From Enterobacter hormaechei ATCC 49162 (lineage in GTDB: Bacteria > Pseudomonadota > Gammaproteobacteria > Enterobacterales > Enterobacteriaceae), in contig NZ_MKEQ01000001.1 of the NCBI RefSeq assembly GCF_001875655.1, positions 496,001-560,000 on the forward strand: a DNA stretch of 64,000 nt, read 5' to 3'. The position numbers and the translations under genes were made by a program. Shown one piece after another: positions 1 through 64,000 of this stretch; within the stretch, counting starts at the first letter, position 1; the number at the start of each line of letters is the position of its first letter. The notes beneath the pieces are model-generated. The model did not search any database, was not told where the DNA came from, and saw nothing but the letters and a program-made list of their open reading frames with translations.

Positions 1-276
1 GACCAGTATAAAAATAGGCCGCTCTTTCTCTTCGTTATAAAGGCGTATCCACGGGGTTCGCATGCGCGCCGTGGCTTGCCAGTCGATCAGGCGGACGTCA
101 TCACCGGGCTGATAGCGACGCAGGCTGTCAAAGTTCATCCCTCGGCCTTGCTGGCGTGAAACACGTTCGCCCGCCAATGCACCCGGCGGGATCTGCCCCG
201 GTGGATTGAAAATGGCTCGCGCATCGGCAGCAAGCCCGATCAACGTTTCACGTTCAATGCGTACCGCACTGCTCAT
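1..276 (-). CDS. DUF58 domain protein, N-terminal part (cut by window edge)
   Basis: The gene starts at an ATG at 276 and runs leftward off the window, so only about 92 residues are visible. They read MSSAVRIERETLIGL, then a segment with GRGMNFDSLR, YQPGDDVRLIDW and ATARMRTPWIRLY. This is the typical DUF58 core, in which an arginine-rich strand and the R-x-Y-x-P-G-D-D-x-R-x-I-D-W block are conserved. DUF58 proteins sit next to MoxR ATPases and are thought to work with them as chaperone-like partners for assembling complexes; the exact job here is unknown. The start codon overlaps the stop of the upstream moxR gene (TAATG), indicating translational coupling. Family assignment is confident; function is inference from neighbours. 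Confidence 0.85.
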   Translation of the reverse strand, partial: MSSAVRIERETLIGLAADARAIFNPPGQIPPGALAGERVSRQQGRGMNFDSLRRYQPGDDVRLIDWQATARMRTPWIRLYNEEKERPIFILV

Positions 277-1280
277 TACGCCACCACTGCGTCTAATAAC
301 ATTTGTACGGCGTCATCCGGGGTGCAATTGTCGGCGCTGGCCTGCCAGGTCAGCATCAGACGGTGACGCAACACCGCCGGGGCCACTTTTTTGATGTCCT
401 CTGGCAGCACGGCATCGCGTCCTTCCAGCCAGGCCTGCGCACGACCGCAGCGTTCAAGGGCAAGGGTGCCGCGAGGGCTGATGCCAAAGCTCAGATAGCC
501 TGCCAGCGTATCGCTCACCTGTTGCGGGTGACGGCTTAAATCCACAATATTGACGATGTACTCTTCGACCGTCGGGTCCACATGGATGGCAGAAATACCC
601 TGCCAGCAGGCGGCTATCTCCTGCTGGCTCAGCATTAAGGTCTCGGGAAGGGGGGCGCTCGTCCCGGCGGAGGCGGCCAGCTGCTGATATTTTTGCTGTT
701 GCTCCCCGCGGACCAGCTGCATGACTTTCAATTCATTTTGCTTTGTCGGGTAGTCCACCAGGACCTTCATCAGAAAACGGTCCAGCTGTGCTTCGGGCAG
801 GGGCCAGGTGCCCTCCTGATCGACCGGGTTTTGCGTGGCAAGCACCATAAAGACCCCCGGCAGCGGCCAGGTTTTTCCCGCTACGGTGACGTGGCGCTCT
901 TCCATCGCTTCCAGTAGCGCAGACTGGACGCGCGCGGAGGCGCGGTTGATCTCATCCGCGAGGATGATGTTGCCGAATACCGGGCCAGGCCGAAAGCGGA
1001 ACTGATCTTCTTCACGCGTGGCGTTTTGCTGATAAATCTCGCTTCCGGTGATATCTGAAGGCAGCAGGTCGGGTGTGAACTGGATCCGTCGATAATCCCC
1101 CTCAACATGACGCGCCAGCTCGCGTACGGCACGCGTTTTTGCCAGTCCCGGCAGGCCTTCCAGCAGTACGTGACCGTCACAGAGCAGGGCAATGATCAGC
1201 ATTCGCACCAGCTCTTGCTGACCGATAACCTGTTCATTCATTCGTTGTTCAAGTTGCAGCACTTTCTCGCGTTCGATCAT
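276..1280 (-). CDS. MoxR-family AAA+ ATPase
   Basis: A 334-residue AAA+ ATPase of the MoxR type. The Walker A motif reads GLPGLAKT near residue 42. The Walker B region reads ILADEINRA, followed by the family's R-A-S-A-R-V-Q-S-A-L-L-E-A-M-E-E pattern and a sensor 1 asparagine in FMVLATQNP. The C-terminal lid carries SPRGTLALERCGRAQAWL, the MoxR sensor 2 region. Length fits a single-domain MoxR protein. Family members act as chaperones for metal-centre insertion or complex assembly, usually with DUF58 and VWA proteins. The gene overlaps the maturase upstream by ATGA and the DUF58 gene downstream by one base, so the three form a coupled operon. Its client is not identifiable, though the sulfatase/maturase pair upstream is an obvious candidate context. 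Confidence 0.93.
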   Translation of the reverse strand: MIEREKVLQLEQRMNEQVIGQQELVRMLIIALLCDGHVLLEGLPGLAKTRAVRELARHVEGDYRRIQFTPDLLPSDITGSEIYQQNATREEDQFRFRPGPVFGNIILADEINRASARVQSALLEAMEERHVTVAGKTWPLPGVFMVLATQNPVDQEGTWPLPEAQLDRFLMKVLVDYPTKQNELKVMQLVRGEQQQKYQQLAASAGTSAPLPETLMLSQQEIAACWQGISAIHVDPTVEEYIVNIVDLSRHPQQVSDTLAGYLSFGISPRGTLALERCGRAQAWLEGRDAVLPEDIKKVAPAVLRHRLMLTWQASADNCTPDDAVQMLLDAVVA

Positions 1281-2572
1281 CGTTTTAATCCTGCAAAGTC
1301 ACGTTTAACCAGCGTGGCGATCCCCACCAGGATGGGCTCGGCGTAATTAAAGAAGGCTTTGATACCGGGGCAGAGATAGTTAAGACCCGCCTCGCCGTCC
1401 GGGGCGCGCACAATACGGTTTTTGGGGCACTCGCCCCAGCACATGTTCAGATAAGGGCAGGCCTTGCAGTATTTTGGCAGCGTATCGCGCTTACCCATCC
1501 CGAATGCTTTTTGACGTTCTGAGAACGCCAAATGCGCAAGCTGGGTATTCTCTATATTGCCAATCTGGTATTCCGGGTAAACGTAATGGTCGCAGGAGAA
1601 GATGTCGCCGTTCTTTTCAATCGCTAACCCTTTACCGCAGAACTCGGAGTGGGTACAGATTTGTGCTGGCAACCCCAGAGTCTGGGCGACGGCCGTTTCA
1701 AACAGATTGACCTGTACGCGGCCCAAATCGTTATTGACCCACTCTTCAAAGACGGCAATTAAAAATTTGCCCCAGTCGTCCGGATCAACCGACCAGTCGG
1801 TGACGATGGAGTCGAGATCCCCGGGGTGCGCGCGTCGGCTACCGGTCACGGGGATGGTATCGTCACGCCAGAACTGCGGCGCGGTCTGTTTGAAATCGAC
1901 AGGCTCCACGCACGGGTTGAACTGCACATAGGTGGCGCCCAGTTCGCGGGTGACAAAGCGGTAGACCTCAAGCGGGAAGAGGGCATTCGTGCGGTTAACC
2001 GTGACAAGTGCATTAAAAGGGACGCCGTGACGCTTGAGGGCATCGACGCCCGCCATCACTTTATCAAACGTTGGCTTGCCGCTGCGGGTAACGCGATAGC
2101 GGTCATGCAGTTCCCGTGGGCCATCAATTGACAGACCCACCAGAAATTTATGTTCTTTGAGGAATTCAGCCCATTTATCGTTAATCAGGACGCCATTTGT
2201 TTGTAAGTCGTTTTCGACGCGCTGACCGGGCTTTTGATACTGTTTCTGAAATTTGACGACTTTCTCAAAAAATTCGAGCCCCATAAGGGTGGGTTCACCG
2301 CCTTGCCAGGAGAAAACCACCTGATCGCCGTCCTGACCGTCAATATACTGCCGAATGAAATTCTCAAGCACCTCGTCGCTCATACCGGTATGGCGATCCT
2401 GATGCAGCAACTCTTCTTTGTGCAGATAAAAACAGTAGGAACAATCGAGGTTACAGGTCGAGCCCGTCGGCTTGGCCATCACATGAAAGCGGCGCTTATA
2501 TTCAGGGCCTTTGCCGTCATATTTCTCGGCGGACGGTAACGCTTTAACGGGTAGTGTGGTGCTGTACTTCAT
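1277..2572 (-). CDS. Anaerobic sulfatase maturase, radical SAM enzyme
   Basis: A 431-residue radical SAM enzyme that converts an active-site Cys or Ser of sulfatases into formylglycine. The radical SAM cluster motif CNLDCSYC lies near the N-terminus (after MAKPTGST). The C-terminal half carries the SPASM-type cysteines (CTHSEFCGKGL, GDIFSCDHYVYPE, CKACPYLNMCWGECPKN) expected for the two auxiliary 4Fe-4S clusters. I chose the ATG at 2572 because AGGGG sits six bases before it; a TTG at 2602 would add ten residues but has a poorer site. The gene lies directly downstream of a sulfatase, the usual pairing. That sulfatase is truncated here, so this maturase may have lost its local substrate. The next gene (moxR) overlaps by four bases. 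Confidence 0.93.
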   Translation of the reverse strand: MKYSTTLPVKALPSAEKYDGKGPEYKRRFHVMAKPTGSTCNLDCSYCFYLHKEELLHQDRHTGMSDEVLENFIRQYIDGQDGDQVVFSWQGGEPTLMGLEFFEKVVKFQKQYQKPGQRVENDLQTNGVLINDKWAEFLKEHKFLVGLSIDGPRELHDRYRVTRSGKPTFDKVMAGVDALKRHGVPFNALVTVNRTNALFPLEVYRFVTRELGATYVQFNPCVEPVDFKQTAPQFWRDDTIPVTGSRRAHPGDLDSIVTDWSVDPDDWGKFLIAVFEEWVNNDLGRVQVNLFETAVAQTLGLPAQICTHSEFCGKGLAIEKNGDIFSCDHYVYPEYQIGNIENTQLAHLAFSERQKAFGMGKRDTLPKYCKACPYLNMCWGECPKNRIVRAPDGEAGLNYLCPGIKAFFNYAEPILVGIATLVKRDFAGLKR

Positions 2573-2663
2573 AGCATGCCCCTGAGAAGAAATAACAGAC
2601 AATGTGCGCAGGTATCACAAAAAAATGGACGGATTGCATGTGCAATCCGCCTGACACAGCGTG

Positions 2664-3884
2664 TTACTTGTTGATACCAGACCCTTGCTCCAGCATGGCT
2701 GACGCATCGGAAATGGTGAACGAACCTGGTTTTTGACGAGGCGGGAACTCTTTAAAGGTTGCCAGCATCTCTTTCGCGTATTTCTGCGCACCCCCCATCA
2801 GGAACAGACGGTCGTAGAACCAGGAGTTATAGCCCATACCGTCGCTGCCTTTTTCCAGCGGGTCGATCTCGAGGTCAAAGATCATCGGTGTGCGAAGCTT
2901 GGTGAACGGATACTTCCACAGATCCAGACCGGTGTGCTCCTGAATCATAAAGTGCGCTTTCCAGCGACCGTAGCGCATCGCCAGCAGGTCACCGTCATCA
3001 CTCCAGTAGAAGAACTCTTTACGCTGGTTGTCACCTTTACCCTGAAGGAAATCGAGTTGGTTATACCCATCCAGATGGACCTTATAGGTCATAGAGGAGG
3101 TCTTATACCCCTTCAACAGCTCCTGTTTGATGTTGGGATCCCCTGCGGCGGCAACCAGCGTTGGGAACCAGTCATAGCTGGCAAACATGCCGTCAACAAT
3201 GGTGCCTGGCTTGATATGGCCCGGCCAGCGGATCATCGCCGGTACGCGGAAGCCGCCTTCCCAGCCGGTATTTTTCTCCCCACGGAACGGGGTTTCACCC
3301 GCATCTGGCCAGGTCGCCGTCATCGGGCCGTTATCCGTGGTGTAAATCAGGATGGTATTGTCTTCAATGCCCAGATCTTTGATTTTCTGAAGCACTTCGC
3401 CGATCATCTTGTCGTGTTCAACCATACCGTCGGCATACGTTCCCAGCCCTGTCGCGCCGATGCTGCCATCCTTCAGATGCGTTTTGTTGTGCATACGCGT
3501 CGTGTTGAACCAGGTAAAGAACGGTTTACCTGCTTTGGCCTGACGCTCCATAAAGTCATTGTTGGCCGCCAGCGTCTCTTCGTCCACGGTACCCATACGC
3601 TTCACCGTCAACGGACCGGTATCTTCGATTTTGCCGTCTGCGGTACTCTTAATGACGCCACGTGGGCCGAACTCTTTACGGAAGGCCGGGTCTTTCGGGT
3701 AATCCGGGTTTTCAGGTTCTTCTTCAGCGTTCAGGTGGTAGAGGTTACCGAGGAACTCATCGAAACCATGGGCAGTGGGCAGGAACTCATCGCGGTCGCC
3801 GAGGTGGTTTTTACCAAACTGGCCGGTCGCATAGCCCAGTTGCTTAAGGGCGCTGGCAATCGTAATGTCTTCTTTTTTCGGATA
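2664..3884 (-). pseudogene. Arylsulfatase, N-terminally truncated remnant
   Basis: From about 3878 leftward the frame encodes an uninterrupted arylsulfatase middle and C-terminus: KKEDITIASALKQLGYATG, QFGKNHLGDRDEFLP, HGFDEFLGNLYHLN, IYTTDNGPM, TPFRGEKNTGWEGGFRVP and a normal end at 2664. Upstream of the KKEDITIA block the frame stays open but shows no sulfatase features. The N-terminal domain is missing, with its metal-binding aspartates and the Cys/Ser-x-Pro-x-Arg site converted to formylglycine. The protein cannot be an active sulfatase, so I call a pseudogene. The breakpoint (3878-3890) touches the ribosome-binding site of the rightward AlbA_2 gene. The missing piece is not found elsewhere in this window, so this is more than a clean insertion: sequence has been deleted. 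Confidence 0.85.
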
Positions 3885-3893
3885 GAGGGGACT

Positions 3894-5036
3894 ATGAACG
3901 AAACCATCGAAAAACTGATTGCCAGTGGAAAGGAAGGGCCATGGTGGGACTTTAAACAAACCTACCACCAAAACAATGCAACCCTTGTTCACGATATCCT
4001 CTGCATGGCAAACGTCCTGCATGACGGTGACCGGTATCTGATTTTTGGCGTGAATGATGAAGGGGTGATTACCGGCGTGCCGGAAGATGGTAAGCAACTT
4101 AACCAGGCAAATTTAATCGATCTGTTAAGAAAAGTCAGTTTTGCAGAGCACCATTGTGAGGATATTCAGCTGCACCACATCACACTCCAGCATAAGGTGC
4201 TGGCTATTCTACAAATTCGTAACGTCAGAATGAAACCCTACTATCTGACCCAGGACTATATAAAAGAGGGAAAAACTGTCAGAGCCGGTGTCGTTTACAC
4301 CCGGCAACAAGATGCCAATACGCCCGTAACTAGCTGTGCCAGCCCTGGAGATGTCATGGCAATGTGGAGAGAGCGCTTTAACCTGGACCTGGCACCCGCT
4401 GACCGCATAGTCAGACTGCTTCTGGATTACGACAATTGGGAATATGACGGTATCAGCGAGGCCTATTATCGGTTGGACCCGGATTATGCCATTCATATTG
4501 GCTACACAGAAAAAGATATAGGAGGACAACACTGGTGGTCAACGATTAGCATTGAGCAACCTTGTCACTATGAATACATCCTCAAATACCGTGGGCTTGT
4601 ACTTGAACGAGTGCCAATCGTACATTACAGAAATGAGGGTTTACAGTTTCCCTTTCCAGAGATGGATACGCTGGCTTATCCAGGAAAAAGGGATGGATTC
4701 GTAACTGATTATTATGCAGACGTTTTTTACTTCGTAAAAAACACCTTACCCTACAATCTGTTGAGTCATATCAGAGAATTACACTCACTGCCTGGCCGTA
4801 ATTCAGGCATAACCATGCCGTTAACCACCCAGACCAAACCGCCGATTATCGAGCTGCCATTCATGGTGTTTGAGAACGCAGGGGAAAAAGAAGAAAAGCT
4901 AAAGTTTATTCAAAGTCAGCTTGCTGATTTTTGTCCGGATGGTATGCCTGATACAGCATCGATGAAAACTGACCCAGAACTAAGAATGGAAGTAGAGAGG
5001 CAATTTTCCTGGTGGGTTTTTAACCATATGCGTTGA
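3894..5036 (+). CDS. AlbA_2 (Schlafen-type) domain protein
   Basis: A 380-residue protein starting at the ATG at 3894, preceded by AGAGGGG at good spacing. The frame is open far upstream, but that stretch is antisense to the sulfatase and is not part of the gene. The N-terminal 130 residues match the AlbA_2 fold: EGPWWDFKQTYHQ (the usual E-x-x-x-x-D/E-F-K element), HDILCMANVLHDGDRYLIFGV, then GVITGVPEDGKQLNQANLIDLL. The remaining 250 residues are not recognised; they include HWWSTISIEQPCHYEYI and a C-terminal ERQFSWWVFNHMR. AlbA_2 domains bind nucleic acid and often occur in defence and mobile regions. The gene marks the left edge of the accessory island and abuts the sulfatase breakpoint. 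Function unknown. Confidence 0.8.
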   Translation: MNETIEKLIASGKEGPWWDFKQTYHQNNATLVHDILCMANVLHDGDRYLIFGVNDEGVITGVPEDGKQLNQANLIDLLRKVSFAEHHCEDIQLHHITLQHKVLAILQIRNVRMKPYYLTQDYIKEGKTVRAGVVYTRQQDANTPVTSCASPGDVMAMWRERFNLDLAPADRIVRLLLDYDNWEYDGISEAYYRLDPDYAIHIGYTEKDIGGQHWWSTISIEQPCHYEYILKYRGLVLERVPIVHYRNEGLQFPFPEMDTLAYPGKRDGFVTDYYADVFYFVKNTLPYNLLSHIRELHSLPGRNSGITMPLTTQTKPPIIELPFMVFENAGEKEEKLKFIQSQLADFCPDGMPDTASMKTDPELRMEVERQFSWWVFNHMR

Positions 5037-5113
5037 GCCGAAGCCAGTAACCCTGCCTGGGAGTTGTTCATTTTTGACGTTGCAACTAAAGGTCAGCGCT
5101 ACGATAGCGTGTT

Positions 5114-5123
5114 TTAGTGCGCA
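5114..5123 (+). repeat. Candidate left terminal inverted repeat of the island element
   Basis: TTAGTGCGCA here is the exact reverse complement of TGCGCACTAA at 19390-19399, just outside the recombinase operon. Reading outward from both copies, scattered further matches continue for about a dozen bases. Both copies lie in non-coding DNA flanking the block from the SEC-C gene to the recombinases. Ten bases alone could match by chance at this search size, so this is only a candidate element end. Confidence 0.3.
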
Positions 5124-5319
5124 CTCGCGTATTTTCTCCCTCTTGGGTGAATTTGGCCTACTTTCGCGGGCCATATACTGCCCCACGCACGACGATGTGC
5201 TTTAAGAGAGTCAACGGCAATACCAATAAAAAGCGCTCGGTTGCACGATGTGGACAGCATCCTGATATGGCTCCCGTGGACTTAGCCCCCGGCCGCGTCC
5301 AACATAGCGAAGCCAGCAC

Positions 5320-8118
5320 TCAGGCTCCATGACATTTTTTATACTTTACTCCCGACCCGCAGGGACAAGGTTCATTTCTGCCTACCGCCCCGAACAATCG
5401 CGTTACTTCGGATTTAGCCGCCTTGTAAGCAAGCTGCGCGATGTAGTTCGACTGATTTTCAACCTCTAGTCGCTGCTCACCTGTTAACCCTTCAAAAAAG
5501 GGGGCTAGCCGACACATCTCCGCTTCTGCCTGCTCATGTTCGCCTGCAAGTGCCAGTATAACGGCGTACTGGCTTCGGACCTGAACCAGTCGCTGTACTA
5601 GACCGGCTTCATTGACGACTGGCAGGACGTATTGCTCCATCACCTCTCTGGCACCGACATAGTCCTTTATTGCGACAAACTCATCAGCTAGATCCTGTCC
5701 TACCCGGACCAGAGATTCGGGGGCTGCGGTCATGTTATAAAATTTCATCGCGTGAATGCGCAGAAACGGTGACACCTTTCCCTGCGCATCATTAATTCTG
5801 GCGAGCAACTCTAGGGCATCGGCCAGATGTTTGATGTGCTCGTGAACATTTTCAGGCTGGTTGATGATTGCCCACAGCACATCCGAGTTTTTACCCATGA
5901 CATCCTGTGGGGTAATACCAAATAACGCGTAGTAGCGATTCACTACGCTCAGACACAGTGTTTCTGCTTGTTTGTATCTTTTCAGTCTCCAGAGCGCGAT
6001 AGCATGGTTATAGTCAAAAATACGCGCATGCTCCTCATCCGGAAGGCTGGGGCGGGCATCTTCAGCCAGCGTTTGCACTTCACTAAGGTCTCCCTTTTCG
6101 GATAAGAAAAGCATCCGTTTCATGGTGTAGGCCGTGCGTTCCCGGTAACCAAACTCATGTTCTGTAAGCAAAGCTCCCATCGCTTCCAGCCATTGTGCAA
6201 TTTGCTCAGAAACACCGTCTTTAAGCTCGGAAAAAACGAGCCCATCAAGTGCCCAGAACTTTTGTAAAGGCGCCAGAGAGTCCGAAGCTGTCGCCTGTTT
6301 CAGGCTTTCCATAATGTCGACAGCAATGCCCATCTCATAAAACAGCTCTTCACCAGATAGAGCGATGAGCGTCATGACATCGTTAAGCTTGATGTAAATC
6401 TGCGTTAGAAGAGAAAATCGCGAAGTGTCGCGTTCTTGCTGAAGGCTCTCAATCAAAAGATCTTTTAACGCCAGTAACGCGTTATTTACGATATCCACGT
6501 CCATCATGGTCAGGTGTTGCAGCCCCAGCGCCCTGACAGCATCGTGTACCTTTAACGTCTGGTTTCCATAGTTTTCAATGGTTCCGGTGGCCCGCATTTT
6601 TTTAATTAATGTGGCTGCCCCGTTTGAAGGGATATTCAATGAGCGGGCAAGGTACTCTGAAACTTCATCACGGCTTAGCCCCACATCGGACAGACTGAAC
6701 AACGCCAGAGCGTTCTGGACCAGTGGCTCAAACCCCTGATAGACACGGCTGAGAATGACTTCCTGCGCGGTTTCCGTACTGTTTTCCTGCTGCCGCAGTT
6801 CAGCACACAGCGTGTCTATATCCCCTTTGTATTCCTCTGCGGCAACTCTCGCCGCGCTTTCGACATACAGCGGCAACCCTCCGGTGTAGCTTCGTAGCTG
6901 CTCATATCCCAGCGCACTGGCGTGCCCACCGAGGTCGGCCACTGCGGCAGCCACTGTGTCGATATCCCATCCCTGTAACGATTCACGCTGAAGTCCAGTC
7001 ATCGCCTCCAGTTGACGGACATTGTCATGGGGCTGGCACAGCAGCACAAAATGGATACGGGTTGTGGCGTGCAGAACATCCCGCAAGTTCTCCACAGGGA
7101 TACGATGCGCATTATCCAGAACCAGCAGCAGGTTGTCGTTCCGTTGCTGCAAGAAGGTGTCGAACGTTCTCAGCGCTTCAACGCCACTGGCACCAGGGAG
7201 CAGTATTCTTCGCAGGCCACCTTGCTCCTGAGTCGCAAACCGGGCTGCCAGCTCACGAACCAGCGTACTGGCAAGTGCAGGGCCTGGAAGGTCGCCAGCG
7301 TCGTAATATGCACACGCCTGAGTACTGTGCTGGGCAGCCTGTGCTGCCCATGCTGTTTTACCTGCACCGGACAAGCCGCAAATGATGCGTATCCGCTCAT
7401 CCGACACAAAAGAGGGTTCCTCTCTTTGTGGCCGGTAGAGTGTCGGCGGTGCAGGGAAGTCCTGTAACTGAACGATGAGTTGTTCGAACAGGGCAGGAAG
7501 ATCCCGGGTATAAAACGCATGCTGTCCGTCAGCATCACCTCCGGTGGCGGCGAGCTGGACCAGACCGGCCATCTTCCAGATCAGGGATTCTGGCGACAAT
7601 AACGAAAAATTCAGTTGCTCTGCTTGCGCGATGCACCACGCGGCCGCATCAGCCACGGTGTCCCAGGCAGGGGGAAGTGCGGGATGGCGCTCAGCGGTTG
7701 ACTGGGGCCAGATAAAACGGACATCCGCAGGAAGCATATTATCCTCAATCATCTTCTGCAGATGTGAACCTGGTGCCTGGTTGGCGACGATAACGAAAGA
7801 AGCGCTTCCCTGGCGGCGCCCATCAGTGTGCTCGTTACGCAGCTCCGCAAACCGCGCGAGCGCGCTAGACACATCGCTGAGAATGATGGGTTTCAGGCGG
7901 GTTTTAACCTGAACGTAAATGCGCTCCTGCCCGGAGTTCAGCTCAATATCCTCATCCAGCTCAACGGTCACTGCCTCCACGCTGGCTTTCTGTGCCAGCA
8001 GCAAGCAGCCAACGGCATACAAGTGCTGATAAAGGAATCCCCGGTGTACGGCTTCAATACGTACCAACTGGGCAGAGTCCAAAACATCCGGCGTAGATTT
8101 TTCTTCGCTTCCCCGCAT
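5320..8118 (-). CDS. Nuclease-STAND NTPase-helical repeat-SEC-C fusion, putative defence protein
   Basis: A 932-residue multidomain protein. Residues 20-110 look like a Cap4/DUF4297-type PD-(D/E)xK nuclease: HRGFLYQHLYAVG, acidic residues in TVELDEDIEL (51-60), then QVKTR with Q70 and K72. Residues 240-420 form a P-loop NTPase with Walker A GLSGAGKT (248-255), Walker B LLLVLDNAH (D335) and a STAND-like GLPLYVESAARVA. From about 440 to 900 there are helical, TPR-like segments. The last 20 residues are a SEC-C motif (NEPCPCGSG, then KYKKCHG; C918, C920, C929, H930), which binds zinc. Nuclease-STAND-repeat proteins act in phage sensing (Avs and related systems), which suggests abortive infection; a SEC-C tail on one is unusual. 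Start ATG 8118 has GAGG at good spacing. It is divergent to the Gabija-like pair. Confidence 0.8.
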   Translation of the reverse strand: MRGSEEKSTPDVLDSAQLVRIEAVHRGFLYQHLYAVGCLLLAQKASVEAVTVELDEDIELNSGQERIYVQVKTRLKPIILSDVSSALARFAELRNEHTDGRRQGSASFVIVANQAPGSHLQKMIEDNMLPADVRFIWPQSTAERHPALPPAWDTVADAAAWCIAQAEQLNFSLLSPESLIWKMAGLVQLAATGGDADGQHAFYTRDLPALFEQLIVQLQDFPAPPTLYRPQREEPSFVSDERIRIICGLSGAGKTAWAAQAAQHSTQACAYYDAGDLPGPALASTLVRELAARFATQEQGGLRRILLPGASGVEALRTFDTFLQQRNDNLLLVLDNAHRIPVENLRDVLHATTRIHFVLLCQPHDNVRQLEAMTGLQRESLQGWDIDTVAAAVADLGGHASALGYEQLRSYTGGLPLYVESAARVAAEEYKGDIDTLCAELRQQENSTETAQEVILSRVYQGFEPLVQNALALFSLSDVGLSRDEVSEYLARSLNIPSNGAATLIKKMRATGTIENYGNQTLKVHDAVRALGLQHLTMMDVDIVNNALLALKDLLIESLQQERDTSRFSLLTQIYIKLNDVMTLIALSGEELFYEMGIAVDIMESLKQATASDSLAPLQKFWALDGLVFSELKDGVSEQIAQWLEAMGALLTEHEFGYRERTAYTMKRMLFLSEKGDLSEVQTLAEDARPSLPDEEHARIFDYNHAIALWRLKRYKQAETLCLSVVNRYYALFGITPQDVMGKNSDVLWAIINQPENVHEHIKHLADALELLARINDAQGKVSPFLRIHAMKFYNMTAAPESLVRVGQDLADEFVAIKDYVGAREVMEQYVLPVVNEAGLVQRLVQVRSQYAVILALAGEHEQAEAEMCRLAPFFEGLTGEQRLEVENQSNYIAQLAYKAAKSEVTRLFGAVGRNEPCPCGSGVKYKKCHGA

Positions 8119-8463
8119 TTTTGTTCCTCAAGTTACTTGTCAGAAGTACCCAAGATTTACCTATCAGCGTGCGCAATGGAACTTAAGTATGGCTACCAAA
8201 AGTTTGACCAGAACACACGGATTAATCGGTGCGCAACAATTTCACCTCATATTCTGGTGGAGGCTGATGTAGTTCGTATGGTGTTACATCAATAAATTGA
8301 AGGAAATCCACCCGCTGTCAGATATGTCAGTAAAACAGGCTATATATCATTGATTAAGAAATTCGGGGGCGTTACTTTTATCCGTGTCAGTGCACTGGCT
8401 GCGCATTTGTAGTTATCTTTACGACAGGCGAGTGGACAAAAAGAATAAAAGAGGGAGAGTCCC
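8119..8463. promoter_or_regulatory. Divergent promoter region between the SEC-C gene and the Gabija-like pair
   Basis: This 345-base gap separates two divergent defence transcripts and must hold both promoters. It is AT-richer than the flanking genes and has no convincing reading frame. GTGCGCAA occurs twice, near 8170 and 8230, in direct orientation about 60 bases apart. A purine-rich AGAGGGAGAG just before 8464 is the ribosome-binding site of the nuclease gene. I see no clear sigma-70 consensus boxes. Confidence 0.5.
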
Positions 8464-10200
8464 ATGGTCAGAGTTTGTAAAGTTGAAATCCAGAACTTCC
8501 GATCTATTCGTTTGCTGACCTGGTTGCCTTCGCCAGGGCTCAACTGCCTCATGGGCCCTGGGGACAGTGGCAAGACCACCATTCTTGACGCTATAGATTT
8601 GTGCCTGGGGGCGCGGCGTAATGTCAGTTTCAGCGACACCGATTTTTTTGGTCTCGATGTGACTCAGCCCATCAGTATTACCCTGACCCTGGGGTCATTG
8701 CCGGATGCGCTGAGGACAATGGAAACCTACGGCAATTATTTGCAGGCATTCAACAGCGCGACGGGGCAGATACAGGAAGAGCCCCAGCTCGGGCTGGAAA
8801 CGGTTTTGTGTCTGCGGCTTAGCGTCGACAGTGAACTGGAGCCTAACTGGACGCTGGTGTCTCAGCGTGCCGAAGTGCTAGGTCAGGAACGCAATCTGGC
8901 CTGGAAAGATCGGCTGCTCATCGCACCGGCGAGATTTGGCACCTATGCAAGCTCAAATTTGTCCTGGGCACGCGGATCGGTGCTTAATCGGCTCACGGAG
9001 GAGCGCCCTAATCTGGGGGCTGAACTGTCAAATGCTGCGCGTCAGGCCCGAACCAGTTTCGGTGGTCAGGCAGCGGTACAACTCGCGGCAACGCTGGACG
9101 TAGTTACTCAGAAGGCCAATGAGTTGGGTGTGCCGGTCGGTGGTCGGACTCAGGCCTTACTGGACGCTCACGCGGTTTCTATCGGCGATGGTGCAATTGC
9201 GCTGCACAACGCCGCTGGTGTGCCGCTGCGTTCTCTTGGTACGGGGTCGTCCCGTCTTCTGGTGGCAGGAATGCAGCGTGCTGCCGCGCAACGGGCCTCC
9301 GTGGCGCTGGTCGATGAAGTGGAATACGGACTCGAACCGCATCGGCTTACCCGGTTACTGAACTCACTGGGGGCCAGGGAAACACCGCCGCCACTTCAGG
9401 TTTTTCTGACCACACACTCTCCCGTGGCCGTGCGTGAGCTTAATGGCAACCAGCTCTTTGTCGTGCGGGGCCATCCGACAGCACCCCACCTGGTGCTGCC
9501 GGTGGGCATTTCCGATGATATTCAAAGTACGGTCCGGGCCGACCCCGAAGCCTTTCTGGCGCGTAGCGTGATCGTCTGTGAAGGGGCGAGCGAGGTAGGG
9601 TTAATCCGCGGGCTGGATCACTACTGGACCTCCCTCAACGGTAATTCCATGCTGAGTGCAGGAACCGCATTCGTGAATGTTGGTGGAGGAGAGCCTGACC
9701 GATGTTTTGTGCGTGGGCTAGCACTGAGTCGACTTGGCTACCGTGTGCTGGTTCTGGTGGATGCGGATAAGCCGCCCACCCCGGCGACGGTCGAGGCCTT
9801 CGAGGCTGCGGGTGGAGAACATATCACATGGCGAGCCGGTCGCGCGCTGGAGGATGAATTGTTTATGAGCCTGCCGGATGCAGGCGTCGACGCGCTGCTT
9901 CAACGAGGTATTGAGCTTATGGAGGAGGAACTGGTGGCGGCACATATCCAGACGCAATCCAACGGTCAGGTAACGCTTGCCCATATTCGGCAACAGCGGC
10001 ACCTGATTGGGGGGCCTTATTCTCCTGAAATACGACAACTATTGGGACTCACTGCGCGTAACCGACGAAACGGGTGGTTTAAATCGGTGACCCGGTATGA
10101 GGATGTGGCGCACGATATCCTCGGTCCTCATCTCCCCGCGTCCGATGCCGGGTTCCAGGCGCTGATTAGCCGGCTTTACTGGTGGGCACATGCCGCCTGA
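8464..10200 (+). CDS. Gabija-like GajA: OLD-family ATPase/TOPRIM nuclease
   Basis: A 578-residue overcoming-lysogenization-defect (OLD) family protein. The N-terminal ABC-type ATPase shows VCKVEIQNFRSIRLL, Walker A GPGDSGKTT (31-39), a signature-like SLGTGSSRLLVAG, Walker B VALVDEVEYGLEPH (D284, E285) and the H-loop LTTHSPVAV (H318). The C-terminal TOPRIM domain carries VIVCEGASEVGL (E373) and LVLVDADK (D433, D435), the metal-binding acidic residues. Length equals that of the founding GajA. Its 3' end overlaps a UvrD-like helicase gene by 11 bases; that pairing defines class 2 OLD / Gabija systems, in which GajA nicks DNA when nucleotides are depleted and GajB is the partner helicase. Start ATG 8464 follows AGGGAGAG. 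Sequence alone does not prove activity, but all key motifs are present. Confidence 0.88.
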   Translation: MVRVCKVEIQNFRSIRLLTWLPSPGLNCLMGPGDSGKTTILDAIDLCLGARRNVSFSDTDFFGLDVTQPISITLTLGSLPDALRTMETYGNYLQAFNSATGQIQEEPQLGLETVLCLRLSVDSELEPNWTLVSQRAEVLGQERNLAWKDRLLIAPARFGTYASSNLSWARGSVLNRLTEERPNLGAELSNAARQARTSFGGQAAVQLAATLDVVTQKANELGVPVGGRTQALLDAHAVSIGDGAIALHNAAGVPLRSLGTGSSRLLVAGMQRAAAQRASVALVDEVEYGLEPHRLTRLLNSLGARETPPPLQVFLTTHSPVAVRELNGNQLFVVRGHPTAPHLVLPVGISDDIQSTVRADPEAFLARSVIVCEGASEVGLIRGLDHYWTSLNGNSMLSAGTAFVNVGGGEPDRCFVRGLALSRLGYRVLVLVDADKPPTPATVEAFEAAGGEHITWRAGRALEDELFMSLPDAGVDALLQRGIELMEEELVAAHIQTQSNGQVTLAHIRQQRHLIGGPYSPEIRQLLGLTARNRRNGWFKSVTRYEDVAHDILGPHLPASDAGFQALISRLYWWAHAA

Positions 10201-11608
10201 CTACAACCTGCTGGAATATCATCGGGGGGCGATTACGGCCCCGGCCGGGTGCGGTAAAACACAAATCATTGCGGATACCCTGGCCCTGCATACGGGGACC
10301 AGGCCGGTACTTATCCTCACGCACACCAACGCGGGTGTGACAACACTGCGTCTGCGTATGCAACGTGCCGGGGTTTCTGCCGTGGCCTACCGTATCGCCA
10401 CCATTGATGGATTTGCCATGCGTCTTGTGGCGATGTTTCCGGCGCGGAGTGGGCTCAATGTTGAGGTCCTTCAACTACGCAATCGCAGAACTGACTATCC
10501 CGCTATACGGCAGGCTGCCTGCCAGTTGCTGCAGGCAGGGCATCTCAATGATATTCTGGCGGCCAGTTACGCTCACCTCATCGTGGACGAATACCAGGAC
10601 TGCAACCTGGTGCAACATGCACTGGTAACCGCGCTATCAACGGTGCTGCCTGCCTGTGTACTGGGTGACCCCATGCAGGCCATTTTTGGCTTTCGGGGGA
10701 ACCAGCTCGTGGACTGGGATGCACATGTACTCTCTCACTTTCCACTGATTGGTGAGCTCAATCATCCATGGCGCTGGGCTAACGCAGGGGCGCCGGAGCT
10801 CGGTCGCTGGCTTCTGGACTGCCGACGGATGTTGCTGAATGGTAACGCCATTGACCTTCGCCAGGTGCCTGCTGAGGTGACCTGGGTGCCGTTACGGGCA
10901 GAAACAGTTGTTCAGCAGCGCCTTACTGCAGCCCTGACACGCGCTGTCACCGCAAACGGGCAGGTACTGGTGATTGGAAACAGCTATGACACCCGCGGGC
11001 GTCAGCAGATGGCCAGCCAGACCCCGGGAGCAACGACCGTCGAAGCCGTCGATTTAGTCGACCTTACCGACTTTGGTGCAGCGTTTAACCTAGACGCTGC
11101 GGATGCGTTGACGCGCCTGGTGCAGTTTGCCGCAGGCGTCATGACCCAAGTTGGCCCCGCAGCATTGCTGCCCCGTCTGGAAACGCTACGAAGAGGGCGA
11201 GCCCGCAACCCGCCGACGGTTGCCGAAGCAGCGTTAGTGGCATTTGCAGAGAGACCCGGTTTTACGCTGGCCGCTGAGGCACTGCGCCTTCTGACCCGCC
11301 AGGATAATGCGCGGGTCTATCGGCCAGAGGTTTTGCGCTGTTGTTTGCGCGCCTTGCAGTCGGCTGCTGCCGGAGGCTGCACATTTGCAGACGCCACGGT
11401 AAACGAGCGCGAACGCAATCGCCACGAGAGTCGACCATTGGCCCGGCGTGTAATCGGCAGCACATTGTTGCTAAAGGGACTGGAAGGGGAGGTGGCAGTC
11501 ATCACATCCCCGGAAGAGATGGATGCACGACACCTCTATGTCGCTATGACGCGGGGATCTTCGCGGCTGGTTGTGTGCTCGCTAACTCCCATATTGACGG
11601 CCCGCTAA
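10190..11608 (+). CDS. Gabija-like GajB: UvrD/Rep-type helicase
   Basis: A 472-residue superfamily 1 helicase. Walker A reads TAPAGCGKTQ (G20-T24), motif Ia THTNAGVTTLRLRM, motif II LIVDEYQDCN (D133-D137), motif III GDPMQAIFGFRG (159-170), and the C-terminal motifs V/VI STLLLKGLEGEVAVI and YVAMTRGSSRL near residue 450. It is compact compared with housekeeping UvrD (about 720 residues), in line with GajB proteins. The ATG at 10190 lies inside the end of the OLD nuclease gene, 11 bases before its stop in another frame, so the two are translationally coupled. The helicase is expected to form a complex with the upstream nuclease and sense processed DNA during phage attack. No third gene follows in the same direction; the next gene is a leftward regulator. 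Confidence 0.88.
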   Translation: MPPDYNLLEYHRGAITAPAGCGKTQIIADTLALHTGTRPVLILTHTNAGVTTLRLRMQRAGVSAVAYRIATIDGFAMRLVAMFPARSGLNVEVLQLRNRRTDYPAIRQAACQLLQAGHLNDILAASYAHLIVDEYQDCNLVQHALVTALSTVLPACVLGDPMQAIFGFRGNQLVDWDAHVLSHFPLIGELNHPWRWANAGAPELGRWLLDCRRMLLNGNAIDLRQVPAEVTWVPLRAETVVQQRLTAALTRAVTANGQVLVIGNSYDTRGRQQMASQTPGATTVEAVDLVDLTDFGAAFNLDAADALTRLVQFAAGVMTQVGPAALLPRLETLRRGRARNPPTVAEAALVAFAERPGFTLAAEALRLLTRQDNARVYRPEVLRCCLRALQSAAAGGCTFADATVNERERNRHESRPLARRVIGSTLLLKGLEGEVAVITSPEEMDARHLYVAMTRGSSRLVVCSLTPILTAR

Positions 11609-11696
11609 CTCCGATGCAAAGCGCCCTTGCTCGCAAATCGCACCTTCCTTAAGGGCAGTGCCTGACGTACAGCCCTATCAAATAGCCTGGCTTCTA

Positions 11697-11993
11697 TCAC
11701 CATTCCTCACGCCTTGCCGGTGAATCAAACTCCTTTTCTACAAAATTTGCAGGGTTTGTATAAGTTGAAAGCGGTGCAGAACTGAGCGAAATCTCCACCC
11801 CTAAAATATTTAACACTTTGTATAGACGCTCAAAACTTGCTTTTGAAGGATTTGACTCAAGGCGAGCATAAGTCTGCTGGGTTACACCCAACATGGCAGA
11901 TAATTCTCTTTGAGTTAATCCTTTTGATTTACGAAAACCAATTAGAAGTGGACGTAACTGGCTAAGAAGTCTAACGGGAAAAATAGTATCCAT
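11697..11993 (-). CDS. HipB-like XRE-family regulator, orphan antitoxin type
   Basis: A 98-residue helix-turn-helix protein. Residues 13-70 hold the HTH: LRPLLIGFRKSKGLTQRELSAMLGVTQQTYARLESNPSKASFERLYKVL in outline, followed by LGVEISLSS and an acidic, Trp-ending tail (EKEFDSPARREEW). Spacing, the NP-type turn and the tryptophan tail closely resemble HipB, the antitoxin of hipBA. In hipBA operons the kinase toxin HipA follows directly. Here the next 88 bases run into the convergent end of the helicase gene, so no hipA is present. It may be a solitary antitoxin or simply an element regulator. The palindrome at 12076-12090 upstream is a plausible operator. Confidence 0.75.
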   Translation of the reverse strand: MDTIFPVRLLSQLRPLLIGFRKSKGLTQRELSAMLGVTQQTYARLESNPSKASFERLYKVLNILGVEISLSSAPLSTYTNPANFVEKEFDSPARREEW

Positions 11994-12043
11994 AAGTAGG
12001 TGGCCATGTCGATTACTTCATAATAAATTCACTCCTCGTAAGA

Positions 12044-12090
12044 AACAGCCTGTAAGGTGTCTTATTACTTTACAGCTTACAAGGTGTAAG
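12044..12090. promoter_or_regulatory. Candidate operator: palindrome CTTACAAGGTGTAAG and a partial copy
   Basis: CTTACA-AGG-TGTAAG at 12076-12090 is a perfect 6-base inverted repeat. About 30 bases away, near 12050-12063, TGTAAG-GTG-TCTTA repeats most of it. Both lie 50-100 bases upstream of the HipB-like gene, where an autoregulatory operator would be expected. Binding is inference. Confidence 0.5.
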
Positions 12091-12300
12091 GGTGAACTCG
12101 TTGTATTAACTAATACTGCTCAAATTTTAAAGGTTGCATCTCGCGCTGGCTGGGATTATATTTATTAAGGACTAGCATATAGTGGTGTACGCTGTTATCC
12201 TCTTTGTAATGAGGCTTATCAGTGTGTGAAGGGAGAGGGCGGACTCTGCTTTGCCCTCTCTCTTTCATGGACTTATTTAACTTTAAATGTTTTTTAAAAG
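12091..12300. other. AT-rich non-coding stretch with a strong hairpin
   Basis: Together with 11994-12090 this makes a gap of about 306 bases without a firm gene. GAGAGGGC (12233-12240) and GCCCTCTC (12253-12260) form an eight-base-pair stem with a 12-base loop, followed on the + strand by TCTTTC. It could be a weak terminator. A 64-codon leftward frame (12304-12110), coupled by ATGA to the gene upstream, crosses this hairpin; I do not count it as a gene. Confidence 0.4.
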
Positions 12301-12861
12301 TCATTGCCTTATTGCAATGGTTTTATTAAAAATCCCAATCAATGTGTTTATTTTTTCATTTATCTTAATTTGCTTTTTCTCTTGCTCGAGAGAAAGCTTT
12401 CTGAATTCATTTTCCCTGCTCGGCACGGCAATTATCAACTCTTCATAAATCTCCTTTGCTCCTGATACTTTTTCCAACTCGCTGCTGTATTTTTCAATAA
12501 GAGTTCTTATTTGAATATTTACATTTCTGTATTCATGACTGGTAGCACTTAAAACAAGTTGACTGGAATTTTTTTTGGGTGCCTCAATTAACTCTACGCT
12601 TTTCTTTACGACATTGAATTCAGATGTGACTGAGTATACATATTGATACGCGCCTGATTTTCTGACTTTACTCAATAATCCTTTTCTAACTAAACACTGA
12701 ATTTGGTTATAAGCAAAAGCTTTTGCCTTAAAATAACTTTTCGGAAGTGAAAATCGCTCGATAAGAATTTGAGCCACATCGTTACTGGTGAAGTTATCTT
12801 TAGCAATATAGATTATTGCGGAAAATATGTACGACTCAGCGTTGGATACTCGACTATTCAT
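12301..12861 (-). CDS. Unknown small protein with wHTH-like start and coiled-coil end
   Basis: A 186-residue protein I do not recognise. The N-terminal 75 residues (SYIFSAIIYIAKDNFTSNDV, then AFAYNQIQCLVRKGLLSKV) have the pattern of a winged helix: three helices, then a basic segment before GAYQYVYSV. The C-terminal 90 residues are charged and helical (EKYSSELEKVSGAKEIYEEL, RKLSLEQEKKQIKINEKINT), suggesting a coiled coil. Codon use is strongly AT-rich compared with the chromosome on either side, a sign of foreign origin. It is divergent from the XRE regulator at 12959 and shares an operator region with it, so it is likely under that regulator's control. It might be a directionality or regulatory factor for the recombinases; this is inference. 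Confidence 0.65.
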   Translation of the reverse strand: MNSRVSNAESYIFSAIIYIAKDNFTSNDVAQILIERFSLPKSYFKAKAFAYNQIQCLVRKGLLSKVRKSGAYQYVYSVTSEFNVVKKSVELIEAPKKNSSQLVLSATSHEYRNVNIQIRTLIEKYSSELEKVSGAKEIYEELIIAVPSRENEFRKLSLEQEKKQIKINEKINTLIGIFNKTIAIRQ

Positions 12862-12883
12862 ATGACTAAAACAAGGCAGTTAA

Positions 12884-12932
12884 CTTAGGATTGCTAAGTA
12901 TACAACAATGGCAGATACTTAGACAATCTAAG
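12884..12932. promoter_or_regulatory. Twin palindromic operators in the divergent control region
   Basis: Two 15-base palindromes with identical arms lie between the divergent genes: CTTAG-GATTG-CTAAG at 12884-12898 and CTTAG-ACAAT-CTAAG at 12918-12932. Their centres are 34 bases apart, a little over three helical turns. This is a classic phage-repressor-like layout and points to cooperative binding by the XRE protein encoded at 12959-13291, controlling both itself and the leftward gene. Confidence 0.65.
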
Positions 12933-12958
12933 CATTCGAGGCCAATGAAGATGAATCA

Positions 12959-13291
12959 GTGTCTGAAAAAAATCCGATACCAGAAAGACTTAAGGAAGCG
13001 AGAAGCAGGGCGGGTTTATCACAGCGCTCATTGGGCCTCCTTGTTGGGTTTGATCCCGCTTCGGCTAGCAGTCGTATGAATCATTATGAGAAAGGGCGCC
13101 ATGTCCCCGATATTGATACGCTTCGACGGATGGCGGCAGAGTTAAACGTGCCGTTGAACTACTTTTTTTGTGATGATCAGACCACAGCTGAACTTGCATT
13201 ACTCATATCCCGGATGACAGAGGAAGAGCGAAGTAATCTTATCGAAGCACTCAAAAGGCATCCAGGCGAAAAGCATGCTGACAAAAAATGA
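12959..13291 (+). CDS. XRE-family repressor of the element
   Basis: A 110-residue Cro/cI-type regulator. Residues 8-65 form the HTH: ERLKEARSRAGLSQRSLGLL, GFDPASASSRMNHYEKGRHV, PDIDTLRRMAAELNVPLNYFF. The C-terminus (TAELALLISRMTEEERSNLI) is a short helical dimerisation tail. The start is a GTG at 12959; the ATGs just upstream are in another frame. It is divergent from the unknown gene at 12861, with two matched palindromes between them that are the likely operators. The gene is AT-rich like its neighbours in this control region. It probably sets expression of the mobile element rather than the defence genes, though this cannot be told from sequence. Confidence 0.85.
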   Translation: MSEKNPIPERLKEARSRAGLSQRSLGLLVGFDPASASSRMNHYEKGRHVPDIDTLRRMAAELNVPLNYFFCDDQTTAELALLISRMTEEERSNLIEALKRHPGEKHADKK

Positions 13292-13385
13292 TATTACATA
13301 TAAAGCGACTGAACTTTTTGAAGGTAACGAAAGTGTAGCATTACACTGATGCAATGAACCAAGCAGGACATTACAGTGGGAGACG

Positions 13386-13414
13386 CCCTCTCAGATAACA
13401 AACTCAAAAGAGGG
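13386..13414. terminator. Possible terminator hairpin between convergent genes
   Basis: CCCTCT (13386-13391) and AGAGGG (13409-13414) can pair across a 17-base loop, in the 204-base gap between the rightward repressor and the end of the leftward recombinase operon. The loop is long and there is no strong U-tract on either strand, so termination is uncertain. Confidence 0.25.
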
Positions 13415-13495
13415 AGCCATAAATATATGTTTATCAATACAACCAGCATTCTGCCGACAACCGGGAAGCTGTCGGCTAAATCTTCCATGTCAGAA

Positions 13496-13930
13496 TTATG
13501 ACGACTTATGTAGTTCCCGAATCATATGGTTGGCCAACAGGCTTTCCACCGGTATAACCGAATTGATTTTTACCGCTTTGACAATTTCTATCAACGAAAG
13601 GGTATTTTGCGCTAATTGGTCTCGCAATTCACTTACTTCAGCCTGCAACTGCTGGTTTCTGGCCAGCAAAGCCTGACGGGTTTTGCGGTTGACGTATTGC
13701 TGTTTTTCTTTTGGGCGTAGATTCAATGGGCCAAGTTGCTGGTCAACATAGGCAGCAATTAGGCGTTTACGCTCTAGGCTGCTCAGCGTACTTAAACCAC
13801 CGTTAACGATACCTTTTGCCTTGAGCCTAATATGCAGGGCCTTGGCGGAAATAGGGGACTTGTCAAAGCCTTCAACCAGCATCAGTTGTAATTCGTGCTC
13901 AATCAGTGTGTTCAGTTCCTTGCCGCGCAT
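13496..13930 (-). CDS. Small coiled-coil accessory protein of the recombinase operon
   Basis: A 144-residue protein, last gene of the recombinase operon. Its ATG at 13930 overlaps the preceding stop by one base (TGATG). The N-terminal half is helical and basic (LNTLIEHELQLMLVEGFDKS, then ISAKALHIRLKAKGIVNGG and SSLERKRLIAAYVDQQL). Residues 75-125 form a coiled coil (RQALLARNQQLQAEVSELRD, QLAQNTLSLIEIV). Tn554-type transposons carry a comparable small protein (TnpC, about 125 residues) after their two tyrosine recombinases, which affects efficiency and orientation of insertion. Position, size and fold type suggest an equivalent role, but I see no direct sequence match. It probably binds DNA or bridges recombinases. 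Confidence 0.65.
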   Translation of the reverse strand: MRGKELNTLIEHELQLMLVEGFDKSPISAKALHIRLKAKGIVNGGLSTLSSLERKRLIAAYVDQQLGPLNLRPKEKQQYVNRKTRQALLARNQQLQAEVSELRDQLAQNTLSLIEIVKAVKINSVIPVESLLANHMIRELHKSS

Positions 13931-16296
13931 CAATCATTCTCCTGCATCAATTGTTGGTATTCAAGTGCAAAAAGCTGGGCCAGTGTACGGACTTTGCCCT
14001 CGGTGATTACTCCACCAGACAACACACTCTCAGCAGCAACCAGTTGTTGAGTCTTGGCACGACGATGCCATTGTGCTTGTATTGCCTCGAGTTGCTGTAA
14101 CCGTCGTTCGATGTCGGCCAGTCTGGTCTGGTAATCAGGCTGATGTTGAGTAAGTTGGGTCAACTTCGAATGTGCTTGCTGTAAAGCCTGTTTTTTGGCA
14201 ATCAGATTTGGCAGCTCATCTATCCGGCCTGTCAGCGTGAAATGTTCACAAAAGGCAGCACTCTGGCATTTCAGTCGATAAGGACATCCCCAGAGGTTAA
14301 CTTCCCGCATACAGGAGCCAAATTTCAGCGGATACAGCACGGCATGTCTTGCCACCATGTCAGAGGCTTGCTCTGGTCCTTCTGCGTCGCGGATTTCTTC
14401 AAAGGCGGCAGCAACATCTTCAAAGAGGCCGTTAGCAAATGACGCCTCGACAAACCTGGCTACATCATCCCGATCGTCAAAAGTATGCAGGTTGGCTTTG
14501 ATGGTATTGTCCAAAGTCATGTGTTCCGTGACCGCCAGTTGGCCGGTCCGTTTGACGATATCCAGTGGCGTAGCAATGGAGGACGAAGAGGGCGAGACAG
14601 TTAGTGCTGTCGAAATCGGCTGCAAGGGCACCAACGAGGCGGCTTTTCGCCGTTCTGCAAGCGCCAGATGTTGATAATGCTGATTCTGCGTGATGTCCAC
14701 TCGACCCATCAACATTGCCTGTAAGTGGTCAGAGATATCCGCAATAGCAAGAAAGGTATTGATGTTGTGCCGGGGAATGTGGGTACGCATCCGCGTCGAG
14801 GTGCCATCCTCCTCCAGTAATTGATATTTGCTGAATACTGATCCATCAGGCTCAACGTTGCCTAAGAATTTATTCATAAGTGTGTTAGTGAAGGGTATCG
14901 GTGTAGCCAGCAAAGCCAGTGTGCGCTTTAATGCCAGCGAACCCTTCTCGTGTAGAAATAGCAGATCCTCGTAGTTAACTTGGTAGCGTTTGCCATTTTC
15001 CATCCAGGCGTGTGTACAGGGTTCGTTGGCATTCGCCAGGCCAAATTCGGTCTTAATGTAATGATTGAGAGCAGTCTTGGAATAATCGATAGATTTGCTG
15101 TTTTTCGGGCCTGGTATTTCTTGAACGGGCAGCACACCTCTTTTGCTAAGGGCTTTGGATGTTTTGTCCCGTTGTCCTGCCCGGCCCCGAAAACTTGAGG
15201 TAGTTTGGGTGATGTACTTCACCACATCGTCCAGTTCGACTCGTTCACCGGGCATGTTGCTGATGGCCTGTGGCAGGTAATCAGCAAAAGATTTTGCCCG
15301 TAGATAGGTAAGATGGCTGCGTATTGGTGCGGTCAACATTTTAACGGTACTGAATATACTCTCGACCAGCGGTACTGCCAGCGGTTCTACCCAATGCGTT
15401 CGCTCCCCAGCACCTTTGACACCAACATAACGGATACCAAGAAAATAATCGGGTAATCCCTTGTCCTGAAATCGTTTGCAGATTGCCGGATCATCAATCT
15501 GGCGTTTAAACAGGGCATCCTGTCTGAGATTAAACGCTTCAATGGAGCGAAAGCCGGTAATAACCAATAACAACAGGCAATTTAACGCGATTTTCTCAGC
15601 ATCACTTTCCACCCGCTGGATTAATGCAACTATGTTCAGAAATCCGCGAATGGTAATCAACGCATCTTCACCATCGGTAGTGGTATCAGACAGCTTGGCC
15701 TGCTGTTTCAGCGCCATGGTTTCCCGGGCTTTGCGGGTCAAGTTGGTTTTGTTGGTATACTTCACATCAGAGTTGTATTGCAGTTTAACCAACGTAAATG
15801 TGAAGTGATTGACCAATTTTTGAAGGCTAACGCACCGCCCTTTATAGTTAGCTGTATTGGGGTCACTAGGAGATGAAACGCTACTGAGAAGATCCATCGC
15901 TCGTTGAATGACAACTGTGCTCAGGTAAGATGGATGGGTCTGTCCTGTCTCATAAAGCATCGCATGGTACCATCGTTTCAGAATCATCAAAGTTGCCTTT
16001 GCCACCGCTGGCGACATACTCCTATTTCCCTGTCGGTAAACCACTACCAGCATAGCTTTCATGAACTGACTATATTCTTTGTCGATGGGCAGATGTTCTA
16101 CAATACCTTTGAATCTGTTCATCTCATCAAAACGTAATGTATTTCTGCCGTTCCCTCGCAACCATCCACTTCCCTGGTTACCACTTACCCAGATATGATC
16201 ATTCCATGTTTGGGCAAAATCAGCAGACAGGTGCTGTTCGAACCATTTTTTTTGCTCTTCAATAAAAGCCTGAAAATGCTCAAAGTGATTTTTCAT
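13930..16296 (-). CDS. Large tyrosine-recombinase-like protein with zinc-finger tail
   Basis: A 788-residue protein, third and largest of the trio. The catalytic domain is recognisable: box I LLLVITGFRSIEAFNLR (R250), box II RMRTHIPRHNINTF (H506, R509, H510), then LMGRVDITQNQHYQH with R532 where many integrases have His, and Y541 as likely nucleophile. The gap between box I and box II is much longer than in ordinary integrases, so there is an insertion of over 100 residues. The C-terminus has cysteines 662, 671, 677 and 683 (C-x8-C-x5-C-x5-C), followed by a coiled coil (KKQALQQAHSKLTQLTQHQ). TnpB of Tn554 is also larger than TnpA, but this protein is larger still. It starts 17 bases before the end of the gene upstream. 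Confidence 0.78.
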   Translation of the reverse strand: MKNHFEHFQAFIEEQKKWFEQHLSADFAQTWNDHIWVSGNQGSGWLRGNGRNTLRFDEMNRFKGIVEHLPIDKEYSQFMKAMLVVVYRQGNRSMSPAVAKATLMILKRWYHAMLYETGQTHPSYLSTVVIQRAMDLLSSVSSPSDPNTANYKGRCVSLQKLVNHFTFTLVKLQYNSDVKYTNKTNLTRKARETMALKQQAKLSDTTTDGEDALITIRGFLNIVALIQRVESDAEKIALNCLLLLVITGFRSIEAFNLRQDALFKRQIDDPAICKRFQDKGLPDYFLGIRYVGVKGAGERTHWVEPLAVPLVESIFSTVKMLTAPIRSHLTYLRAKSFADYLPQAISNMPGERVELDDVVKYITQTTSSFRGRAGQRDKTSKALSKRGVLPVQEIPGPKNSKSIDYSKTALNHYIKTEFGLANANEPCTHAWMENGKRYQVNYEDLLFLHEKGSLALKRTLALLATPIPFTNTLMNKFLGNVEPDGSVFSKYQLLEEDGTSTRMRTHIPRHNINTFLAIADISDHLQAMLMGRVDITQNQHYQHLALAERRKAASLVPLQPISTALTVSPSSSSIATPLDIVKRTGQLAVTEHMTLDNTIKANLHTFDDRDDVARFVEASFANGLFEDVAAAFEEIRDAEGPEQASDMVARHAVLYPLKFGSCMREVNLWGCPYRLKCQSAAFCEHFTLTGRIDELPNLIAKKQALQQAHSKLTQLTQHQPDYQTRLADIERRLQQLEAIQAQWHRRAKTQQLVAAESVLSGGVITEGKVRTLAQLFALEYQQLMQEND

Positions 16297-17845
16297 TGGA
16301 CTTCACCTGTTCCTGATGAAAACGGCAGCGGGCGATAACAGACTCAATTTCAAACTGTGTGGTTTCATGGATTAAAATGAGCGGATTTCGGGAATTACCT
16401 ACACCGTCTGAAATAGCGATTAGTTCATCGACTTCTTTTTTGACGCATTCAAGTAGAGCCTGATGTTCACCATCCGTAAAAGGGCGATAATACAGACAGC
16501 CGTAACAAGAACGCACTTCGCTGAAAGGGCATGTACTACTGTTCCTGGAGCAACCACCAATTTTATCATGCAACTCGTCACCAACGAGTCCCACCACTGG
16601 ATGGCCTTTCCAATGTGCTGAGTCGACCAGTTCCCCAGTGAGCATCATAGCCACCATATTTTGCCAAACGGGATTCGACCCAAGCGCTTTAGCACGGATC
16701 AAGGCCAACGCGGGAGTTGCCATAATGTAGTATTTAGCTACGGCAAGAGAGGTGTGCCCCAGTACATGTGCTATCTCTTCAGCGCTAGCACCTTGCATCG
16801 CCAAAGAGTGCCCAACATTGTGGCGTAAATCAGTGGGTGTAATTGTGGGCAATGCAGCTTCGCCACATGCTACGGCGGCTTGATATTCAGGAGGACAGAA
16901 ATTTAGGATTGCCTGATTAATTGCCTGAGACACATAATGCGGAGCTGAAACGCTGAAATCGAATAGTTTATCTTCGGGGTTTTTCTTATATCTCACGGTA
17001 TAGTTCATAATTAACTCCCCAATTTCTGGGGGGATCGCCAGAAATAACCGCTCTGTCGTCACTCGTCTTTGTTTAGCATATGGTAAAAAGACACTGTATC
17101 GAATCAGACCAGATTCCTGATTTCGTGTATCGATACGAACATCTTTGACCGCCAGCCTAGCGAGTTGTACTGGGCGTGCACCCGTTACATAAGCCAACCC
17201 AAGGATAGCTGCATTGCGCACTTCGCTGTGACTGAAACTTTTGCCATCGCGTAACAACGAAGCCATTTCAAACAGTCCATTGCAAATCATGTTTTTTTCA
17301 AGAGGGTCAAGAATATTATCGATTTCTTGGTAAACCCCCCAATGTTCGAGATACGGTCGAGGGACGAACTCAAGATCATCGTAATCTTCAAGATTGAAAC
17401 CTGGGAATGTTTCAGCACAAAGTATTTTTAATCCGAATAACACGGAATAAAAAGTAGCATTATCAATATCCTCTTTTTCGATAAATAATCGGAGCGTACT
17501 AAGCGAAAACCCACCATGTTCTCGACAATATGAAATGATATTCCTCCAATCAAGGTGCAACGCTGGAAGTTTGGTTGGAAATCTCGTCGATGCATATTTG
17601 AAACAGATATACTTGTTTAATTTATTTGAGATATAATCTTGATTGAAAACAAGATATCGCCGACTGCCTGAATAATCGAAAGTCCATTTATTTCCTTTGT
17701 TAACAATATATTTATCATCAAACTCCATTGCCGTTTTTAGATAAATTCGATCAGGAATATCGAGTTCAAAGATAGCCTTAGCTAAATCAGGAGGGTAAAC
17801 TGAGTTCCCTTCGTCAGATTTTAATGCATTATCAAATGATGTCAT
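16280..17845 (-). CDS. Tyrosine recombinase, second of the trio, with a C-terminal Cys cluster
   Basis: A 521-residue tyrosine recombinase. Box I reads LAYVTGARPVQLARL (R224). Box II reads TITPTDLRHNVGHSLA, with R341 present but Thr338 where the usual His of HxxR stands. VLGHTSLAVAKYYIMA supplies H364 and the nucleophile Y372 or Y373. After the catalytic domain, cysteines 432, 439, 447 and 450 (GGCSRNSSTC, RSCYGC) suggest a zinc-binding module similar in position to that of the 788-residue protein. The N-terminal 160 residues are unrecognised and AT-rich in codon use. The gene overlaps the first recombinase by 14 bases and the third by 17. The His-to-Thr change is known to be tolerated in some family members, so activity cannot be ruled out. 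Confidence 0.85.
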   Translation of the reverse strand: MTSFDNALKSDEGNSVYPPDLAKAIFELDIPDRIYLKTAMEFDDKYIVNKGNKWTFDYSGSRRYLVFNQDYISNKLNKYICFKYASTRFPTKLPALHLDWRNIISYCREHGGFSLSTLRLFIEKEDIDNATFYSVLFGLKILCAETFPGFNLEDYDDLEFVPRPYLEHWGVYQEIDNILDPLEKNMICNGLFEMASLLRDGKSFSHSEVRNAAILGLAYVTGARPVQLARLAVKDVRIDTRNQESGLIRYSVFLPYAKQRRVTTERLFLAIPPEIGELIMNYTVRYKKNPEDKLFDFSVSAPHYVSQAINQAILNFCPPEYQAAVACGEAALPTITPTDLRHNVGHSLAMQGASAEEIAHVLGHTSLAVAKYYIMATPALALIRAKALGSNPVWQNMVAMMLTGELVDSAHWKGHPVVGLVGDELHDKIGGCSRNSSTCPFSEVRSCYGCLYYRPFTDGEHQALLECVKKEVDELIAISDGVGNSRNPLILIHETTQFEIESVIARCRFHQEQVKSNEKSL

Positions 17846-19226
17846 CGTTATATCTATCCATTATAGTATCTAACGTATTATGTAGCGCTGCATTGTCTTG
17901 AATAATTCGTTGGACATTGGCAGCATTAGCCTGCTCAGACAGGAAACGTTTTGCATATAGATCAGGCATTTGACTTGTCGGACTCCATCCCCCCATCAGT
18001 CGTAGTTCATCTTTGGCTTCTTCCATTATCCCTGAGAGGGAAGGGACTTCAGCAATAAAGTGTGTTTTATTTTGCTGGCTTTTCAAATATTTTAAATGCC
18101 ATATTTTTTGCAATGTCAAAAAGGCCCAAGTATGTCGGGTTGTATGCGGAGTCAATCGTTGCAACGAGTCAGAGTACAACGGTGATTTGTACTCTGGATA
18201 TTGGTTAGTGAAGACCTGATCTATTTTCGAAAAAATAGAATGAACTGATGTGTAGGACAAAGGCTTCGCTGACTGTTGACTCGATGTAAAGATGAAATCG
18301 TGTTTATCAGTTTTTGGTCGAAGCTTTGCTATATAAATGCTTAAAAAAATATAATCCTGCTTATCGAGCTCCAACACACGATTAGCCCATGCATTTTTGA
18401 GAGATGGCGCATTCTTTCTTGGTTCGTATGCCTCGTCGACAGTTGTCACAATCAAACTAAACTTATCACCTTTTAAATTAGGTTTAATTGAGCTGCACTC
18501 TAACAACAATAGCTCACCTGTTCGTAAACCATAATTTAACAACAGACGAATAATCAAAAAATTGCGGAACTGAAGATGCCCGGAAGGGAAAGGATTTAGC
18601 GGGTTATGCTTTTGGGCAGAAGAGGGGGTTATTATTCCATACAGGCTGAGCACCATTGCCCCAGACAAACTCTGAAATCCTTGGCTGCTGTGACTATGTT
18701 GCGAAAATTTGTTTGATGTAAGCGTTCGATAATTCTCCCGGCAAAGCTGTAAACGGGTGTGTAAACGCGAAGCCAAAAGTGATAATGCTTTGGGAGAGTC
18801 ATCCCGGTATGCAGGTGATATGTAGGTGTTAATCAAAAAAGAAATGAAATGGATCACAGCACGAACTCTAACTGTATGAGTTAAGCTATTGGCTTTTGTG
18901 ACTCTCGTTAAAGACAACACATTTGACTGGACGTTGTGGCCATTTTCTAGATACATCCAAAATGCGGGCATTTCACCGACAGCAATGTCTGGATTGTGGT
19001 CAGATGAATAGAAGCTGTAGCAAAACGAGACACCATACTTTTGCCTCCAGAATTCGTAAAAAAACTTCACAGATTGAAGTGAAGCTGACTGTGTGGACAA
19101 TGAGCGGAAAGCCAAATGGTCAATATGGTACCTAAGGGGATACAGCAACGGCAGAGAGGTTTCCAAGTCCATCAGGATCCATCGCCTTTTACGGCCTGAG
19201 ATAACCAACTGCTTTAGTGAATACAC
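17832..19226 (-). CDS. Tyrosine recombinase, first of the trio
   Basis: A 464-residue tyrosine recombinase, first gene of the operon. The catalytic set is complete: LNYGLRTGELLLLE (R235), LTPHTTRHTWAFL (H361, R364), LMGGWSPTSQMPDLYAKRFL with W414 in place of His and Y424 as nucleophile. A SAM-like N-terminal domain spans roughly 30-180. I chose the GTG at 19226 because GAGG lies eight bases before it; an internal ATG 18 codons later is possible. It lies closest to the right end of the island, where an element integrase is expected. The Trp-for-His substitution is common in this family. It likely works with the two downstream recombinases, with which it overlaps. Confidence 0.88.
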   Translation of the reverse strand: MYSLKQLVISGRKRRWILMDLETSLPLLYPLRYHIDHLAFRSLSTQSASLQSVKFFYEFWRQKYGVSFCYSFYSSDHNPDIAVGEMPAFWMYLENGHNVQSNVLSLTRVTKANSLTHTVRVRAVIHFISFLINTYISPAYRDDSPKALSLLASRLHTRLQLCRENYRTLTSNKFSQHSHSSQGFQSLSGAMVLSLYGIITPSSAQKHNPLNPFPSGHLQFRNFLIIRLLLNYGLRTGELLLLECSSIKPNLKGDKFSLIVTTVDEAYEPRKNAPSLKNAWANRVLELDKQDYIFLSIYIAKLRPKTDKHDFIFTSSQQSAKPLSYTSVHSIFSKIDQVFTNQYPEYKSPLYSDSLQRLTPHTTRHTWAFLTLQKIWHLKYLKSQQNKTHFIAEVPSLSGIMEEAKDELRLMGGWSPTSQMPDLYAKRFLSEQANAANVQRIIQDNAALHNTLDTIMDRYNDDII

Positions 19227-19549
19227 AATATTTACCTCAAAATTATCATGGATATGAAGAGAATGTACTCTGTACCTAATGCAAGAAACGAGAGGGAGAT
19301 CAGAAATCCTAACGTATTGATTTATCAGTTAGTGGGAGTGTCATATGAACTTATTTACCACAGTAGGTGATTTAACATAATATACATTATGCGCACTAAC
19401 GTCAGATAACGAGAATTGTAGTCAGACTGGTGCACTCGTTATTCACCTGTTTTAAAGCCACACGGGGCTAATCACCGTTGAAACAACGTAAACAATTAAC
19501 TTATCATCACATGGCTAACCACTTACCCATGAGTATAAAGGCCCTCAGA
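19227..19549. other. Gap at the right end of the island with a candidate end repeat
   Basis: About 320 bases without a gene, between the recombinase operon and the acetyltransferase. It must hold the leftward recombinase promoter and the right element end. TGCGCACTAA at 19390-19399 is the inverted partner of 5114-5123. Upstream of 19380 the DNA is AT-rich like the island; beyond about 19440 it becomes more mixed. No tRNA gene or recognised attachment site is present. Confidence 0.4.
19390..19399 (-). repeat. Candidate right terminal inverted repeat of the island element
   Basis: TGCGCACTAA, inverted partner of the copy at 5114-5123. It lies about 165 bases outside the first recombinase gene. 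Evidence is limited to the ten-base match and partial similarity further outward. Confidence 0.3.
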
Positions 19550-20167
19550 ATGACTGAAAAACACTGGTCAAAAATAGAATATCTGCATCAGACCGTTACT
19601 AACCCTAATATTCACATTAAAGGTACGCACAGCTATTACAGTGACTGTTGGGATAAAGGATTCGAGCGTTCCGTCGTGAGATATTTACTTGGGGACGAGT
19701 TCAGTCGTGACTGGGAACCCCTTGGTCGACTCGACAAATTATATATTGGCAATTTTGTTTGTATTGGCGCCGAGAGCGTGATCCTGATGGGAGGAAATAG
19801 TACGCATCGTATGGACTGGATCAGCCTATACCCGTTCATGGAATCAATAAAAGAAGCCTACGTTAGCCGTGGTGACACCATACTGGGCGATGGTTGCTGG
19901 CTGGGAATGCGGGCGATGATTATGCCTGGTGTGACAATTGGTGAAGGTGCTGTGGTTGCCGCTGGCGCTGTGGTAACAAAAAATGTACCACCCTATGCGA
20001 TTTTCGGCGGCAATCCGGCCAAATTGATTAAATACCGTTTTCCTGAAGACGAGATTACGCGAATACTTGCGCTGAAATTATACGACCTTCCGGAAGAAAA
20101 ACTGGTCTCCATCCAGCCATTATTGTCGTCAGGTGAAATCACCGCACTAGAAAATAGCTTACGATAA
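19550..20167 (+). CDS. Type B chloramphenicol acetyltransferase-like (hexapeptide) acetyltransferase
   Basis: A 205-residue left-handed beta-helix acetyltransferase of the xenobiotic (CatB/Vat) branch. Diagnostic segments: NPNIHIKGTHSYYSDCW, LYIGNFVCIGAESVILMGGN, STHRMDWISLYPF with the catalytic His in STHRMDW, then ILGDGCWLGMRAMIMPGV, TIGEGAVVAAGAVVTKNVPP and YAIFGGNPAKLIKYRF. CatB enzymes transfer acetyl from acetyl-CoA to chloramphenicol, but many chromosomal relatives have other acceptors. I chose ATG 19550 because family members start with the equivalent MT-x-x-x-F/W and AAAGG precedes it; longer starts at 19511 or TTG 19478 are possible. It lies just outside the island's right end and is convergent with the GH28 gene, four bases away. 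It may be cargo or backbone. Confidence 0.85.
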   Translation: MTEKHWSKIEYLHQTVTNPNIHIKGTHSYYSDCWDKGFERSVVRYLLGDEFSRDWEPLGRLDKLYIGNFVCIGAESVILMGGNSTHRMDWISLYPFMESIKEAYVSRGDTILGDGCWLGMRAMIMPGVTIGEGAVVAAGAVVTKNVPPYAIFGGNPAKLIKYRFPEDEITRILALKLYDLPEEKLVSIQPLLSSGEITALENSLR

Positions 20168-20171
20168 CGAT

Positions 20172-21464
20172 TTAACGTTCATAACTGTCGTTACACTCTT
20201 GTGTGATCTCCACGGCAGTCACCTGCACATCCTTAAATAGCATGCCAACCACACCAGAAATTTTTCCGAACTCTGTCGCGTCAATCACAATCCCCTCCAG
20301 CGTTAACCCGGCCACAGGACGCTCCGGATAACCTTCTATGAAAAATGCCCGCGAGAAGCATTTATTGTCTGAGCGACGCGCCGTTATATTATTAATCGTC
20401 AGTCCGCTGACCACCGTAAGACCGGCGTCTCCCTCGACACCTGCGGCCAGCTTGCGCCAGTGTTCTGGTTTATCAGCTAAATCTCCCCGGTCGCCATAGC
20501 TGTACTGCGGAAACCAGTTCAGCTGGATTAAGACCGGAAAACGCACGTCTGTAAGCCGTAAATTCTGCACGATGATATCCCGAATAAACCCGCCCCGGTT
20601 GCGGGCAGACTTAATGCGAAACCCGACGCCTGTGCCGTTAAACGCGTTATCTTCAATCAGGACGCGTTCAATGCCGCCTGAGGTTTCGCTCCCCAGCGTG
20701 ATCCCGGATCCCTTATTCAGCGTACATCCGCGAATGACTATATCCCGGGCGGTACGTGCTTTTTGCGCCGCTTCGTATCCTCGTCCTGATTTGATGCAGA
20801 TATTGTCGTCATTGCAGGAAACGATGCAGCGTTCGACCCGCACCTGCTCACAGGAATCGATATCGATCCCGTCGGTGCTCGGCCCCGCAGAGTTGCTGAT
20901 CTGCACGCCTTCAACCTCGATATGGCGCGAATAACAGAGATGCATGTTCCAGAATCCGGACTCCCGACTGGTGAAATCACGCAGCAAAATGGTCTGACTT
21001 TCAAAGATCAGGATATTGCGCGGTCGCTGACAGTCGTAATCAACCACCCAACGCAATCCTCTGGCGCTGTAGTCCTCGACCATGCCGCTGCGCTCGTCAT
21101 CTCCCCAGAAGCGTTGCCACCAAATGGCACCCTGCCCGTCTATCGTGCCCGTACCGGTAATGCTGACGTTTTCACACTCAATGATATTGATAATGCCTGC
21201 TGGCCAGCGCATATCTATGCCAGCAACCCGGGTATTAATCAGGGGGTAATCAGCCAGATCCTGGCTCCCCACGAGCTGCGCGCCAGCGTCCAGGTGAAGC
21301 GAAACACCACTTTTCAGGAAAAGTGCGCCGGTCAGAAAACGCCCTGGCGGAATAACGATGACGTCATTCTGTTGAGCGTTATCAATGGCCTGCTGAATGG
21401 CGGATGTTGACAGACGTTGCGCGGTTGGGTCCGCGCCGCACGCCAGAATGGAGATCGCTTTCAT
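20172..21464 (-). CDS. Glycoside hydrolase family 28 (polygalacturonase-like)
   Basis: A 430-residue right-handed parallel beta-helix hydrolase of family GH28. The N-terminus (ADPTAQRLSTSAIQQAIDNA, then VIVIPPGRFLTGALFLKSGV) is the usual pectin-lyase-fold start. The catalytic region shows STDGIDIDSCEQVRVERC (the D-x-x-D type pair), NDDNICIKSGRG, and GITLGSETSGGIERV. No signal peptide is visible (it starts MKAISILACGADPTAQ), so the enzyme probably acts in the cytoplasm on imported oligogalacturonides. It lies 104 bases downstream of a DeoR regulator in the same direction, which suggests sugar-linked control. uxaB, for galacturonate breakdown, is about 12 kb away, a loose functional link. Confidence 0.88.
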   Translation of the reverse strand: MKAISILACGADPTAQRLSTSAIQQAIDNAQQNDVIVIPPGRFLTGALFLKSGVSLHLDAGAQLVGSQDLADYPLINTRVAGIDMRWPAGIINIIECENVSITGTGTIDGQGAIWWQRFWGDDERSGMVEDYSARGLRWVVDYDCQRPRNILIFESQTILLRDFTSRESGFWNMHLCYSRHIEVEGVQISNSAGPSTDGIDIDSCEQVRVERCIVSCNDDNICIKSGRGYEAAQKARTARDIVIRGCTLNKGSGITLGSETSGGIERVLIEDNAFNGTGVGFRIKSARNRGGFIRDIIVQNLRLTDVRFPVLIQLNWFPQYSYGDRGDLADKPEHWRKLAAGVEGDAGLTVVSGLTINNITARRSDNKCFSRAFFIEGYPERPVAGLTLEGIVIDATEFGKISGVVGMLFKDVQVTAVEITQECNDSYER

Positions 21465-21568
21465 GGCTTGTCCTTAAACAGATGAAAGCCTTAGTCTAGG
21501 AATCAGCGTGACGGATAACCTTTGTCTGTTTGACAGCCACGCGCTCAGGCTGGCAAAAAAGCAGATAT

Positions 21569-22327
21569 TTACTGGCTTGCGATCACCGCAATGCCCTTTT
21601 CTTTCATCGCCTTGACCCAGCGCTCATCCGTTGTGTCATCAACAACCAGCGTATTCACCCGCGACAGGTCGCCAATTACAAACGCCGAGGCCGTGTTGAT
21701 CTTCTCCGGTGAGGCCAGTACCACCGTTTCCGCCGCTCTGCCGGAAAATGCACGTTTGATGCACGCTTCTTCATAATCTCCGGTGGTCAGCCCGGCCTCA
21801 GGATGCACACCGGTGACACCCATGAAAAACAGATCCGCATGAATATTGTTGATGCCTTCAATAGCGGCGGCACCGACCGTGACGATGGAGTGTTTATACA
21901 AACGACCGCCAATCAGGATCACCTCTATGCATGGATGGTCGACCAGCCCCAATGCGATACCCGGACTGTGCGTCACCACGGTTATTTGCAAATCGGGTGG
22001 CAAGAACGTAATAAGTTCGGAGGTGGTCGTCCCGCCATCGATGATCACCACCTGCCCCGGTGAAATGAGCTGCGCGCCCCGACGTGCCACGCGTTTTTTT
22101 GCATCCATTTTAACGGACTGACGTTCGGCAAAAGGCGCAACCGCTGAAGATGCTGGCAGTGCGCCGCCGTGGACACGCTGCAAACGCCCTTCTGCCGCCA
22201 GTTCACGTAAATCCCGGCGGATAGTGTCCTCAGATACCGAGAAAAAAAGGCTTAGCGCAGTAGACTGCACCTGGCCTTCCGCCTCCAGTTTTTCCAGAAT
22301 CAACTGTTTGCGCTGACTTGTGAGCAT
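21569..22327 (-). CDS. DeoR-family transcriptional regulator
   Basis: A 252-residue DeoR-type regulator. The N-terminal HTH reads MLTSQRKQLILEKLEAEG, then FSVSEDTIRRDLRELAAEGR and LQRVHGGALP, the family signature. The C-terminal sugar-phosphate sensor domain has VVIIDGGTTTSELI, VTHSPGIALGLVDHP, VILIGGRLYKHSIVTVG and DLFFMGVTGVHPEAGLTTGD. Such regulators respond to phosphorylated sugars and usually control adjacent catabolic genes. The GH28 hydrolase gene lies downstream in the same direction, and nudK is divergent across an 86-base gap. The effector cannot be told from sequence. Confidence 0.92.
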   Translation of the reverse strand: MLTSQRKQLILEKLEAEGQVQSTALSLFFSVSEDTIRRDLRELAAEGRLQRVHGGALPASSAVAPFAERQSVKMDAKKRVARRGAQLISPGQVVIIDGGTTTSELITFLPPDLQITVVTHSPGIALGLVDHPCIEVILIGGRLYKHSIVTVGAAAIEGINNIHADLFFMGVTGVHPEAGLTTGDYEEACIKRAFSGRAAETVVLASPEKINTASAFVIGDLSRVNTLVVDDTTDERWVKAMKEKGIAVIASQ

Positions 22328-22413
22328 GATTTATTCCTGATGTTGCACGATACATCTTGTATTTGCACGATGGTGCTGTTTATGATGCTCACTCTACGAG
22401 AGGAGAGCCAAAC

Positions 22414-22998
22414 GTGCAATCAAAACGTGCAGATATACGCATCATCAACAGCGAAACGTTGTCCGACAACTGGTATAACCTGAAAAAATACACTTTTGAC
22501 CTCCAGCGCAGCGATGGCGACTGGCAGCGACAAGAGCGTGAAGTGTATGACCGCGGGAATGGCGCGACGATCCTGCTCTATAATCGCGACAGCAAAACCG
22601 TGATTCTGACACGGCAGTTCCGTTTCCCGGTGTTTATCAATGGTCACGAAGAGGATCTCATTGAGGCGGCCGCCGGGTTGCTCGATAACCTTGACCCGGA
22701 AAGCCGGATTAAAGCCGAAGCGGAAGAAGAAACCGGGTTTAAGGTGACGCGCGTAGAGAAAATTTTTGAGGCCTATATGAGCCCTGGCTCCGTTACCGAA
22801 AAACTCTACTTCTATCTGGCGGAATATCATCCGCAGGATCGGACCAGCGCGGGCGGCGGCGTTAAAGCAGAGGGGGAAGATATCGACGTGCTGGAAATGA
22901 CGCTGGACGATGCGCTTCGGGGTATTGAGAATGGCCAGATTGTCGACGGAAAAACCATCATGCTGCTGTATCACCTGGCCCTGAAAGGCATTTTATAA
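22414..22998 (+). CDS. nudK: GDP-mannose pyrophosphatase NudK
   Basis: A 194-residue Nudix hydrolase matching NudK (191 residues in E. coli). It begins with a GTG at 22414 after AGAGGAGAG; the frame upstream is open but has no ribosome site. Segments: YNLKKYTFDLQRSDGDWQRQ, RGNGATILLYNRDSKTVILT, RQFRFPVFINGHE, the Nudix box AAGLLDNLDPES through EAEEETGF, then EAYMSPGSVTEKLYFYLAEY and GEDIDVLEM. NudK hydrolyses GDP-mannose to GMP and mannose-1-phosphate. It is divergent from the DeoR regulator and followed by tam in the same direction, with an 84-base gap. Confidence 0.93.
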   Translation: MQSKRADIRIINSETLSDNWYNLKKYTFDLQRSDGDWQRQEREVYDRGNGATILLYNRDSKTVILTRQFRFPVFINGHEEDLIEAAAGLLDNLDPESRIKAEAEEETGFKVTRVEKIFEAYMSPGSVTEKLYFYLAEYHPQDRTSAGGGVKAEGEDIDVLEMTLDDALRGIENGQIVDGKTIMLLYHLALKGIL

Positions 22999-23082
22999 TC
23001 CCACAATTAGCCAGATACCTGCCCCGGCGCAGGTATTTGCCTGTGCTATTCTTGCTGAACACCTCAACACGGAGATGCGAAA

Positions 23083-23841
23083 ATGGCCGACTGGGATCCC
23101 TCTCTTTATCTTCAGTACAGCGCAGAGCGCACACGTCCCGCCGCTGAGTTACTCGCCCGGGTGCCGCTGGCGGACGTAACAACTGCCGTGGATTTGGGCT
23201 GCGGGCCAGGCAACAGCACCGCGCTGCTGAAAAAGCGCTGGCCTTCAGCGCAGATCACCGGCGTGGATAACTCCCCGGCGATGCTGGAGGAAGCCCGGCA
23301 GGCGCTGCCAGACTGTCACTTTGTTGAAGCGGATATCCGTCACTACAAACCTGACCAGCCTCTCAGCCTGGTCTACGCCAATGCCTCCCTGCAATGGATC
23401 CCGGACCATTACCACCTTCTGCCACACCTGGTTTCACTGCTCCAGCTAAACGGCGTGCTGGCGGTACAAATGCCTGACAACTGGCTTGAGCCGACGCACG
23501 CCCTGATGCGTGAAGTCGCCTGGGAACAGGGTTATCCCGAACGTGGCCGCGAGCCGTTGCCGGGTATCCATGCTTACTACGATATTCTGACGGAAGCGGG
23601 ATGTGACGTGGATATCTGGCGGACCACCTACTTCCATCAAATGAGCTCTCATCAGGCAATTATTGACTGGGTCAGCGCGACGGGGTTACGTCCGTGGTTA
23701 CAGGAACTCAACGAAAGCGAGCAGAAAAATTATCTGAAACGCTACCTTGAGCTGCTGGAAGAGCAGTATCCGCTCCAGGAGAACGGGCAGATACTGCTGG
23801 CTTTTCCGCGCCTGTTTATGGTGGCTCAGCGGGTTCCGTAA
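23083..23841 (+). CDS. tam: Trans-aconitate 2-methyltransferase Tam
   Basis: A 252-residue SAM-dependent methyltransferase. The SAM site reads [15 protein letters not shown] (motif I), then [20 protein letters not shown] (motif II) and [20 protein letters not shown] (motif IV). [20 protein letters not shown] and the C-terminal [18 protein letters not shown] region match Tam, which methylates trans-aconitate to relieve inhibition of aconitase. Length equals the E. coli enzyme. ATG 23083 follows a CGGAG. The gene ends six bases from the convergent dipZ gene. Confidence 0.92.
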
Positions 23842-23847
23842 GCCGGA

Positions 23848-25038
23848 TCAGGAACGCGCTTCCTTGAGCAACTGCTGAATGACGGCCTCCTGCTTGTCGT
23901 AGTTACCTTCGCCAAACGAGGTGTAACGCAGTTGCCCTTTCGCATCGAAATAGTAATGCGCTGGCCAGTACTGATTTCCGAACGCGCTCCAGATTTTGTA
24001 GTTATTATCCGTCACCACGCGGTACGGCAGTTGCCATTTGTTGACCGCGTTTTTCACCGATGATATCGGTTTTTCCCAGGGATATTCCGGCGTGTGGACA
24101 CCAATGACGACCAGACCTTGAGACTGATATTTCTTCGCCCAGTCACGAACATACGGAAGCGTATGCTGACAGTTAATACAGTCCCAGGTCCAGAAATCGA
24201 TAAGGACCACTTTCCCCCGCAAGGAGTCAGACGTGACAGGGTCACCATTCACCCAACCCGTACCGCCGTCTAATGAGGGTAACTGGCTGCTCGGCACCGC
24301 GTCAGCGACCGGTTGCAGTTTCACCTGCCTGGAGGTGGGTTGCGCAAGACTCAACAGCGCGTTTTCCAGCTTGTCGGCAACACCGTTGGCACCTTTCAAT
24401 GCCGAGGTCATCCCGCTGGCGTTGAACGCAACGGCAGCTAACATCATCACCCCCGCCCCCTGACGCAAACGCGCCATCAATGCGGATTTGGCTCTCAGAG
24501 GAGCGATCAGCTTACGCCCGCCCACGACAAGCAGCCCCAGCATCAACGCGCATCCACTGCCGTAAGCGGCTAACAGCGCTCCGGTCGCGATGGCCGAGTG
24601 TCCCGCAATATTAATGCTGAAGATCGCCCCGAGAATCGGTCCGGCACAGGGGGACCACAACAGTCCAACGGCCAGCCCTGCCAGAAAAGCCGAAAGCATG
24701 CCGCGTCGCTGCATGCTGTGGGTGTTGAGAACATTTCCCGCGCTGACCGCCGGGCGGGCAATGCGCTGAGCGAACTGCGGGAAGATCAGGGCCAGCGCGG
24801 CAATACTCAGTACCAACAGCGCAATCCAGCGACCAATAACGGTGGCGTCAGCGATCCACTCGCTGGCAACCGTTACCACCATCGCGACCAACGTGAACAT
24901 CGCAATCATTCCCGCCAGAAGCGCCAGAATGTGCTTGCGCTGCCCCTGAAAGCCAGCGAACAGCAGAGGAATGACGGGAAGCGTGCAGGGACTGAGCAGG
25001 CTAATCATGCCGCCCAAAAACGCGATTATCAGAAACAT
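23848..25038 (-). CDS. dipZ: DipZ-type fusion: CcdA membrane domain plus thioredoxin-like domain
   Basis: A 396-residue protein that joins a CcdA-type electron carrier to a thioredoxin-fold domain. The N-terminal 220 residues hold about six membrane helices with the two CcdA cysteine motifs, LLSPCTLPVIPLLF and LLWSPCAGPILGAIF. From about 255 to the end is a redoxin domain: KVVLIDFWTWDCINCQHTLP (CxxC as CINC), GLVVIGVHTPEYPWEK and YWPAHYYFDAKGQLRY. Such DipZ proteins pass electrons from cytoplasmic thioredoxin to extracytoplasmic disulfides and are linked to periplasmic redox stress or cytochrome c maturation. The gene lies 135 bases downstream of a histidine kinase in the same direction and may be part of its regulon. 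Confidence 0.88.
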   Translation of the reverse strand: MFLIIAFLGGMISLLSPCTLPVIPLLFAGFQGQRKHILALLAGMIAMFTLVAMVVTVASEWIADATVIGRWIALLVLSIAALALIFPQFAQRIARPAVSAGNVLNTHSMQRRGMLSAFLAGLAVGLLWSPCAGPILGAIFSINIAGHSAIATGALLAAYGSGCALMLGLLVVGGRKLIAPLRAKSALMARLRQGAGVMMLAAVAFNASGMTSALKGANGVADKLENALLSLAQPTSRQVKLQPVADAVPSSQLPSLDGGTGWVNGDPVTSDSLRGKVVLIDFWTWDCINCQHTLPYVRDWAKKYQSQGLVVIGVHTPEYPWEKPISSVKNAVNKWQLPYRVVTDNNYKIWSAFGNQYWPAHYYFDAKGQLRYTSFGEGNYDKQEAVIQQLLKEARS

Positions 25039-25173
25039 AAGGACCTCACATTACAGTAGCTGCGAAGGTGCAGTGAGGTCATTTCACCGTACGAATGTGT
25101 TCAGCCTGTGTGCTAAAAACTGAATTTCGTCTGCCTGGGTATCGGCGCGGGGTGCAGATACAAAAACGTACAA

Positions 25174-26469
25174 TTAACCGCGCGGAAGGGTCACGCTTAC
25201 GGTCAGTCCGCCCTCTGCCCGGTTTGCAAGATGCAATTTTCCGTCAAGCCGAGCGGTGAGCTGCGCGGCAATCGCGAGGCCTAATCCGGTGCCGCCCGTT
25301 TCGCGATTGCGCGACGTTTCAACCCGGTAGAACGGCTGTAACACCGCCTCCAGCTCTGCCTCCGGGATGCCGGGGCCGTTATCCATAATGCGGATCGCTA
25401 CCTGCCTTTCATCTTCATCAATCTCTATTACCGCGCTATCGCCAAACTTCAGCGCATTATCCAGCAGATTCGTCATTACCCGGCGCAATGCCTGCGGGCG
25501 AGTGACGATCGGCAGACGCGTATTGCATGGATGAAAATGCACGTTTTTACCAATGTCCTGATAATCACTGGCGATGCTGTTAACCCACGCATTCAGCTCC
25601 AGCTTCAGCGTGGTCTCTTCCAGGGATTCTGATGACCGGGCATAGGCAATCCCCTCCCGTACCAGGCGCGACATATTATCAAGGTCGCTGAGCAACTTAT
25701 CGCGTAGTTCAGGCTGATCCGCCATTTCGACCCGCAGCTTCATGCGCGTGATGGGCGTCTGGAGGTCGTGAGAAATGGACGCCAGGATCTGCGCGCGTTC
25801 ACGCAGATACGTCTGTATCCGCGACTGCATCTCATTAAAAGCCTGCGCCGCCTGCCGCACTTCAACCGGCCCTTTTTCAGTCATCGGAGAATGGGCCGCC
25901 GGATCGAGGGAATCCACCGCGCGGGTGAACTGCAAAAATGGCCGGACAACCTGACGCACGGCAATCCAGGAGCAGAGCGCGACAAGGAAAAGCTGAAGAA
26001 CCAGCACCACGGGTAACCAGCTGGCGACAGGCGGCATGCGCGGGATCAGATCGATGGTGAGTGGAGCACCGTCGCGGAGCGTCAGATGGGCCTGAATATG
26101 GGAAATCGGCCCCGGAACGGCCGTAAAACGCAGCGGATACTGGGAAGAAAGCGTCTCTTTCAGGGTTCGGACCGCATCTCGCGAGCGTTTATCCGTTGGT
26201 GCTGCGCCTGGCTCGCCCGGACCAAGAATATAACGATAATTACCGCGACTGAGGCGTTCCAGCCACTCTGGCCGCTCTTTGGCCGGAAGCCGGTCGAGAA
26301 TGGCCACGCTGGTCGCGACGTCGTTCTCCAGATTGCCCAGCATAACCGTGCGCGCGCTGCGCATTCGTTCAACCATGACCAGCGTCAGGCTGAGCGCGTT
26401 AGCCAGCAACAGCCCGAGCAGCACAATGATCAGCAGCCGGGCCAGTAACGTGCGGGGCCACAGCGTCAT
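25174..26469 (-). CDS. Sensor histidine kinase (HAMP type)
   Basis: A 431-residue membrane histidine kinase. TM1 lies at residues 10-30 and TM2 at about 150-172, with a periplasmic sensor between them of about 115 residues. A HAMP domain follows (RQVVRPFLQFTRAVDSLDPA). The H-box reads ILASISHDLQTPITRMKLR, the N-box LRRVMTNLLDNALKFGD, then IMDNGPGIPEAELE (G1) and GGTGLGLAIA (G2). It overlaps its response regulator by ATGA. The H-box and HAMP resemble kinases of the EnvZ/RstB group; the signal is unknown. The hydrolase upstream and the DipZ gene downstream suggest an envelope or redox signal. Confidence 0.92.
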   Translation of the reverse strand: MTLWPRTLLARLLIIVLLGLLLANALSLTLVMVERMRSARTVMLGNLENDVATSVAILDRLPAKERPEWLERLSRGNYRYILGPGEPGAAPTDKRSRDAVRTLKETLSSQYPLRFTAVPGPISHIQAHLTLRDGAPLTIDLIPRMPPVASWLPVVLVLQLFLVALCSWIAVRQVVRPFLQFTRAVDSLDPAAHSPMTEKGPVEVRQAAQAFNEMQSRIQTYLRERAQILASISHDLQTPITRMKLRVEMADQPELRDKLLSDLDNMSRLVREGIAYARSSESLEETTLKLELNAWVNSIASDYQDIGKNVHFHPCNTRLPIVTRPQALRRVMTNLLDNALKFGDSAVIEIDEDERQVAIRIMDNGPGIPEAELEAVLQPFYRVETSRNRETGGTGLGLAIAAQLTARLDGKLHLANRAEGGLTVSVTLPRG

Positions 26470-27206
26470 TCATTAGCCTCGACGATGGTCACCGGCATGG
26501 TAAAAACGTAGCCCTCGCTGCGTACGGTTTTAATGTAGGCTGGCGTGCGGGCATCTTCATTCAGGCGCTGTCGCACGCGACTCACCAGGAGATCAATCGA
26601 ACGTTCAAACAGCTCGGCGTCACGTCCCTGCGTCAGGTTCAGCAGCTGGTCACGGGTCAGCACCCGTTGAGGATGGTCGAGGAATACGCGCAGAAGACGG
26701 TATTCCGCCCCGCTGAGCGCCACAATCAGTCCCTCGTTATCAATCAGATGACGCGCCACGGTATCCAGCTGCCATTCACCGAACACCACCAGACGCCCTG
26801 CCTCGGTGACCTGAAGATTTGGCGGCATAGTGCGAAAACGACGCAGGATGGCTTTAATACGCGCCAGCAGCTCGCGGGCCACAAACGGTTTCACCACGTA
26901 ATCGTCCGCGCCCATCTCCAGCCCCAGGATCCGGTCAGTGTCTTCATTGCGCGCGGTAAGCATCAGGATCGGCAGATCCTTATGCCTGCTGCTGCGCAGC
27001 TGTCGACACAGCGTCAGGCCATCATCGCCGGGCATCATCACGTCCAGCACCACCAGGTCAATATGCTGTTTGTCGAGCACGACGCGCATCTCTTTCCCGT
27101 TCGCCGCACCAGAGGCGTGATAGCCGGATTTCACGAGGTAATCGACAATCAGTTCACGAATATCCCTGTCGTCATCGACGACAAGGATGTGATCAATATG
27201 CTCCAC
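26466..27206 (-). CDS. OmpR-family response regulator
   Basis: A 246-residue response regulator. Receiver domain: DHILVVDDDRDIRELIVDYL (acidic pocket DDD), phospho-acceptor Asp in LVVLDVMMPGDDGL, and the conserved Lys in DDYVVKPFVARELLARI. The output domain is OmpR/PhoB winged helix: EYRLLRVFLDHPQRVLTRDQ, then SIDLLVSRVRQRLNEDARTP and YIKTVRSEGYVF. The stop overlaps the start of the kinase gene (ATGA). The alpha/beta hydrolase gene ends 44 bases upstream in the same direction, so all three may be co-transcribed. Confidence 0.94.
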   Translation of the reverse strand: MEHIDHILVVDDDRDIRELIVDYLVKSGYHASGAANGKEMRVVLDKQHIDLVVLDVMMPGDDGLTLCRQLRSSRHKDLPILMLTARNEDTDRILGLEMGADDYVVKPFVARELLARIKAILRRFRTMPPNLQVTEAGRLVVFGEWQLDTVARHLIDNEGLIVALSGAEYRLLRVFLDHPQRVLTRDQLLNLTQGRDAELFERSIDLLVSRVRQRLNEDARTPAYIKTVRSEGYVFTMPVTIVEANE

Positions 27207-27250
27207 CGCAGGCTCCTGATTAAGAGGTAACGGATTGAAAATAGCACATA

Positions 27251-28246
27251 TCAGAGCTTATCCGCGTCGACAACTGCTTTAACAAAGTCCTGCGGATCTT
27301 CCTGCGGCGGGTTGTGGCCAACCGTTGCGCCGAAAGTACGGTGCTCATATTTTCCGGTAAATTTCCCGGCATAGGCCGCAGGTGCAGGGTGTGGCACCCC
27401 GTTATTACCGCCTTCGATGGTGATGGTCGGCACCGTAATTTTCGGCAGCGTCGCCAGTTTTTGTTCATAGGCGTCATATTTAGGCTCCCCTTTTTCCAGA
27501 CCCAGACGCCAGCGGTAATTACTGAGCGTGACGGCAACGTGGTCCGGGTTATCGAGGGATTTGGCGCTGGCATTGAAGGTGGCATCGCTGAATTTCCAGT
27601 CCGGCGAAGCCTGGGACCAGATCAGCCGGGCAAAATCGTGCGTATTTTTAGCATAGCCTTCCGCACCGCGCGGCGTGGCGAAATAGAACTGATACCACCA
27701 CTGAACCTCTGCCTTCGGCGGTAATGGTTGTTTCCCAATCGCCTGACTACTGATCAGATAGCCACTCACCGAGACCAGCGATTTCACCCGTTCCGGCCAG
27801 AGCGCCGCAACGATATCCGCGGTACGCGCTCCCCAGTCATAACCGGCAAACACCGCCTGTTTGATGTTCAGGGCGTCCATCAGATTAACGATATCTTTGG
27901 CCATTGCCGAAGGCTGGCCGTTACGTGGTGTTTTATCAGAAATAAAGCGCGTGGTGCCGTACCCGCGCAGGGACGGCACAATGACACGATACCCTTTCGC
28001 GGCCAGCGCGGGGGCCACTTCAGCGTAGCTGTGAATGTCGTACGGCCAGCCATGCAGCAGGATCACCGGTTGCCCCTCTTTCGGCCCGATATCGACATAA
28101 CCGACGTTAAGATCGCCAGCGTTAATCTGTTTTACCTGGTTGAAGGCCGACGCGTAATCTTTACCCATCGCTTCAGCCTGACAGGACATCACGGTGCCAA
28201 GCGAAACGGTCAGGGCGACTGCTGAGTATGCGAGTTTGTTAAACAT
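27251..28246 (-). CDS. Secreted alpha/beta hydrolase (epoxide-hydrolase-like)
   Basis: A 331-residue exported hydrolase. I chose ATG 28246, preceded by GGAGATAAC; it gives a clear signal peptide (MFNKLAYSAVALTVSLGTVM, ending SCQAEA). Fold motifs: VILLHGWPYDIHSYAEVAPA (oxyanion HGWP), VPSLRGYGTTRF, nucleophile elbow AVFAGYDWGARTAD with Asp as nucleophile, and the catalytic His late in FGATVGHNPPQEDPQDFV. The Asp nucleophile and HGWP pattern match epoxide hydrolases and haloalkane dehalogenase relatives; the substrate is unknown. It is followed by a two-component system in the same direction, an arrangement also seen with stress-responsive periplasmic enzymes. Confidence 0.85.
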   Translation of the reverse strand: MFNKLAYSAVALTVSLGTVMSCQAEAMGKDYASAFNQVKQINAGDLNVGYVDIGPKEGQPVILLHGWPYDIHSYAEVAPALAAKGYRVIVPSLRGYGTTRFISDKTPRNGQPSAMAKDIVNLMDALNIKQAVFAGYDWGARTADIVAALWPERVKSLVSVSGYLISSQAIGKQPLPPKAEVQWWYQFYFATPRGAEGYAKNTHDFARLIWSQASPDWKFSDATFNASAKSLDNPDHVAVTLSNYRWRLGLEKGEPKYDAYEQKLATLPKITVPTITIEGGNNGVPHPAPAAYAGKFTGKYEHRTFGATVGHNPPQEDPQDFVKAVVDADKL

Positions 28247-28380
28247 GATGTTATCTCCGGGTGAGTTCAGTTGACGGAGATATAACACCATGCGTTTGTA
28301 TAAAGGATGTGTGCGGATGCGGCTTTATTGCATACCTGTGTATGTATCACAGACGCAGATACAGTGTGATACAAACCCGG

Positions 28381-28821
28381 CTAAAGGGTGATTCGGTACC
28401 GGACGTAATCGTCGGCTTCACCATAGTGGTCATACAGTTTGCGCGCCGGATTGTGCATGCGGGTTACCCAGTAGAGTTTTGACCAGCCTTCCCGCTTACC
28501 CTCATCGATAAGGGCATCGATAAGCGCTTTACCCGCCCCTGCGCCACGTTCGGCAGCGTCAACAAATAGATCTTCCAGATAGCAAATGGGCGCGGTTGAC
28601 CAGGTCCCTTCATGCAGGACACACATGGCGAAGCCGATGACGTTGCCGTCTTTCACCACAACCCGGCAAAAAAGGGATGATGAACCTGAGAGCGCCCTGT
28701 CCCACGTCGCAGCGGTAACGGACTCGTCAAGGTAGCACTCATAAAAATGGGTATAGCTATCCCACAGCGGTCGCCACTGTGGGTAATCTTCTGCCTGTAA
28801 CGGGCGTACGATGAGCGTCAT
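28381..28821 (-). CDS. GNAT-family N-acetyltransferase
   Basis: A 146-residue acetyltransferase: IGFAMCVLHEGTWSTAP, then ICYLEDLFVDAAERGAGAGKALIDALID (motif A, R/Q-x-x-G-x-G/A), and WSKLYWVTRMHNPARKLYDHYG (motif B). Its ATG overlaps the stop of the membrane protein gene upstream (ATGA). It is last in a three-gene overlapping operon. Substrate unknown. A GNAT at the end of a possible effector/immunity operon is unusual and may simply reflect a read-through arrangement. Confidence 0.88.
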   Translation of the reverse strand: MTLIVRPLQAEDYPQWRPLWDSYTHFYECYLDESVTAATWDRALSGSSSLFCRVVVKDGNVIGFAMCVLHEGTWSTAPICYLEDLFVDAAERGAGAGKALIDALIDEGKREGWSKLYWVTRMHNPARKLYDHYGEADDYVRYRITL

Positions 28822-29426
28822 GTGTTCCTCACATTATCCTTAATGCTCTTTTGGCGCATGATGCGAGCCAGCGTGGCAAGACGCTTCGAACGACAATATA
28901 GCGTGAACAGCACAAAGCCCCGACTGTTTAACACCATACGGCTAATTACCAAAGCGATCGTTGCAATGATCAGCTGCCAGCTGCTGCCGTCAGAAACGAT
29001 CAGATAGTGAAACCATTGCAGTACCGTTAATGTGAGCAGGATGATAAAAATCGCTAAAAATCCTGTTAGTCCTGACGTGTATCCTCGGGCAAGGAATGCA
29101 CTCGCGAGCAGCAGGAAGATAAGTATCGCTAGCGATGGGACAAAAAAACTGAGTGCATGTAGCGATGGCGACATACTGGATATTGTCTGGAGAAATGGCA
29201 GCAAATTAAACGCAAAAATCACCAGAAATAGCGGTAATAATATCGCTACCGGATAAGCATTTTGCCGTGGCAGCTCACTAAGCGGGCGTGAAAAATAACG
29301 CTCCAGTTCGGGTGAGGAATGGTTTAATAAGACATTGTCATGACGGGCAATAGCGTCCTCAATCCGTTTACCGTGTTGCAGGAGCTCGTATGAAACGTGT
29401 CCGGTTAACAAGCGCAAAATTTTCAT
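28818..29426 (-). CDS. Four-helix membrane protein, possible immunity protein
   Basis: A 202-residue protein I do not recognise. After a soluble N-terminal 60 residues it has about four hydrophobic segments: YPVAILLPLFLVIFAFNLLP, LSFFVPSLAILIFLLLASAF, LTGFLAIFIILLTLTVLQWF and WQLIIATIALVISRMVLNSR, and a basic C-terminus (RSKRLATLARIMRQKS). ATG 29426 overlaps the stop of the preceding gene (TGATG). Small polytopic membrane proteins directly after a hydrophobic glycine-rich toxin candidate are typical of immunity proteins to membrane-acting effectors; that reading here rests only on position and topology. Confidence 0.65.
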   Translation of the reverse strand: MKILRLLTGHVSYELLQHGKRIEDAIARHDNVLLNHSSPELERYFSRPLSELPRQNAYPVAILLPLFLVIFAFNLLPFLQTISSMSPSLHALSFFVPSLAILIFLLLASAFLARGYTSGLTGFLAIFIILLTLTVLQWFHYLIVSDGSSWQLIIATIALVISRMVLNSRGFVLFTLYCRSKRLATLARIMRQKSIKDNVRNT

Positions 29427-30388
29427 CAAAAAACCGCCAGTGACTGGATAGTACCGATAATGTATTTACTGGTGCGAGGTATGTTCCCTGGTGCCGCAAT
29501 AACTCCGCTTACGGCGCTTCCTGCAAGCGCCGCGGCACTCGTCACAACTTGACCTAATTGCCTGGTGAGCTCAATCTGAACAGGACCCGTTGGGAATCGT
29601 TTTGGATAAAAGCCTGCTCGAATAAGCGCTTTGACTTCTTTATTGCTTATACCAGGGTTTTGAGCGCGAATAATTAATTCAGTCAATCGAGCACGGTCCT
29701 GACGAGGGTAACTTTTTAGCCATTCGGTTGCTTTCAAGGACGAAACGGATTTCATTGCGCGCCAGGTAGTAACAGCCTCTTTCAGTGCACCGCCTGCGCT
29801 TGCCAGAGAAATGACATCTAAGGAAGTGGATGTCGCGACATACCAGTCCTGGGTATCCAGCCAGGCGACATTAGCACCATCATTTTCAACCAAATCATAA
29901 ATTCGATAAAGACCATTCACACATTGCAGACCAGTGGCAGCCGTTCCGGCGTAGCCAATAGCGACCAATACGCTTCCCGCGCCTGCGGTAAGGGGAGTTG
30001 CTGCTGTTCCAGCGAGCATCACTCCGCCAGTTATGATCATCGCGCCACATGACAGAACGGTTGAGGCAATTTCAGTTCCCATGGAAGTAGAAGAAACTGC
30101 ATCACTCAATGCTTTTCCTGCTGTGGAGGCAGACGGCAGCGAGGAGGCTTTATTCACAATAACATGCGTTACTATTCCACTTTGCCCTTGAGGATGTCGT
30201 TTGCCGGGTCGAACCAGGAAGCGTTGGGGGCCGTCAGAGTAAATGATACCCGCGTGAGCAAATTCACGATGACAATCCATGGCGGCACCAAGCGCTTTAA
30301 AATCAAAATCCGCAGCCCCAACTCCCGACATTTTCGCAAAATCGTAGCCCGGTAAGTTTTTATCAAGGTTTATCCCAGGTAAAACCAT
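29426..30388 (-). CDS. Hydrophobic Gly/Ala-rich protein, possible membrane-acting effector
   Basis: A 320-residue protein of unknown function. Residues 1-80 are soluble (MVLPGINLDKNLPGYDF, then FAHAGIIYSDGPQRFLV and GKRHPQGQSGIVTHV). Residues 95-165 are a Gly/Ala/Thr-rich hydrophobic hairpin (ASTVLSCGAMIITGGVMLAG, AGAGSVLVAIGYAGTAATGL). The C-terminal half alternates amphipathic helices (ISLASAGGALKEAVTTWRAM) with a final hydrophobic stretch (VVTSAAALAGSAVSGVIA). No signal peptide is seen. Gly/Ala-rich hairpins of this sort occur in colicin-like and type VI effectors. The next gene encodes a polytopic membrane protein in tight overlap. No VgrG, Hcp or PAAR gene is nearby in the window, so secretion by a type VI system is speculation. 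Confidence 0.6.
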   Translation of the reverse strand: MVLPGINLDKNLPGYDFAKMSGVGAADFDFKALGAAMDCHREFAHAGIIYSDGPQRFLVRPGKRHPQGQSGIVTHVIVNKASSLPSASTAGKALSDAVSSTSMGTEIASTVLSCGAMIITGGVMLAGTAATPLTAGAGSVLVAIGYAGTAATGLQCVNGLYRIYDLVENDGANVAWLDTQDWYVATSTSLDVISLASAGGALKEAVTTWRAMKSVSSLKATEWLKSYPRQDRARLTELIIRAQNPGISNKEVKALIRAGFYPKRFPTGPVQIELTRQLGQVVTSAAALAGSAVSGVIAAPGNIPRTSKYIIGTIQSLAVF

Positions 30389-30536
30389 ACCTTTCTCCTT
30401 TTTAAGCAGGTTAATTTCGTTAACTCGACATCGTTTACATCGTAACTAAAGTACAGTATATCGGAACAGAATGTTATTAAGATGAAAATACCAGAACACA
30501 AACAAAAGCATAACGCTCAAATATGGAGATCACCGG

Positions 30537-31085
30537 ATGACGATACCCACGCTTACGACAGAACGCTTATTACTTAAACCCCTTGTTGCCGCCGATGCCG
30601 TCCAGATCCAGCAACGCTATCCCCGCTGGGAGATTGTCCGCTATATGGTGGCTTCAGTCCCCTGGCCCTACCCGGAAAACGGTGCAGAAAATTACGTCAA
30701 CAACGTTGCGCTACCCGACATGGCCAAAGGGATTGCGTGGTTCTGGACGATTCGCCGTCGCGAAGCGCCTGACGAACTGATGGGGGTGATTTGCCTGTAT
30801 GACGTGGAGGACAACAACCGGGGCTTCTGGCTTGCGCCGGAATTTCAGGGCCAGGGATATATGCGGGAGGCGAGCATTGCGGCAACGGATTATTGGTTTA
30901 ATACGCTCAATAAACCGGTGTTACGTGCGCCGAAAGCGGCGGCCAACAGCCGCTCCCGACGGATTTCAGACAGCAGCGGCATGCGGCTTATCAGGACGGA
31001 GAAGAAAGCCTACGTCAGCGGCATGCTGGACTCGGAAGTGTGGGAAATCACCCGCGACGAATGGAATGCCCGTCAGGTCAGCTGA
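30537..31085 (+). CDS. GNAT-family N-acetyltransferase (RimJ/RimL-like)
   Basis: A 182-residue acetyltransferase: IPTLTTERLLLKPLVAADAV (the RimJ/RimL start), WFWTIRRREAPDELMGVICL, NNRGFWLAPEFQGQGYMREA (motif A with Q-G-Q-G-Y), then a C-terminal EKKAYVSGMLDSEVWEI. In the usual family the segment after motif A holds an Asn-rich cap (N-x-x-S); here ANSRSRRISDSSGMRL takes that place. Its last 13 bases overlap the convergent yneE gene. Substrate unknown. Confidence 0.88.
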   Translation: MTIPTLTTERLLLKPLVAADAVQIQQRYPRWEIVRYMVASVPWPYPENGAENYVNNVALPDMAKGIAWFWTIRRREAPDELMGVICLYDVEDNNRGFWLAPEFQGQGYMREASIAATDYWFNTLNKPVLRAPKAAANSRSRRISDSSGMRLIRTEKKAYVSGMLDSEVWEITRDEWNARQVS

Positions 31086-31987
31086 TAATACTTATCCGGC
31101 ATCAGTCTTTCAGGGATGTTCTCTTCATCGTTCATCTGCAACAGATCGCGCTCCATCATGTTGCAGATGGCGTCCAGCGGCAGATCGTTATCTTCCGTCC
31201 CAAACGGATCTTCCAGCTCTTCTGCCAGCGTATCCAGCGAGATAAAAGTGTACGAAATCAGCGCAGAGACAAAGGGCGTCATGTAATGCAGATCCACAAC
31301 CAGCGCAAACGGCAGCATGATGCAGAACAGATACACCGTCCGGTGCAGGATCAACGTATAGGCAAACGGAACTGGCGTATTGGCGATACGCTCACAGCCA
31401 GCCAGCACAATGGACATATCATTCAGGCGGTTGTTGAGGCTGTGAAACAGGATGTCTGAAAGCTGCCCGCTACGCCGTCGCACGGCCAGCCACTCCCCCA
31501 TGATCAGCAGGATACGGTTCGCCGGTGAGTTGGCGTCCATCACGTTGCGTAAATCGTCAGGCGCCAGATAGCGAGACAGCTGTTCGGCATTGGTTTCTCG
31601 GCGCAGGGTCATACGCAGACAGTTAGCAAAGGCGATTTGCAGGCGAACAAACTCGCCGAGATGTTTATCATCCGGTAAGGTGTTTTTTACCTCGCGAAAC
31701 AGCGAGCGCGCCGCTATCATCAACTGCCCCCAAAGCAGACGTGCCTCAACGTAGCGGGAATAACAGGCGTTATTACGAAATCCCAGGAAGATGGCGATAG
31801 CCACACCCAGAATGCTGAACGGCGCGACGGTAAACCGAATGCCCAGCGAGGTATACCAGGGCAGCATGACAATCACGGCGATGGAAAGCAGAAAGTTAAG
31901 CAACAGTCGGGTATAGATTTTGGGAAGTACCGAACCATGCCAGACAAAAATCAGTTGCAGCCAGTGCTGTTGAGGACGAACAATCAT
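31073..31987 (-). CDS. yneE: Bestrophin/UPF0187-family inner membrane protein YneE
   Basis: A 304-residue bestrophin-like protein: MIVRPQQHWLQLIFVWHGSV, PKIYTRLLLNFLLSIAVIVM, FSILGVAIAIFLGFRNNACY (the FRNNACYSRYVEAR segment is the family hallmark), then LPFALVVDLHYMTPFVSALI and EELEDPFGTEDNDLPLDAIC. Bacterial bestrophins form pentameric ion channels. It matches E. coli YneE in length and, with uxaB next to it, in gene order. The DPFGxxxNDLPL block near the C-terminus is the conserved gating neck and cytoplasmic region. Confidence 0.92.
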   Translation of the reverse strand: MIVRPQQHWLQLIFVWHGSVLPKIYTRLLLNFLLSIAVIVMLPWYTSLGIRFTVAPFSILGVAIAIFLGFRNNACYSRYVEARLLWGQLMIAARSLFREVKNTLPDDKHLGEFVRLQIAFANCLRMTLRRETNAEQLSRYLAPDDLRNVMDANSPANRILLIMGEWLAVRRRSGQLSDILFHSLNNRLNDMSIVLAGCERIANTPVPFAYTLILHRTVYLFCIMLPFALVVDLHYMTPFVSALISYTFISLDTLAEELEDPFGTEDNDLPLDAICNMMERDLLQMNDEENIPERLMPDKYYQLT

Positions 31988-32158
31988 AATCAGCTTCAGA
32001 TAAGTAAAGAGCGCGGCTATTAAACGTGATCCCCCTCACGGTTGCAAGCTTGTTACTAATTCATTGCATTTTCTGACCTGCAAAGCTTTACGCGCACGGT
32101 GCTGCATGTGTTTTTTAAAAAAAGAGCCTATAGTATGTTGTAACTAAATAGGGTCTGT

Positions 32159-32181
32159 AAAAAACCCGGCCAACGCCGGGC
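32159..32181 (-). terminator. Rho-independent terminator of uxaB
   Basis: Read leftward: GCCCGGC-GTTG-GCCGGGT followed by six T. A seven-base-pair GC stem with U-tract begins seven bases after the uxaB stop. Confidence 0.9.
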
Positions 32182-32188
32182 ATTATGA

Positions 32189-33640
32189 TTAGCAGAGCGG
32201 TTTCACCGCATCGCGCATGCCTTTGCGTAAAATCGCATCCAGATCCTGCGCAACCTGTTCTACCAGTCCGTTCACCTGCGTCAGATCCTGCTCCCAGTGC
32301 TCGCTCACGCTTAACACCGACGATACCAGTTCACGGGTAGTGACCTGTTTATCGTGATGTTGCGTCCACAGCTGCTGGTAACGTTCAAGCCAGTGCGCAT
32401 CGTCCTGCACCGGGTAACGCTCACCGTTGCGTTCGGCGCGGTAGAACGCAATCAGCGCCGCCAGGGCAAAGGTCAGGCGTGCAGGCAGTTTGCCGGTCGC
32501 CTTCTGTCCTGCCAGCAGTTGCGGCAGAATGCGGGTGCGGTATTTGGTCATCCCGTTCAGTGCAATCGACAGCAGCTGATGCTTAATGTACGGATTACGG
32601 AAACGCCCCGTTACGGCACTGGCGAAGGAGTGCAGCTCGTCGCGCGGCAGATCCAGGACCGGTATGATCTCCTCATAAATAGCCTTTTCTACGAACGCGC
32701 AAATCTCCGCGTCGTTCATGGCGTCCCCTACCGTATCCAGCCCGGCCTGAAAAGCGACCGGGACCAGCGCCGTGTGCGCGCCGTTGAGGATCGCCACCTT
32801 ACGCTCTTTATACGGTTTGATATCGTCAACAATCAGGACATTGAGCGGGTATTTATCCAGGCGCAGTTCCGCTGCAAGTGATTTTGGCCCCTGAATAACA
32901 AACAGATAGAAGTGTTCAGCCGTGTCGAGGAAGCCGTCGTGATAGCCCAGACCGGCCTCCAGCTCTGCCACCTCATCACGCGGATAGCCGGTAACAATGC
33001 GGTCAACGAGCGTCGAGCAGAAAGTGTTAGCGTCATTCAGCCAGGCAATGAATGCCGCCGGTAGCGCCCACGCCTGTGCATAGCGCAGCACCAGTTCACG
33101 CAGGGCATCGCCGTTGTAGTCGATGAGTTCGCAAGGAATGATGATCCAGCCTTTATCCGCTGCCCCGTTAAAGTGGGTAAAGCGTTCGAACAGCAGACTC
33201 GTCAGTTTGGCCGGATAGCTGACCGCTGGCGCATCGTCAAACTTATCGCCCGCGTGATAGCTGATGCCCGCCTCCGTGGTATTGGAAAAGACAAATCGCA
33301 TGTCCGGGTTATGGGCGAGCTTCAGAAATTCATCGTACTGGCTGTAGACGCTGATTTCACGATTCACGGAACGAATAAGACGCGCATCGCTTACCGCTTC
33401 ACCCTGCTCATTCAGACCACGAATAATCGTGGTATAGAGACCATCCTGGGTACTCAGCGACGGGGGAAAATCGCTCTGGATTGGCCGCACAATCACCACA
33501 CCTGAATTGAGATCGGTATGCTCGTTTAAGAGGTCGATTTGCCAGTCAACGAACGCGCGCAGGAAGTTACCTTCGCCGAACTGGATGATACGTTCAGGAT
33601 AGCGCGCACCGGGGAAATCACGACGGTTGAGTGTGTTCAC
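32189..33640 (-). CDS. uxaB: Tagaturonate reductase (altronate oxidoreductase) UxaB
   Basis: A 483-residue enzyme, the exact length of E. coli UxaB. It reduces tagaturonate to altronate with NADH in galacturonate catabolism. Recognised segments: [20 protein letters not shown] (Rossmann start), [54 protein letters not shown] and [20 protein letters not shown] (the K-x-x-x-x-N-x-x-H active-site region). A terminator follows immediately. Upstream, at 33673-33699, is a palindrome in the place where ExuR or UxuR would act. yneE lies downstream, as in K-12; the uxaC partner is not in the window. Confidence 0.96.
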
Positions 33641-33672
33641 AATGGAGGTCCTTTATGATTAGTCATACAGCC

Positions 33673-33699
33673 TGATAAGATTGGTGTGATAACTTATCA
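33673..33699. promoter_or_regulatory. Candidate uxaB operator palindrome
   Basis: TGATAAG (33673-33679) and CTTATCA (33693-33699) form a perfect seven-base inverted repeat around a 13-base centre that includes TTGGTGTGATAA, partly like the GntR-type ExuR/UxuR half-site TTGGT. It lies 33-59 bases upstream of the uxaB start. Assignment to a given regulator is inference. Confidence 0.45.
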
Positions 33700-33757
33700 A
33701 AACTTCACGACCAGAACCCCTGTCTGGATCAACACATGGCGCAATGGTGAAAAATAA

Positions 33758-34285
33758 TCACAAAAATTTATAAAACACCGAGGTTGCCGTCATGTCCCCG
33801 TTCGGCATCAGGGCGTAGCGTGGGATCTCCCCCATCTTTTGCCAGCCCGCACGTTGGTAAAACGTCTCTGCGCCGCTGCCAGTCGACGTATCAAGCACCA
33901 GCACCGTAAGGGCTTTTGCACGCGCAACCGCCTCAAGGGCTTCCATCAGCGCCATTGCTGCCCCTTTACGGCGCGCCTTCTCATGAACCAGCAGTTTCGC
34001 GACATCTGCGCGGTGCGGCTGGTTTTCAGGCTGATCGGTGATCAGCTGGACCGTGCCAATCAGCCCCTGCTCCTCATCGAAACAGCCCAATACAGTGCGC
34101 TCGTTGCGCCCGACGCTTTCTGCGACGCTGAGCCAGAACGTATGGGCTTTCCCGGAAGAAAAAGGCAGCATAAAGCTGACGGAGGCGCCGCCGTTGACAC
34201 AGCTGACGAGAATATCGTTCAGGGCAGTGATGTGGGTAAGAATGTCCTGTCGGGAGAGAGGTTTAATCAGCATGGGAGAGTTCAT
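33758..34285 (-). CDS. GNAT-family N-acetyltransferase
   Basis: A 175-residue acetyltransferase: NERTVLGCFDEEQGLIGTVQ, then HRADVAKLLVHEKARRKGAAMALMEALEAVAR in outline (motif A R-R-K-G-A-A), LVLDTSTGSGAETFYQRAGW (motif B) and MTATSVFYKFL at the end. The layout D-T-x-T-G-S-x-A-E-x-F-Y-x-R-x-G-W is typical of a GNAT group annotated in many proteobacteria. It sits between uxaB and the diguanylate cyclase, a position empty in K-12. Substrate unknown. Confidence 0.88.
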   Translation of the reverse strand: MNSPMLIKPLSRQDILTHITALNDILVSCVNGGASVSFMLPFSSGKAHTFWLSVAESVGRNERTVLGCFDEEQGLIGTVQLITDQPENQPHRADVAKLLVHEKARRKGAAMALMEALEAVARAKALTVLVLDTSTGSGAETFYQRAGWQKMGEIPRYALMPNGDMTATSVFYKFL

Positions 34286-34367
34286 CGCGCGTCCTTAGGT
34301 TGAATCTCTCCACTTTGCTATTAACATTTTCGTAACGCAATAAGCGATGACATAGGACTTCGTTATG

Positions 34368-35333
34368 TCATTTTTCGCCGTGATGCTGCCGCTTCATGGC
34401 GTACATCTGCGCATCCGCATGCTTTAACCACGCCTGCATATCGTTCCGGTGATGATCGAACTCGCTTAACCCCCAGGAGAACTGTAACGACCAGGGATGC
34501 AGCTGGCGCGCGTTGTAATTTTCCGTTTGTTCAACAAGATACTGCATGGCGATCCAGGCGCCAGGCTCATCGGTATCCGCAAACAGTACCGCGAACTCAT
34601 CTCCCCCGAAACGTACCAGCAGATCGGCCTCGCGGAATGAGGAACGCATCAGGGCGGCCATCGCTTTCAGGGCTTTGTCGCCCTCCTGGTGCCCGAAGCG
34701 ATCGTTAATGGTTTTGAAATGGTCCAGATCCAGCCAGCCAAGCGTTAACGGTTCTGCCCGACGCTGCGAAACCGACAGCGCAAACTGCGCAAACTGGTTA
34801 AACCCGCGACGGTTAAACAGCCCCGTAAGCTCATCGGTCGTGGCCGCGCTTACGGCTGCAAACTCATCCTCTGCCAGCGCGCTGAGATCGGCCAGTACGG
34901 CGGAATCCGCCGCCGAAAACTCACGCGGTGCGTAATCAATGAGACACAACGAGCCTACGCACGCCCCGTCACGTAAACGCAGCGGGTAACCGGCATAAAA
35001 GCGCACGCCAGGCTCTCCCGCCACCTGCGGGTTGTCCGCAAAGCGTTCGTCCCGCAGCGTATCCCCCACCACCAGCGGCGCGTCCCCCAGGATCGTATGA
35101 CCACAAAACGAGAGTTCGCGAGGCTGGCTGACGGGCACCCGGCCATCGGCAGACTTCACGATCACGGCGTGATCATCCACCAGCGTAATCATCGCCAGCG
35201 GCACCCTGAAAAAGCGTGTTGCCAGACGCGTCAGACGGTCAAACGCGGGATAATTGTCGATCTCAAGCAGACCGGACTCGCGCAGTGCATTCATGCGCTC
35301 CGTTTCATTAACGGGAATCAAAGGTGCTTTCAT
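34368..35333 (-). CDS. GAF-GGDEF diguanylate cyclase
   Basis: A 321-residue cytoplasmic diguanylate cyclase. Residues 20-150 are a GAF sensor (YPAFDRLTRLATRFFRVPLA, SFCGHTILGDAPLVVGDTLR, RFYAGYPLRLRDGACVGSLC). Residues 160-320 form the GGDEF domain: TDELTGLFNRRGFNQFAQFA, LDLDHFKTINDRFGHQEGDK, and FGGDEFAVLFADTD. The sequence READ five residues before GGDEF is the RxxD inhibitory site, so product inhibition by cyclic di-GMP is expected. Two GTP are joined into cyclic di-GMP. In K-12 this position is held by yneF (dgcF), also a diguanylate cyclase but with a different sensor arrangement, so I give no symbol. Confidence 0.93.
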   Translation of the reverse strand: MKAPLIPVNETERMNALRESGLLEIDNYPAFDRLTRLATRFFRVPLAMITLVDDHAVIVKSADGRVPVSQPRELSFCGHTILGDAPLVVGDTLRDERFADNPQVAGEPGVRFYAGYPLRLRDGACVGSLCLIDYAPREFSAADSAVLADLSALAEDEFAAVSAATTDELTGLFNRRGFNQFAQFALSVSQRRAEPLTLGWLDLDHFKTINDRFGHQEGDKALKAMAALMRSSFREADLLVRFGGDEFAVLFADTDEPGAWIAMQYLVEQTENYNARQLHPWSLQFSWGLSEFDHHRNDMQAWLKHADAQMYAMKRQHHGEK

Positions 35334-35391
35334 AACGTCTCCTGACGCTGAGCATTAGTAAAAGCGTAGCTTAAACAGAGACATTGTCAGT

Positions 35392-35754
35392 TCATGAGGC
35401 ACGATTTACCTCAATGACCAGCCAATGATGGATCACGTTGACGATATACTGTTGTTGCTGCGCATTCAGCGGCACGCCCTGCGGGATCGCATGCCACTTA
35501 GCCAGACAGCCCCGACAGCAGGTTGCCGTGGCATGCTGGGCGATAAAGACCGGATGGCCACGCATCGGCGTCTGCTTACCGTCATTTACCGGCTGTGCAG
35601 GTGCCAGTCGCGCGGCGACAAAATCGGCGGCATGCCGATCGATAGTCTCCGCGCCTTTATCCCAGCAGTATTGCCGCTCTTTCGTTCCTAAATGAAAACG
35701 CGAACGAAACGTGGAGCGGGCCAGGCGCGCGAATAAAGGGTCTAACGTGGACAT
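35392..35754 (-). CDS. yneG: DUF4186 family protein YneG
   Basis: A 120-residue DUF4186 protein. Conserved segments are FARLARSTFRSRFHL, YCWDKGAETIDRHAADFVA, RLAPAQPVNDGKQTPMRGHP and VFIAQHATATCCRGCLAKWH; the HATATCCRGCLxKWH block, with its paired cysteines, looks metal-binding. It matches E. coli YneG in length and sits next to glsB as in K-12. Its ATG overlaps the glsB stop by one base (TAATG), so the two are co-translated. No function is known. Confidence 0.9.
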   Translation of the reverse strand: MSTLDPLFARLARSTFRSRFHLGTKERQYCWDKGAETIDRHAADFVAARLAPAQPVNDGKQTPMRGHPVFIAQHATATCCRGCLAKWHAIPQGVPLNAQQQQYIVNVIHHWLVIEVNRAS

Positions 35755-36680
35755 TAATATACGGACCGTCCAAGACGTTTGGTCAGCTGCTCCAGCGCCG
35801 CCACGCCTGCCAGTGAATTGCCGGTTTCGTCCAGTTCCGGGCTCCAGACGGCAATCGCCATCTCGTGCGGGACAATCGCCACAACCCCACCGCCAACGCC
35901 GGATTTGGCCGGCAGCCCCACGCGCCAGGCAAACTCTCCTGCGTTCTGATACATTCCGCTGGTCGCCATTAAGGCGTTGATCTGCCGGGCCTGCATGGGG
36001 GAGACAACGTCCTCACCCAGATGCGGGGCATGGCCCTGATGCGCCAGAAACAGAAAAGTCTGCGCCAGTTCGACACAGTTCATCTTCAGTGCGCAGTAAT
36101 GAAAATAGTTTTGCAGAACCGTGGCGACATCATTATGAAAATTGCCGAAGGACTTCATCAGCCAGGCAATCGCGGCATTACGTGCAGAGTGTTCAAACTC
36201 AGAGCGCGCGACCACCGAATCGTAGGCAATGTCCTGCACGCCGGAAAGCTGACGCACAATTTCGAGCATCCGCTGGCGCGGCGCGCTCAGCCGACTTTGC
36301 AGCATATCGCACACCACCAGCGCCCCGGCGTTAATAAACGGGTTACGCGGCTTACCCTGTTCGATTTCCAGCTGGAGAAGGGAGTTGAACGGCTGACCGG
36401 ACGGATCTTTGCCTACCCGCTGCCAGATCTCCTGCTCGTCATACTGGCGCATGGCGGCAACCAGGCTGAGCACTTTTGAGATCGACTGAATCGAAAAGCG
36501 CTCCAGCGCGTCTCCCGCCTGAAAACGCTGCCCGTCGATGGTACAAATGGCGATACCAAGCTTATTCCCGCTGATCGAGGCCAGCGCGGGAATGTAATCG
36601 GCAACCTTACCCTGCCCCAGTAACGGACGAACCTGCGCCAGAATCTCGTCCAGCATCTCATTATGGATGACCGCAGCCAC
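35754..36680 (-). CDS. glsB: Glutaminase GlsB
   Basis: A 308-residue glutaminase, the E. coli GlsB (YneH) length. It hydrolyses glutamine to glutamate and ammonia. The beta-lactamase-fold catalytic motif is [12 protein letters not shown] (S-x-x-K), with [20 protein letters not shown] (Asn ligand), [38 protein letters not shown] and [20 protein letters not shown]. It is coupled to yneG downstream. Together with sad it belongs to the group controlled by the LysR protein YneJ (PtrR) in E. coli, though a chemoreceptor gene now separates glsB from sad. Confidence 0.95.
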
Positions 36681-36742
36681 ACTTTGCTCCTTGCCCTCAG
36701 GCTAAAACGGGCTGCGAGTATAACAGAGGCTTATACATCACG

Positions 36743-38332
36743 TCAGGCAGGGAGACGAAAACGCGAGACGGCCTGTAACAAAAGATCTGACTCCTGATGC
36801 AGACGCGCAGAGGCATTCGACGCTTCGCTAACCAGCAGATCTGTCTGACGCGATACCTGATTCAGCGCCTGAAGCTGACGGGTCATCTGGTGAATACTTT
36901 CCCCCTGATTCAGGGTGGCAAGCGAAATGTCATTCAGCAGGCTGCTCAGATTCGCCACCAGCCCGGTAACCTGTTGCAGATTATCTTCCAGACGGTTTAC
37001 CACCTGGGAACCTTCTTCAATACCCTGTAGCGAATGGTTGATCAGCGCCTGGATGGTTTGCGTAGAGTGACTGCTTTTTCTGGCCAGCAGCCCCACTTCT
37101 CGGGCGACTACCGCGAATCCGCGCCCCTGCTCCCCCGCATGGGCGGCTTCAATGGCAGCATTGAGGGCCAGAATATTGGTCTGAAACGCCACGCTGTCGA
37201 TCATCGCGACGATCCCGCGCATCTCTGAGGATCGGTCGACGATCGTCTGCATCGAGCCATTCACCGCAGACATCATGTGCTCCCCGCCGACGGCAGCCTG
37301 TCGGGCCTCATCGGCACGCGAGCGGGCAAGTTTCGCATACCCCGTGTTCCCCTCAACGTGGTTTTCGAGATCGGCAATATGCGCCGTCACCTCCTCCAGC
37401 TCTTTGGCCTGCCGCGTAGACTGCTGATAAAGCTTCTGATTTCCCTGGGCAAGTGACCCGATATTCTCAACCATGGCGGTGGTGGCCTCGCTGACCTGAG
37501 TCACCAGTTGCTGTAGACCGCGCTGCATGGCGGTAATACTGCCGCTGAGCTGGCTGATTTCCCGGTTGAAGCGCACAACGTCAGGCGGCGTGCCGGACAA
37601 ATCTCCAGCCGCAAGCAGGTTTATATGCACGATCATACGGCGTAGCGGGGTTATCACCCATTTTGCCATGCCGAACCAGACGGCAATGGCAATGGCCACC
37701 AGCACCAGCGGCGCACACAGGAACAGTCGTTGCAGCCCTGAGAGTTGTTCCATGAGCGACTGACGCCCCTGTATCGCCTGCTTCTCACTTCGCTGCTGAT
37801 AGCGTGCGAAGTTGTCATTAAAATCGGTCTGAAACGCCTGGGCGGGTACGGCAAAAAAGAGATCAATGCTATTGGTTTTCACCAGCCCTTCCGCCTGCTC
37901 CCTGATGGCGCTATAGAAAAGCTGATAGCTATTGACCAGCGCCTCGTCTTGCGGCGGATTAAGCGCGAGCCAGCCTTTCCACGCCTGCTGTGACGCCGCC
38001 AGGGATTTTTGCGCCTCGTCCATCAGGCTATGCCAGCTCCCTTCTGAGCCGGTCTCTTTATCCTGCATGAAGTACACGCCAGCGCGGTTGAGCAGATCGC
38101 TTGCCGCCAGCAGGGAAACGCGCGCCTGATCCAGCCTGCTCTGTTGCTGCCAGGCCAGCTGATTGCGCTGTTCGTTACGCTGGGCTTGATTCAGGGAGGC
38201 GGTCAGCAGGAAGGAGGAAGAGAGTTGCAGGGCGGAGAAAAGGCCAATAATACAAAAGATGCCGGTCAGCAGGCCAAACTGACGAGGAATAAAGCGCTGC
38301 GCAAGACGGCGAAAAATTTGCGTTAGGTTCAT
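36743..38332 (-). CDS. Methyl-accepting chemotaxis protein
   Basis: A 529-residue chemoreceptor. TM1 at about 20-40 ([20 protein letters not shown]), a periplasmic four-helix-type sensor to about 185, TM2 ([20 protein letters not shown]), then HAMP ([19 protein letters not shown]). The signalling hairpin reads [20 protein letters not shown] and [20 protein letters not shown], the near-invariant tip region. There is no C-terminal NWETF pentapeptide, so it probably relies on other receptors for adaptation. I chose ATG 38332; a TTG six codons earlier is less likely. It sits between glsB and sad, which are adjacent in K-12, so it is an insertion relative to that order. Confidence 0.93.
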
Positions 38333-38422
38333 AATTTTCTTCTGTAACAATACGTTAGACGCGAGCGAGTCTACGAAACGAAAATGACAGAACCATTGCA
38401 GAATAATGACAGGAAACGGGAA

Positions 38423-38454
38423 TTGCCGGGCAGCGTATTTGCCTTACCCGGCAA
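38423..38454. repeat. REP-type palindrome downstream of sad
   Basis: TTGCCGGG (38423-38430) pairs with CCCGGCAA (38447-38454) around GCCTTA, the enterobacterial REP pattern. It lies six bases past the sad stop and can act as a transcript-end stabiliser. Confidence 0.8.
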
Positions 38455-38459
38455 CAACA

Positions 38460-39842
38460 TTACACGCGATCCTTCCACACCGTCTGCACATTACAGAACT
38501 CATGCAGACCGAAATGAGAAAGCTCCCGTCCGAAGCCGCTCTTCTTCACGCCGCCAAACGCGACGCGCGCATCGCTGGCGCTGTAGCCGTTGATAAACAC
38601 CCCGCCGCACTCCAGTTCGCGAGAGAAGGTTTCAGCCAGCGCATCGTTCGCGGTAAAGACCGTCGCCGATAAGCCAAAATCGCTGTCATTAGCCAGCTGC
38701 AAGGCGTGCGCCGCATCTTTCGCGACGGTAATCGCGGCCACCGGGCCAAACAGCTCCTGACGGAAGGCCGTCATCTCTGGGGTGACGTTCCCGAGTACGG
38801 TTGGCGCATAATAGTTACCGCTCCCGGCAATCTTCTCTCCGCCCAGCAGCAGGGTCGCCCCTTCCGCCAGCGTAGCCTGCACTTGCTGATGCAGTTCATC
38901 GCGAAGATCACATCGCGCCATTGGGCCAATATAGTTATCTTCTTCTTCCGGTGCGCCCATCTTCAGCGCCGCGACCGCGTCGACAAAGCGCCGGGTAAAG
39001 ACGTCCGCCACGCCCGCTTCCACAATAAAGCGTTTTGCCGCCGCGCAAACCTGCCCGGTATTCTGATAACGTCCGGCCACGGCCGCGTTGACCGCCAGAT
39101 CCAGATCGGCATCGTTCAGAACGATAAACGGATCGGAACCGCCCAGCTCCAGCACGCATTTCTTCAGCGCCGCGCCCGCCTGCGCGCCAATCGCCGCCCC
39201 TGCCCGAACGCTGCCGGTCACGGTCACCGCCGCGATACGACGATCGTTAATCGCCTGGCTGACGCCGTCATTTGTCGCGTTCACCCAGCCAAAGACCCCC
39301 TCAGGGAAACCGGCATCCGCAAACACCTGCCCGATCATCTCCGCCGAGCCGAGCACATTCGGCGCATGTTTAAGCAGATAGCTGTTCCCTGCCAGCAGGA
39401 TCGGCACCGCACCGCGCAGCACCTGCCACAGCGGGAAGTTCCACGGCATCACCGCCAGAATCGGCCCCAGCGGGCGGTACTCAATCACCGCATTTTCGAC
39501 CTGGGTAGATTCCGGGTGCAGCATCGCCGGGCCGTGTTCAGCGTACCAGTCGCAAAGGCTGGCGGACTTCGCTACCTCCGCACGCGCCTGCACAATCGGC
39601 TTACCCATCTCCCGGGAGATTGTCTGCGCCATCGCTTCCGCACGGCTACGCAGCGCCGTACCCAGATCGCGAAGTTTTTGCGCCCGGTGCGCTACGCTCT
39701 CGCGTCGCCACTGGCGAAAACCGGTATCCGCCTGCGCAATGGCACGTTCAACATCCCAGGACGTGGCCCACGGGTAAGCAGCCAGCGTTTCGCCGGTAGC
39801 CGGATTGACAGAAAGGGCATGGGTAGCAGATGAATAAGTCAT
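38460..39842 (-). CDS. sad: Succinate-semialdehyde dehydrogenase Sad (YneI)
   Basis: A 460-residue NAD(P)-dependent aldehyde dehydrogenase. MTYSSATHALSVNPATGETL is the Sad-type start, followed by VMPWNFPLWQVLRGAVPILL (substrate/NAD pocket), VTVTGSVRAGAAIGAQAG (nucleotide loop), KKCVLELGGSDPFIVLNDAD (catalytic Glu) and NTGQVCAAAKRFIVEAG (catalytic Cys). It oxidises succinate semialdehyde to succinate in GABA/putrescine use. I chose ATG 39842, with GGAG six bases upstream. The LysR regulator gene yneJ is divergent across a 99-base gap, matching K-12. Confidence 0.94.
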   Translation of the reverse strand: MTYSSATHALSVNPATGETLAAYPWATSWDVERAIAQADTGFRQWRRESVAHRAQKLRDLGTALRSRAEAMAQTISREMGKPIVQARAEVAKSASLCDWYAEHGPAMLHPESTQVENAVIEYRPLGPILAVMPWNFPLWQVLRGAVPILLAGNSYLLKHAPNVLGSAEMIGQVFADAGFPEGVFGWVNATNDGVSQAINDRRIAAVTVTGSVRAGAAIGAQAGAALKKCVLELGGSDPFIVLNDADLDLAVNAAVAGRYQNTGQVCAAAKRFIVEAGVADVFTRRFVDAVAALKMGAPEEEDNYIGPMARCDLRDELHQQVQATLAEGATLLLGGEKIAGSGNYYAPTVLGNVTPEMTAFRQELFGPVAAITVAKDAAHALQLANDSDFGLSATVFTANDALAETFSRELECGGVFINGYSASDARVAFGGVKKSGFGRELSHFGLHEFCNVQTVWKDRV

Positions 39843-39941
39843 GATGTTCTCCACGTAATAACAGTTGATTGATTGTGGCCTACTCTGCTATTTCTTAAAA
39901 ATGAATAATACTCACCACCTTATTCACGAATCGAGAACGGT

Positions 39942-40820
39942 ATGGACTTAACACAGCTTGAGATGTTTAACGCCGTCGCACTGACCGGCAGCATTACCCA
40001 GGCGGCGCAAAAGGTGCACCGCGTGCCGTCAAACCTCACCACCCGCATCCGACAGCTTGAGGCAGATCTCGGCGTGGAACTGTTTATCCGTGAGAATCAG
40101 CGCCTGCGGCTTTCCCCCGCCGGGCACAATTTTTTGCGCTACAGCAAGCAGATCCTGGCGCTGGTCGACGAAGCACGGATGGTCGTCGCCGGGGATGAAC
40201 CGCAGGGATTATTCTCACTCGGCGCGCTGGAAAGTACCGCCGCCGTGCGCATTCCGGAAAGTCTGGCGCGGTTTAATCAGCGCTATCCGCGCATACAGTT
40301 TGCGTTGTCCACCGGGCCTTCCGGTACGATGATTGACGGCGTGCTTGAGGGGACGCTCAGCGCCGCCTTTGTCGACGGGCCGCTCTCGCACCCGGAACTG
40401 GAAGGGATGCCGGTTTACCAGGAAGAGATGATGCTGGTCACTCCTGCGGGCCACGCGGAAGTGTCAAAAGCCACGCAGGTGAGCGGCAGCGACGTGTACG
40501 CCTTTCGCGCCAACTGTTCCTACCGCCGTCATCTGGAGAGCTGGTTTCATGCCGACCGCGTCACGCCGGGAAGGATCCACGAGATGGAGTCCTACCACGG
40601 AATGCTCGCCTGCGTGATTGCGGGGGCAGGCATCGCGCTGATGCCCCGCTCCATGCTGGAGAGCATGCCGGGGCATCATCAGGTGGCGGCGTGGCCGCTG
40701 GCGGAAAACTGGCGCTGGCTCACCACCTGGCTGGTGTGGCGACGCGGGGCAATGACCCGCCAGCTTGAGGCGTTTATCGCGCTGCTGAACGAGCGTCAGC
40801 CACCAGCGCCCCGTTGTTAA
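39942..40820 (+). CDS. yneJ: LysR-family regulator YneJ (PtrR)
   Basis: A 292-residue LysR-type regulator. The N-terminal HTH reads [40 protein letters not shown] and [20 protein letters not shown]. The C-terminal effector domain has [20 protein letters not shown] and [20 protein letters not shown]. In E. coli YneJ (renamed PtrR) controls the divergent sad gene and glutamate/putrescine metabolism. The divergent arrangement is kept here; the 99-base intergenic region must contain its binding site. The gene's 3' end overlaps the convergent PhzF gene by four bases. Confidence 0.93.
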
Positions 40821-41629
40821 CGTTGAACGTAGTCCTGGAGTCGAAGGAAAATTTTTCCCTTCATATACAGCGTGGCCTGTCCGCCAATCAGCACGCGATC
40901 GCCCTTCAGCTCACAGCGCAAATCCCCGCCGCGCAGGGAGACCTGGCGGGCCGACATCTGCGTTTTACCGAGCTTTTCGCTCCAGTACGGGATAAGCATG
41001 CTGTGGGCTGATCCCGTCACCGGATCCTCCGGCACCCCTTCCCCCGGGCAGAAGAAGCGGCTGACGAAATCATATTCATCACCCGGCGCCGTAACACAGA
41101 CCATTTTCCCCAGCGGAAGCATAGCCGCGATATCCGGGGTCAGCGCCTCCACCTGCTGCTGGCTGTCGAGCACCACCATGTAATCGCGCCCCACACGCAC
41201 CTCTTTTGCCGCGTTAATGCCCAGTGCGCTGAACAGCGCTGCCGGTGGCGTATCGACAACCTCGGTTGACCACGCCGGGAAATTAAGCGTCAGCCAGTCA
41301 CCGCTACGTTGGACCATCAGTTCGCCGACAAAGCGCGTGGTGAAGGTAATTTCCGTATGCGGATAATCCAGATATTCGAAAATAACGTGAGAAGCCGCGA
41401 GGGTTGCATGGCCGCAGAGGTTGATTTCATCCTGCGTGGTAAACCAGCGCAGCTCAAACCCGTTGTCCGTTCGGACAAAGAACGCCGTCTCTGACTGATT
41501 ATGCTGCTTTGCCATCTTCAGCAGCGTCTCATCTGGCAGCCATGCTTCCAGCGGACATACCGCCGCCGCATTGCCGCCGAACGCCCTGTCGCTGAAGGCA
41601 TCTACCAGATAAAAATCAATTTCCTGCAT
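40817..41629 (-). CDS. PhzF-family isomerase-like protein, copy 1
   Basis: A 270-residue PhzF/YddE-type protein. [20 protein letters not shown] is the family start; [20 protein letters not shown] contains the catalytic-type Glu in [23 protein letters not shown] and [20 protein letters not shown] are the matching second-half motifs of this two-fold diaminopimelate-epimerase fold. Reaction unknown. It lies directly downstream of a paralogue (23 bases away) with which it shares the [13 protein letters not shown] start, the [10 protein letters not shown] motif and the DPVTGSAH motif, so the pair arose by tandem duplication. Confidence 0.9.
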
Positions 41630-41651
41630 CGTTTGTTCCTCTTAGATTTAC

Positions 41652-42440
41652 TCAGCGCAGAAATACTGTGCCCTTCAGATACAGCGAGGCCTGACCGCCC
41701 ATCCGCACGCGGTCGCCCCTGAGTTCGCAGCGGACGTCCCCGCCACGGGCTGAAACCTGACGGGCAAACATCTGTGTTTTGCCAAGCTTTTCACTCCAGT
41801 ACGGGATCAGCATAGTGTGCGCGGAGCCGGTGACAGGATCTTCCGGCACGGCCACGCCCGGCGAGAAGAAGCGACTGACAAAGTCATATTCCCCTTCATC
41901 CCGGGCGGTGACCGCCACTTTATGCTCGCCCGGCGTCATGGCGGAGAAATCCGGCTTAATGGCTTCAACCTGCTCGCGGTTATCCAGCACCAGCACCCAG
42001 GCGCGGCCTTTTCGGGCCTCGACATAGTGGCTGATACCGAGTGCGGAGAGCATCTCCGGTGGCGGCGTCTGTGCCTGCGTTGGGCAGGCCGGAAAATCCA
42101 GCGTCATCCAGTCACCTTCACGGCTGACGGTCAGGCGACCAGAGGCGGTGTCAAAATGAATGCGTGAGTCCGGATAACCCAGTTCGTTAAACAGAACATA
42201 CGCCGCGGCAAGCGTGGCGTGACCACAGAGATTCACCTCGGTAAGCGTGGTGAACCAGCGCAGCTCAATCCCCCCTTTGGTGCACACAAAAAAAGCGGTT
42301 TCCGACTGGTTATGCTGTTGTGCCATCCGCAGTAACGTCTCATCCGGCAGCCACGCGTCGAGCGGGCAAACCACCGCCGGATTGCCGCCAAAGGAGGACG
42401 CGCTGAACGCATCTACCAGATAAAAATCAATCTCCTGCAT
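41652..42440 (-). CDS. PhzF-family isomerase-like protein, copy 2
   Basis: A 262-residue paralogue of the preceding gene. The start ATG 42440 follows GGCGG; a longer frame upstream lacks a ribosome site. [60 protein letters not shown] and [20 protein letters not shown] repeat every family motif of copy 1, with differences concentrated in the middle third. It is first in the pair and divergent from sotB (176 bases). Both copies look intact, so they may differ in substrate. Confidence 0.9.
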   Translation of the reverse strand: MQEIDFYLVDAFSASSFGGNPAVVCPLDAWLPDETLLRMAQQHNQSETAFFVCTKGGIELRWFTTLTEVNLCGHATLAAAYVLFNELGYPDSRIHFDTASGRLTVSREGDWMTLDFPACPTQAQTPPPEMLSALGISHYVEARKGRAWVLVLDNREQVEAIKPDFSAMTPGEHKVAVTARDEGEYDFVSRFFSPGVAVPEDPVTGSAHTMLIPYWSEKLGKTQMFARQVSARGGDVRCELRGDRVRMGGQASLYLKGTVFLR

Positions 42441-42616
42441 CGTGTTACCGCCTGTTTTTGTTGTGTTGTTCTTTATCTTCAATGAAAACAACCTTGTTCG
42501 CTACCGCTGCATGAAGGTAAATTTTGTGATTCACATCACATAACGGTTGAGTTTTCGCCGTTTAAAGCTTTAAGATCGTCTCCTCATCTTTCAGGTAACG
42601 AACCCCAGATATCCCT

Positions 42617-43813
42617 ATGACAACACACACGGTTTCCCGCAGGGTCGCGTGGCTACGCGTGGTCACGCTCGCCATTGCAGCGTTTATTTTCAATACAACG
42701 GAATTTGTTCCGGTTGGACTGCTGTCCGACATCGCCGCCAGCTTCCATATGGAAACGGCACAGGTTGGCATCATGCTGACCATTTATGCATGGGTGGTTG
42801 CCCTGATGTCGCTGCCGTTTATGCTGCTGACCAGCCAGATGGAACGTCGTAAGTTACTCATTGGGCTGTTTGTGGTGTTCATTGCCAGCCATGTGCTGTC
42901 GTTTATGGCGTGGAACTTTACCGTGCTGGTCATCAGCCGCGTCGGCATCGCGTTTGCCCATGCCATTTTCTGGTCGATTACCGCGTCGCTCGCCATTCGT
43001 CTGGCCCCGGCGGGGAAACGTGCCCAGGCGCTGAGCCTGATCGCCACCGGAACGGCGCTGGCGATGGTGTTAGGTCTGCCGATTGGGCGCATAGTGGGAC
43101 AATACTTCGGCTGGCGAACCACCTTCTTTGCTATCGGCATGGGGGCGCTGATCACCCTGGTGTGTCTGATCAAACTCTTGCCAAAACTGCCCAGCGAACA
43201 CTCCGGCTCGCTGAAAAGCCTGCCGCTGCTGGTGCGCCGTCCGGCGCTGATGAGCATCTATCTGCTGACCGTGATTGTGGTGACCGCCCATTACACGGCC
43301 TATAGCTATATTGAGCCGTTTGTTCAGGTTGTGGCGGGCTTTAGCGCCAACTTCGCCACCGTTCTGCTGTTGATCCTGGGTGGTGCGGGGATTATCGGCA
43401 GTATCCTGTTCGGGAAGCTGGGCAATCAGCACGCGTCTGCGCTTGTGAGCAGTGCGATTGGCCTGCTGCTGGCGTGCCTGCTGTTACTGCTGCCTGCGGC
43501 AGGCAGCGAAAGCCATCTGGCGATCCTCAGCCTGTTCTGGGGCGTGGCGATCATGATTATTGGTCTGGGGATGCAGGTTAAAGTGCTGGCGCTGGCTCCG
43601 GACGCCACGGACGTGGCAATGTCGCTCTTCTCCGGGATATTTAATCTGGGGATTGGGGCCGGGGCGCTGGTGGGAAATCAGATCAGCCTGCATGTGTCGA
43701 TGTCGGCCATTGGCTATCTCGGGGCGATTCCGGCGCTGATCGCGCTGATCTGGTCGGTGCTTATCTTCCGTAAATGGCCGGTCGCGATGGAAGAACAGAC
43801 CAGCCACGGTTGA
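42617..43813 (+). CDS. sotB: Sugar efflux transporter SotB
   Basis: A 398-residue MFS exporter with 12 predicted membrane helices, matching E. coli SotB (YdeA, 396 residues). Segments: [40 protein letters not shown] (the A-type loop 2-3 motif), [20 protein letters not shown] (loop 4-5), [20 protein letters not shown] (motif C-like). It exports arabinose and IPTG-like sugars in E. coli. It lies convergent to marC across a BIME palindrome, the K-12 arrangement. Confidence 0.94.
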
Positions 43814-43822
43814 CGTTTGTTG

Positions 43823-43902
43823 TGCCGGGTGGCGGCTTCGCCTTACCCGGCCTACATTATTACGGACTTGTAGGCCGGGTAAGGCGAAGCCGCCACCCGG
43901 CA
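43823..43902. repeat. BIME: perfect inverted pair of REP units
   Basis: The 34 bases at 43823-43856 (beginning TGCCGGGTGGCGGC) are the exact reverse complement of 43869-43902 (ending GCCGCCACCCGGCA), with 12 bases between. The whole fills the sotB/marC convergent gap. Such pairs are BIMEs; they bind gyrase or IHF and stabilise transcript ends on both sides. Confidence 0.93.
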
Positions 43903-43908
43903 ATGTTT

Positions 43909-44574
43909 TCAATGATACGTCTTAACAATTTCCAGCACGCCGTTAATAATAAACTGCACGCCCATACAAACCAGCAGGAAGCCCATCAGACGGGAAATGG
44001 CCTCAATACCCCCCTTGCCCACCCAGCGCATAATCGCCCCGGAACTGCGTAATGATCCCCAGACGATAATGGCGATAAGCGCAAAAATGATTGGCGGCGC
44101 AACGGTAATAACCCAGTGCGGAAAAGTGGTACCATCCCGCACCGTTGAGGCGGAACTGATGATCATCGCTATCGTCCCCGGCCCCGCCGTGCTCGGCATG
44201 GCTAACGGTACAAAGGCAATGTTGGCGCTCGGTTCGCTTTCAAGCTCCTCCGATTTGCTTTTGGCTTCCGGTGATTCGTGCGCTTTTTGCGCCGGGAACA
44301 GCATCCGGAAACCAATAAAGGCCACGATCAGCCCACCGGCAATACGCAGACCGGGAATCGAAATCCCAAAGGTATTCATCACCAGCTGCCCGGCGTAATA
44401 CGCCACCATCATAATGGCGAAGACATAGACGGAGGCCATCATCGACTGCTGATTGCGCTCCGCGCTGTTCATGTTCCCCGCCAGCCCCAGAAAGAGAGCC
44501 ACCGTCGTTAACGGGTTCGCCAGCGGCAGTAATACCACCAGCCCAAGTCCCACTGCTTTAATCAAATCCAACAT
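43909..44574 (-). CDS. marC: MarC-family inner membrane protein
   Basis: A 221-residue MarC/UPF0056 protein with six predicted helices: [80 protein letters not shown] (the conserved PSTAGPGTI) and [20 protein letters not shown]. Length equals E. coli MarC. It is divergent from marRAB. Despite its name it has no proven role in multidrug resistance. Confidence 0.95.
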
Positions 44575-44731
44575 AATGCACCGCAGCCCTTATCCTTATT
44601 CAACACCGCAATTATAGGGGGAAATCTTCGTCCTGAGCCATCCGCGTAGCGTAACCATTCTTGTCTCGCGCAACCAATAACCCCAGATTATGTATATGAT
44701 TTAAAAGCGTACAGAAAAAGTTCCTGAAGCG

Positions 44732-44829
44732 TTTTAGCATTTCGTGGCATCGGCTGATCCATTCAGTTGACTTATACTTGCCTGAGCAATAATATCTGCC
44801 GTGACTAAACTACTTGCCGGGGCAACCAT
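44732..44829 (+). promoter_or_regulatory. marO: marbox, promoter and two MarR sites
   Basis: The E. coli layout is readable. Marbox 44732-44751 (TTTTAGCATTTCGTGGCATC). Promoter -35 TTGACT 44767-44772 and -10 TAATAT 44790-44795, 17-base spacer. MarR site I around 44774-44794 (ACTTGCCTGAGCAATAAT), between and over the promoter boxes. Site II 44808-44829 (ACTTGCCGGGGCAACCAT), ending just before the GTG start of marR. Activation by MarA/SoxS/Rob and repression by MarR are expected. Confidence 0.92.
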
Positions 44830-44830
44830 T

Positions 44831-45265
44831 GTGAAAAACACCAGTGACCTCTTTAACGACATAATCCCACTGGGTCGTCTTATTCACATGGTTAATCAGA
44901 AAAAAGATCGCCTGCTCAATGACTACCTGTCACCGCTGGATATCACCGCAACACAGTTCAAAGTGCTGTGTTCCATTCGCTGCGAAGTGTGTATCACGCC
45001 GGTTGAGCTGAAAAAGGTGCTCTCTGTCGATCTGGGTGCGTTAACCCGCATGCTGGATCGTCTCGTCTGTAAAGGATGGGTAGAACGAAGCCCTAACCCC
45101 AATGACAAACGTGGCGTACTGGTGAAACTGACCAGCGATGGCGCGGCCATGTGTGAGCAATGTCATCAATTAGTAGGACAAACACTGCACCAGGAACTGA
45201 CAAAAAACTTAACGGCAGATGAAGTGGCAACGCTTGAGCTTTTACTCAAGAAAATCCTGCCGTAA
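44831..45265 (+). CDS. marR: Multiple antibiotic resistance repressor MarR
   Basis: A 144-residue winged-helix repressor, the E. coli length. The start is the GTG at 44831, as in K-12 ([17 protein letters not shown]). The DNA-binding core reads [20 protein letters not shown] and [20 protein letters not shown], with wing [14 protein letters not shown]. Cysteines corresponding to those oxidised by copper in E. coli are kept ([17 protein letters not shown]). It represses marRAB by binding marO; salicylate and related phenolics release it. No loss-of-function change is visible. Confidence 0.97.
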
Positions 45266-45279
45266 ACAGAAAAAGAGGT

Positions 45280-45666
45280 ATGACGATGTCCAGACGCAAT
45301 ACTGACGCTATCACCATTCATAGCATTTTGGACTGGATCGAAGATAACCTGGAATCTCCACTCTCTCTTGAGAAAGTGTCAGAGCGTTCAGGTTACTCAA
45401 AATGGCACCTGCAACGGATGTTTAAAAAAGAGACCGGCCATTCATTAGGACAATATATTCGCAGCCGCAAGCTGACGGAAATTGCCCAGAAGCTGAAAGA
45501 AAGCAATGAGCCGATCCTCTATCTGGCGGAACGCTACGGATTTGAATCGCAACAAACCCTGACGCGTACGTTTAAGAACTACTTTGACGTGCCGCCTCAT
45601 AAGTACCGTATTACCAGTATGCCGGGTGAATCCCGTTATCTGTATCCGCTAAAACATTGCAGTTAA
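45280..45666 (+). CDS. marA: AraC/XylS-type activator MarA
   Basis: A 128-residue activator with two HTH motifs: [20 protein letters not shown] and [20 protein letters not shown], near-identical to E. coli MarA over the first 110 residues. The C-terminus differs slightly ([20 protein letters not shown]). It binds marboxes to raise acrAB-tolC and lower ompF through micF, giving multidrug tolerance. It lies 14 bases after marR in the same transcript. Confidence 0.97.
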
Positions 45667-45698
45667 TCATCGCCTGTTAAGACGTAACCGAGGAAATC

Positions 45699-45914
45699 AT
45701 GAAATTTATCGCCTCCGCCGCCCTCACCTTGCTGGTGCTGGTTTCCGGCCAGAGTTTCGCGGAGCAAACCCCCTGCGCGGGGCAGCAAAATAATCGTGGC
45801 ACCATGATTATGCCGTCCACGCAAAACCAGTCGCCCTGGGACTTCAATCACATGGGCGCTGGCAGCGACAAATCCGACGAATTAGGCGTGCCGTATTACA
45901 ACCACGACCTGTAA
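45699..45914 (+). CDS. marB: MarB periplasmic protein
   Basis: A 71-residue protein with signal peptide MKFIASAALTLLVLVSGQSF and mature start AEQTPCAGQ. The tail TMIMPSTQNQSPWDFNHMGA, then SDELGVPYYNHDL, matches E. coli MarB in length and pattern. It closes the marRAB operon, with a terminator nine bases after the stop. MarB lowers marRAB expression by an indirect route in E. coli. Confidence 0.92.
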   Translation: MKFIASAALTLLVLVSGQSFAEQTPCAGQQNNRGTMIMPSTQNQSPWDFNHMGAGSDKSDELGVPYYNHDL

Positions 45915-45923
45915 TTCGTTTTT

Positions 45924-45947
45924 GCCCCGCTCAGGCGGGGCTTTTTT
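45924..45947 (+). terminator. Rho-independent terminator of marRAB
   Basis: GCCCCGC-TCAG-GCGGGGC followed by TTTTTT. A seven-base-pair GC stem directly after marB; eamA ends on the other strand six bases beyond. Confidence 0.93.
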
Positions 45948-45952
45948 CTGCC

Positions 45953-46852
45953 TTAACCCCGCACCCGCGTCGCCTGACGCACACGCAAGCCAAAGACGTT
46001 GATATACAACCCGGCCATAATCAGCCCTGCGCCACACAGTTGCAGCGCGCTGAGCGTTTCGTCCAGCAACAGCGCGGCGCTGGCAAGCCCGACCACCGGT
46101 ACCAGCAGCGATAACGGCGCCACGCGCCAGGTTTCATAGCGCCCGAGCAGCGAACCCCAGATGCCATAACCCACGATTGAGGCAACTAACGCCAGGTAGA
46201 TCAGCGACAAAATGGTCGTCAGGTCGATCTCAACGAGGCTTTTCAGCATTGCCTGCGGGCCATCCAGAATAAACGACGCGGCCATAAACGGCACAATGGG
46301 GATCAATGCGCTCCAGACCACCAGCGACAATACCGGCGGACGCGCCTCGTGCTGCATTATCAGCTTGTTAAAGATATTGCCGCACGCCCAGCTCAGCCCC
46401 GCCGCCAGGGTGAGCATAAAGCCCAGCAGGGCGACATGCTGACCGTTGAGGCTGCCTTCTATCAGCACCAGCACGCCAAAGACCGCAAGGCTAATGCCCG
46501 CCAGCTGTTTGCCCTGCAAACGTTCGCCAAAGACAAACGCGCCGAGAATGATGGTAAAGAACGCCTGCACCTGAAGCACCAGCGAAGCCAGGCCCGCAGG
46601 CATACCGAATTTGATGGCGCAAAAAAGAAACGCAAACTGACCAAAGCTGATGGTGAGGCCGTAGCCCAGCAGCAGCTTCAGGGGAATTTTCGGGCGGGCG
46701 ACGAACAGCAGCGCCGGAAACGCCACCAGCAGGAAGCGCAGAGCCGCCAGCATCAGTGGAGGCATGTTGTGCAACCCCATTTTAATGACCACAAAATTGA
46801 GTCCCCACACCACAACAACCAGCAACGCTAACAGCCCGTCTTTCCGCGTCAT
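45953..46852 (-). CDS. eamA: Cysteine/O-acetylserine exporter EamA
   Basis: A 299-residue DMT-superfamily exporter with ten predicted helices in two EamA repeats: GLLALLVVVVWGLNFVVIKM, PLMLAALRFLLVAFPALLFV, AFFTIILGAFVFGERLQGKQ, and in the second half WSALIPIVPFMAASFILDGP, VASIVGYGIWGSLLGRYETW and LVPVVGLASAALLLDETLSA. It matches E. coli EamA (YdeD, 299 residues) in length and place between marB and ydeE. It exports cysteine-pathway metabolites. Confidence 0.95.
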   Translation of the reverse strand: MTRKDGLLALLVVVVWGLNFVVIKMGLHNMPPLMLAALRFLLVAFPALLFVARPKIPLKLLLGYGLTISFGQFAFLFCAIKFGMPAGLASLVLQVQAFFTIILGAFVFGERLQGKQLAGISLAVFGVLVLIEGSLNGQHVALLGFMLTLAAGLSWACGNIFNKLIMQHEARPPVLSLVVWSALIPIVPFMAASFILDGPQAMLKSLVEIDLTTILSLIYLALVASIVGYGIWGSLLGRYETWRVAPLSLLVPVVGLASAALLLDETLSALQLCGAGLIMAGLYINVFGLRVRQATRVRG

Positions 46853-47045
46853 TTTCCGCCCCTGAATTATTAAAATTTTGTTAACACTTCAAGGTAACAG
46901 AAAAAATAGCCCGGCGAGAAGATCATTAATTCTGGTACCGGGAAGAAGCACTCGCGGATAAATTGGGTGCTATACAAGCTCCCGGTCCCGTGATAATCCT
47001 GTAATAACACAACAAAAAAAGCATAAGCATTTGTCGGGCAGGAAA

Positions 47046-48263
47046 ATGAAACCATCAATCAGGCGCTCAACCGCAGCGCTGCTGGCATCGTCATTGTTAT
47101 TAACAATTGGCCGCGGCGCAACGCTGCCCTTTATGACCATATATCTCACACGCGTGTACGATATGAGCGTGGAGAATATTGGCTATGCCCTGACCGTGGC
47201 GTTGACCATTGGCGTGGTGTTTAGCCTGGGGTTCGGCATTCTGGCGGATAAGTTCGACAAAAAACGCTATATGCTGATCGCCATCGTGGCCTTTATCGCC
47301 GGGTTTGTGGCCATTCCGCTGGTGAATAACGTGACGCTGGTGGTGCTGTTCTTTGCCCTGATCAACTGCGCCTATTCCGTCTTCTCAACGGTGCTGAAAG
47401 CATGGTTTGCCGACGTGCTGACCTCCAGCGAAAAAGCGCGCGTTTTCTCACTCAACTACAGTTTCCTGAACATCGGCTGGACGATCGGGCCGCCGATCGG
47501 CACCCTGCTGGTGATGTACAGCCTGCAACTGCCGTTCTGGCTGGCGGCCTTCTGCGCCGCACTGCCGCTCGGGTTTATCCATTTCTTTGTGCAGAAAAGC
47601 ATAGCCTCAGACAACGTTGAGGAGAAAATGCCATGGCAGCCCTCAGTGCTGCTGAAAGACCGGGCGCTGTTCTGGTATACGCTCTCCGGCCTGCTGGCGT
47701 CCTATGTGGGGGGATCGTTCGCCACCTGTATTTCCCAGTATGTCCTCGCCGCACATGCGGACAGTGATTTCGCAGAAAAGGTGGTGGCCGTTGTACTGCC
47801 AGTCAACGCGGCGGTAGTGGTCAGCCTGCAATACGCGCTTGGACGTAAGATCACCGCCAGCAATATCCGCCCGTTAATGACTGCCGCGACGCTCTTTTTC
47901 ATCCTCGGGCTGGGCGGGTTTATGCTTTCGGGTGAGAACCTGATTTACTGGGGAATTGCGGCGGCAATCTTCACCCTTGGGGAAATAATCTATGCGCCGG
48001 GCGAATACATGCTGATCGACAATATCGCCCCGCCGGGCATGAAGGCGAGCTACTTCTCTGCGCAGGCGCTGGGCTGGCTGGGCGCGGCGGCGAACCCGAT
48101 GATCACCGGACTCATCCTGACCCATCTGCCGCACTGGTCATTATTTATCATTATGATGGCCGCCATCATTGCGGCCTGGCTGATGATATTGCGCGGGATG
48201 CGCGTGAAAAGTGAAGAGAGCGTGTCGGGTGGTGCTGCGCTTACCCGACCGACAAAACCCTAA
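47046..48263 (+). CDS. ydeE: MFS transporter YdeE with REP-encoded C-terminus
   Basis: A 405-residue MFS exporter. The start ATG 47046 follows GGCAGGAAA. RRSTAALLASSLLLTIGRGA, GILADKFDKKRYMLIAIVAF, LNIGWTIGPPIGTLLVMYSL and FAEKVVAVVLPVNAAVVVSL closely match E. coli YdeE (395 residues), an exporter linked to dipeptides and arabinose. The last residues (ESVSGGAALTRPTKP) are encoded by a REP palindrome at 48224-48249, and a second REP follows the stop. The native coding end appears to have been overrun or extended by the repeat, adding about ten residues to a cytoplasmic tail. Confidence 0.93.
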   Translation: MKPSIRRSTAALLASSLLLTIGRGATLPFMTIYLTRVYDMSVENIGYALTVALTIGVVFSLGFGILADKFDKKRYMLIAIVAFIAGFVAIPLVNNVTLVVLFFALINCAYSVFSTVLKAWFADVLTSSEKARVFSLNYSFLNIGWTIGPPIGTLLVMYSLQLPFWLAAFCAALPLGFIHFFVQKSIASDNVEEKMPWQPSVLLKDRALFWYTLSGLLASYVGGSFATCISQYVLAAHADSDFAEKVVAVVLPVNAAVVVSLQYALGRKITASNIRPLMTAATLFFILGLGGFMLSGENLIYWGIAAAIFTLGEIIYAPGEYMLIDNIAPPGMKASYFSAQALGWLGAAANPMITGLILTHLPHWSLFIIMMAAIIAAWLMILRGMRVKSEESVSGGAALTRPTKP

Positions 48264-48297
48264 TCTCAGGCCGGGTAAGGCGAAGCCTTCACCCGGC
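48224..48297. repeat. Two REP palindromes at the ydeE end, one inside the coding region
   Basis: GTCGGGT (48224-48230) pairs with ACCCGAC (48243-48249), lying within ydeE codons. A second unit, GCCGGGT-...-ACCCGGC (48271-48297), follows the stop in opposite orientation. Together they form a BIME-like pair between ydeE and the convergent zinT. Confidence 0.8.
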
Positions 48298-48308
48298 AAA
48301 ACCAACGC

Positions 48309-48947
48309 CTAGTGGTGCAACATCTCCTCCACCACCTGCTCTTTGTACATCTCATTCGGGTAGTAGGTCGGCCAGTTATCCATCTCTTTCAGCAGCGCCT
48401 CGTGGGAGGTGTTGCCCATAAAGATATGGAAGTGTGAAGAGGCCTTCGGCCCGATGATATGGTCGCTGAACTGCACAAACTTAGGCGCCTGGCTCGCGTT
48501 ATCCTTGCACTCAAACAGGTAGCGCACCCCTTTTTTCCCCGAGGCGTAGGTCAGAATTTTGTAGCCGCTGTAGTCGTAGCGGCAACTGCTCACCGTTTTG
48601 CCTCTGTGGAATTCCATCACGTTGTTTTCAATTCCAATCGCGTCCACGTCCGTTGCGTACCCCTTGCGGTAGTAGGCTTTCACCTCGGCAGCGGATTTTT
48701 CCCCCTTCTGCGCTTTCTTTTCAAAAACCGGATCCAGCGAACCATCAAGCAGGAAGGGATAAACGGACTGCCAGGTCCCGTCCCAGTCAGACAGCGTCCT
48801 GTCCCTGACGTCTTTATCCTCAAAGACGCCGTTTGCCGCCTTCTGTTCCGCCTCCGTCATCTGATGTCCGTGCGAATGGGCAAAAAGCGAGCCACTTACC
48901 AGCAGCGTTCCCAGAGTCAGCGCAATTTTTCCAAGTTGTGCAGCCAC
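48309..48947 (-). CDS. zinT: Periplasmic zinc/cadmium-binding protein ZinT
   Basis: A 212-residue periplasmic lipocalin-like zinc chaperone. The start is a GTG at 48947 preceded by GAGG. Signal peptide [19 protein letters not shown], then a His-rich mature start ([12 protein letters not shown]). Core: [60 protein letters not shown] (the three-histidine zinc site [12 protein letters not shown]) and a C-terminal HH. ZinT feeds zinc to ZnuA under zinc starvation. A Zur box lies 33 bases upstream, so zinc repression is expected. Confidence 0.96.
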
Positions 48948-48980
48948 AGCAAAATCCTCATTCCGTTTTATAAGAATGAG

Positions 48981-49001
48981 GATGTTATATTATAACATTT
49001 C
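48981..49001. promoter_or_regulatory. Zur box of zinT
   Basis: GATGTTATATTATAACATTTC; on the other strand GAAATGTTATAATATAACATC. It fits the E. coli Zur consensus (GAAATGTTATAWTATAACATTTC) across the 15-base palindromic core TGTTATATTATAACA. It covers the zinT promoter region and its right end overlaps the stop codon of urtE. Confidence 0.93.
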
Positions 49002-49698
49002 AGATCGCAACCAGCCCGCGAACGCCCTCCTGCGCCATATTCTCCCCGCGTCCCTGCTGGACGATGCTGCCGCGCGACATCACCAGATAGCTGTCGGCCA
49101 GCTCCGCCGCAAAATCATAAAACTGCTCCACCAGCAGGATCGCCATATCCCCCCGGTTCGCCAGGCTGCGGATCACCTGCCCGATCTCTTTGATCACCGA
49201 CGGCTGAATACCTTCCGTGGGTTCATCCAGAATCAGTAACTGTGGACGACTCGCCAGCGCCCGCCCAATCGCCAGCTGTTGCTGCTGACCACCGGAAAGA
49301 TCGCCTCCGCGACGGTGCTTCATCTCTTTCAGCACCGGGAAAAGCTGCCAAATTTCCTCCGGCACGCCCCTCGCGTTTCGCGCGGAGAAGCGCGACAGCC
49401 CCATCAGCAGGTTTTCTTCTACGGTCAGACGCGGAAAAATCTCCCGCCCCTGCGGAACATACGCCACGCCGGACTGTACCCGCTGGTGCGGTTTACTGTG
49501 GGTGATGGTTTTCCCCTGCCAGACCACCTCCCCGGTTTTCACCGGGATCAGCCCCATCAGGCACCTCAGCAGCGTGGTTTTACCCACTCCGTTGCGCCCC
49601 AGAAGGCAGGTGACTTCCCCGACGCCCGCCTCAAAGCTCACCCCGCGCAGTATATGACTGCCGCCGTAGTACTGATTCAGTTCGTTAACCCGTAACAT
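49000..49698 (-). CDS. urtE: Urea ABC transporter ATP-binding protein UrtE
   Basis: A 232-residue ABC ATPase of the branched-chain/urea type. Walker A GRNGVGKTTLLRCLM, Q-loop VAYVPQGREIFPRLTVEENL, signature DLSGGQQQQLAIGRALASRP, Walker B LLILDEPTEGIQPSVIKEIG. YYGGSHILRGVSFEAGVGEV is the UrtE start pattern. I chose ATG 49698 over a GTG one codon earlier. It is last in urtABCDE, seven to nine bases after urtD; its stop lies inside the Zur box of zinT. Confidence 0.95.
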   Translation of the reverse strand: MLRVNELNQYYGGSHILRGVSFEAGVGEVTCLLGRNGVGKTTLLRCLMGLIPVKTGEVVWQGKTITHSKPHQRVQSGVAYVPQGREIFPRLTVEENLLMGLSRFSARNARGVPEEIWQLFPVLKEMKHRRGGDLSGGQQQQLAIGRALASRPQLLILDEPTEGIQPSVIKEIGQVIRSLANRGDMAILLVEQFYDFAAELADSYLVMSRGSIVQQGRGENMAQEGVRGLVAI

Positions 49699-49707
49699 CA
49701 CCGCTCC

Positions 49708-50505
49708 TTAGCGTCCCAGATAGACGTCAATCACCTGTTCATTGGCCTGTACCTCGCGAAGCGAGCCTTCCGCCAGCACGCGCCCCTGATGCAGCACCGT
49801 GACGTGATCAGCGATGGTCTCGACGAAGCCCATATCGTGCTCAACCACCATCAAAGAATGCTTGCCTGCCAGGGTTCGGAACAGCTCGGCAGTGTATTCC
49901 GTCTCTGCGTCCGTCATGCCAGCGGCGGGTTCGTCCAGCAGCAACAGGTGCGGATCCTGCACCAGCAGCATGCCTATCTCCAGAAACTGCTTCTGTCCGT
50001 GTGAAAGCAGCCCGGCGCGGCGATCGCGCTCGCTGCCAAGCCGCAGTAAAACCAGCATCTCGTCAATGCGGTCACGCTGTTCGCTGCTGAGCGTGGCCCG
50101 CAGGCTCGCCCAGACGGACCTGTCGGCTTTCATGGCGATTTCGAGGTTTTCCCCTACGGTCAGCGCTTCAAACACCGTCGGCTTCTGAAACTTACGACCA
50201 ATCCCCTGACGGGCAATGGCCGCTGGCTCAAGGGCTGTCAGATCGATGGACTGATCGTAAAGGGCTTTTCCACTTTTTGGCCGGGTTTTGCCTGTTATGA
50301 CGTCCATCAGCGTGGTTTTACCGGCCCCGTTAGGGCCAATGATGCAGCGCAACTCGCCAACGCCGATATTCAGCGAGAGGTCGGTCAACGCCTGAAAACC
50401 GTCAAAACTGACGTTAATGGCCTCAAGCTGCAATACCGGATCGGTCTGCTCGCGGTAACGGTCGCCCGGTAGCTGCCGGGTAAAGAGTCCTTCAGAGGGC
50501 TGCAT
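49708..50505 (-). CDS. urtD: Urea ABC transporter ATP-binding protein UrtD
   Basis: A 265-residue ABC ATPase. INVSFDGFQALTDLSLNIGV, Walker A GPNGAGKTTLMDVITGKTRP, KFQKPTVFEALTVGENLEIA, signature LLSHGQKQFLEIGMLLVQDP (the LSHGQ form found in UrtD), Walker B LLLLDEPAAGMTDAETEYTA, and the family's VEHDMGFVETIADHVTVLHQ. The LSHGQ signature separates it from LivG. Its ATG overlaps the urtC stop (TAATG). Confidence 0.96.
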   Translation of the reverse strand: MQPSEGLFTRQLPGDRYREQTDPVLQLEAINVSFDGFQALTDLSLNIGVGELRCIIGPNGAGKTTLMDVITGKTRPKSGKALYDQSIDLTALEPAAIARQGIGRKFQKPTVFEALTVGENLEIAMKADRSVWASLRATLSSEQRDRIDEMLVLLRLGSERDRRAGLLSHGQKQFLEIGMLLVQDPHLLLLDEPAAGMTDAETEYTAELFRTLAGKHSLMVVEHDMGFVETIADHVTVLHQGRVLAEGSLREVQANEQVIDVYLGR

Positions 50506-51578
50506 TAATTCTCTCCCTTACGAAACAGACCGAACACGCCGCGTGATAAAAACAGCGTTACGGCAATGAAAATCAGGCCCAGAAACAGCTGCCAGTACTC
50601 CGGCATCGCCACGGTGAAAAAGCTCTTCGCACCGTTGACCAGCGCCGCGCCAATCACCGGACCTACCAGGGTGCCGCGCCCGCCCAGCGCCACCCAGATG
50701 GCCGCTTCAATCGAGTTGGTTGGCGACATTTCACCCGGGTTGATAATGCCCACCTGCGGAACGTACAGCGCCCCCGCCAGGCCACACAGCACGGCGGAAA
50801 GCGTCCAGACCAGCAGCTTAAAGCCGCGCGGATCGTAGCCGCAAAACGTCAGACGGTTTTCCGCATCGCGCACCGCCGTCAAAATGCGGCCAAATTTACT
50901 CTTCGCCAGCGCATAGCCCGTGCCCAGGGCCAGAAGCAGCAGCACTACCGTCGCGAGGAACAGCGCGATCCGCGTCGTCGTCGCCGTAACGGAAAACCCG
51001 AGCAGCGTGGTAAAGCCGGTAAAGCCGTTATTGCCGCCAAAGCCGGTTTCATTGCGAAAGAACAGCAGCATGCCTGCATAGGTCAGCGCCTGGGTCATGA
51101 TGGAGAAATAAACCCCTTTGATCTTCGAGCGGAAAGCAAACCAGCCGAAAACCAGCGCCAGCAGACCGGGGATCGCCACGATTAATACCAGTGCCCAGGC
51201 AAAATGCTGCGTTCCCCACCAGAACCAGGGCAGTTCGCTCCACGAAAGAAACGACATAAACGCGGGCAGCCCGTCGCCCGCCGCCTGGCGCATCAGGTAC
51301 ATCCCCATCGCATAGCCGCCGAGGGCGAAAAATATGCCGTGCCCCAGCGAGAGCATTCCGGCATAGCCCCAGACCAGATCGAGGGCCACGGCAACAACCG
51401 CGTAGCAGAGGATTTTGCCGATGAGCGTTAACATCCACGTGGAAATGGCCAGCGGATGCGTTGCGGGCAACAGCGCGAGAAAAGGCAGCACCAGCAGCGC
51501 CGCAACCAGCAGACTGCCGAAGATTTGTGCGGTGCGCGGTGCACTGCGCGCCAGTGTTAAGGTCAATGGCTGGCTCAT
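50505..51578 (-). CDS. urtC: Urea ABC transporter permease UrtC
   Basis: A 357-residue permease with about ten membrane helices. YAVVAVALDLVWGYAGMLSL, GHGIFFALGGYAMGMYLMRQ, FRSKIKGVYFSIMTQALTYA, NNGFTGFTTLLGFSVTATTT and PTNSIEAAIWVALGGRGTLV match the UrtC/LivM family. The FTGFxTLLGF element is characteristic of the urea branch. Its start overlaps the urtB stop by one base. Confidence 0.95.
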   Translation of the reverse strand: MSQPLTLTLARSAPRTAQIFGSLLVAALLVLPFLALLPATHPLAISTWMLTLIGKILCYAVVAVALDLVWGYAGMLSLGHGIFFALGGYAMGMYLMRQAAGDGLPAFMSFLSWSELPWFWWGTQHFAWALVLIVAIPGLLALVFGWFAFRSKIKGVYFSIMTQALTYAGMLLFFRNETGFGGNNGFTGFTTLLGFSVTATTTRIALFLATVVLLLLALGTGYALAKSKFGRILTAVRDAENRLTFCGYDPRGFKLLVWTLSAVLCGLAGALYVPQVGIINPGEMSPTNSIEAAIWVALGGRGTLVGPVIGAALVNGAKSFFTVAMPEYWQLFLGLIFIAVTLFLSRGVFGLFRKGEN

Positions 51579-53152
51579 CAGTCTGTCACCCTCCCTTTAA
51601 GTGCGAATAACCCCTGCGGACGTTTCTGGATAAACAGAATGATCGCCACCAGAATCAGGATTTTGCCCAGCACCGCGCCCATCTGCGGTTCGAGAATTTT
51701 ATTGAAGATCCCCAGACCAAAGGCCGCCGCGACGCTACCGGCCAGTTGGCCGACGCCGCCGAGCACCACCACCAGGAACGAATCGATGATGTATCCCTGG
51801 CCCAGCTCTGGTCCCACGTTCCCCAACTGGGACAATGCCACGCCGCCCAGCCCGGCAATGCCGGACCCGAGGCCAAACGCCAGCATATCCACCCGTCCGG
51901 TCGGCACGCCACAGCAGGCCGCCATGCTGCGGTTTTGCGTCACCGCCCGCACGTTCAGGCCCAGACGCGTTTTATTCAGCAGGAGCCAGGTGAAGAACAG
52001 CACCAGCAGCACAAACCCGAGCACCACAATGCGGTTCCACGGCAGCGTCAGGTTGGCGAAAACCTGCACCCCGCCGGACAGCCAGGCCGGGTTCGCCACC
52101 TCAAGGTTCTGTGCGCCGAAGGTCATGCGCACCAGCTGGATGAGCATCAGACTGATCCCCCAGGTGGCGAGCAGGGTTTCCAGCGGACGGCCATATAGAT
52201 GGCGGATCACCGTCCGCTCCAGCACCATCCCGATACCTGCCGTCAGGCAAAACGCCACCGGCAGCGCCACCACCGGATAGAGCGCCAGCCACTGAGGCAT
52301 CCACTGCGCCATCATCTGTTGCACCATCCAGGTGGCATACGCTCCGAGCATCAGCATCTCGCCGTGGGCCATGTTAATCACCCCCAGCAGACCGTAGGTG
52401 ATAGCCAGCCCGAGCGCGGCCAGCAACAGTACCGACCCCAACGACAGGCCCATAAAGGCCTGACCCAACAGTTCGCCCCACATCAGACGGTGCTGAATAC
52501 CCTCAAGGCTCTCCGCAGCGGCGGCACGTACCCGTGCGTCCGGCTCGGTTTGCGCCCGGGTAAACGGCGCGAGCGTGGCCTGAACGTCCGGATCGTCGGA
52601 CTGTCCCAGCAGCTCAACCGCGTTAAGGCGTACTTCCGCCTGCGGGCTAGCCAGCTGAAGGTTTGCCAGCGCCAGCATGAGCGACTGCCGGGTGACATCG
52701 TCCGTTTCGCTATTGGCCCGCTGTTGCAGAAACCCGAGCATATCCGGCTGGGCGTCACGCTGAAGCTGTCGTGCGGCATTGCGCCTTTCGGTGACACTGT
52801 CACTGACAAGCTGATGCGTCGCCAGCGCCGTGACCGTTAACACGCGCAGCCGGTTGGTCAGCCGCACGGCTTTGGTCGCTCCTTCAGCGCGTTTTGCCGC
52901 GCCCAGGGCAACCATTTGGCCGTCGATGCGGGTAAATGCCTGTTTCTGGCTGTCGGTGTAGAGGTTTTCCTGTTGCAGCGCCTTAAGCAGCGGCAAACGT
53001 GCGGGTTCCGGCGTGGCTGCCCACCGGGTGAGCATGGCGGTCTGCTGACTGCGGGTGGCGGCAACGAAATCATCGGCATCCGATGCCTGCGCCATCCCTG
53101 GCAGCAGTCCGGTAAGCCACACAATCGCAATAATCATGCGCATGGCGTTCAT
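51578..53152 (-). CDS. urtB: Urea ABC transporter permease UrtB with N-terminal periplasmic domain
   Basis: A 524-residue permease. It begins with a signal sequence (MRMIIAIVWLTGLLPGMAQA) and about 200 residues of HEAT-like helices (LMLALANLQLASPQAEVRLN, AVELLGQSDDPDVQATLAPF). The LivH-type permease starts near 235: GQAFMGLSLGSVLLLAALGL, AITYGLLGVINMAHGEMLML, GAYATWMVQQMMAQWMPQWL, VRAVTQNRSMAACCGVPTGR. The extra N-terminal domain is usual for UrtB. ATG 53152 has GGGAGAG upstream; urtA ends 24 bases before it. Confidence 0.95.
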   Translation of the reverse strand: MNAMRMIIAIVWLTGLLPGMAQASDADDFVAATRSQQTAMLTRWAATPEPARLPLLKALQQENLYTDSQKQAFTRIDGQMVALGAAKRAEGATKAVRLTNRLRVLTVTALATHQLVSDSVTERRNAARQLQRDAQPDMLGFLQQRANSETDDVTRQSLMLALANLQLASPQAEVRLNAVELLGQSDDPDVQATLAPFTRAQTEPDARVRAAAAESLEGIQHRLMWGELLGQAFMGLSLGSVLLLAALGLAITYGLLGVINMAHGEMLMLGAYATWMVQQMMAQWMPQWLALYPVVALPVAFCLTAGIGMVLERTVIRHLYGRPLETLLATWGISLMLIQLVRMTFGAQNLEVANPAWLSGGVQVFANLTLPWNRIVVLGFVLLVLFFTWLLLNKTRLGLNVRAVTQNRSMAACCGVPTGRVDMLAFGLGSGIAGLGGVALSQLGNVGPELGQGYIIDSFLVVVLGGVGQLAGSVAAAFGLGIFNKILEPQMGAVLGKILILVAIILFIQKRPQGLFALKGRVTD

Positions 53153-53176
53153 GACGTCTCTCCCTGGTGTGGCGGC

Positions 53177-54448
53177 TTAGTTGCTGGCAGTTTTCATCGG
53201 CTGGTCAGGCTTTTTGTCATTCCCGGCGATAAACGGGCTCCACGGCTGAGCGCGTACCGGCTGTTCGGTCTGCCAGACGACGTTGAACTGGCCGTTGCCT
53301 TCAATTTCACCAATCATGACGGGCTTATGCAGGTGGTGGTTGGTGGCATCCATGGTCAGCGTAAAGCCGGACGGCGCGTTGAACGACTGGCCCGCCATTG
53401 CCGCGCGCACTTTGTCCACGTCGGTCGTCCCGGCTTTTTCAACTGCCTGCGCCCACATATGAAGGCCAACGTAGGTCGCTTCCATCGGATCGTTGGTCAC
53501 GACGGTATCGGCATTCGGCAGCTTATGGGCTTTCGCGTAAGCTCTGTAGGCCGCGACAAAAGTCTGGTTGGTCGGGTTATCAACGGATTCGAAGTAGTTC
53601 CACGCCGCCAGGTTACCCACCAGCGGTTTGGTATCAATGCCGCGCAGTTCTTCCTCGCCCACCGAGAACGCCACCACCGGTACGTCCGTGGCTTTCAGCC
53701 CCTGGTTCGCCAGCTCTTTATAGAAAGGCACGTTGGAATCACCGTTGATGGTGGAGACCACCGCCGTTTTACCGCCTGTGGAGAATTTCTTGATATTGGC
53801 AACAATGGTCTGGTAATCGCTATGACCAAACGGGGTGTAGACCTCTTCAATATCTTTATCCTCCACGCCTTTCGAGTGCAGGAAGGCGCGGAGGATCTTG
53901 TTCGTGGTGCGCGGGTAGACGTAGTCCGTTCCCAGCAGGAAGAAGCGTTTCGCGCTGCCGCCGTCTTCACTCATCAGGTACTCCACCGCCGGGATCGCCT
54001 GCTGGTTCGGTGCCGCACCGGTATAGAAGACGTTAGGTGACATCTCTTCGCCTTCATACTGCACCGGATAGAACAGCAAACCGTTAAGCTCCTCAAAGAC
54101 CGGCAGGACCGATTTACGCGATACGGAGGTCCAGCAGCCAAACACCACGGCGACCTTATCCTGGCTCAGAAGCTGGCGGGCTTTTTCGGCAAACAGCGGC
54201 CAGTTGGAGGCCGGGTCAACCACCACCGGCTCCAGCTTTTTCCCGAGCACGCCGCCTTTGGCATTGATTTCGTCGATGGTCATCAGGGCGACATCTTTCA
54301 GGGGTGTTTCTGAAATGGCCATCGTGCCGGAGAGAGAATGCATAATCCCGACTTTAATGGTCTCGGCGGCCTGGACGCCAAAGCTCATCCCCATGGCGAC
54401 CACGGAGGCGGACAAGGCGAACGCTTTAATAAAGGTACGACGGTGCAT
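53177..54448 (-). CDS. urtA: Urea ABC transporter substrate-binding protein UrtA
   Basis: A 423-residue periplasmic binding protein. The signal peptide MHRRTFIKAFALSASVVAMG has the twin-arginine-like RRTFIKA, as is usual for UrtA. Binding domain: IKVGIMHSLSGTMAISETPL, VDPASNWPLFAEKARQLLSQ, VVFGCWTSVSRKSVLPVFEE, NGLLFYPVQYEGEEMSPNVF and TDYVYPRTTNKILRAFLHSK. The GCWTSxSRKSVLPxxE and YPVQYEGEE segments mark the urea branch of the family. It is first in urtABCDE and is preceded by a sigma-54 promoter. No urease genes are in the window, though they may lie elsewhere. Confidence 0.96.
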   Translation of the reverse strand: MHRRTFIKAFALSASVVAMGMSFGVQAAETIKVGIMHSLSGTMAISETPLKDVALMTIDEINAKGGVLGKKLEPVVVDPASNWPLFAEKARQLLSQDKVAVVFGCWTSVSRKSVLPVFEELNGLLFYPVQYEGEEMSPNVFYTGAAPNQQAIPAVEYLMSEDGGSAKRFFLLGTDYVYPRTTNKILRAFLHSKGVEDKDIEEVYTPFGHSDYQTIVANIKKFSTGGKTAVVSTINGDSNVPFYKELANQGLKATDVPVVAFSVGEEELRGIDTKPLVGNLAAWNYFESVDNPTNQTFVAAYRAYAKAHKLPNADTVVTNDPMEATYVGLHMWAQAVEKAGTTDVDKVRAAMAGQSFNAPSGFTLTMDATNHHLHKPVMIGEIEGNGQFNVVWQTEQPVRAQPWSPFIAGNDKKPDQPMKTASN

Positions 54449-54530
54449 ATTTTCACTCCTGAAAAAGAAAGCTGTGCGAAGACGTCCGTTACCGCCCGGA
54501 CGCAGAAAAAAGTAACGCCAGTTTCAGGAG

Positions 54531-54546
54531 AGCAAAAAGAGTGCCA
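54531..54546 (-). promoter_or_regulatory. Sigma-54 promoter of urtABCDE
   Basis: Read leftward: TGGCAC (54546-54541), five bases TCTTT, then TTGCT (54535-54531). This is a full match to the sigma-54 -24/-12 pattern TGGCAC-N5-TTGCW. It lies about 85 bases before the urtA start and points at it. Confidence 0.88.
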
Positions 54547-54611
54547 GGTTGCAGAAGCAGGATTTTTAAAGGGGATGACGCAAGGAACGGCGGGAAACGA
54601 CTCAGAATGGT

Positions 54612-54642
54612 ATAGCGCTGCACTGTAATAATGCAGCGCTAT
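54612..54642. promoter_or_regulatory. NtrC-like enhancer palindrome upstream of urtA
   Basis: ATAGCGCTGCA (54612-54622) and TGCAGCGCTAT (54632-54642) are perfect 11-base inverted arms. Inside, TGCACT-N5-AATGCA (54619-54635) resembles the NtrC site TGCACC-N5-GGTGCA. It is centred about 90 bases upstream of the sigma-54 boxes, a normal enhancer distance. There is no U-tract, so a terminator is unlikely. Confidence 0.7.
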
Positions 54643-54650
54643 GGACAACG

Positions 54651-55754
54651 TTACCAGACGTCGCTGGCGATTTGCGTGACCAGGCGAACTTTATCCCACT
54701 GCTGGGCTTCGCTCAGGCTGTTACCCTCTTCCGTGGAGGCAAATCCGCACTGCGGGCTAAGGCAAATCTGCTCTTTCGCTACGTATTGTGCGGCTTCTTC
54801 CAGACGCGCTTTCACCCCTTCCGGGTTCTCCAGTTCGCCGTGCTTGGTCGTGATCAGCCCCAGAACCACCTGCTGTTTACCCGGGCGGATAAAACGCAGT
54901 GGCGCGAAGTCGCCGCTACGGTCGTTGTCATACTCAAGGAAGAACGCGTCGACGTTCACCGTGCCGAACAGCACCTCCGCCACCGGCTCATAGCCGCCTT
55001 CGGAAATCCAGGTTGAGCGGAAGTTGCCGCGGCAGACGTGCAGCCCGATGGTCAGGTCATCCGGTTTGCCTTCCAGCGCTTTATTCAGCACCCGGGCATA
55101 GATGCGGGCAAGTTCGTCTGCATCATCACCGCGCTCGCGGATCTGGCGGCGCTGGTCATCCGAACAAAGATAGGCCCAGACGGTGTCATCCAGTTGCAGA
55201 TAGCGGCAGCCCGCGTCGTAAAATGCCCGAATGGCATCGCGCCAGGTGGTCGCCAGATCGTCAAAGTAGACGTCCAGATCCGGGTAGACCGTGGCATCAA
55301 TATCCTTGCGCCCACCGCGGAAGTGCAGCACGCTCGGGCTAGGAATGGTCATCTTCGGCTGTGCGTTACCGCTGATGCTTTTGAGGTAGCGGAAATCGTC
55401 CAGCATAGGATGATCGCCGAAGCCCAGTTTGCCCGTTACGCGCACGCCGTGGGCTTTGGTCTGCACCCCGTTGAACTGAATGCCCTGCTGGGAATCATAA
55501 CGCTCCACGCCCTGTAGCCCGTCGAAGAAGTCAAAGTGCCACCAGGCGCGGCGGAATTCACCGTCCGTCACCACATGCAGGCCGCAGGCGCACTGCTGCT
55601 CGACAACATGGCGAATGGCCTCGTCCTCGACCGCGCGAAGCTGCCCGGCATCGATCTCACCGCGGGCAAATTGCAGACGGGCCTGTTTAATGGCATCCGG
55701 GCGTAAAAAACTGCCGACTACATCGGCGCGGTACGGGGCGTGGTGTCGCTGCAT
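54651..55754 (-). CDS. Cobalamin-independent methionine synthase-like protein (MetE C-terminal family)
   Basis: A 367-residue protein equal to the C-terminal barrel of MetE, of the YxjG/YxjH type. APYRADVVGSFLRPDAIKQA is the family start; DGEFRRAWWHFDFFDGLQGV follows. Zinc ligands: His and Cys in TIGLHVCRGNFRSTW, Glu in FFLEYDNDRSGDFAPL, and Cys in ICLSPQCGFASTEEGNSLSE. Such proteins transfer a methyl group to homocysteine, or cleave related compounds, with methyl donors other than methyltetrahydrofolate polyglutamate. No N-terminal MetE domain is present, which is normal here. The gene lies divergent to no neighbour: rhodanese follows upstream in the same direction after a 157-base gap. Confidence 0.9.
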   Translation of the reverse strand: MQRHHAPYRADVVGSFLRPDAIKQARLQFARGEIDAGQLRAVEDEAIRHVVEQQCACGLHVVTDGEFRRAWWHFDFFDGLQGVERYDSQQGIQFNGVQTKAHGVRVTGKLGFGDHPMLDDFRYLKSISGNAQPKMTIPSPSVLHFRGGRKDIDATVYPDLDVYFDDLATTWRDAIRAFYDAGCRYLQLDDTVWAYLCSDDQRRQIRERGDDADELARIYARVLNKALEGKPDDLTIGLHVCRGNFRSTWISEGGYEPVAEVLFGTVNVDAFFLEYDNDRSGDFAPLRFIRPGKQQVVLGLITTKHGELENPEGVKARLEEAAQYVAKEQICLSPQCGFASTEEGNSLSEAQQWDKVRLVTQIASDVW

Positions 55755-55910
55755 GGAAATCTCCTCTGTCTGTCGGCGTTAATTGCCCACAGTGATAATT
55801 CATCTCTTGAAGTTTTAGACTTCTGGATGTCTAAACGTCCTGAAAAGATGTCATACCGGCCCCCTGCCGACAAACGAGAAAATTTCATCTGTGTTGAAAT
55901 AAATTCATGT

Positions 55911-56321
55911 TCACAGGGCGGATGATGCGGAACCTGCAAAGGCGAACTCCTCATCTTCCCAGCCGGTCATGCCCCCGAGCATAATTTTGACCGGCAGACC
56001 CAGACGCGCCAGCTTCAGCGCCGCCCGGTCCGCCCCGTTGCAGTGCGGGCCTGCACAATAGACGACAAACAATGTCTCTTCCGGCCACGCTTTCATCCGC
56101 TCTGCGGTGATCTGGCTCCAGGGCAAATGCAGCGCCCCGGGCAGGTGCCGCCGGGCAAAATGCTCAGGTTTTCCGACCACGTGCAGCAGAACAAAGTCCT
56201 GCTCACCGCTGGACACGGCGTGATGCACATCGGCGCAGTCCGTCTCAACGCTCAGACGACGCAGAAAATGTCCCACGGCTTCCTGCGGCTCAGCAGCCGG
56301 AAATTCAGTAACATAGCTCAT
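55911..56321 (-). CDS. Rhodanese-domain protein
   Basis: A 136-residue single rhodanese domain. VLLHVVGKPEHFARRHLPGA and LHLPWSQITAERMKAWPEET are the CH2A-like region; the active loop is LFVVYCAGPHCNGADRAALK with the catalytic Cys in YCAGPHC, then LPVKIMLGGMTGWEDEEFAF (CH2B). The loop C-A-G-P-H-C-N-G has two cysteines. It moves sulfane sulfur, probably in the cytoplasm. The ftrA gene is divergent across 61 bases and may regulate it, as AraC-type regulators often sit opposite their target. Confidence 0.9.
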   Translation of the reverse strand: MSYVTEFPAAEPQEAVGHFLRRLSVETDCADVHHAVSSGEQDFVLLHVVGKPEHFARRHLPGALHLPWSQITAERMKAWPEETLFVVYCAGPHCNGADRAALKLARLGLPVKIMLGGMTGWEDEEFAFAGSASSAL

Positions 56322-56382
56322 GAATCTTCCTCATTTGGGGTGTTTGTGTTAACACTACTCTATCCCTTAATTCAGCCCATGA

Positions 56383-57390
56383 ATGCGTCCGCCTATGCCA
56401 GAAAACAGCAAAAAGATGACAAACTTAAGTCATCCCTCTCCGCGCGCCGTCGTGCTGGCCTATGACGGTTTATGTACCTTTGAGTTTGGTGTGGCGGTAG
56501 AAATCTTTGGCCTGCCGCGCCCGGAAATGGGCGAGGAGTGGTATCAGTTCGCCGTGGCGAGCGTGGATGACGGCGAACTCCGGGCAACGGGCGGGATCCG
56601 GATTATTGCCGATGGCGATCTGCGTCTGCTGGAGACGGCGGATGTGGTGATTGTTCCCGGCTGGCGAGGGCTGGACGAACCCGTACCCGAGGCGCTCTGC
56701 CAGGCGCTCCGCGCGGCGCATGCGCGCGGTTGCCAGCTACTCTCGATCTGTTCTGGCGTTTTTGTTCTGGCGGCATCAGGTCTGCTTAATGGCCGGAAGG
56801 CAACCACCCACTGGCGCTACACGCAAGCCCTGAAAACACGCTATCCCGCCATTACCGTGGTCGAAGATGTCCTGTATCAGGACGAGGGCGATATTCTCAC
56901 TTCCGCAGGCAGCGCCGCGGGGATTGATCTGTGCCTGCACGTGGTGCGACGGAATTACGGTATGGAGGCGGCAAACCGCGTGGCGCGTCGACTGGTGATC
57001 CCGCCCCATCGGGACGGCTCGCAAACCCAGCAACTTAGCCGACCGGTGGCCCAGTTGCGGGAGAGCCAGCGTTTGGGCCAGCTGTTTGACTATCTTCACC
57101 AGCATCTGGCTGTTTCCCATACCGTCGAATCGCTGGCCCTGCGGGTTGGTATGAGTCAGCGCACCTTTCTACGTCGTTTCCAGGACGCAACCGGAACAAC
57201 GCCCGCGCGCTGGTTATTGACTGCGCGATTGCAGCGGGTAAAAGATTATCTCGAAAACAGTCGACTCAGTATCGACAATATTGCGGAACAAACCGGATTT
57301 GGGCAAAGCGCCACGCTGCGCCACCATTTCCGGCAGCAATTTGCGCTTTCGCCCGCGCAATATCGCAAAAAATTTTTGCAGCCGGGATGA
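56383..57390 (+). CDS. ftrA: Transcriptional regulator FtrA (DJ-1/PfpI plus AraC HTH)
   Basis: A 335-residue GlxA-type regulator. The N-terminal DJ-1/PfpI-like domain reads VVLAYDGLCTFEFGVAVEIF, DVVIVPGWRGLDEPVPEALC and LLSICSGVFVLAASGLLNGR (the nucleophile-elbow SICSG), with KATTHWRYTQALKTRYPAI. The AraC HTH pair follows from about 235: VESLALRVGMSQRTFLRRFQ and IDNIAEQTGFGQSATLRHHF. It matches FtrA in length and layout. The start is uncertain: ATG 56383 has no clear ribosome site, and ATG at 56395 or 56416 are alternatives. Divergent to a rhodanese gene. Confidence 0.88.
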   Translation: MRPPMPENSKKMTNLSHPSPRAVVLAYDGLCTFEFGVAVEIFGLPRPEMGEEWYQFAVASVDDGELRATGGIRIIADGDLRLLETADVVIVPGWRGLDEPVPEALCQALRAAHARGCQLLSICSGVFVLAASGLLNGRKATTHWRYTQALKTRYPAITVVEDVLYQDEGDILTSAGSAAGIDLCLHVVRRNYGMEAANRVARRLVIPPHRDGSQTQQLSRPVAQLRESQRLGQLFDYLHQHLAVSHTVESLALRVGMSQRTFLRRFQDATGTTPARWLLTARLQRVKDYLENSRLSIDNIAEQTGFGQSATLRHHFRQQFALSPAQYRKKFLQPG

Positions 57391-57399
57391 TAAACAGAC

Positions 57400-57426
57400 A
57401 AAAAAAAACCGCCATAATCTGGCGGT
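57400..57426 (-). terminator. Strong leftward terminator downstream of the unknown secreted protein gene
   Basis: Read leftward: ACCGCCA-GATTA-TGGCGGT followed by nine T. A clear Rho-independent terminator for transcripts coming from the right, 115 bases past the stop of the gene at 57542. It lies just beyond the end of ftrA on the other strand. Confidence 0.92.
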
Positions 57427-57541
57427 AAATGCTTGCATGGATAGATTTGTATTTTGGTATCTACGCTCCGGTATTCCATACCGGAATGCGGATCACCTGC
57501 AATCTATCACTGTGAGCCTCAACGAAGCATAAACGAATCGA
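57427..57541 (-). ncRNA. Candidate 3'-UTR or small RNA ending at the terminator
   Basis: The 115 bases between the stop at 57542 and the terminator are structured. CCGGTAT-TCC-ATACCGG near 57469-57485 is a seven-base-pair hairpin, and the sequence AAAATACAAATCTATCCATG just before the terminator is A/U-rich and unstructured, a pattern seen in Hfq-dependent RNAs. Hairpin, single-stranded seed and U-rich terminator fit a 3'-UTR-derived small RNA. I do not recognise a known one, and no promoter is evident inside the gap. Confidence 0.35.
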
Positions 57542-57904
57542 TTAACCCGCTTTGGTATTAATTTGCAGATAACGCATCAGCCCCTGCTCTGCGCTCTGGC
57601 GGGCATCATCATTAATCGCTTCGAGATAAAATGCGCGAGAGACCCCATACGGCGCCTGCTCTGAAGGATAAACGGCGAACTGGAAGGTCTTACCCCTCGC
57701 CTTATTGGTACAGCCCAGTTCCCAACGATCTTCACTGACCTGGGTGCTATTACATTCGACACGTCCGTAATCGCTGGTTAAATACGATCCGACACGGCTT
57801 TTTGCTGACTGAATATATTCTGGTTCTTCATTTGAATAGATGCTGGCCGCAGCACCTGCCGCAACCACTACGCCCAGAAGTGATAGCACAATTATTTTTT
57901 TCAT
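57542..57904 (-). CDS. Unknown exported protein
   Basis: A 120-residue protein not recognised. The N-terminus MKKIIVLSLLGVVVAAGAAA is a signal peptide or membrane anchor. The mature part has two cysteines in VECNSTQVSEDRWELGCTN that could form a disulfide, then KTFQFAVYPSEQAPYGVSRA and FYLEAINDDARQSAEQGLMR. It looks like a small periplasmic or anchored protein. It is the only gene of its transcript, ended by the terminator at 57400-57426 after a long 3' region. Confidence 0.8.
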   Translation of the reverse strand: MKKIIVLSLLGVVVAAGAAASIYSNEEPEYIQSAKSRVGSYLTSDYGRVECNSTQVSEDRWELGCTNKARGKTFQFAVYPSEQAPYGVSRAFYLEAINDDARQSAEQGLMRYLQINTKAG

Positions 57905-58147
57905 TTATTCGATCCAATCCTTAGCCAGAAAAGTCTTATTGTAAATGATTTCCCAACAAATCTAGTTGTTCTTTGCATACCAGAAATGGGAGTTTACAAC
58001 GTCAATATAGCTTTTAAGAATAGTCTTATGTGCGTTTAATTGCGACCACAAATTTTGACAGTCTTTTTTCTCAAATTTAAAGAGTGTAATAATTACTCTA
58101 TGAAATTATCCCTACGATGACCGTAGCGTATTTTCGGGGGCTAAAGG

Positions 58148-58381
58148 ATGTTCAGAAAAGGGTTTTCACTACTCATGCTGATCGGCGCGCTGTTCTCAGG
58201 ACAAGTGATGGCGGAGCACAAAGGACATAAATTTCTGTATGTGAAAAACGCCGACCATCAGCTTCGACATGAAGCTGACAGCGACGAGTTACGCAGTGAG
58301 GCCGAGGAGTCTGCGGAGGGGTTGCGCGAACACCATGCCTGGCAGAAATCGCGCAAACCGGATACCCACTTTCCGGGTTAG
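58148..58381 (+). CDS. yncJ: Small exported protein YncJ
   Basis: A 77-residue protein with signal peptide RKGFSLLMLIGALFSGQVMA and mature start EHKGHKFLYVKNADHQLRHE, followed by ADSDELRSEAEESAEGLREH and a Trp-Gln-Lys-Ser-Arg-Lys-Pro tail. The DHQLRHEADSDELR segment matches E. coli YncJ. Function unknown. Its stop overlaps the end of the convergent rlhA gene by four bases. The 243 bases upstream (57905-58147) are AT-rich and hold its promoter; nothing else is seen there. Confidence 0.9.
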   Translation: MFRKGFSLLMLIGALFSGQVMAEHKGHKFLYVKNADHQLRHEADSDELRSEAEESAEGLREHHAWQKSRKPDTHFPG

Positions 58382-60342
58382 CTGCCTTTACGCTTCGGCA
58401 GGGTTTTCATCAAATCGTCCGGGCTGACGGACGCCACAATGCTGCCCGGTGGTGGCATTTTAAAGATGTGATTCTTCATCTTGCCGATAACGTGCATTTC
58501 ACACGGACGGCAGTCAAACTTCAGCGTCAGCACTTCATCGCCATTCACCAGCTGCATCGGCGTCGCTTTCCAGCTTTTAATATTGCCTTTCGCCTGTTTC
58601 GGGCAAAGGTTAAAGGCAAAGCGCAGGCAGTGTTTGGTGATCATCACCGGGACATCGCCCTTCTCTTCATGCGCTTCATACGCGGCGTCAATCAGCTGCA
58701 CGCCGTGACGATGATAAAACGCGCGCGCCTTGTGGTTGTAAACGTTCGCCAGGAAGGAGAGATGGGTGTCCGGGTAGACCGGCGCAGGCACCGCTTCGGC
58801 CTTACGGCTGCCGCGCGGATAGTTAGCCAGACGGGCTTCATCCAGCATCTCGGCCGTTTCACGGCGGAACTGGTTCAGCAGGCTGTTCGGCACAAACAGC
58901 GCATCCGGCAGGTTCACCTCAATATTACGCGCGTAATAGATGGTCTGCCCCAGCTTCGCCACGCCATCCTTAAGGCTGTTGAGCGCTTTCTCCGCATTGT
59001 TCGCCACCTCGAACAGGCCGTCGAGGGTATGCGTGACGCTGATACCGTCTTCACAGGTCATGGTCAGGATCAGCTGCTCTTCCCAGCCCCCCAGCGCGAT
59101 ATCCACCGCAATGCGGCGCTCGCTGGAGGTTTTGAGCAAGGCCTGCTGCCAGTTGTGGTCCAGGTTACGGTTCAGCGCCGCGTTGGGACGCGCTTTGTAG
59201 AGATCGGCTGGCATTTCGTTCGGCCAGACGCGATAGCGATTTTCGCCGGTTTTCTCCACCGTATTGGCGCGGAAACCCACCACTTCACGTTTGATCATCA
59301 CGTTGAGACCATCGCCGTTCGCCAGCGGCTCTGTCACCTGAACGTCAAGATGGTCTTTCGCCACTTTCAGCACTTCACCTACCGGCAGGCCGATAAACTT
59401 TGGTGAATCAAACGCGCCGATATCCCCTTTGCGCGCATTGACAAAATAATCCGTACTGCCGCGGTGGAAGGTTTTATCCGTAGACGGAATAAAGAAATGC
59501 TCTGTACGTCCGGCGGAGGCGCGCGCCAGATCCCCGCGATCGTCGATGATGGTATCCAGCATCTGGCGATAATGCGCGGTGATATTTTTCACATAGCTCA
59601 TGTCTTTGTAGCGCCCTTCAATTTTGAAGGAGCGTACCCCGGCGTCGATCAGCGCGCCGAGGTTCGCCGTCTGATCGTTATCTTTCATCGACAAGAGGTG
59701 TTTTTCGAACGCCACCACGCGGCCCTGATCGTCTTTCAGGGTATACGGCAGACGGCAGGCCTGGGAGCAATCTCCCCGGTTAGCGCTGCGCCCCGTCTGG
59801 GCGTGGGAAATGTTGCACTGACCGGAATAGGCCACGCACAGCGCGCCGTGGATAAAGAATTCAATCGTCGCGTCGGTTGCCTGGTGGATATCGCGGATCT
59901 GATTGAGGTTCAGCTCGCGCGCCAGAACAATCTGCGTAAATCCGACGTCCGAGAGAAACTTCGCCTTCTCAACGGTGCGGATATCGCACTGGGTGCTGGC
60001 GTGAAGCTCAATCGGCGGGATATCCAGTTCCAGAACGCCCATATCCTGAACGATCAGGGCGTCAACGCCGGTCTGGTAGAGATCGGTGATCAGACGCTGC
60101 GCAGGCTCCAGTTCATCATCATGAAGAATGGTGTTCAGGGTCACGAACACCTTCGCCCCGAAACGGTGGGCAAACGGTACCAGTTCGGCAATGTCGCGCA
60201 GGCTGTTGCTGGCGTTATGACGGGCACCGAAGCCAGGGCCGCCAATGTAGACGGCATCTGCACCGTGAAGAATGGCTTCACGGGCAATGGCGGCGTCGCG
60301 GGCCGGGCTTAGCAGTTCAAGATGATGGGAGTGCAGGCGCAT
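58378..60342 (-). CDS. rlhA: 23S rRNA C2501 hydroxylase RlhA (U32 family)
   Basis: A 654-residue peptidase-U32-family protein matching E. coli RlhA (YdcP). LELLSPARDAAIAREAILHG, ADAVYIGGPGFGARHNASNS and FVTLNTILHDDELEPAQRLI form the barrel start; EFFIHGALCVAYSGQCNISH, AQTGRSANRGDCSQACRLPY carry the U32 cysteines (C, C, C, C) that bind an iron-sulfur cluster, and FKIEGRYKDMSYVKNITAHY is the family signature. The C-terminus has more cysteines (KFDCRPCEMHVIGKMKNH). RlhA with prephenate hydroxylates C2501 of 23S rRNA. It lies beside yncJ and sutR as in K-12. Confidence 0.95.
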   Translation of the reverse strand: MRLHSHHLELLSPARDAAIAREAILHGADAVYIGGPGFGARHNASNSLRDIAELVPFAHRFGAKVFVTLNTILHDDELEPAQRLITDLYQTGVDALIVQDMGVLELDIPPIELHASTQCDIRTVEKAKFLSDVGFTQIVLARELNLNQIRDIHQATDATIEFFIHGALCVAYSGQCNISHAQTGRSANRGDCSQACRLPYTLKDDQGRVVAFEKHLLSMKDNDQTANLGALIDAGVRSFKIEGRYKDMSYVKNITAHYRQMLDTIIDDRGDLARASAGRTEHFFIPSTDKTFHRGSTDYFVNARKGDIGAFDSPKFIGLPVGEVLKVAKDHLDVQVTEPLANGDGLNVMIKREVVGFRANTVEKTGENRYRVWPNEMPADLYKARPNAALNRNLDHNWQQALLKTSSERRIAVDIALGGWEEQLILTMTCEDGISVTHTLDGLFEVANNAEKALNSLKDGVAKLGQTIYYARNIEVNLPDALFVPNSLLNQFRRETAEMLDEARLANYPRGSRKAEAVPAPVYPDTHLSFLANVYNHKARAFYHRHGVQLIDAAYEAHEEKGDVPVMITKHCLRFAFNLCPKQAKGNIKSWKATPMQLVNGDEVLTLKFDCRPCEMHVIGKMKNHIFKMPPPGSIVASVSPDDLMKTLPKRKGS

Positions 60343-60422
60343 ACTTCGTCGTTATCCGTTATGGTCAAAATGGCGGCTATTGTAGTCAGAAGTCTGTGTC
60401 AGTGAAACCGTTTTGCGACGCT

Positions 60423-60950
60423 TTAGCGGGGATAATGGATCAGAGAGTGAAAATGCACCGTCCGGGCGCTGCTGTTGCGGTACGCGTGCGGTTTATCGCC
60501 AGCAAAACGCGCACCCGAATCAGCTTGAATCGTCCGCCAGATACCGTCGATTTGCATGTCCAGAACACCGCTTATCACTACCACGTGTTCAATCACCCCG
60601 GCTTCGTGCGGCGTGGACTCGCTCAGCGCGCCGGGCGACAGCGTGATGGAGAAATGGTCAAACTTAAGCTGGTCGTCCCAGGGGAAAAGCGGTTTCACCA
60701 CCATCGCCTGCTGCTGCGGATCGAACACCGCCTGCGGGTCGCTCTCTGGGGTGATAAATGCCGAAAAAGGCACGTTCAGCCCGGTTGCGATTTTCCACAA
60801 GGTAGAGACCGTCGGGCTGGACTCGTTGCGTTCGATTTGCCCAAGCATCGCTTTCGATACGCCCGTCTCTTCCGCCAGTTTCGACAGGCTCCAGCCCCGC
60901 GCCTGGCGCAGCGCTTTCAGTGTGGTTGCAAGGTGTTGCGTTATGTCCAT
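60423..60950 (-). CDS. sutR: XRE-cupin regulator SutR (YdcN)
   Basis: A 175-residue regulator. HTH: TTLKALRQARGWSLSKLAEE, TGVSKAMLGQIERNESSPTV, STLWKIATGLNVPFSAFITP. A cupin domain follows: FDHFSITLSPGALSESTPHE, AGVIEHVVVISGVLDMQIDG, and HAYRNSSARTVHFHSLIHYP. The match to E. coli SutR, a regulator of sulfur-utilisation genes, is close. I chose ATG 60950 (MDITQHLATT); the frame further upstream is open but has no site. Divergent to ydcO across 92 bases, as in K-12. Confidence 0.93.
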   Translation of the reverse strand: MDITQHLATTLKALRQARGWSLSKLAEETGVSKAMLGQIERNESSPTVSTLWKIATGLNVPFSAFITPESDPQAVFDPQQQAMVVKPLFPWDDQLKFDHFSITLSPGALSESTPHEAGVIEHVVVISGVLDMQIDGIWRTIQADSGARFAGDKPHAYRNSSARTVHFHSLIHYPR

Positions 60951-61042
60951 GGTTCCTCCCGTTGCGACAAAGCATACCACTTGTACGCTATAGCGCACAG
61001 TGATACCTTACCCCGGACGTTATAACGCACAACGGAGTTTTC

Positions 61043-62209
61043 ATGCGATCGACTACCTCTCTCTTTCCTGCCGTACTGGCCGGTTTTGTTGCCGTGCTGG
61101 TGGGTTATGCCAGCTCTGCCGCCATTATCTGGCAGGCCGCGGCCGCGGCTGGCGCCAGTTCACAGCAAATCGCAGGATGGATGACCGCGCTGGGGCTAGG
61201 AATGGGGATCAGCACGCTGGCATTGTCGTGGTGGTATAAAGCCCCCGTGCTCACCGCCTGGTCGACCCCCGGCGCGGCGCTGCTCGCCACCAGCCTGCAA
61301 GGCGTCACGCTGGCGGAAACCATCGGGGTCTTTATATTTGCCAATGCACTGATTCTGCTGTGCGGCGTCACCGGCCTGTTTGCCCGATTGATGAAACTGA
61401 TCCCGCATTCGCTTGCCGCCGCCATGCTGGCAGGCGTGTTGTTACAGTTTGGCCTGAAGGCATTCAGCAATCTTGAGGGTCAAGGTGTTCTTTGTGGCAG
61501 TATGTTGGCCGCCTGGCTGGTGGCTAAAGCCGTGGCACCCCGGTACGCCATTGTCGCCACGCTGCTGGTCGGGATCCTTGTGGCCTGGGCCGGAGGTGAC
61601 GTTGTCACGGATAAGATGACATTATCGGTAGTGATGCCGGAATTCATTGCCCCTGCGTTCACGTTCACCAGCATGATTAGCATCGGCTTACCCTTCTTCC
61701 TGGTGACCATGGCCTCGCAGAATGCGCCCGGCTTCGCCACCATGCAGGCATCGGGCTATCCGCTGCCGGTCTCACCGCTGATCGTTGCCACCGGCGGGCT
61801 GGCGCTGCTGTTGTCTCCCTTCGGCGTTTATTCTGTCTGCATCGCCGCCATCACCGCCGCCATCTGCCAGAGCCAGGACGCCCATCCGGATGCCAGTAAA
61901 CGCTGGCTGGCCGCGGCGGCGGCTGGCGGGTTTTATCTGCTGGCTGGGGTGTTCGGCGGGTCAATTTCCGGGCTGATGGCCGCCCTGCCGCTGAGCGGGG
62001 TCCAGACGCTGGCCGGGCTGGCCCTGCTCGGCACTATCAGCGGGAGTTTGTATCAGGCACTGAACCATGAAGCAGAACGTGACGCGGCAATCGTCACCTT
62101 CCTGATGACCGCCAGCGGCGTCACGATCCTGGGGATTGGCTCCGCCTTCTGGGGGCTGGTGCTGGGTGGGATCTGTTACGCCGTCCTCTCACGCCTTCGC
62201 CGCGCGTAG
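61043..62209 (+). CDS. ydcO: BenE-family benzoate-type transporter YdcO
   Basis: A 388-residue transporter with about 12 membrane helices, matching E. coli YdcO. FPAVLAGFVAVLVGYASSAA, LSWWYKAPVLTAWSTPGAAL (the TAWSTPGAALL motif is the BenE hallmark), FSNLEGQGVLCGSMLAAWLV, GLPFFLVTMASQNAPGFATM (the ASQNxPG motif) and LLSPFGVYSVCIAAITAAIC. BenE proteins import benzoate by proton symport; YdcO's substrate is unproven. ATG 61043 follows CGGAG. It is divergent to sutR and overlaps the AraC-type gene end by 21 bases. Confidence 0.93.
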   Translation: MRSTTSLFPAVLAGFVAVLVGYASSAAIIWQAAAAAGASSQQIAGWMTALGLGMGISTLALSWWYKAPVLTAWSTPGAALLATSLQGVTLAETIGVFIFANALILLCGVTGLFARLMKLIPHSLAAAMLAGVLLQFGLKAFSNLEGQGVLCGSMLAAWLVAKAVAPRYAIVATLLVGILVAWAGGDVVTDKMTLSVVMPEFIAPAFTFTSMISIGLPFFLVTMASQNAPGFATMQASGYPLPVSPLIVATGGLALLLSPFGVYSVCIAAITAAICQSQDAHPDASKRWLAAAAAGGFYLLAGVFGGSISGLMAALPLSGVQTLAGLALLGTISGSLYQALNHEAERDAAIVTFLMTASGVTILGIGSAFWGLVLGGICYAVLSRLRRA

Positions 62210-63061
62210 CTGTGACGGCGTAATGCCGGTCATGCTGCGAAAACGGTTACTGAAATGGCTGGCGGAGTTAAATCCGCAGGCCAGCGCGATGTCGGTGAGC
62301 GGCGTGGTTGTGTGCTGCACCAGCGCTTTGGCCTTCTCCATGCGGCGCTGCATGACGTACTGATGCGGCGCCAGCCCCATCGACTGGCGGAACATCCGCG
62401 CAAAATGATACTCACTGAGTGCCGCCTGGCCTGCCAGTTCCGCCAGCGTTAAGGGTTGCGCCAGATTTTCTTCGATAAAGGCCAGCACGTTACGCAGCAC
62501 AAACGGCGATAACCCGCCGGTCACCACCGGCAGCTTCCACTGCACGCTGGAATAGTGCTGGACCAGATGCGTCAGCAATAAGGTCGACGCGGTGCTCAGG
62601 GTGAGCTGATTGGCGTTCTGCTGCCAGTCGCAGCCGAGCAAAAACTGGCGATAAAGGGCGGTGATTTTCGGATCGCTGCCGAAGATTTTTTCCTCCAGCG
62701 TCAGCGATAGCGGACGTTTATCCCAGATTTTCTCCCCCACATCCCGCAGATGTTCATCGGTACAGTAGAGGTGCACGAACGACAGGTCATCACGAATATC
62801 CCACGTGGATTCGCTCTCTTCCGGCATCAGACAAAAACGGTCCGGCCCGCCGCCATTTTTCCAGCCACCCGGCGTTTTTTGATAGCTTTCATAGCCATCC
62901 GCCACGTACAGGCTAAGGGTGTGATGGTTGCTTTTCACGGTGATCGTGTCGTGCTTGTTGTACCACGCCGCCAGTTGAATGCCAGTATTGAGCGCGACGG
63001 TTTCCCGCAGCACCGCATTTTGTTGGCGTAACGTTTCAAAGGTGTCGTAAACGAGAGACAT
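62189..63061 (-). CDS. AraC-family transcriptional regulator
   Basis: A 290-residue regulator. The N-terminal 180 residues are an unassigned sensor domain (LNTGIQLAAWYNKHDTITVK, then LSFVHLYCTDEHLRDVGEKI). The C-terminal AraC HTH pair reads TLAELAGQAALSEYHFARMF and LTDIALACGFNSASHFSNRF, followed by RSMTGITPSQLRAAKA. ALVQHTTTPLTDIALACGFN is the usual linker. It is divergent from the DMT transporter gene at 63236 across 174 bases and probably controls it. It overlaps the end of ydcO (convergent). Confidence 0.93.
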   Translation of the reverse strand: MSLVYDTFETLRQQNAVLRETVALNTGIQLAAWYNKHDTITVKSNHHTLSLYVADGYESYQKTPGGWKNGGGPDRFCLMPEESESTWDIRDDLSFVHLYCTDEHLRDVGEKIWDKRPLSLTLEEKIFGSDPKITALYRQFLLGCDWQQNANQLTLSTASTLLLTHLVQHYSSVQWKLPVVTGGLSPFVLRNVLAFIEENLAQPLTLAELAGQAALSEYHFARMFRQSMGLAPHQYVMQRRMEKAKALVQHTTTPLTDIALACGFNSASHFSNRFRSMTGITPSQLRAAKA

Positions 63062-63235
63062 GGCCGTAAACAGGTGATTAATCAGACTGTCAGTCTAAGA
63101 AGTGTTGCAGCCTGTTACCAGCGTTCGCATGAGAAAAAAGCGCAAGAATTTGCAAGTCCGGCGCAAACCGATGAAAGCCGCTTTCCTTCTCTTTCGCCAC
63201 ACTGTTGTTTTTCGCGGTATGAGAAGAGAGAAACC

Positions 63236-64000
63236 ATGAACGCATTACTCTATGGGCTGGTCGTTGTGATCTGGGGCACGACCTGGATCGCCATTTTTTT
63301 GCAACAGGGGCCGGTTGCAGCGCCTGTCTCCATTTTCTGGCGCTTCGCCGTGGCCAGCGCCACGATGATGATCGTCCTGGTCGCCCTTCGCCGACTGCGC
63401 AGGCTGGCGCTGCGGGATCACCTCTACTGCATGCTTCAGGGCTGCTGCGTTTTCTGTTTCAACTTCTGGTGCTTTTACACCGCCGCCGCCCATATCAATA
63501 CCGGCCTTGAGTCGGTGATTTTCTCAATGGCCGTGCTGTATAACGCCATCAACAGCTTTATCTTCTTCGGTCAACGTCCACCCGCCCGGTTTTGGACGGC
63601 GGCAGCGCTGGGGCTTATCGGGATCATTACCCTGTTCTGGAACGATCTGCTCGCCAGCGGCTGGAGCGCGTCGTTGCTTACGGGCATCGGGCTTTCCGCT
63701 CTTGGCACCTACGGCTTCTCGCTGGGGAATATGATCAGCATGCGTCATCAGCGAAACGGGCTGGAAACCATGACCACCAACGCCTGGGCGATGCTGTATG
63801 GCACCGTCGTGATGGGCCTTATCGCTCTCTTCAGGGGCGAAAGCTTTATGCCGGAATGGACGGTGAGCTATATGGGGGCGCTGCTCTATCTTGCGCTGTT
63901 TGGCTCGGTGATTGCGTTCGGCGCCTACTTTACGCTGGTGGGCCGCATTGGTCCCGGTAAAGCCGCATACAGTACCCTGCTGTTCCCGCTGGTGGCGCTG
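63236..64000 (+). CDS. EamA/DMT-family transporter (cut by window edge)
   Basis: 255 residues are visible from ATG 63236 (AGAGAG upstream) to the window end with no stop. Eight or more hydrophobic segments in EamA repeats: YGLVVVIWGTTWIAIFLQQG, VSIFWRFAVASATMMIVLVA, CMLQGCCVFCFNFWCFYTAA, TGLESVIFSMAVLYNAINSF and LALFGSVIAFGAYFTLVGRI. Family members export metabolites or drugs. The divergent AraC-type gene is its likely regulator. Confidence 0.9.
   Translation, partial: MNALLYGLVVVIWGTTWIAIFLQQGPVAAPVSIFWRFAVASATMMIVLVALRRLRRLALRDHLYCMLQGCCVFCFNFWCFYTAAAHINTGLESVIFSMAVLYNAINSFIFFGQRPPARFWTAAALGLIGIITLFWNDLLASGWSASLLTGIGLSALGTYGFSLGNMISMRHQRNGLETMTTNAWAMLYGTVVMGLIALFRGESFMPEWTVSYMGALLYLALFGSVIAFGAYFTLVGRIGPGKAAYSTLLFPLVAL

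Follow-up and report, generated by a model that had tools for sequence, protein, structure and literature searches.

Enterobacter hormaechei ATCC 49162 carries, within the 64,000-nucleotide stretch of DNA analysed here (termed the window), a Gabija module arranged head-to-head with the gene for a 932-residue Cap4-like nuclease/STAND NTPase/SEC-C protein. We estimate a probability of about 80% that these are two self-sufficient modules, side-by-side cargo of one island from which either can be lost without the other, and that each works by the steps proposed below. The two look like separate cargo and not like a new three-gene system because relatives often have each of them alone, and the best reading is that independent modules travel together in Enterobacterales as one composite cassette. 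Where two good defence systems meet at a common junction, they are easily misread as one new system, and losses, a tree and a control gene provide counted evidence for telling such systems apart. We also believe that the family of the 932-residue protein matters more than its pairing with Gabija.

Two modules in one island

The features of the locus, including all three open reading frames as present in the ORF list, are given below in window coordinates.

3888..5036, + strand: AlbA_2/Schlafen-type protein, PADLOC candidate PDC-S50 (PDLC05032, E 3.9e-81; SLFN_AlbA_2)
5320..8118, - strand: large gene, 932 aa, ATG start; Cap4-like nuclease/STAND NTPase/SEC-C protein (ORF, Pfam, alignment A1)
5326..5379, - strand: SEC-C zinc-binding motif, residues 914-931 (PF02810, 40.4 bits)
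7027..7401, - strand: P-loop NTPase core of the STAND region, residues 240-364 (AAA_22; GLSGAGKT at 248; LLVLDN at 331)
7759..8085, - strand: Cap4/DUF4297-like nuclease region, residues about 12-120 (Pfam Cap4_nuclease; PADLOC LmuA, residues 11-120)
Residues 52-74 of the 932-aa protein: nuclease catalytic signature (invariant residues in A1)
8119..8463, no strand: divergent intergenic region, 345 bp (ORF list)
8464..10200, + strand: gajA, class 2 OLD nuclease of Gabija, 578 aa (PDLC04168, E 3.8e-240; motifs)
10190..11608, + strand: gajB, UvrD-like helicase of Gabija, 472 aa (PDLC04173, E 3.1e-194; motifs)
13496..19226, - strand: recombinase block, four genes (464, 521, 788 and 145 aa), ginABCD-like (ORFs; integrase matches for the 521-aa protein)

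The start of gajB overlaps gajA by 11 bases, and the 345 bp between gajA and the large gene (8119-8463) agree with the divergent gap described in an earlier, sequence-only reading of this DNA. A simple sigma-70 scan of positions 8050-8520 returned no promoter-like site. The PDC-S50 candidate gene lies tail-to-tail with the large gene and is neighbouring cargo.

The Gabija pair recognized in that reading is an ordinary module by PADLOC, Pfam and motif evidence, and the catalytic motifs reported for both proteins are in place. GajA matches its PADLOC model over residues 1-577 and GajB over residues 5-470, and the OLD-like TOPRIM domain of GajA (24.9 versus 23.2) and the UvrD-helicase domain of GajB (69 versus 23) both exceed their Pfam cut-offs. 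GajA combines an ABC-type ATPase (Walker A at residues 31-38) with an OLD TOPRIM domain whose active site is complete (CEGASE at 372, NVGGG at 405, VDADK at 432), and a UvrD-like helicase adjoins it, with GCGKT at 20-24 and DEYQD at 133. The TOPRIM residues E, G and DxD correspond to those given, together with the class 2 OLD definition, in PMC10781630. Both genes, their order and overlap, the SF1 helicase motifs and the strong PADLOC matches are those of Gabija, and nothing sets the pair apart as new; its models are those of the group PDLC04168/04173. Among PDB entries, the best sequence matches are OLD nuclease, PtuA, RecF, PcrA and UvrD, and not a Gabija entry. Other Gabija systems are reported to form a GajA4-GajB4 complex, cleave DNA and protect against phage. 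Judging by the families they belong to and by their intact motifs, GajA, as an ATPase with a TOPRIM nuclease, and GajB, as an SF1 helicase, would act jointly on phage DNA in the way known from other Gabija systems.

The mobile element proposed in the sequence-only reading finds support in the block at 13496-19226, where three recombinase-like genes and the 145-aa gene lie on one strand with overlapping ends. Of the 521-, 788- and 145-aa proteins scanned, the first matches Phage_integrase and integrase_1 and the other two gave no domain match. The same four-gene block in E. coli (L037) is annotated as site-specific integrase twice and as hypothetical twice. The island as found in E. coli at L119 includes an Avs2-like gene. 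PMC5385486 defines GInts by an operon of three integrase genes, with a small fourth one, that precedes the cargo, and the block corresponds to this operon in its layout. PMC10121019 places GInts at E. coli hotspots and has Gabija among the systems in a figure legend. A search at the island's inferred ends for the imperfect direct repeats that flank GInts found no clear or convincing pair; homology to island relatives ends at 3878, inside a sulfatase gene. The large gene and Gabija are cargo of this three-integrase, GInt-like island.

A widespread Cap4-STAND-SEC-C family

The 932-residue protein had been credited with its own nuclease, a signalling NTPase and repeat domains. Cap4-like, AAA_22 and SEC-C signatures bear out the first two, and the repeats receive weak support, with TPR or ARM models (Pfam) matching in 1-2 members of alignment A1, which holds 33 of the 120 listed homologues, and not in the remaining members. 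In the window protein, Cap4_nuclease falls just below its Pfam cut-off (25.9 versus 26.2), AAA_22 (33.9 versus 27) and SEC-C (40.4 versus 20.4) lie above theirs, and all three match in 33 of 33 A1 members at E <= 0.01. Residues invariant throughout the alignment are E53, D55, D57, E59, Q70, V71 and K72 in the nuclease, G248, G251, G253, K254 and T255 in the P-loop, and D335, N336, G414 and P416. The last two belong to a GLPLY motif at 414, which falls outside the NTPase core stretch.

At least 871 homologues were found at E <= 1e-3 among 8000 candidates scored, and the family spans six bacterial phyla in a tree from which a motif and length filter omitted 11 of 85 rows. Among 295 Enterobacteriaceae genomes, none but the genome of origin matches better than E 2.5e-8; the other matches listed are short and surround the SEC-C motif. 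No PADLOC 2023 model covers the family beyond single domains. Literature searches on SEC-C with STAND, Cap4/Gabija and phage defence, on antiviral STAND and on Gamma-Mobile-Trio, with most subscription journals and bioRxiv outside their scope, yielded no paper evidently on this protein, and the Gabija paper PMC12407980 does not use the words SEC-C, STAND or defense island. We conclude that the protein represents a widespread, apparently stand-alone Cap4-STAND family that has apparently not yet been named.

Avs proteins are encoded by a single gene and carry an N-terminal effector nuclease, a STAND NTPase in the middle and a long C-terminal half. The 932-residue protein has the same general layout, with a C-terminal half that is a putative sensor, and it carries a P-loop and GLPL, Walker B-like and nuclease motifs. 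However, it is shorter (932 aa versus the 1375-1576 positions of the Avs2 models), it ends in a SEC-C motif, and no PADLOC Avs model matches it or any of the 33 A1 members at E <= 0.001. Its nuclease domain is of the type found in Lamassu LmuA and CBASS Cap4 (LmuA match at E 6.4e-8, PADLOC), but membership in Lamassu or CBASS was rejected because this domain is the sole part in common. Neither LmuB nor a CBASS cyclase was matched by PADLOC among the ten window proteins scanned, and Pfam gave no SAVED match.

By analogy with Avs, we infer that the 932-residue protein may be a one-protein system in which the C-terminal half detects an infection cue. ATP binding by the STAND NTPase would then lead to assembly of the protein, after which the N-terminal Cap4-like nuclease would cut what is presumably DNA, and the infected cell would probably be killed or arrested. 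The protein might instead be a stress or housekeeping ATPase that occurs in islands by chance and has no part in defence, although we consider this very improbable. The SEC-C motif is also found in SecA and YchJ-type proteins, and the defence role is a predicted one. Against this stand the Cap4-like nuclease match in every aligned member, the patchy distribution (one of 295 family genomes at the threshold given above) and neighbours of the large gene whose PADLOC matches include those to Lamassu, Avs2, IetAS, Mokosh, AbiH and type IIG enzymes. The protein, encoded by a single gene, makes a promising subject for a phage-challenge assay.

Frequency of the pairing

Retaining 80 of 115 large-protein relatives gave 77 distinct loci in species genomes, 66 of which hold at least 4 kb upstream. 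This GajA subfamily lies head-to-head with the large gene in two of the 77 (tblastn with the window GajA; HMM of 121 GajA sequences), and the HMM gave a third, weak match at L081 (E 5.6e-6). Neighbours were surveyed at 68 non-redundant loci, nine near-duplicates being omitted, and 187 of 189 neighbour proteins were scanned. Any Gabija gene occurs no more than two genes from the large gene in five of these 68 loci, in four arrangements.

L041 and L048: Gabija head-to-head with the large gene
L052: gajB piece in tandem with the large gene
L081: Gabija convergent with the large gene (models PDLC00090/00103)
L050: gajB (model PDLC00113) and a GajA-like match, separated from the large gene by one gene

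This count had been proposed in the sequence-only reading as a measure of the association, and by it the pairing is mostly absent. From the other side, 394 genomes of the order include five others with GajA, and in none of the five was the large protein found in the 8-19 kb read around gajA. The two families thus occur largely apart, the outcome under which that reading would have taken the pairing to be chance. GajAB modules at 82% identity have other neighbours in L129 and L130, and the 932-aa gene, which is not conserved beside gajAB, is not an obligatory third Gabija gene. A lambdoid prophage (L038) and all six IMG/VR loci have the large gene but no Gabija; no GajA relatives were found in IMG/VR.

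Placed on the large-protein tree, the Gabija label needs six changes. Supported branches require at least four of these, and a number as low arose in 98 of 500 shuffles. Whole-genome searches for GajA covered 50 of 62 loci, with 19 GajA candidates scored in a number of genomes, and HsdM served as the control gene. A GajA-like match lies within 10 kb of the large gene in 4/50 cases versus 2/41 for HsdM (Fisher p 0.69); the corresponding values are 3/50 versus 0/41 within 5 kb (p 0.25) and 5/50 versus 3/41 within 25 kb (p 0.73). Adding L041 (broken gajA) and L052 (gajB piece) gives 6/50 versus 2/41 (p 0.29), a comparison in which the HsdM control received no such addition. These counts are compatible with a mild enrichment of Gabija near the large gene.

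Linkage and loss within Enterobacterales

Within the E. coli lineage, the large gene and gajAB are tightly linked, because 31 of 31 complete-genome records that cover 80% or more of gajAB, among the matches listed, also carry the full-length large gene, at 97.8% DNA identity or more. For the large gene, the matches listed comprise 40 of 65 E. coli records, and for gajAB 60 of 84. Two of the 31 records have a split gene annotation. A large gene/gajA junction of 344-345 bp recurs in L041, L048, L119, L121 and L122 and has persisted across several lineages whose divergence reaches a dS of 0.3-0.5. Chance co-residence in this strain only was rejected because the junction is common to several enterobacterial lineages.

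The cassette also moves together into other surroundings, as in Rahnella L048, which has positions 5079-11589 of the window in common and in whose 10-kb flanks no recombinase of the window block was found. Two further contigs probably hold both proteins, one of length 52545 from Klebsiella michiganensis (89% and 82%) and another of length 23970 (72% and 83%); each length recurs, as that of the longest contig, among the matches to both proteins. Plasmid matches listed cover 40 of 293 records with GajA and 40 of 54 with the large protein. The head-to-head junction probably arose in, or before, one enterobacterial lineage and has probably been copied as a cassette since, and either half can go while the other stays.

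The E. coli linkage, the junction retained across diverged lineages, the Rahnella cassette and the two probable extra contigs could also point to separate systems that are kept together in Enterobacterales without physical coupling, each alone elsewhere. Such a co-selected cassette would share its intergenic control region, and its halves would cover each other's escape routes additively or synergistically, for example if the STAND nuclease caught phages that evade or inhibit GajAB. We regard this as unlikely, given single losses in both directions, a joint deletion of the large gene and Gabija in E. coli L148, and no significant excess over the HsdM control, although the genomic context is compatible with some functional synergy between separate modules.

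In the single losses of L037, L146 and L147, Gabija is deleted down to 46 aa of gajB and the large gene is full-length, with window position 8410 followed by 11456 in each; L118 has the same deletion together with a damaged large gene. A second deletion type leaves 50 aa of gajA (L039, L150), and the deletions in L146, L147 and L150 were confirmed by sequence. Conversely, L121 and L122 (Klebsiella plasmids) retain full-length gajAB next to a large gene reduced to a stub, in a different way in each. The remaining module stays under purifying selection after its partner is lost: dN/dS is 0.19 for the large gene between the Gabija-less L037 and L039, and 0.10 for GajA between L122 and the window. 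Together with the low pairing counts, these losses favour independent cargo, one of two possibilities that the sequence-only reading had raised.

The other, a layered partner that senses failure of Gabija, fares poorly. The 932-residue protein would guard Gabija and fire when phages inhibit GajAB, for instance through an anti-Gabija protein. Guard logic is known for other systems, and the large gene and gajA have a divergent intergenic region in common. An anti-Gabija protein, Gad1, does exist according to PMC10781630. Nevertheless, most large-protein relatives have no Gabija nearby, including those in prophages, and the guard was dropped as the leading reading since the large gene persists at full length, under purifying selection, where Gabija is missing; we judge it exceedingly improbable. 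The large gene and gajA also have unequal histories, which favours the preferred reading of independent modules, with dS between the window and L119 of 0.05 for the large gene and 0.22 for gajA.

Two adjoining modules of predicted defence genes

Reading of the open reading frames in the window (source assembly G000, 4.89 Mb in four contigs) confirmed the three genes at the positions that the sequence-only reading had claimed, including the divergent gap of 345 bp:

8118 to 5320, minus strand: large gene, encoding a 932-residue protein
8464 to 10200, plus strand: gajA
10190 to 11608, plus strand: gajB

The PADLOC Gabija models match gajA (E 3.8e-240) and gajB (E 3.1e-194) over nearly the full length of each, and the TOPRIM motifs of GajA and the helicase motifs of GajB are as expected for Gabija, with the description of the active site in excerpts of PMC10781630 as reference for TOPRIM. 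The gajAB pair is thereby identified as Gabija, an abundant system already known, and its mechanism is adopted from the literature, the same excerpts (PMC10781630) included.

The large protein begins with a Cap4/DUF4297-like nuclease. A STAND-type P-loop NTPase follows, in which Walker B-like and GLPL motifs are recognisable; the long C-terminal half comes next, with a zinc motif, SEC-C, at its end. The STAND label is one that we presume from motifs known from the literature together with AAA_22 and AAA_16 matches. An alignment of 33 family members, with identities of 51-92% to the first sequence, shows no variation at the key residues of the nuclease and the P-loop, and three Pfam families are matched by every sequence. 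Among 77 large-protein loci of species genomes, 70 have the nuclease pattern at or before residue 160; the remaining seven, which are all from Sphingopyxis, have it at a later point of a longer frame read from stop to stop (77/77 in total). Since the P-loop pattern is present in 76 of the 77 and the strict SEC-C pattern in 49, the nuclease and NTPase form the core and SEC-C is optional. Some of the SEC-C misses trace to sequence variants, to contig ends that cut the gene short or to broken frames, whereas other lineages truly stop before the motif. PADLOC has no model for this family beyond single domains, and PDB sequence searches with the large protein matched the SEC-C stretch alone, save for one match at E 0.52. 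From its architecture, the large protein is most likely an Avs-like, nuclease-based alarm made of one protein; the variant is new, and the kind of system is already known.

Two sets of relatives have recurrent neighbours of their own. Six that stop before SEC-C (L054, L056, L059, L072, L076 and L105) have a common convergent small gene 74-108 bp downstream. Elsewhere, a same-strand gene of one family lies 24-79 bp upstream of the large gene (L082, L083, L088, L093, L094, L100 and L117) or downstream of it (L043), and the members from L117 and L043, the two that were tested, match Peptidase_C92, a permuted papain-like amidase. The group with this neighbour is mostly alphaproteobacterial, with L082 labelled Gammaproteobacteria, and the two genes are a candidate two-gene operon.

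Adjacency of the large gene and Gabija

The possibility raised earlier that the large gene and gajAB form one three-gene system is not supported. The Gabija subfamily of the window stands beside the large gene in 2 of the 77 distinct loci of the species-representative collection (direct search and HMM), namely L041 from Enterobacter, with a large protein 96% identical to that of the window, and L048 from Rahnella, with one 92% identical to it. When the two nearest longer open reading frames on each side were surveyed in 68 non-redundant loci, Gabija genes of any kind were found in five: L041, L048, L052 (a gajB piece in tandem with the large gene), L081 (a whole gajAB pair of a different subtype, convergent with the large gene) and L050 (gajB of a third subtype with an adjoining GajA-like match). 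Other neighbours in this survey match Lamassu, Avs2, IetAS, Mokosh, AbiH, type IIG and RmrA models, and the whole set is the picture expected of a defence island. On the large-protein tree, built from 74 of 85 rows, placing the Gabija label takes six changes, of which four or more are forced; 98 of 500 shuffles were equally low.

As a control, GajA-like genes (PDLC00099, E <= 1e-8) were counted near the large gene and near HsdM in 50 genomes. They occur within 5 kb in 3/50 versus 0/41 (p 0.25), within 10 kb in 4/50 versus 2/41 (p 0.69) and within 25 kb in 5/50 versus 3/41 (p 0.73). This criterion overlooks two loci: L041 has a broken gajA, and in L052 the gajB piece alone is left. Adding both to the large-gene side only, with the HsdM count unaltered, gives 6/50 versus 2/41 (p 0.29), and a mild enrichment is compatible with samples this small (50 versus 41).

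Viewed from gajA, a GajA match at E <= 1e-60 is present in 6 of 394 genomes of the order, that of the window included; in the other five, the 8-19 kb read on and around gajA gave no sign of the large gene. Two of these (L129 and L130), with GajA 82% identical, have quite different neighbours. Among the matches listed, GajA at 90% or more occurs in 19 plasmid records, 15 of which hold a remnant of 10-16% of the large gene, the other four being outside the 40 large-gene rows listed; the 19 include none of the 24 plasmid records, all listed, that hold 80% or more of the large gene. As a separate observation, a divergent PRTase-CE and OLD-like TOPRIM protein begins 286 bp from gajA in L129, and a similar gene follows GajAB in both L129 (4845-5936, matching DUF5677) and L130 (12962-13942).

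The host island and its cargo

Two further features of the window belong to the surrounding island:

13496 to 19226, minus strand: three recombinase-like genes with a small fourth gene, all in one orientation, adjoining the defence cargo
3888 to 5036: AlbA_2/Schlafen-type protein, matching PADLOC candidate PDC-S50

According to excerpts of two papers, a recombinase block laid out in this way is the definition of GInts (PMC5385486), which have been observed at E. coli defence hotspots (PMC10121019). The same block lies beside hipAB in E. coli L037. Cargo of the E. coli island includes the AlbA_2 gene, which L037, L118, L119, L120, L146, L147 and L149 retain next to the large gene and which is partly matched in L036; L119 also has an Avs2-like gene. 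The cargo common to the window and its island relatives ends at 3878, within a sulfatase gene, and the Avs2-like gene is thus absent from the window. That sulfatase gene (2664-4097) loses homology to a same-genus relative near 3875, exactly where the island cargo starts, and the right flank holds no recognisable copy of its 5' part.

Loss, retention and exchange among close relatives

In E. coli, 36 records span the whole large gene with a DNA identity of at least 97.8%. At least 80% of gajAB is kept in 31 of them (two, H103 and H104, with split annotation), gajB is cut beside a Tn7-like element in two, and Gabija is deleted in three (L037, L118 and L146), with the large gene of L118 also damaged. 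Conversely, every one of the 31 E. coli records that keep 80% or more of gajAB belongs to these 36. Plasmid pEC2-4 (L147) has the Gabija deletion of L037 and L146 beside a more distant recombinase block (63% identity in the 788-residue protein), so the altered cassette has itself moved, which suggests that cargo passes between islands. Another deletion, leaving 50 residues of gajA, is found in Klebsiella plasmids L039 and L150, and the reverse loss in two Klebsiella plasmid types (L121 and L122), where gajAB is full length and the large gene a stub.

Sixteen further E. coli records have a large-gene copy that is 60-80% identical. In the one annotated context, a 73%-identical copy (L038:12001-14799) belongs to a lambdoid prophage that has no Gabija, with a DUF977 gene on one side and hokD on the other; six IMG/VR loci (L134-L139) have the same placement and matching flanking DNA, again without Gabija.

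The two modules also disappear jointly. In L148 (E. coli H1, 5815-6983), a single deletion has taken out gajA together with most of the large gene and the start of gajB; window position 5533 is followed by 10626, and the end of the large gene is fused to the middle of gajB. A leftover gajB piece with an L148-like starting point (query 2161-2163) recurs in 23 of the 60 E. coli gajAB matches listed, so the pair is often lost together. In favour of a partnership, a junction of 344-345 bp is common to the window, L041, L048, L119, L121 and L122, the Rahnella locus carries the cassette without these recombinases, and two further contigs, whose lengths recur in the lists for both proteins, appear to hold the two together, one with a large protein at only 72%. 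Because of the common junction, the Rahnella cassette and these two contigs, we keep a chance of about one in eight that the large gene and Gabija are a co-selected, synergistic pair.

Surviving genes have a low dN/dS whether or not the two modules are paired (for example, large gene 0.13 for the window against L041 or L048; GajA 0.10-0.11 for the window against L122 or L048). In the comparison of the window with L119, dS differs by gene (large gene 0.05, gajA 0.22, gajB 0.15), and from these unequal values segments of the cassette have apparently been exchanged separately.
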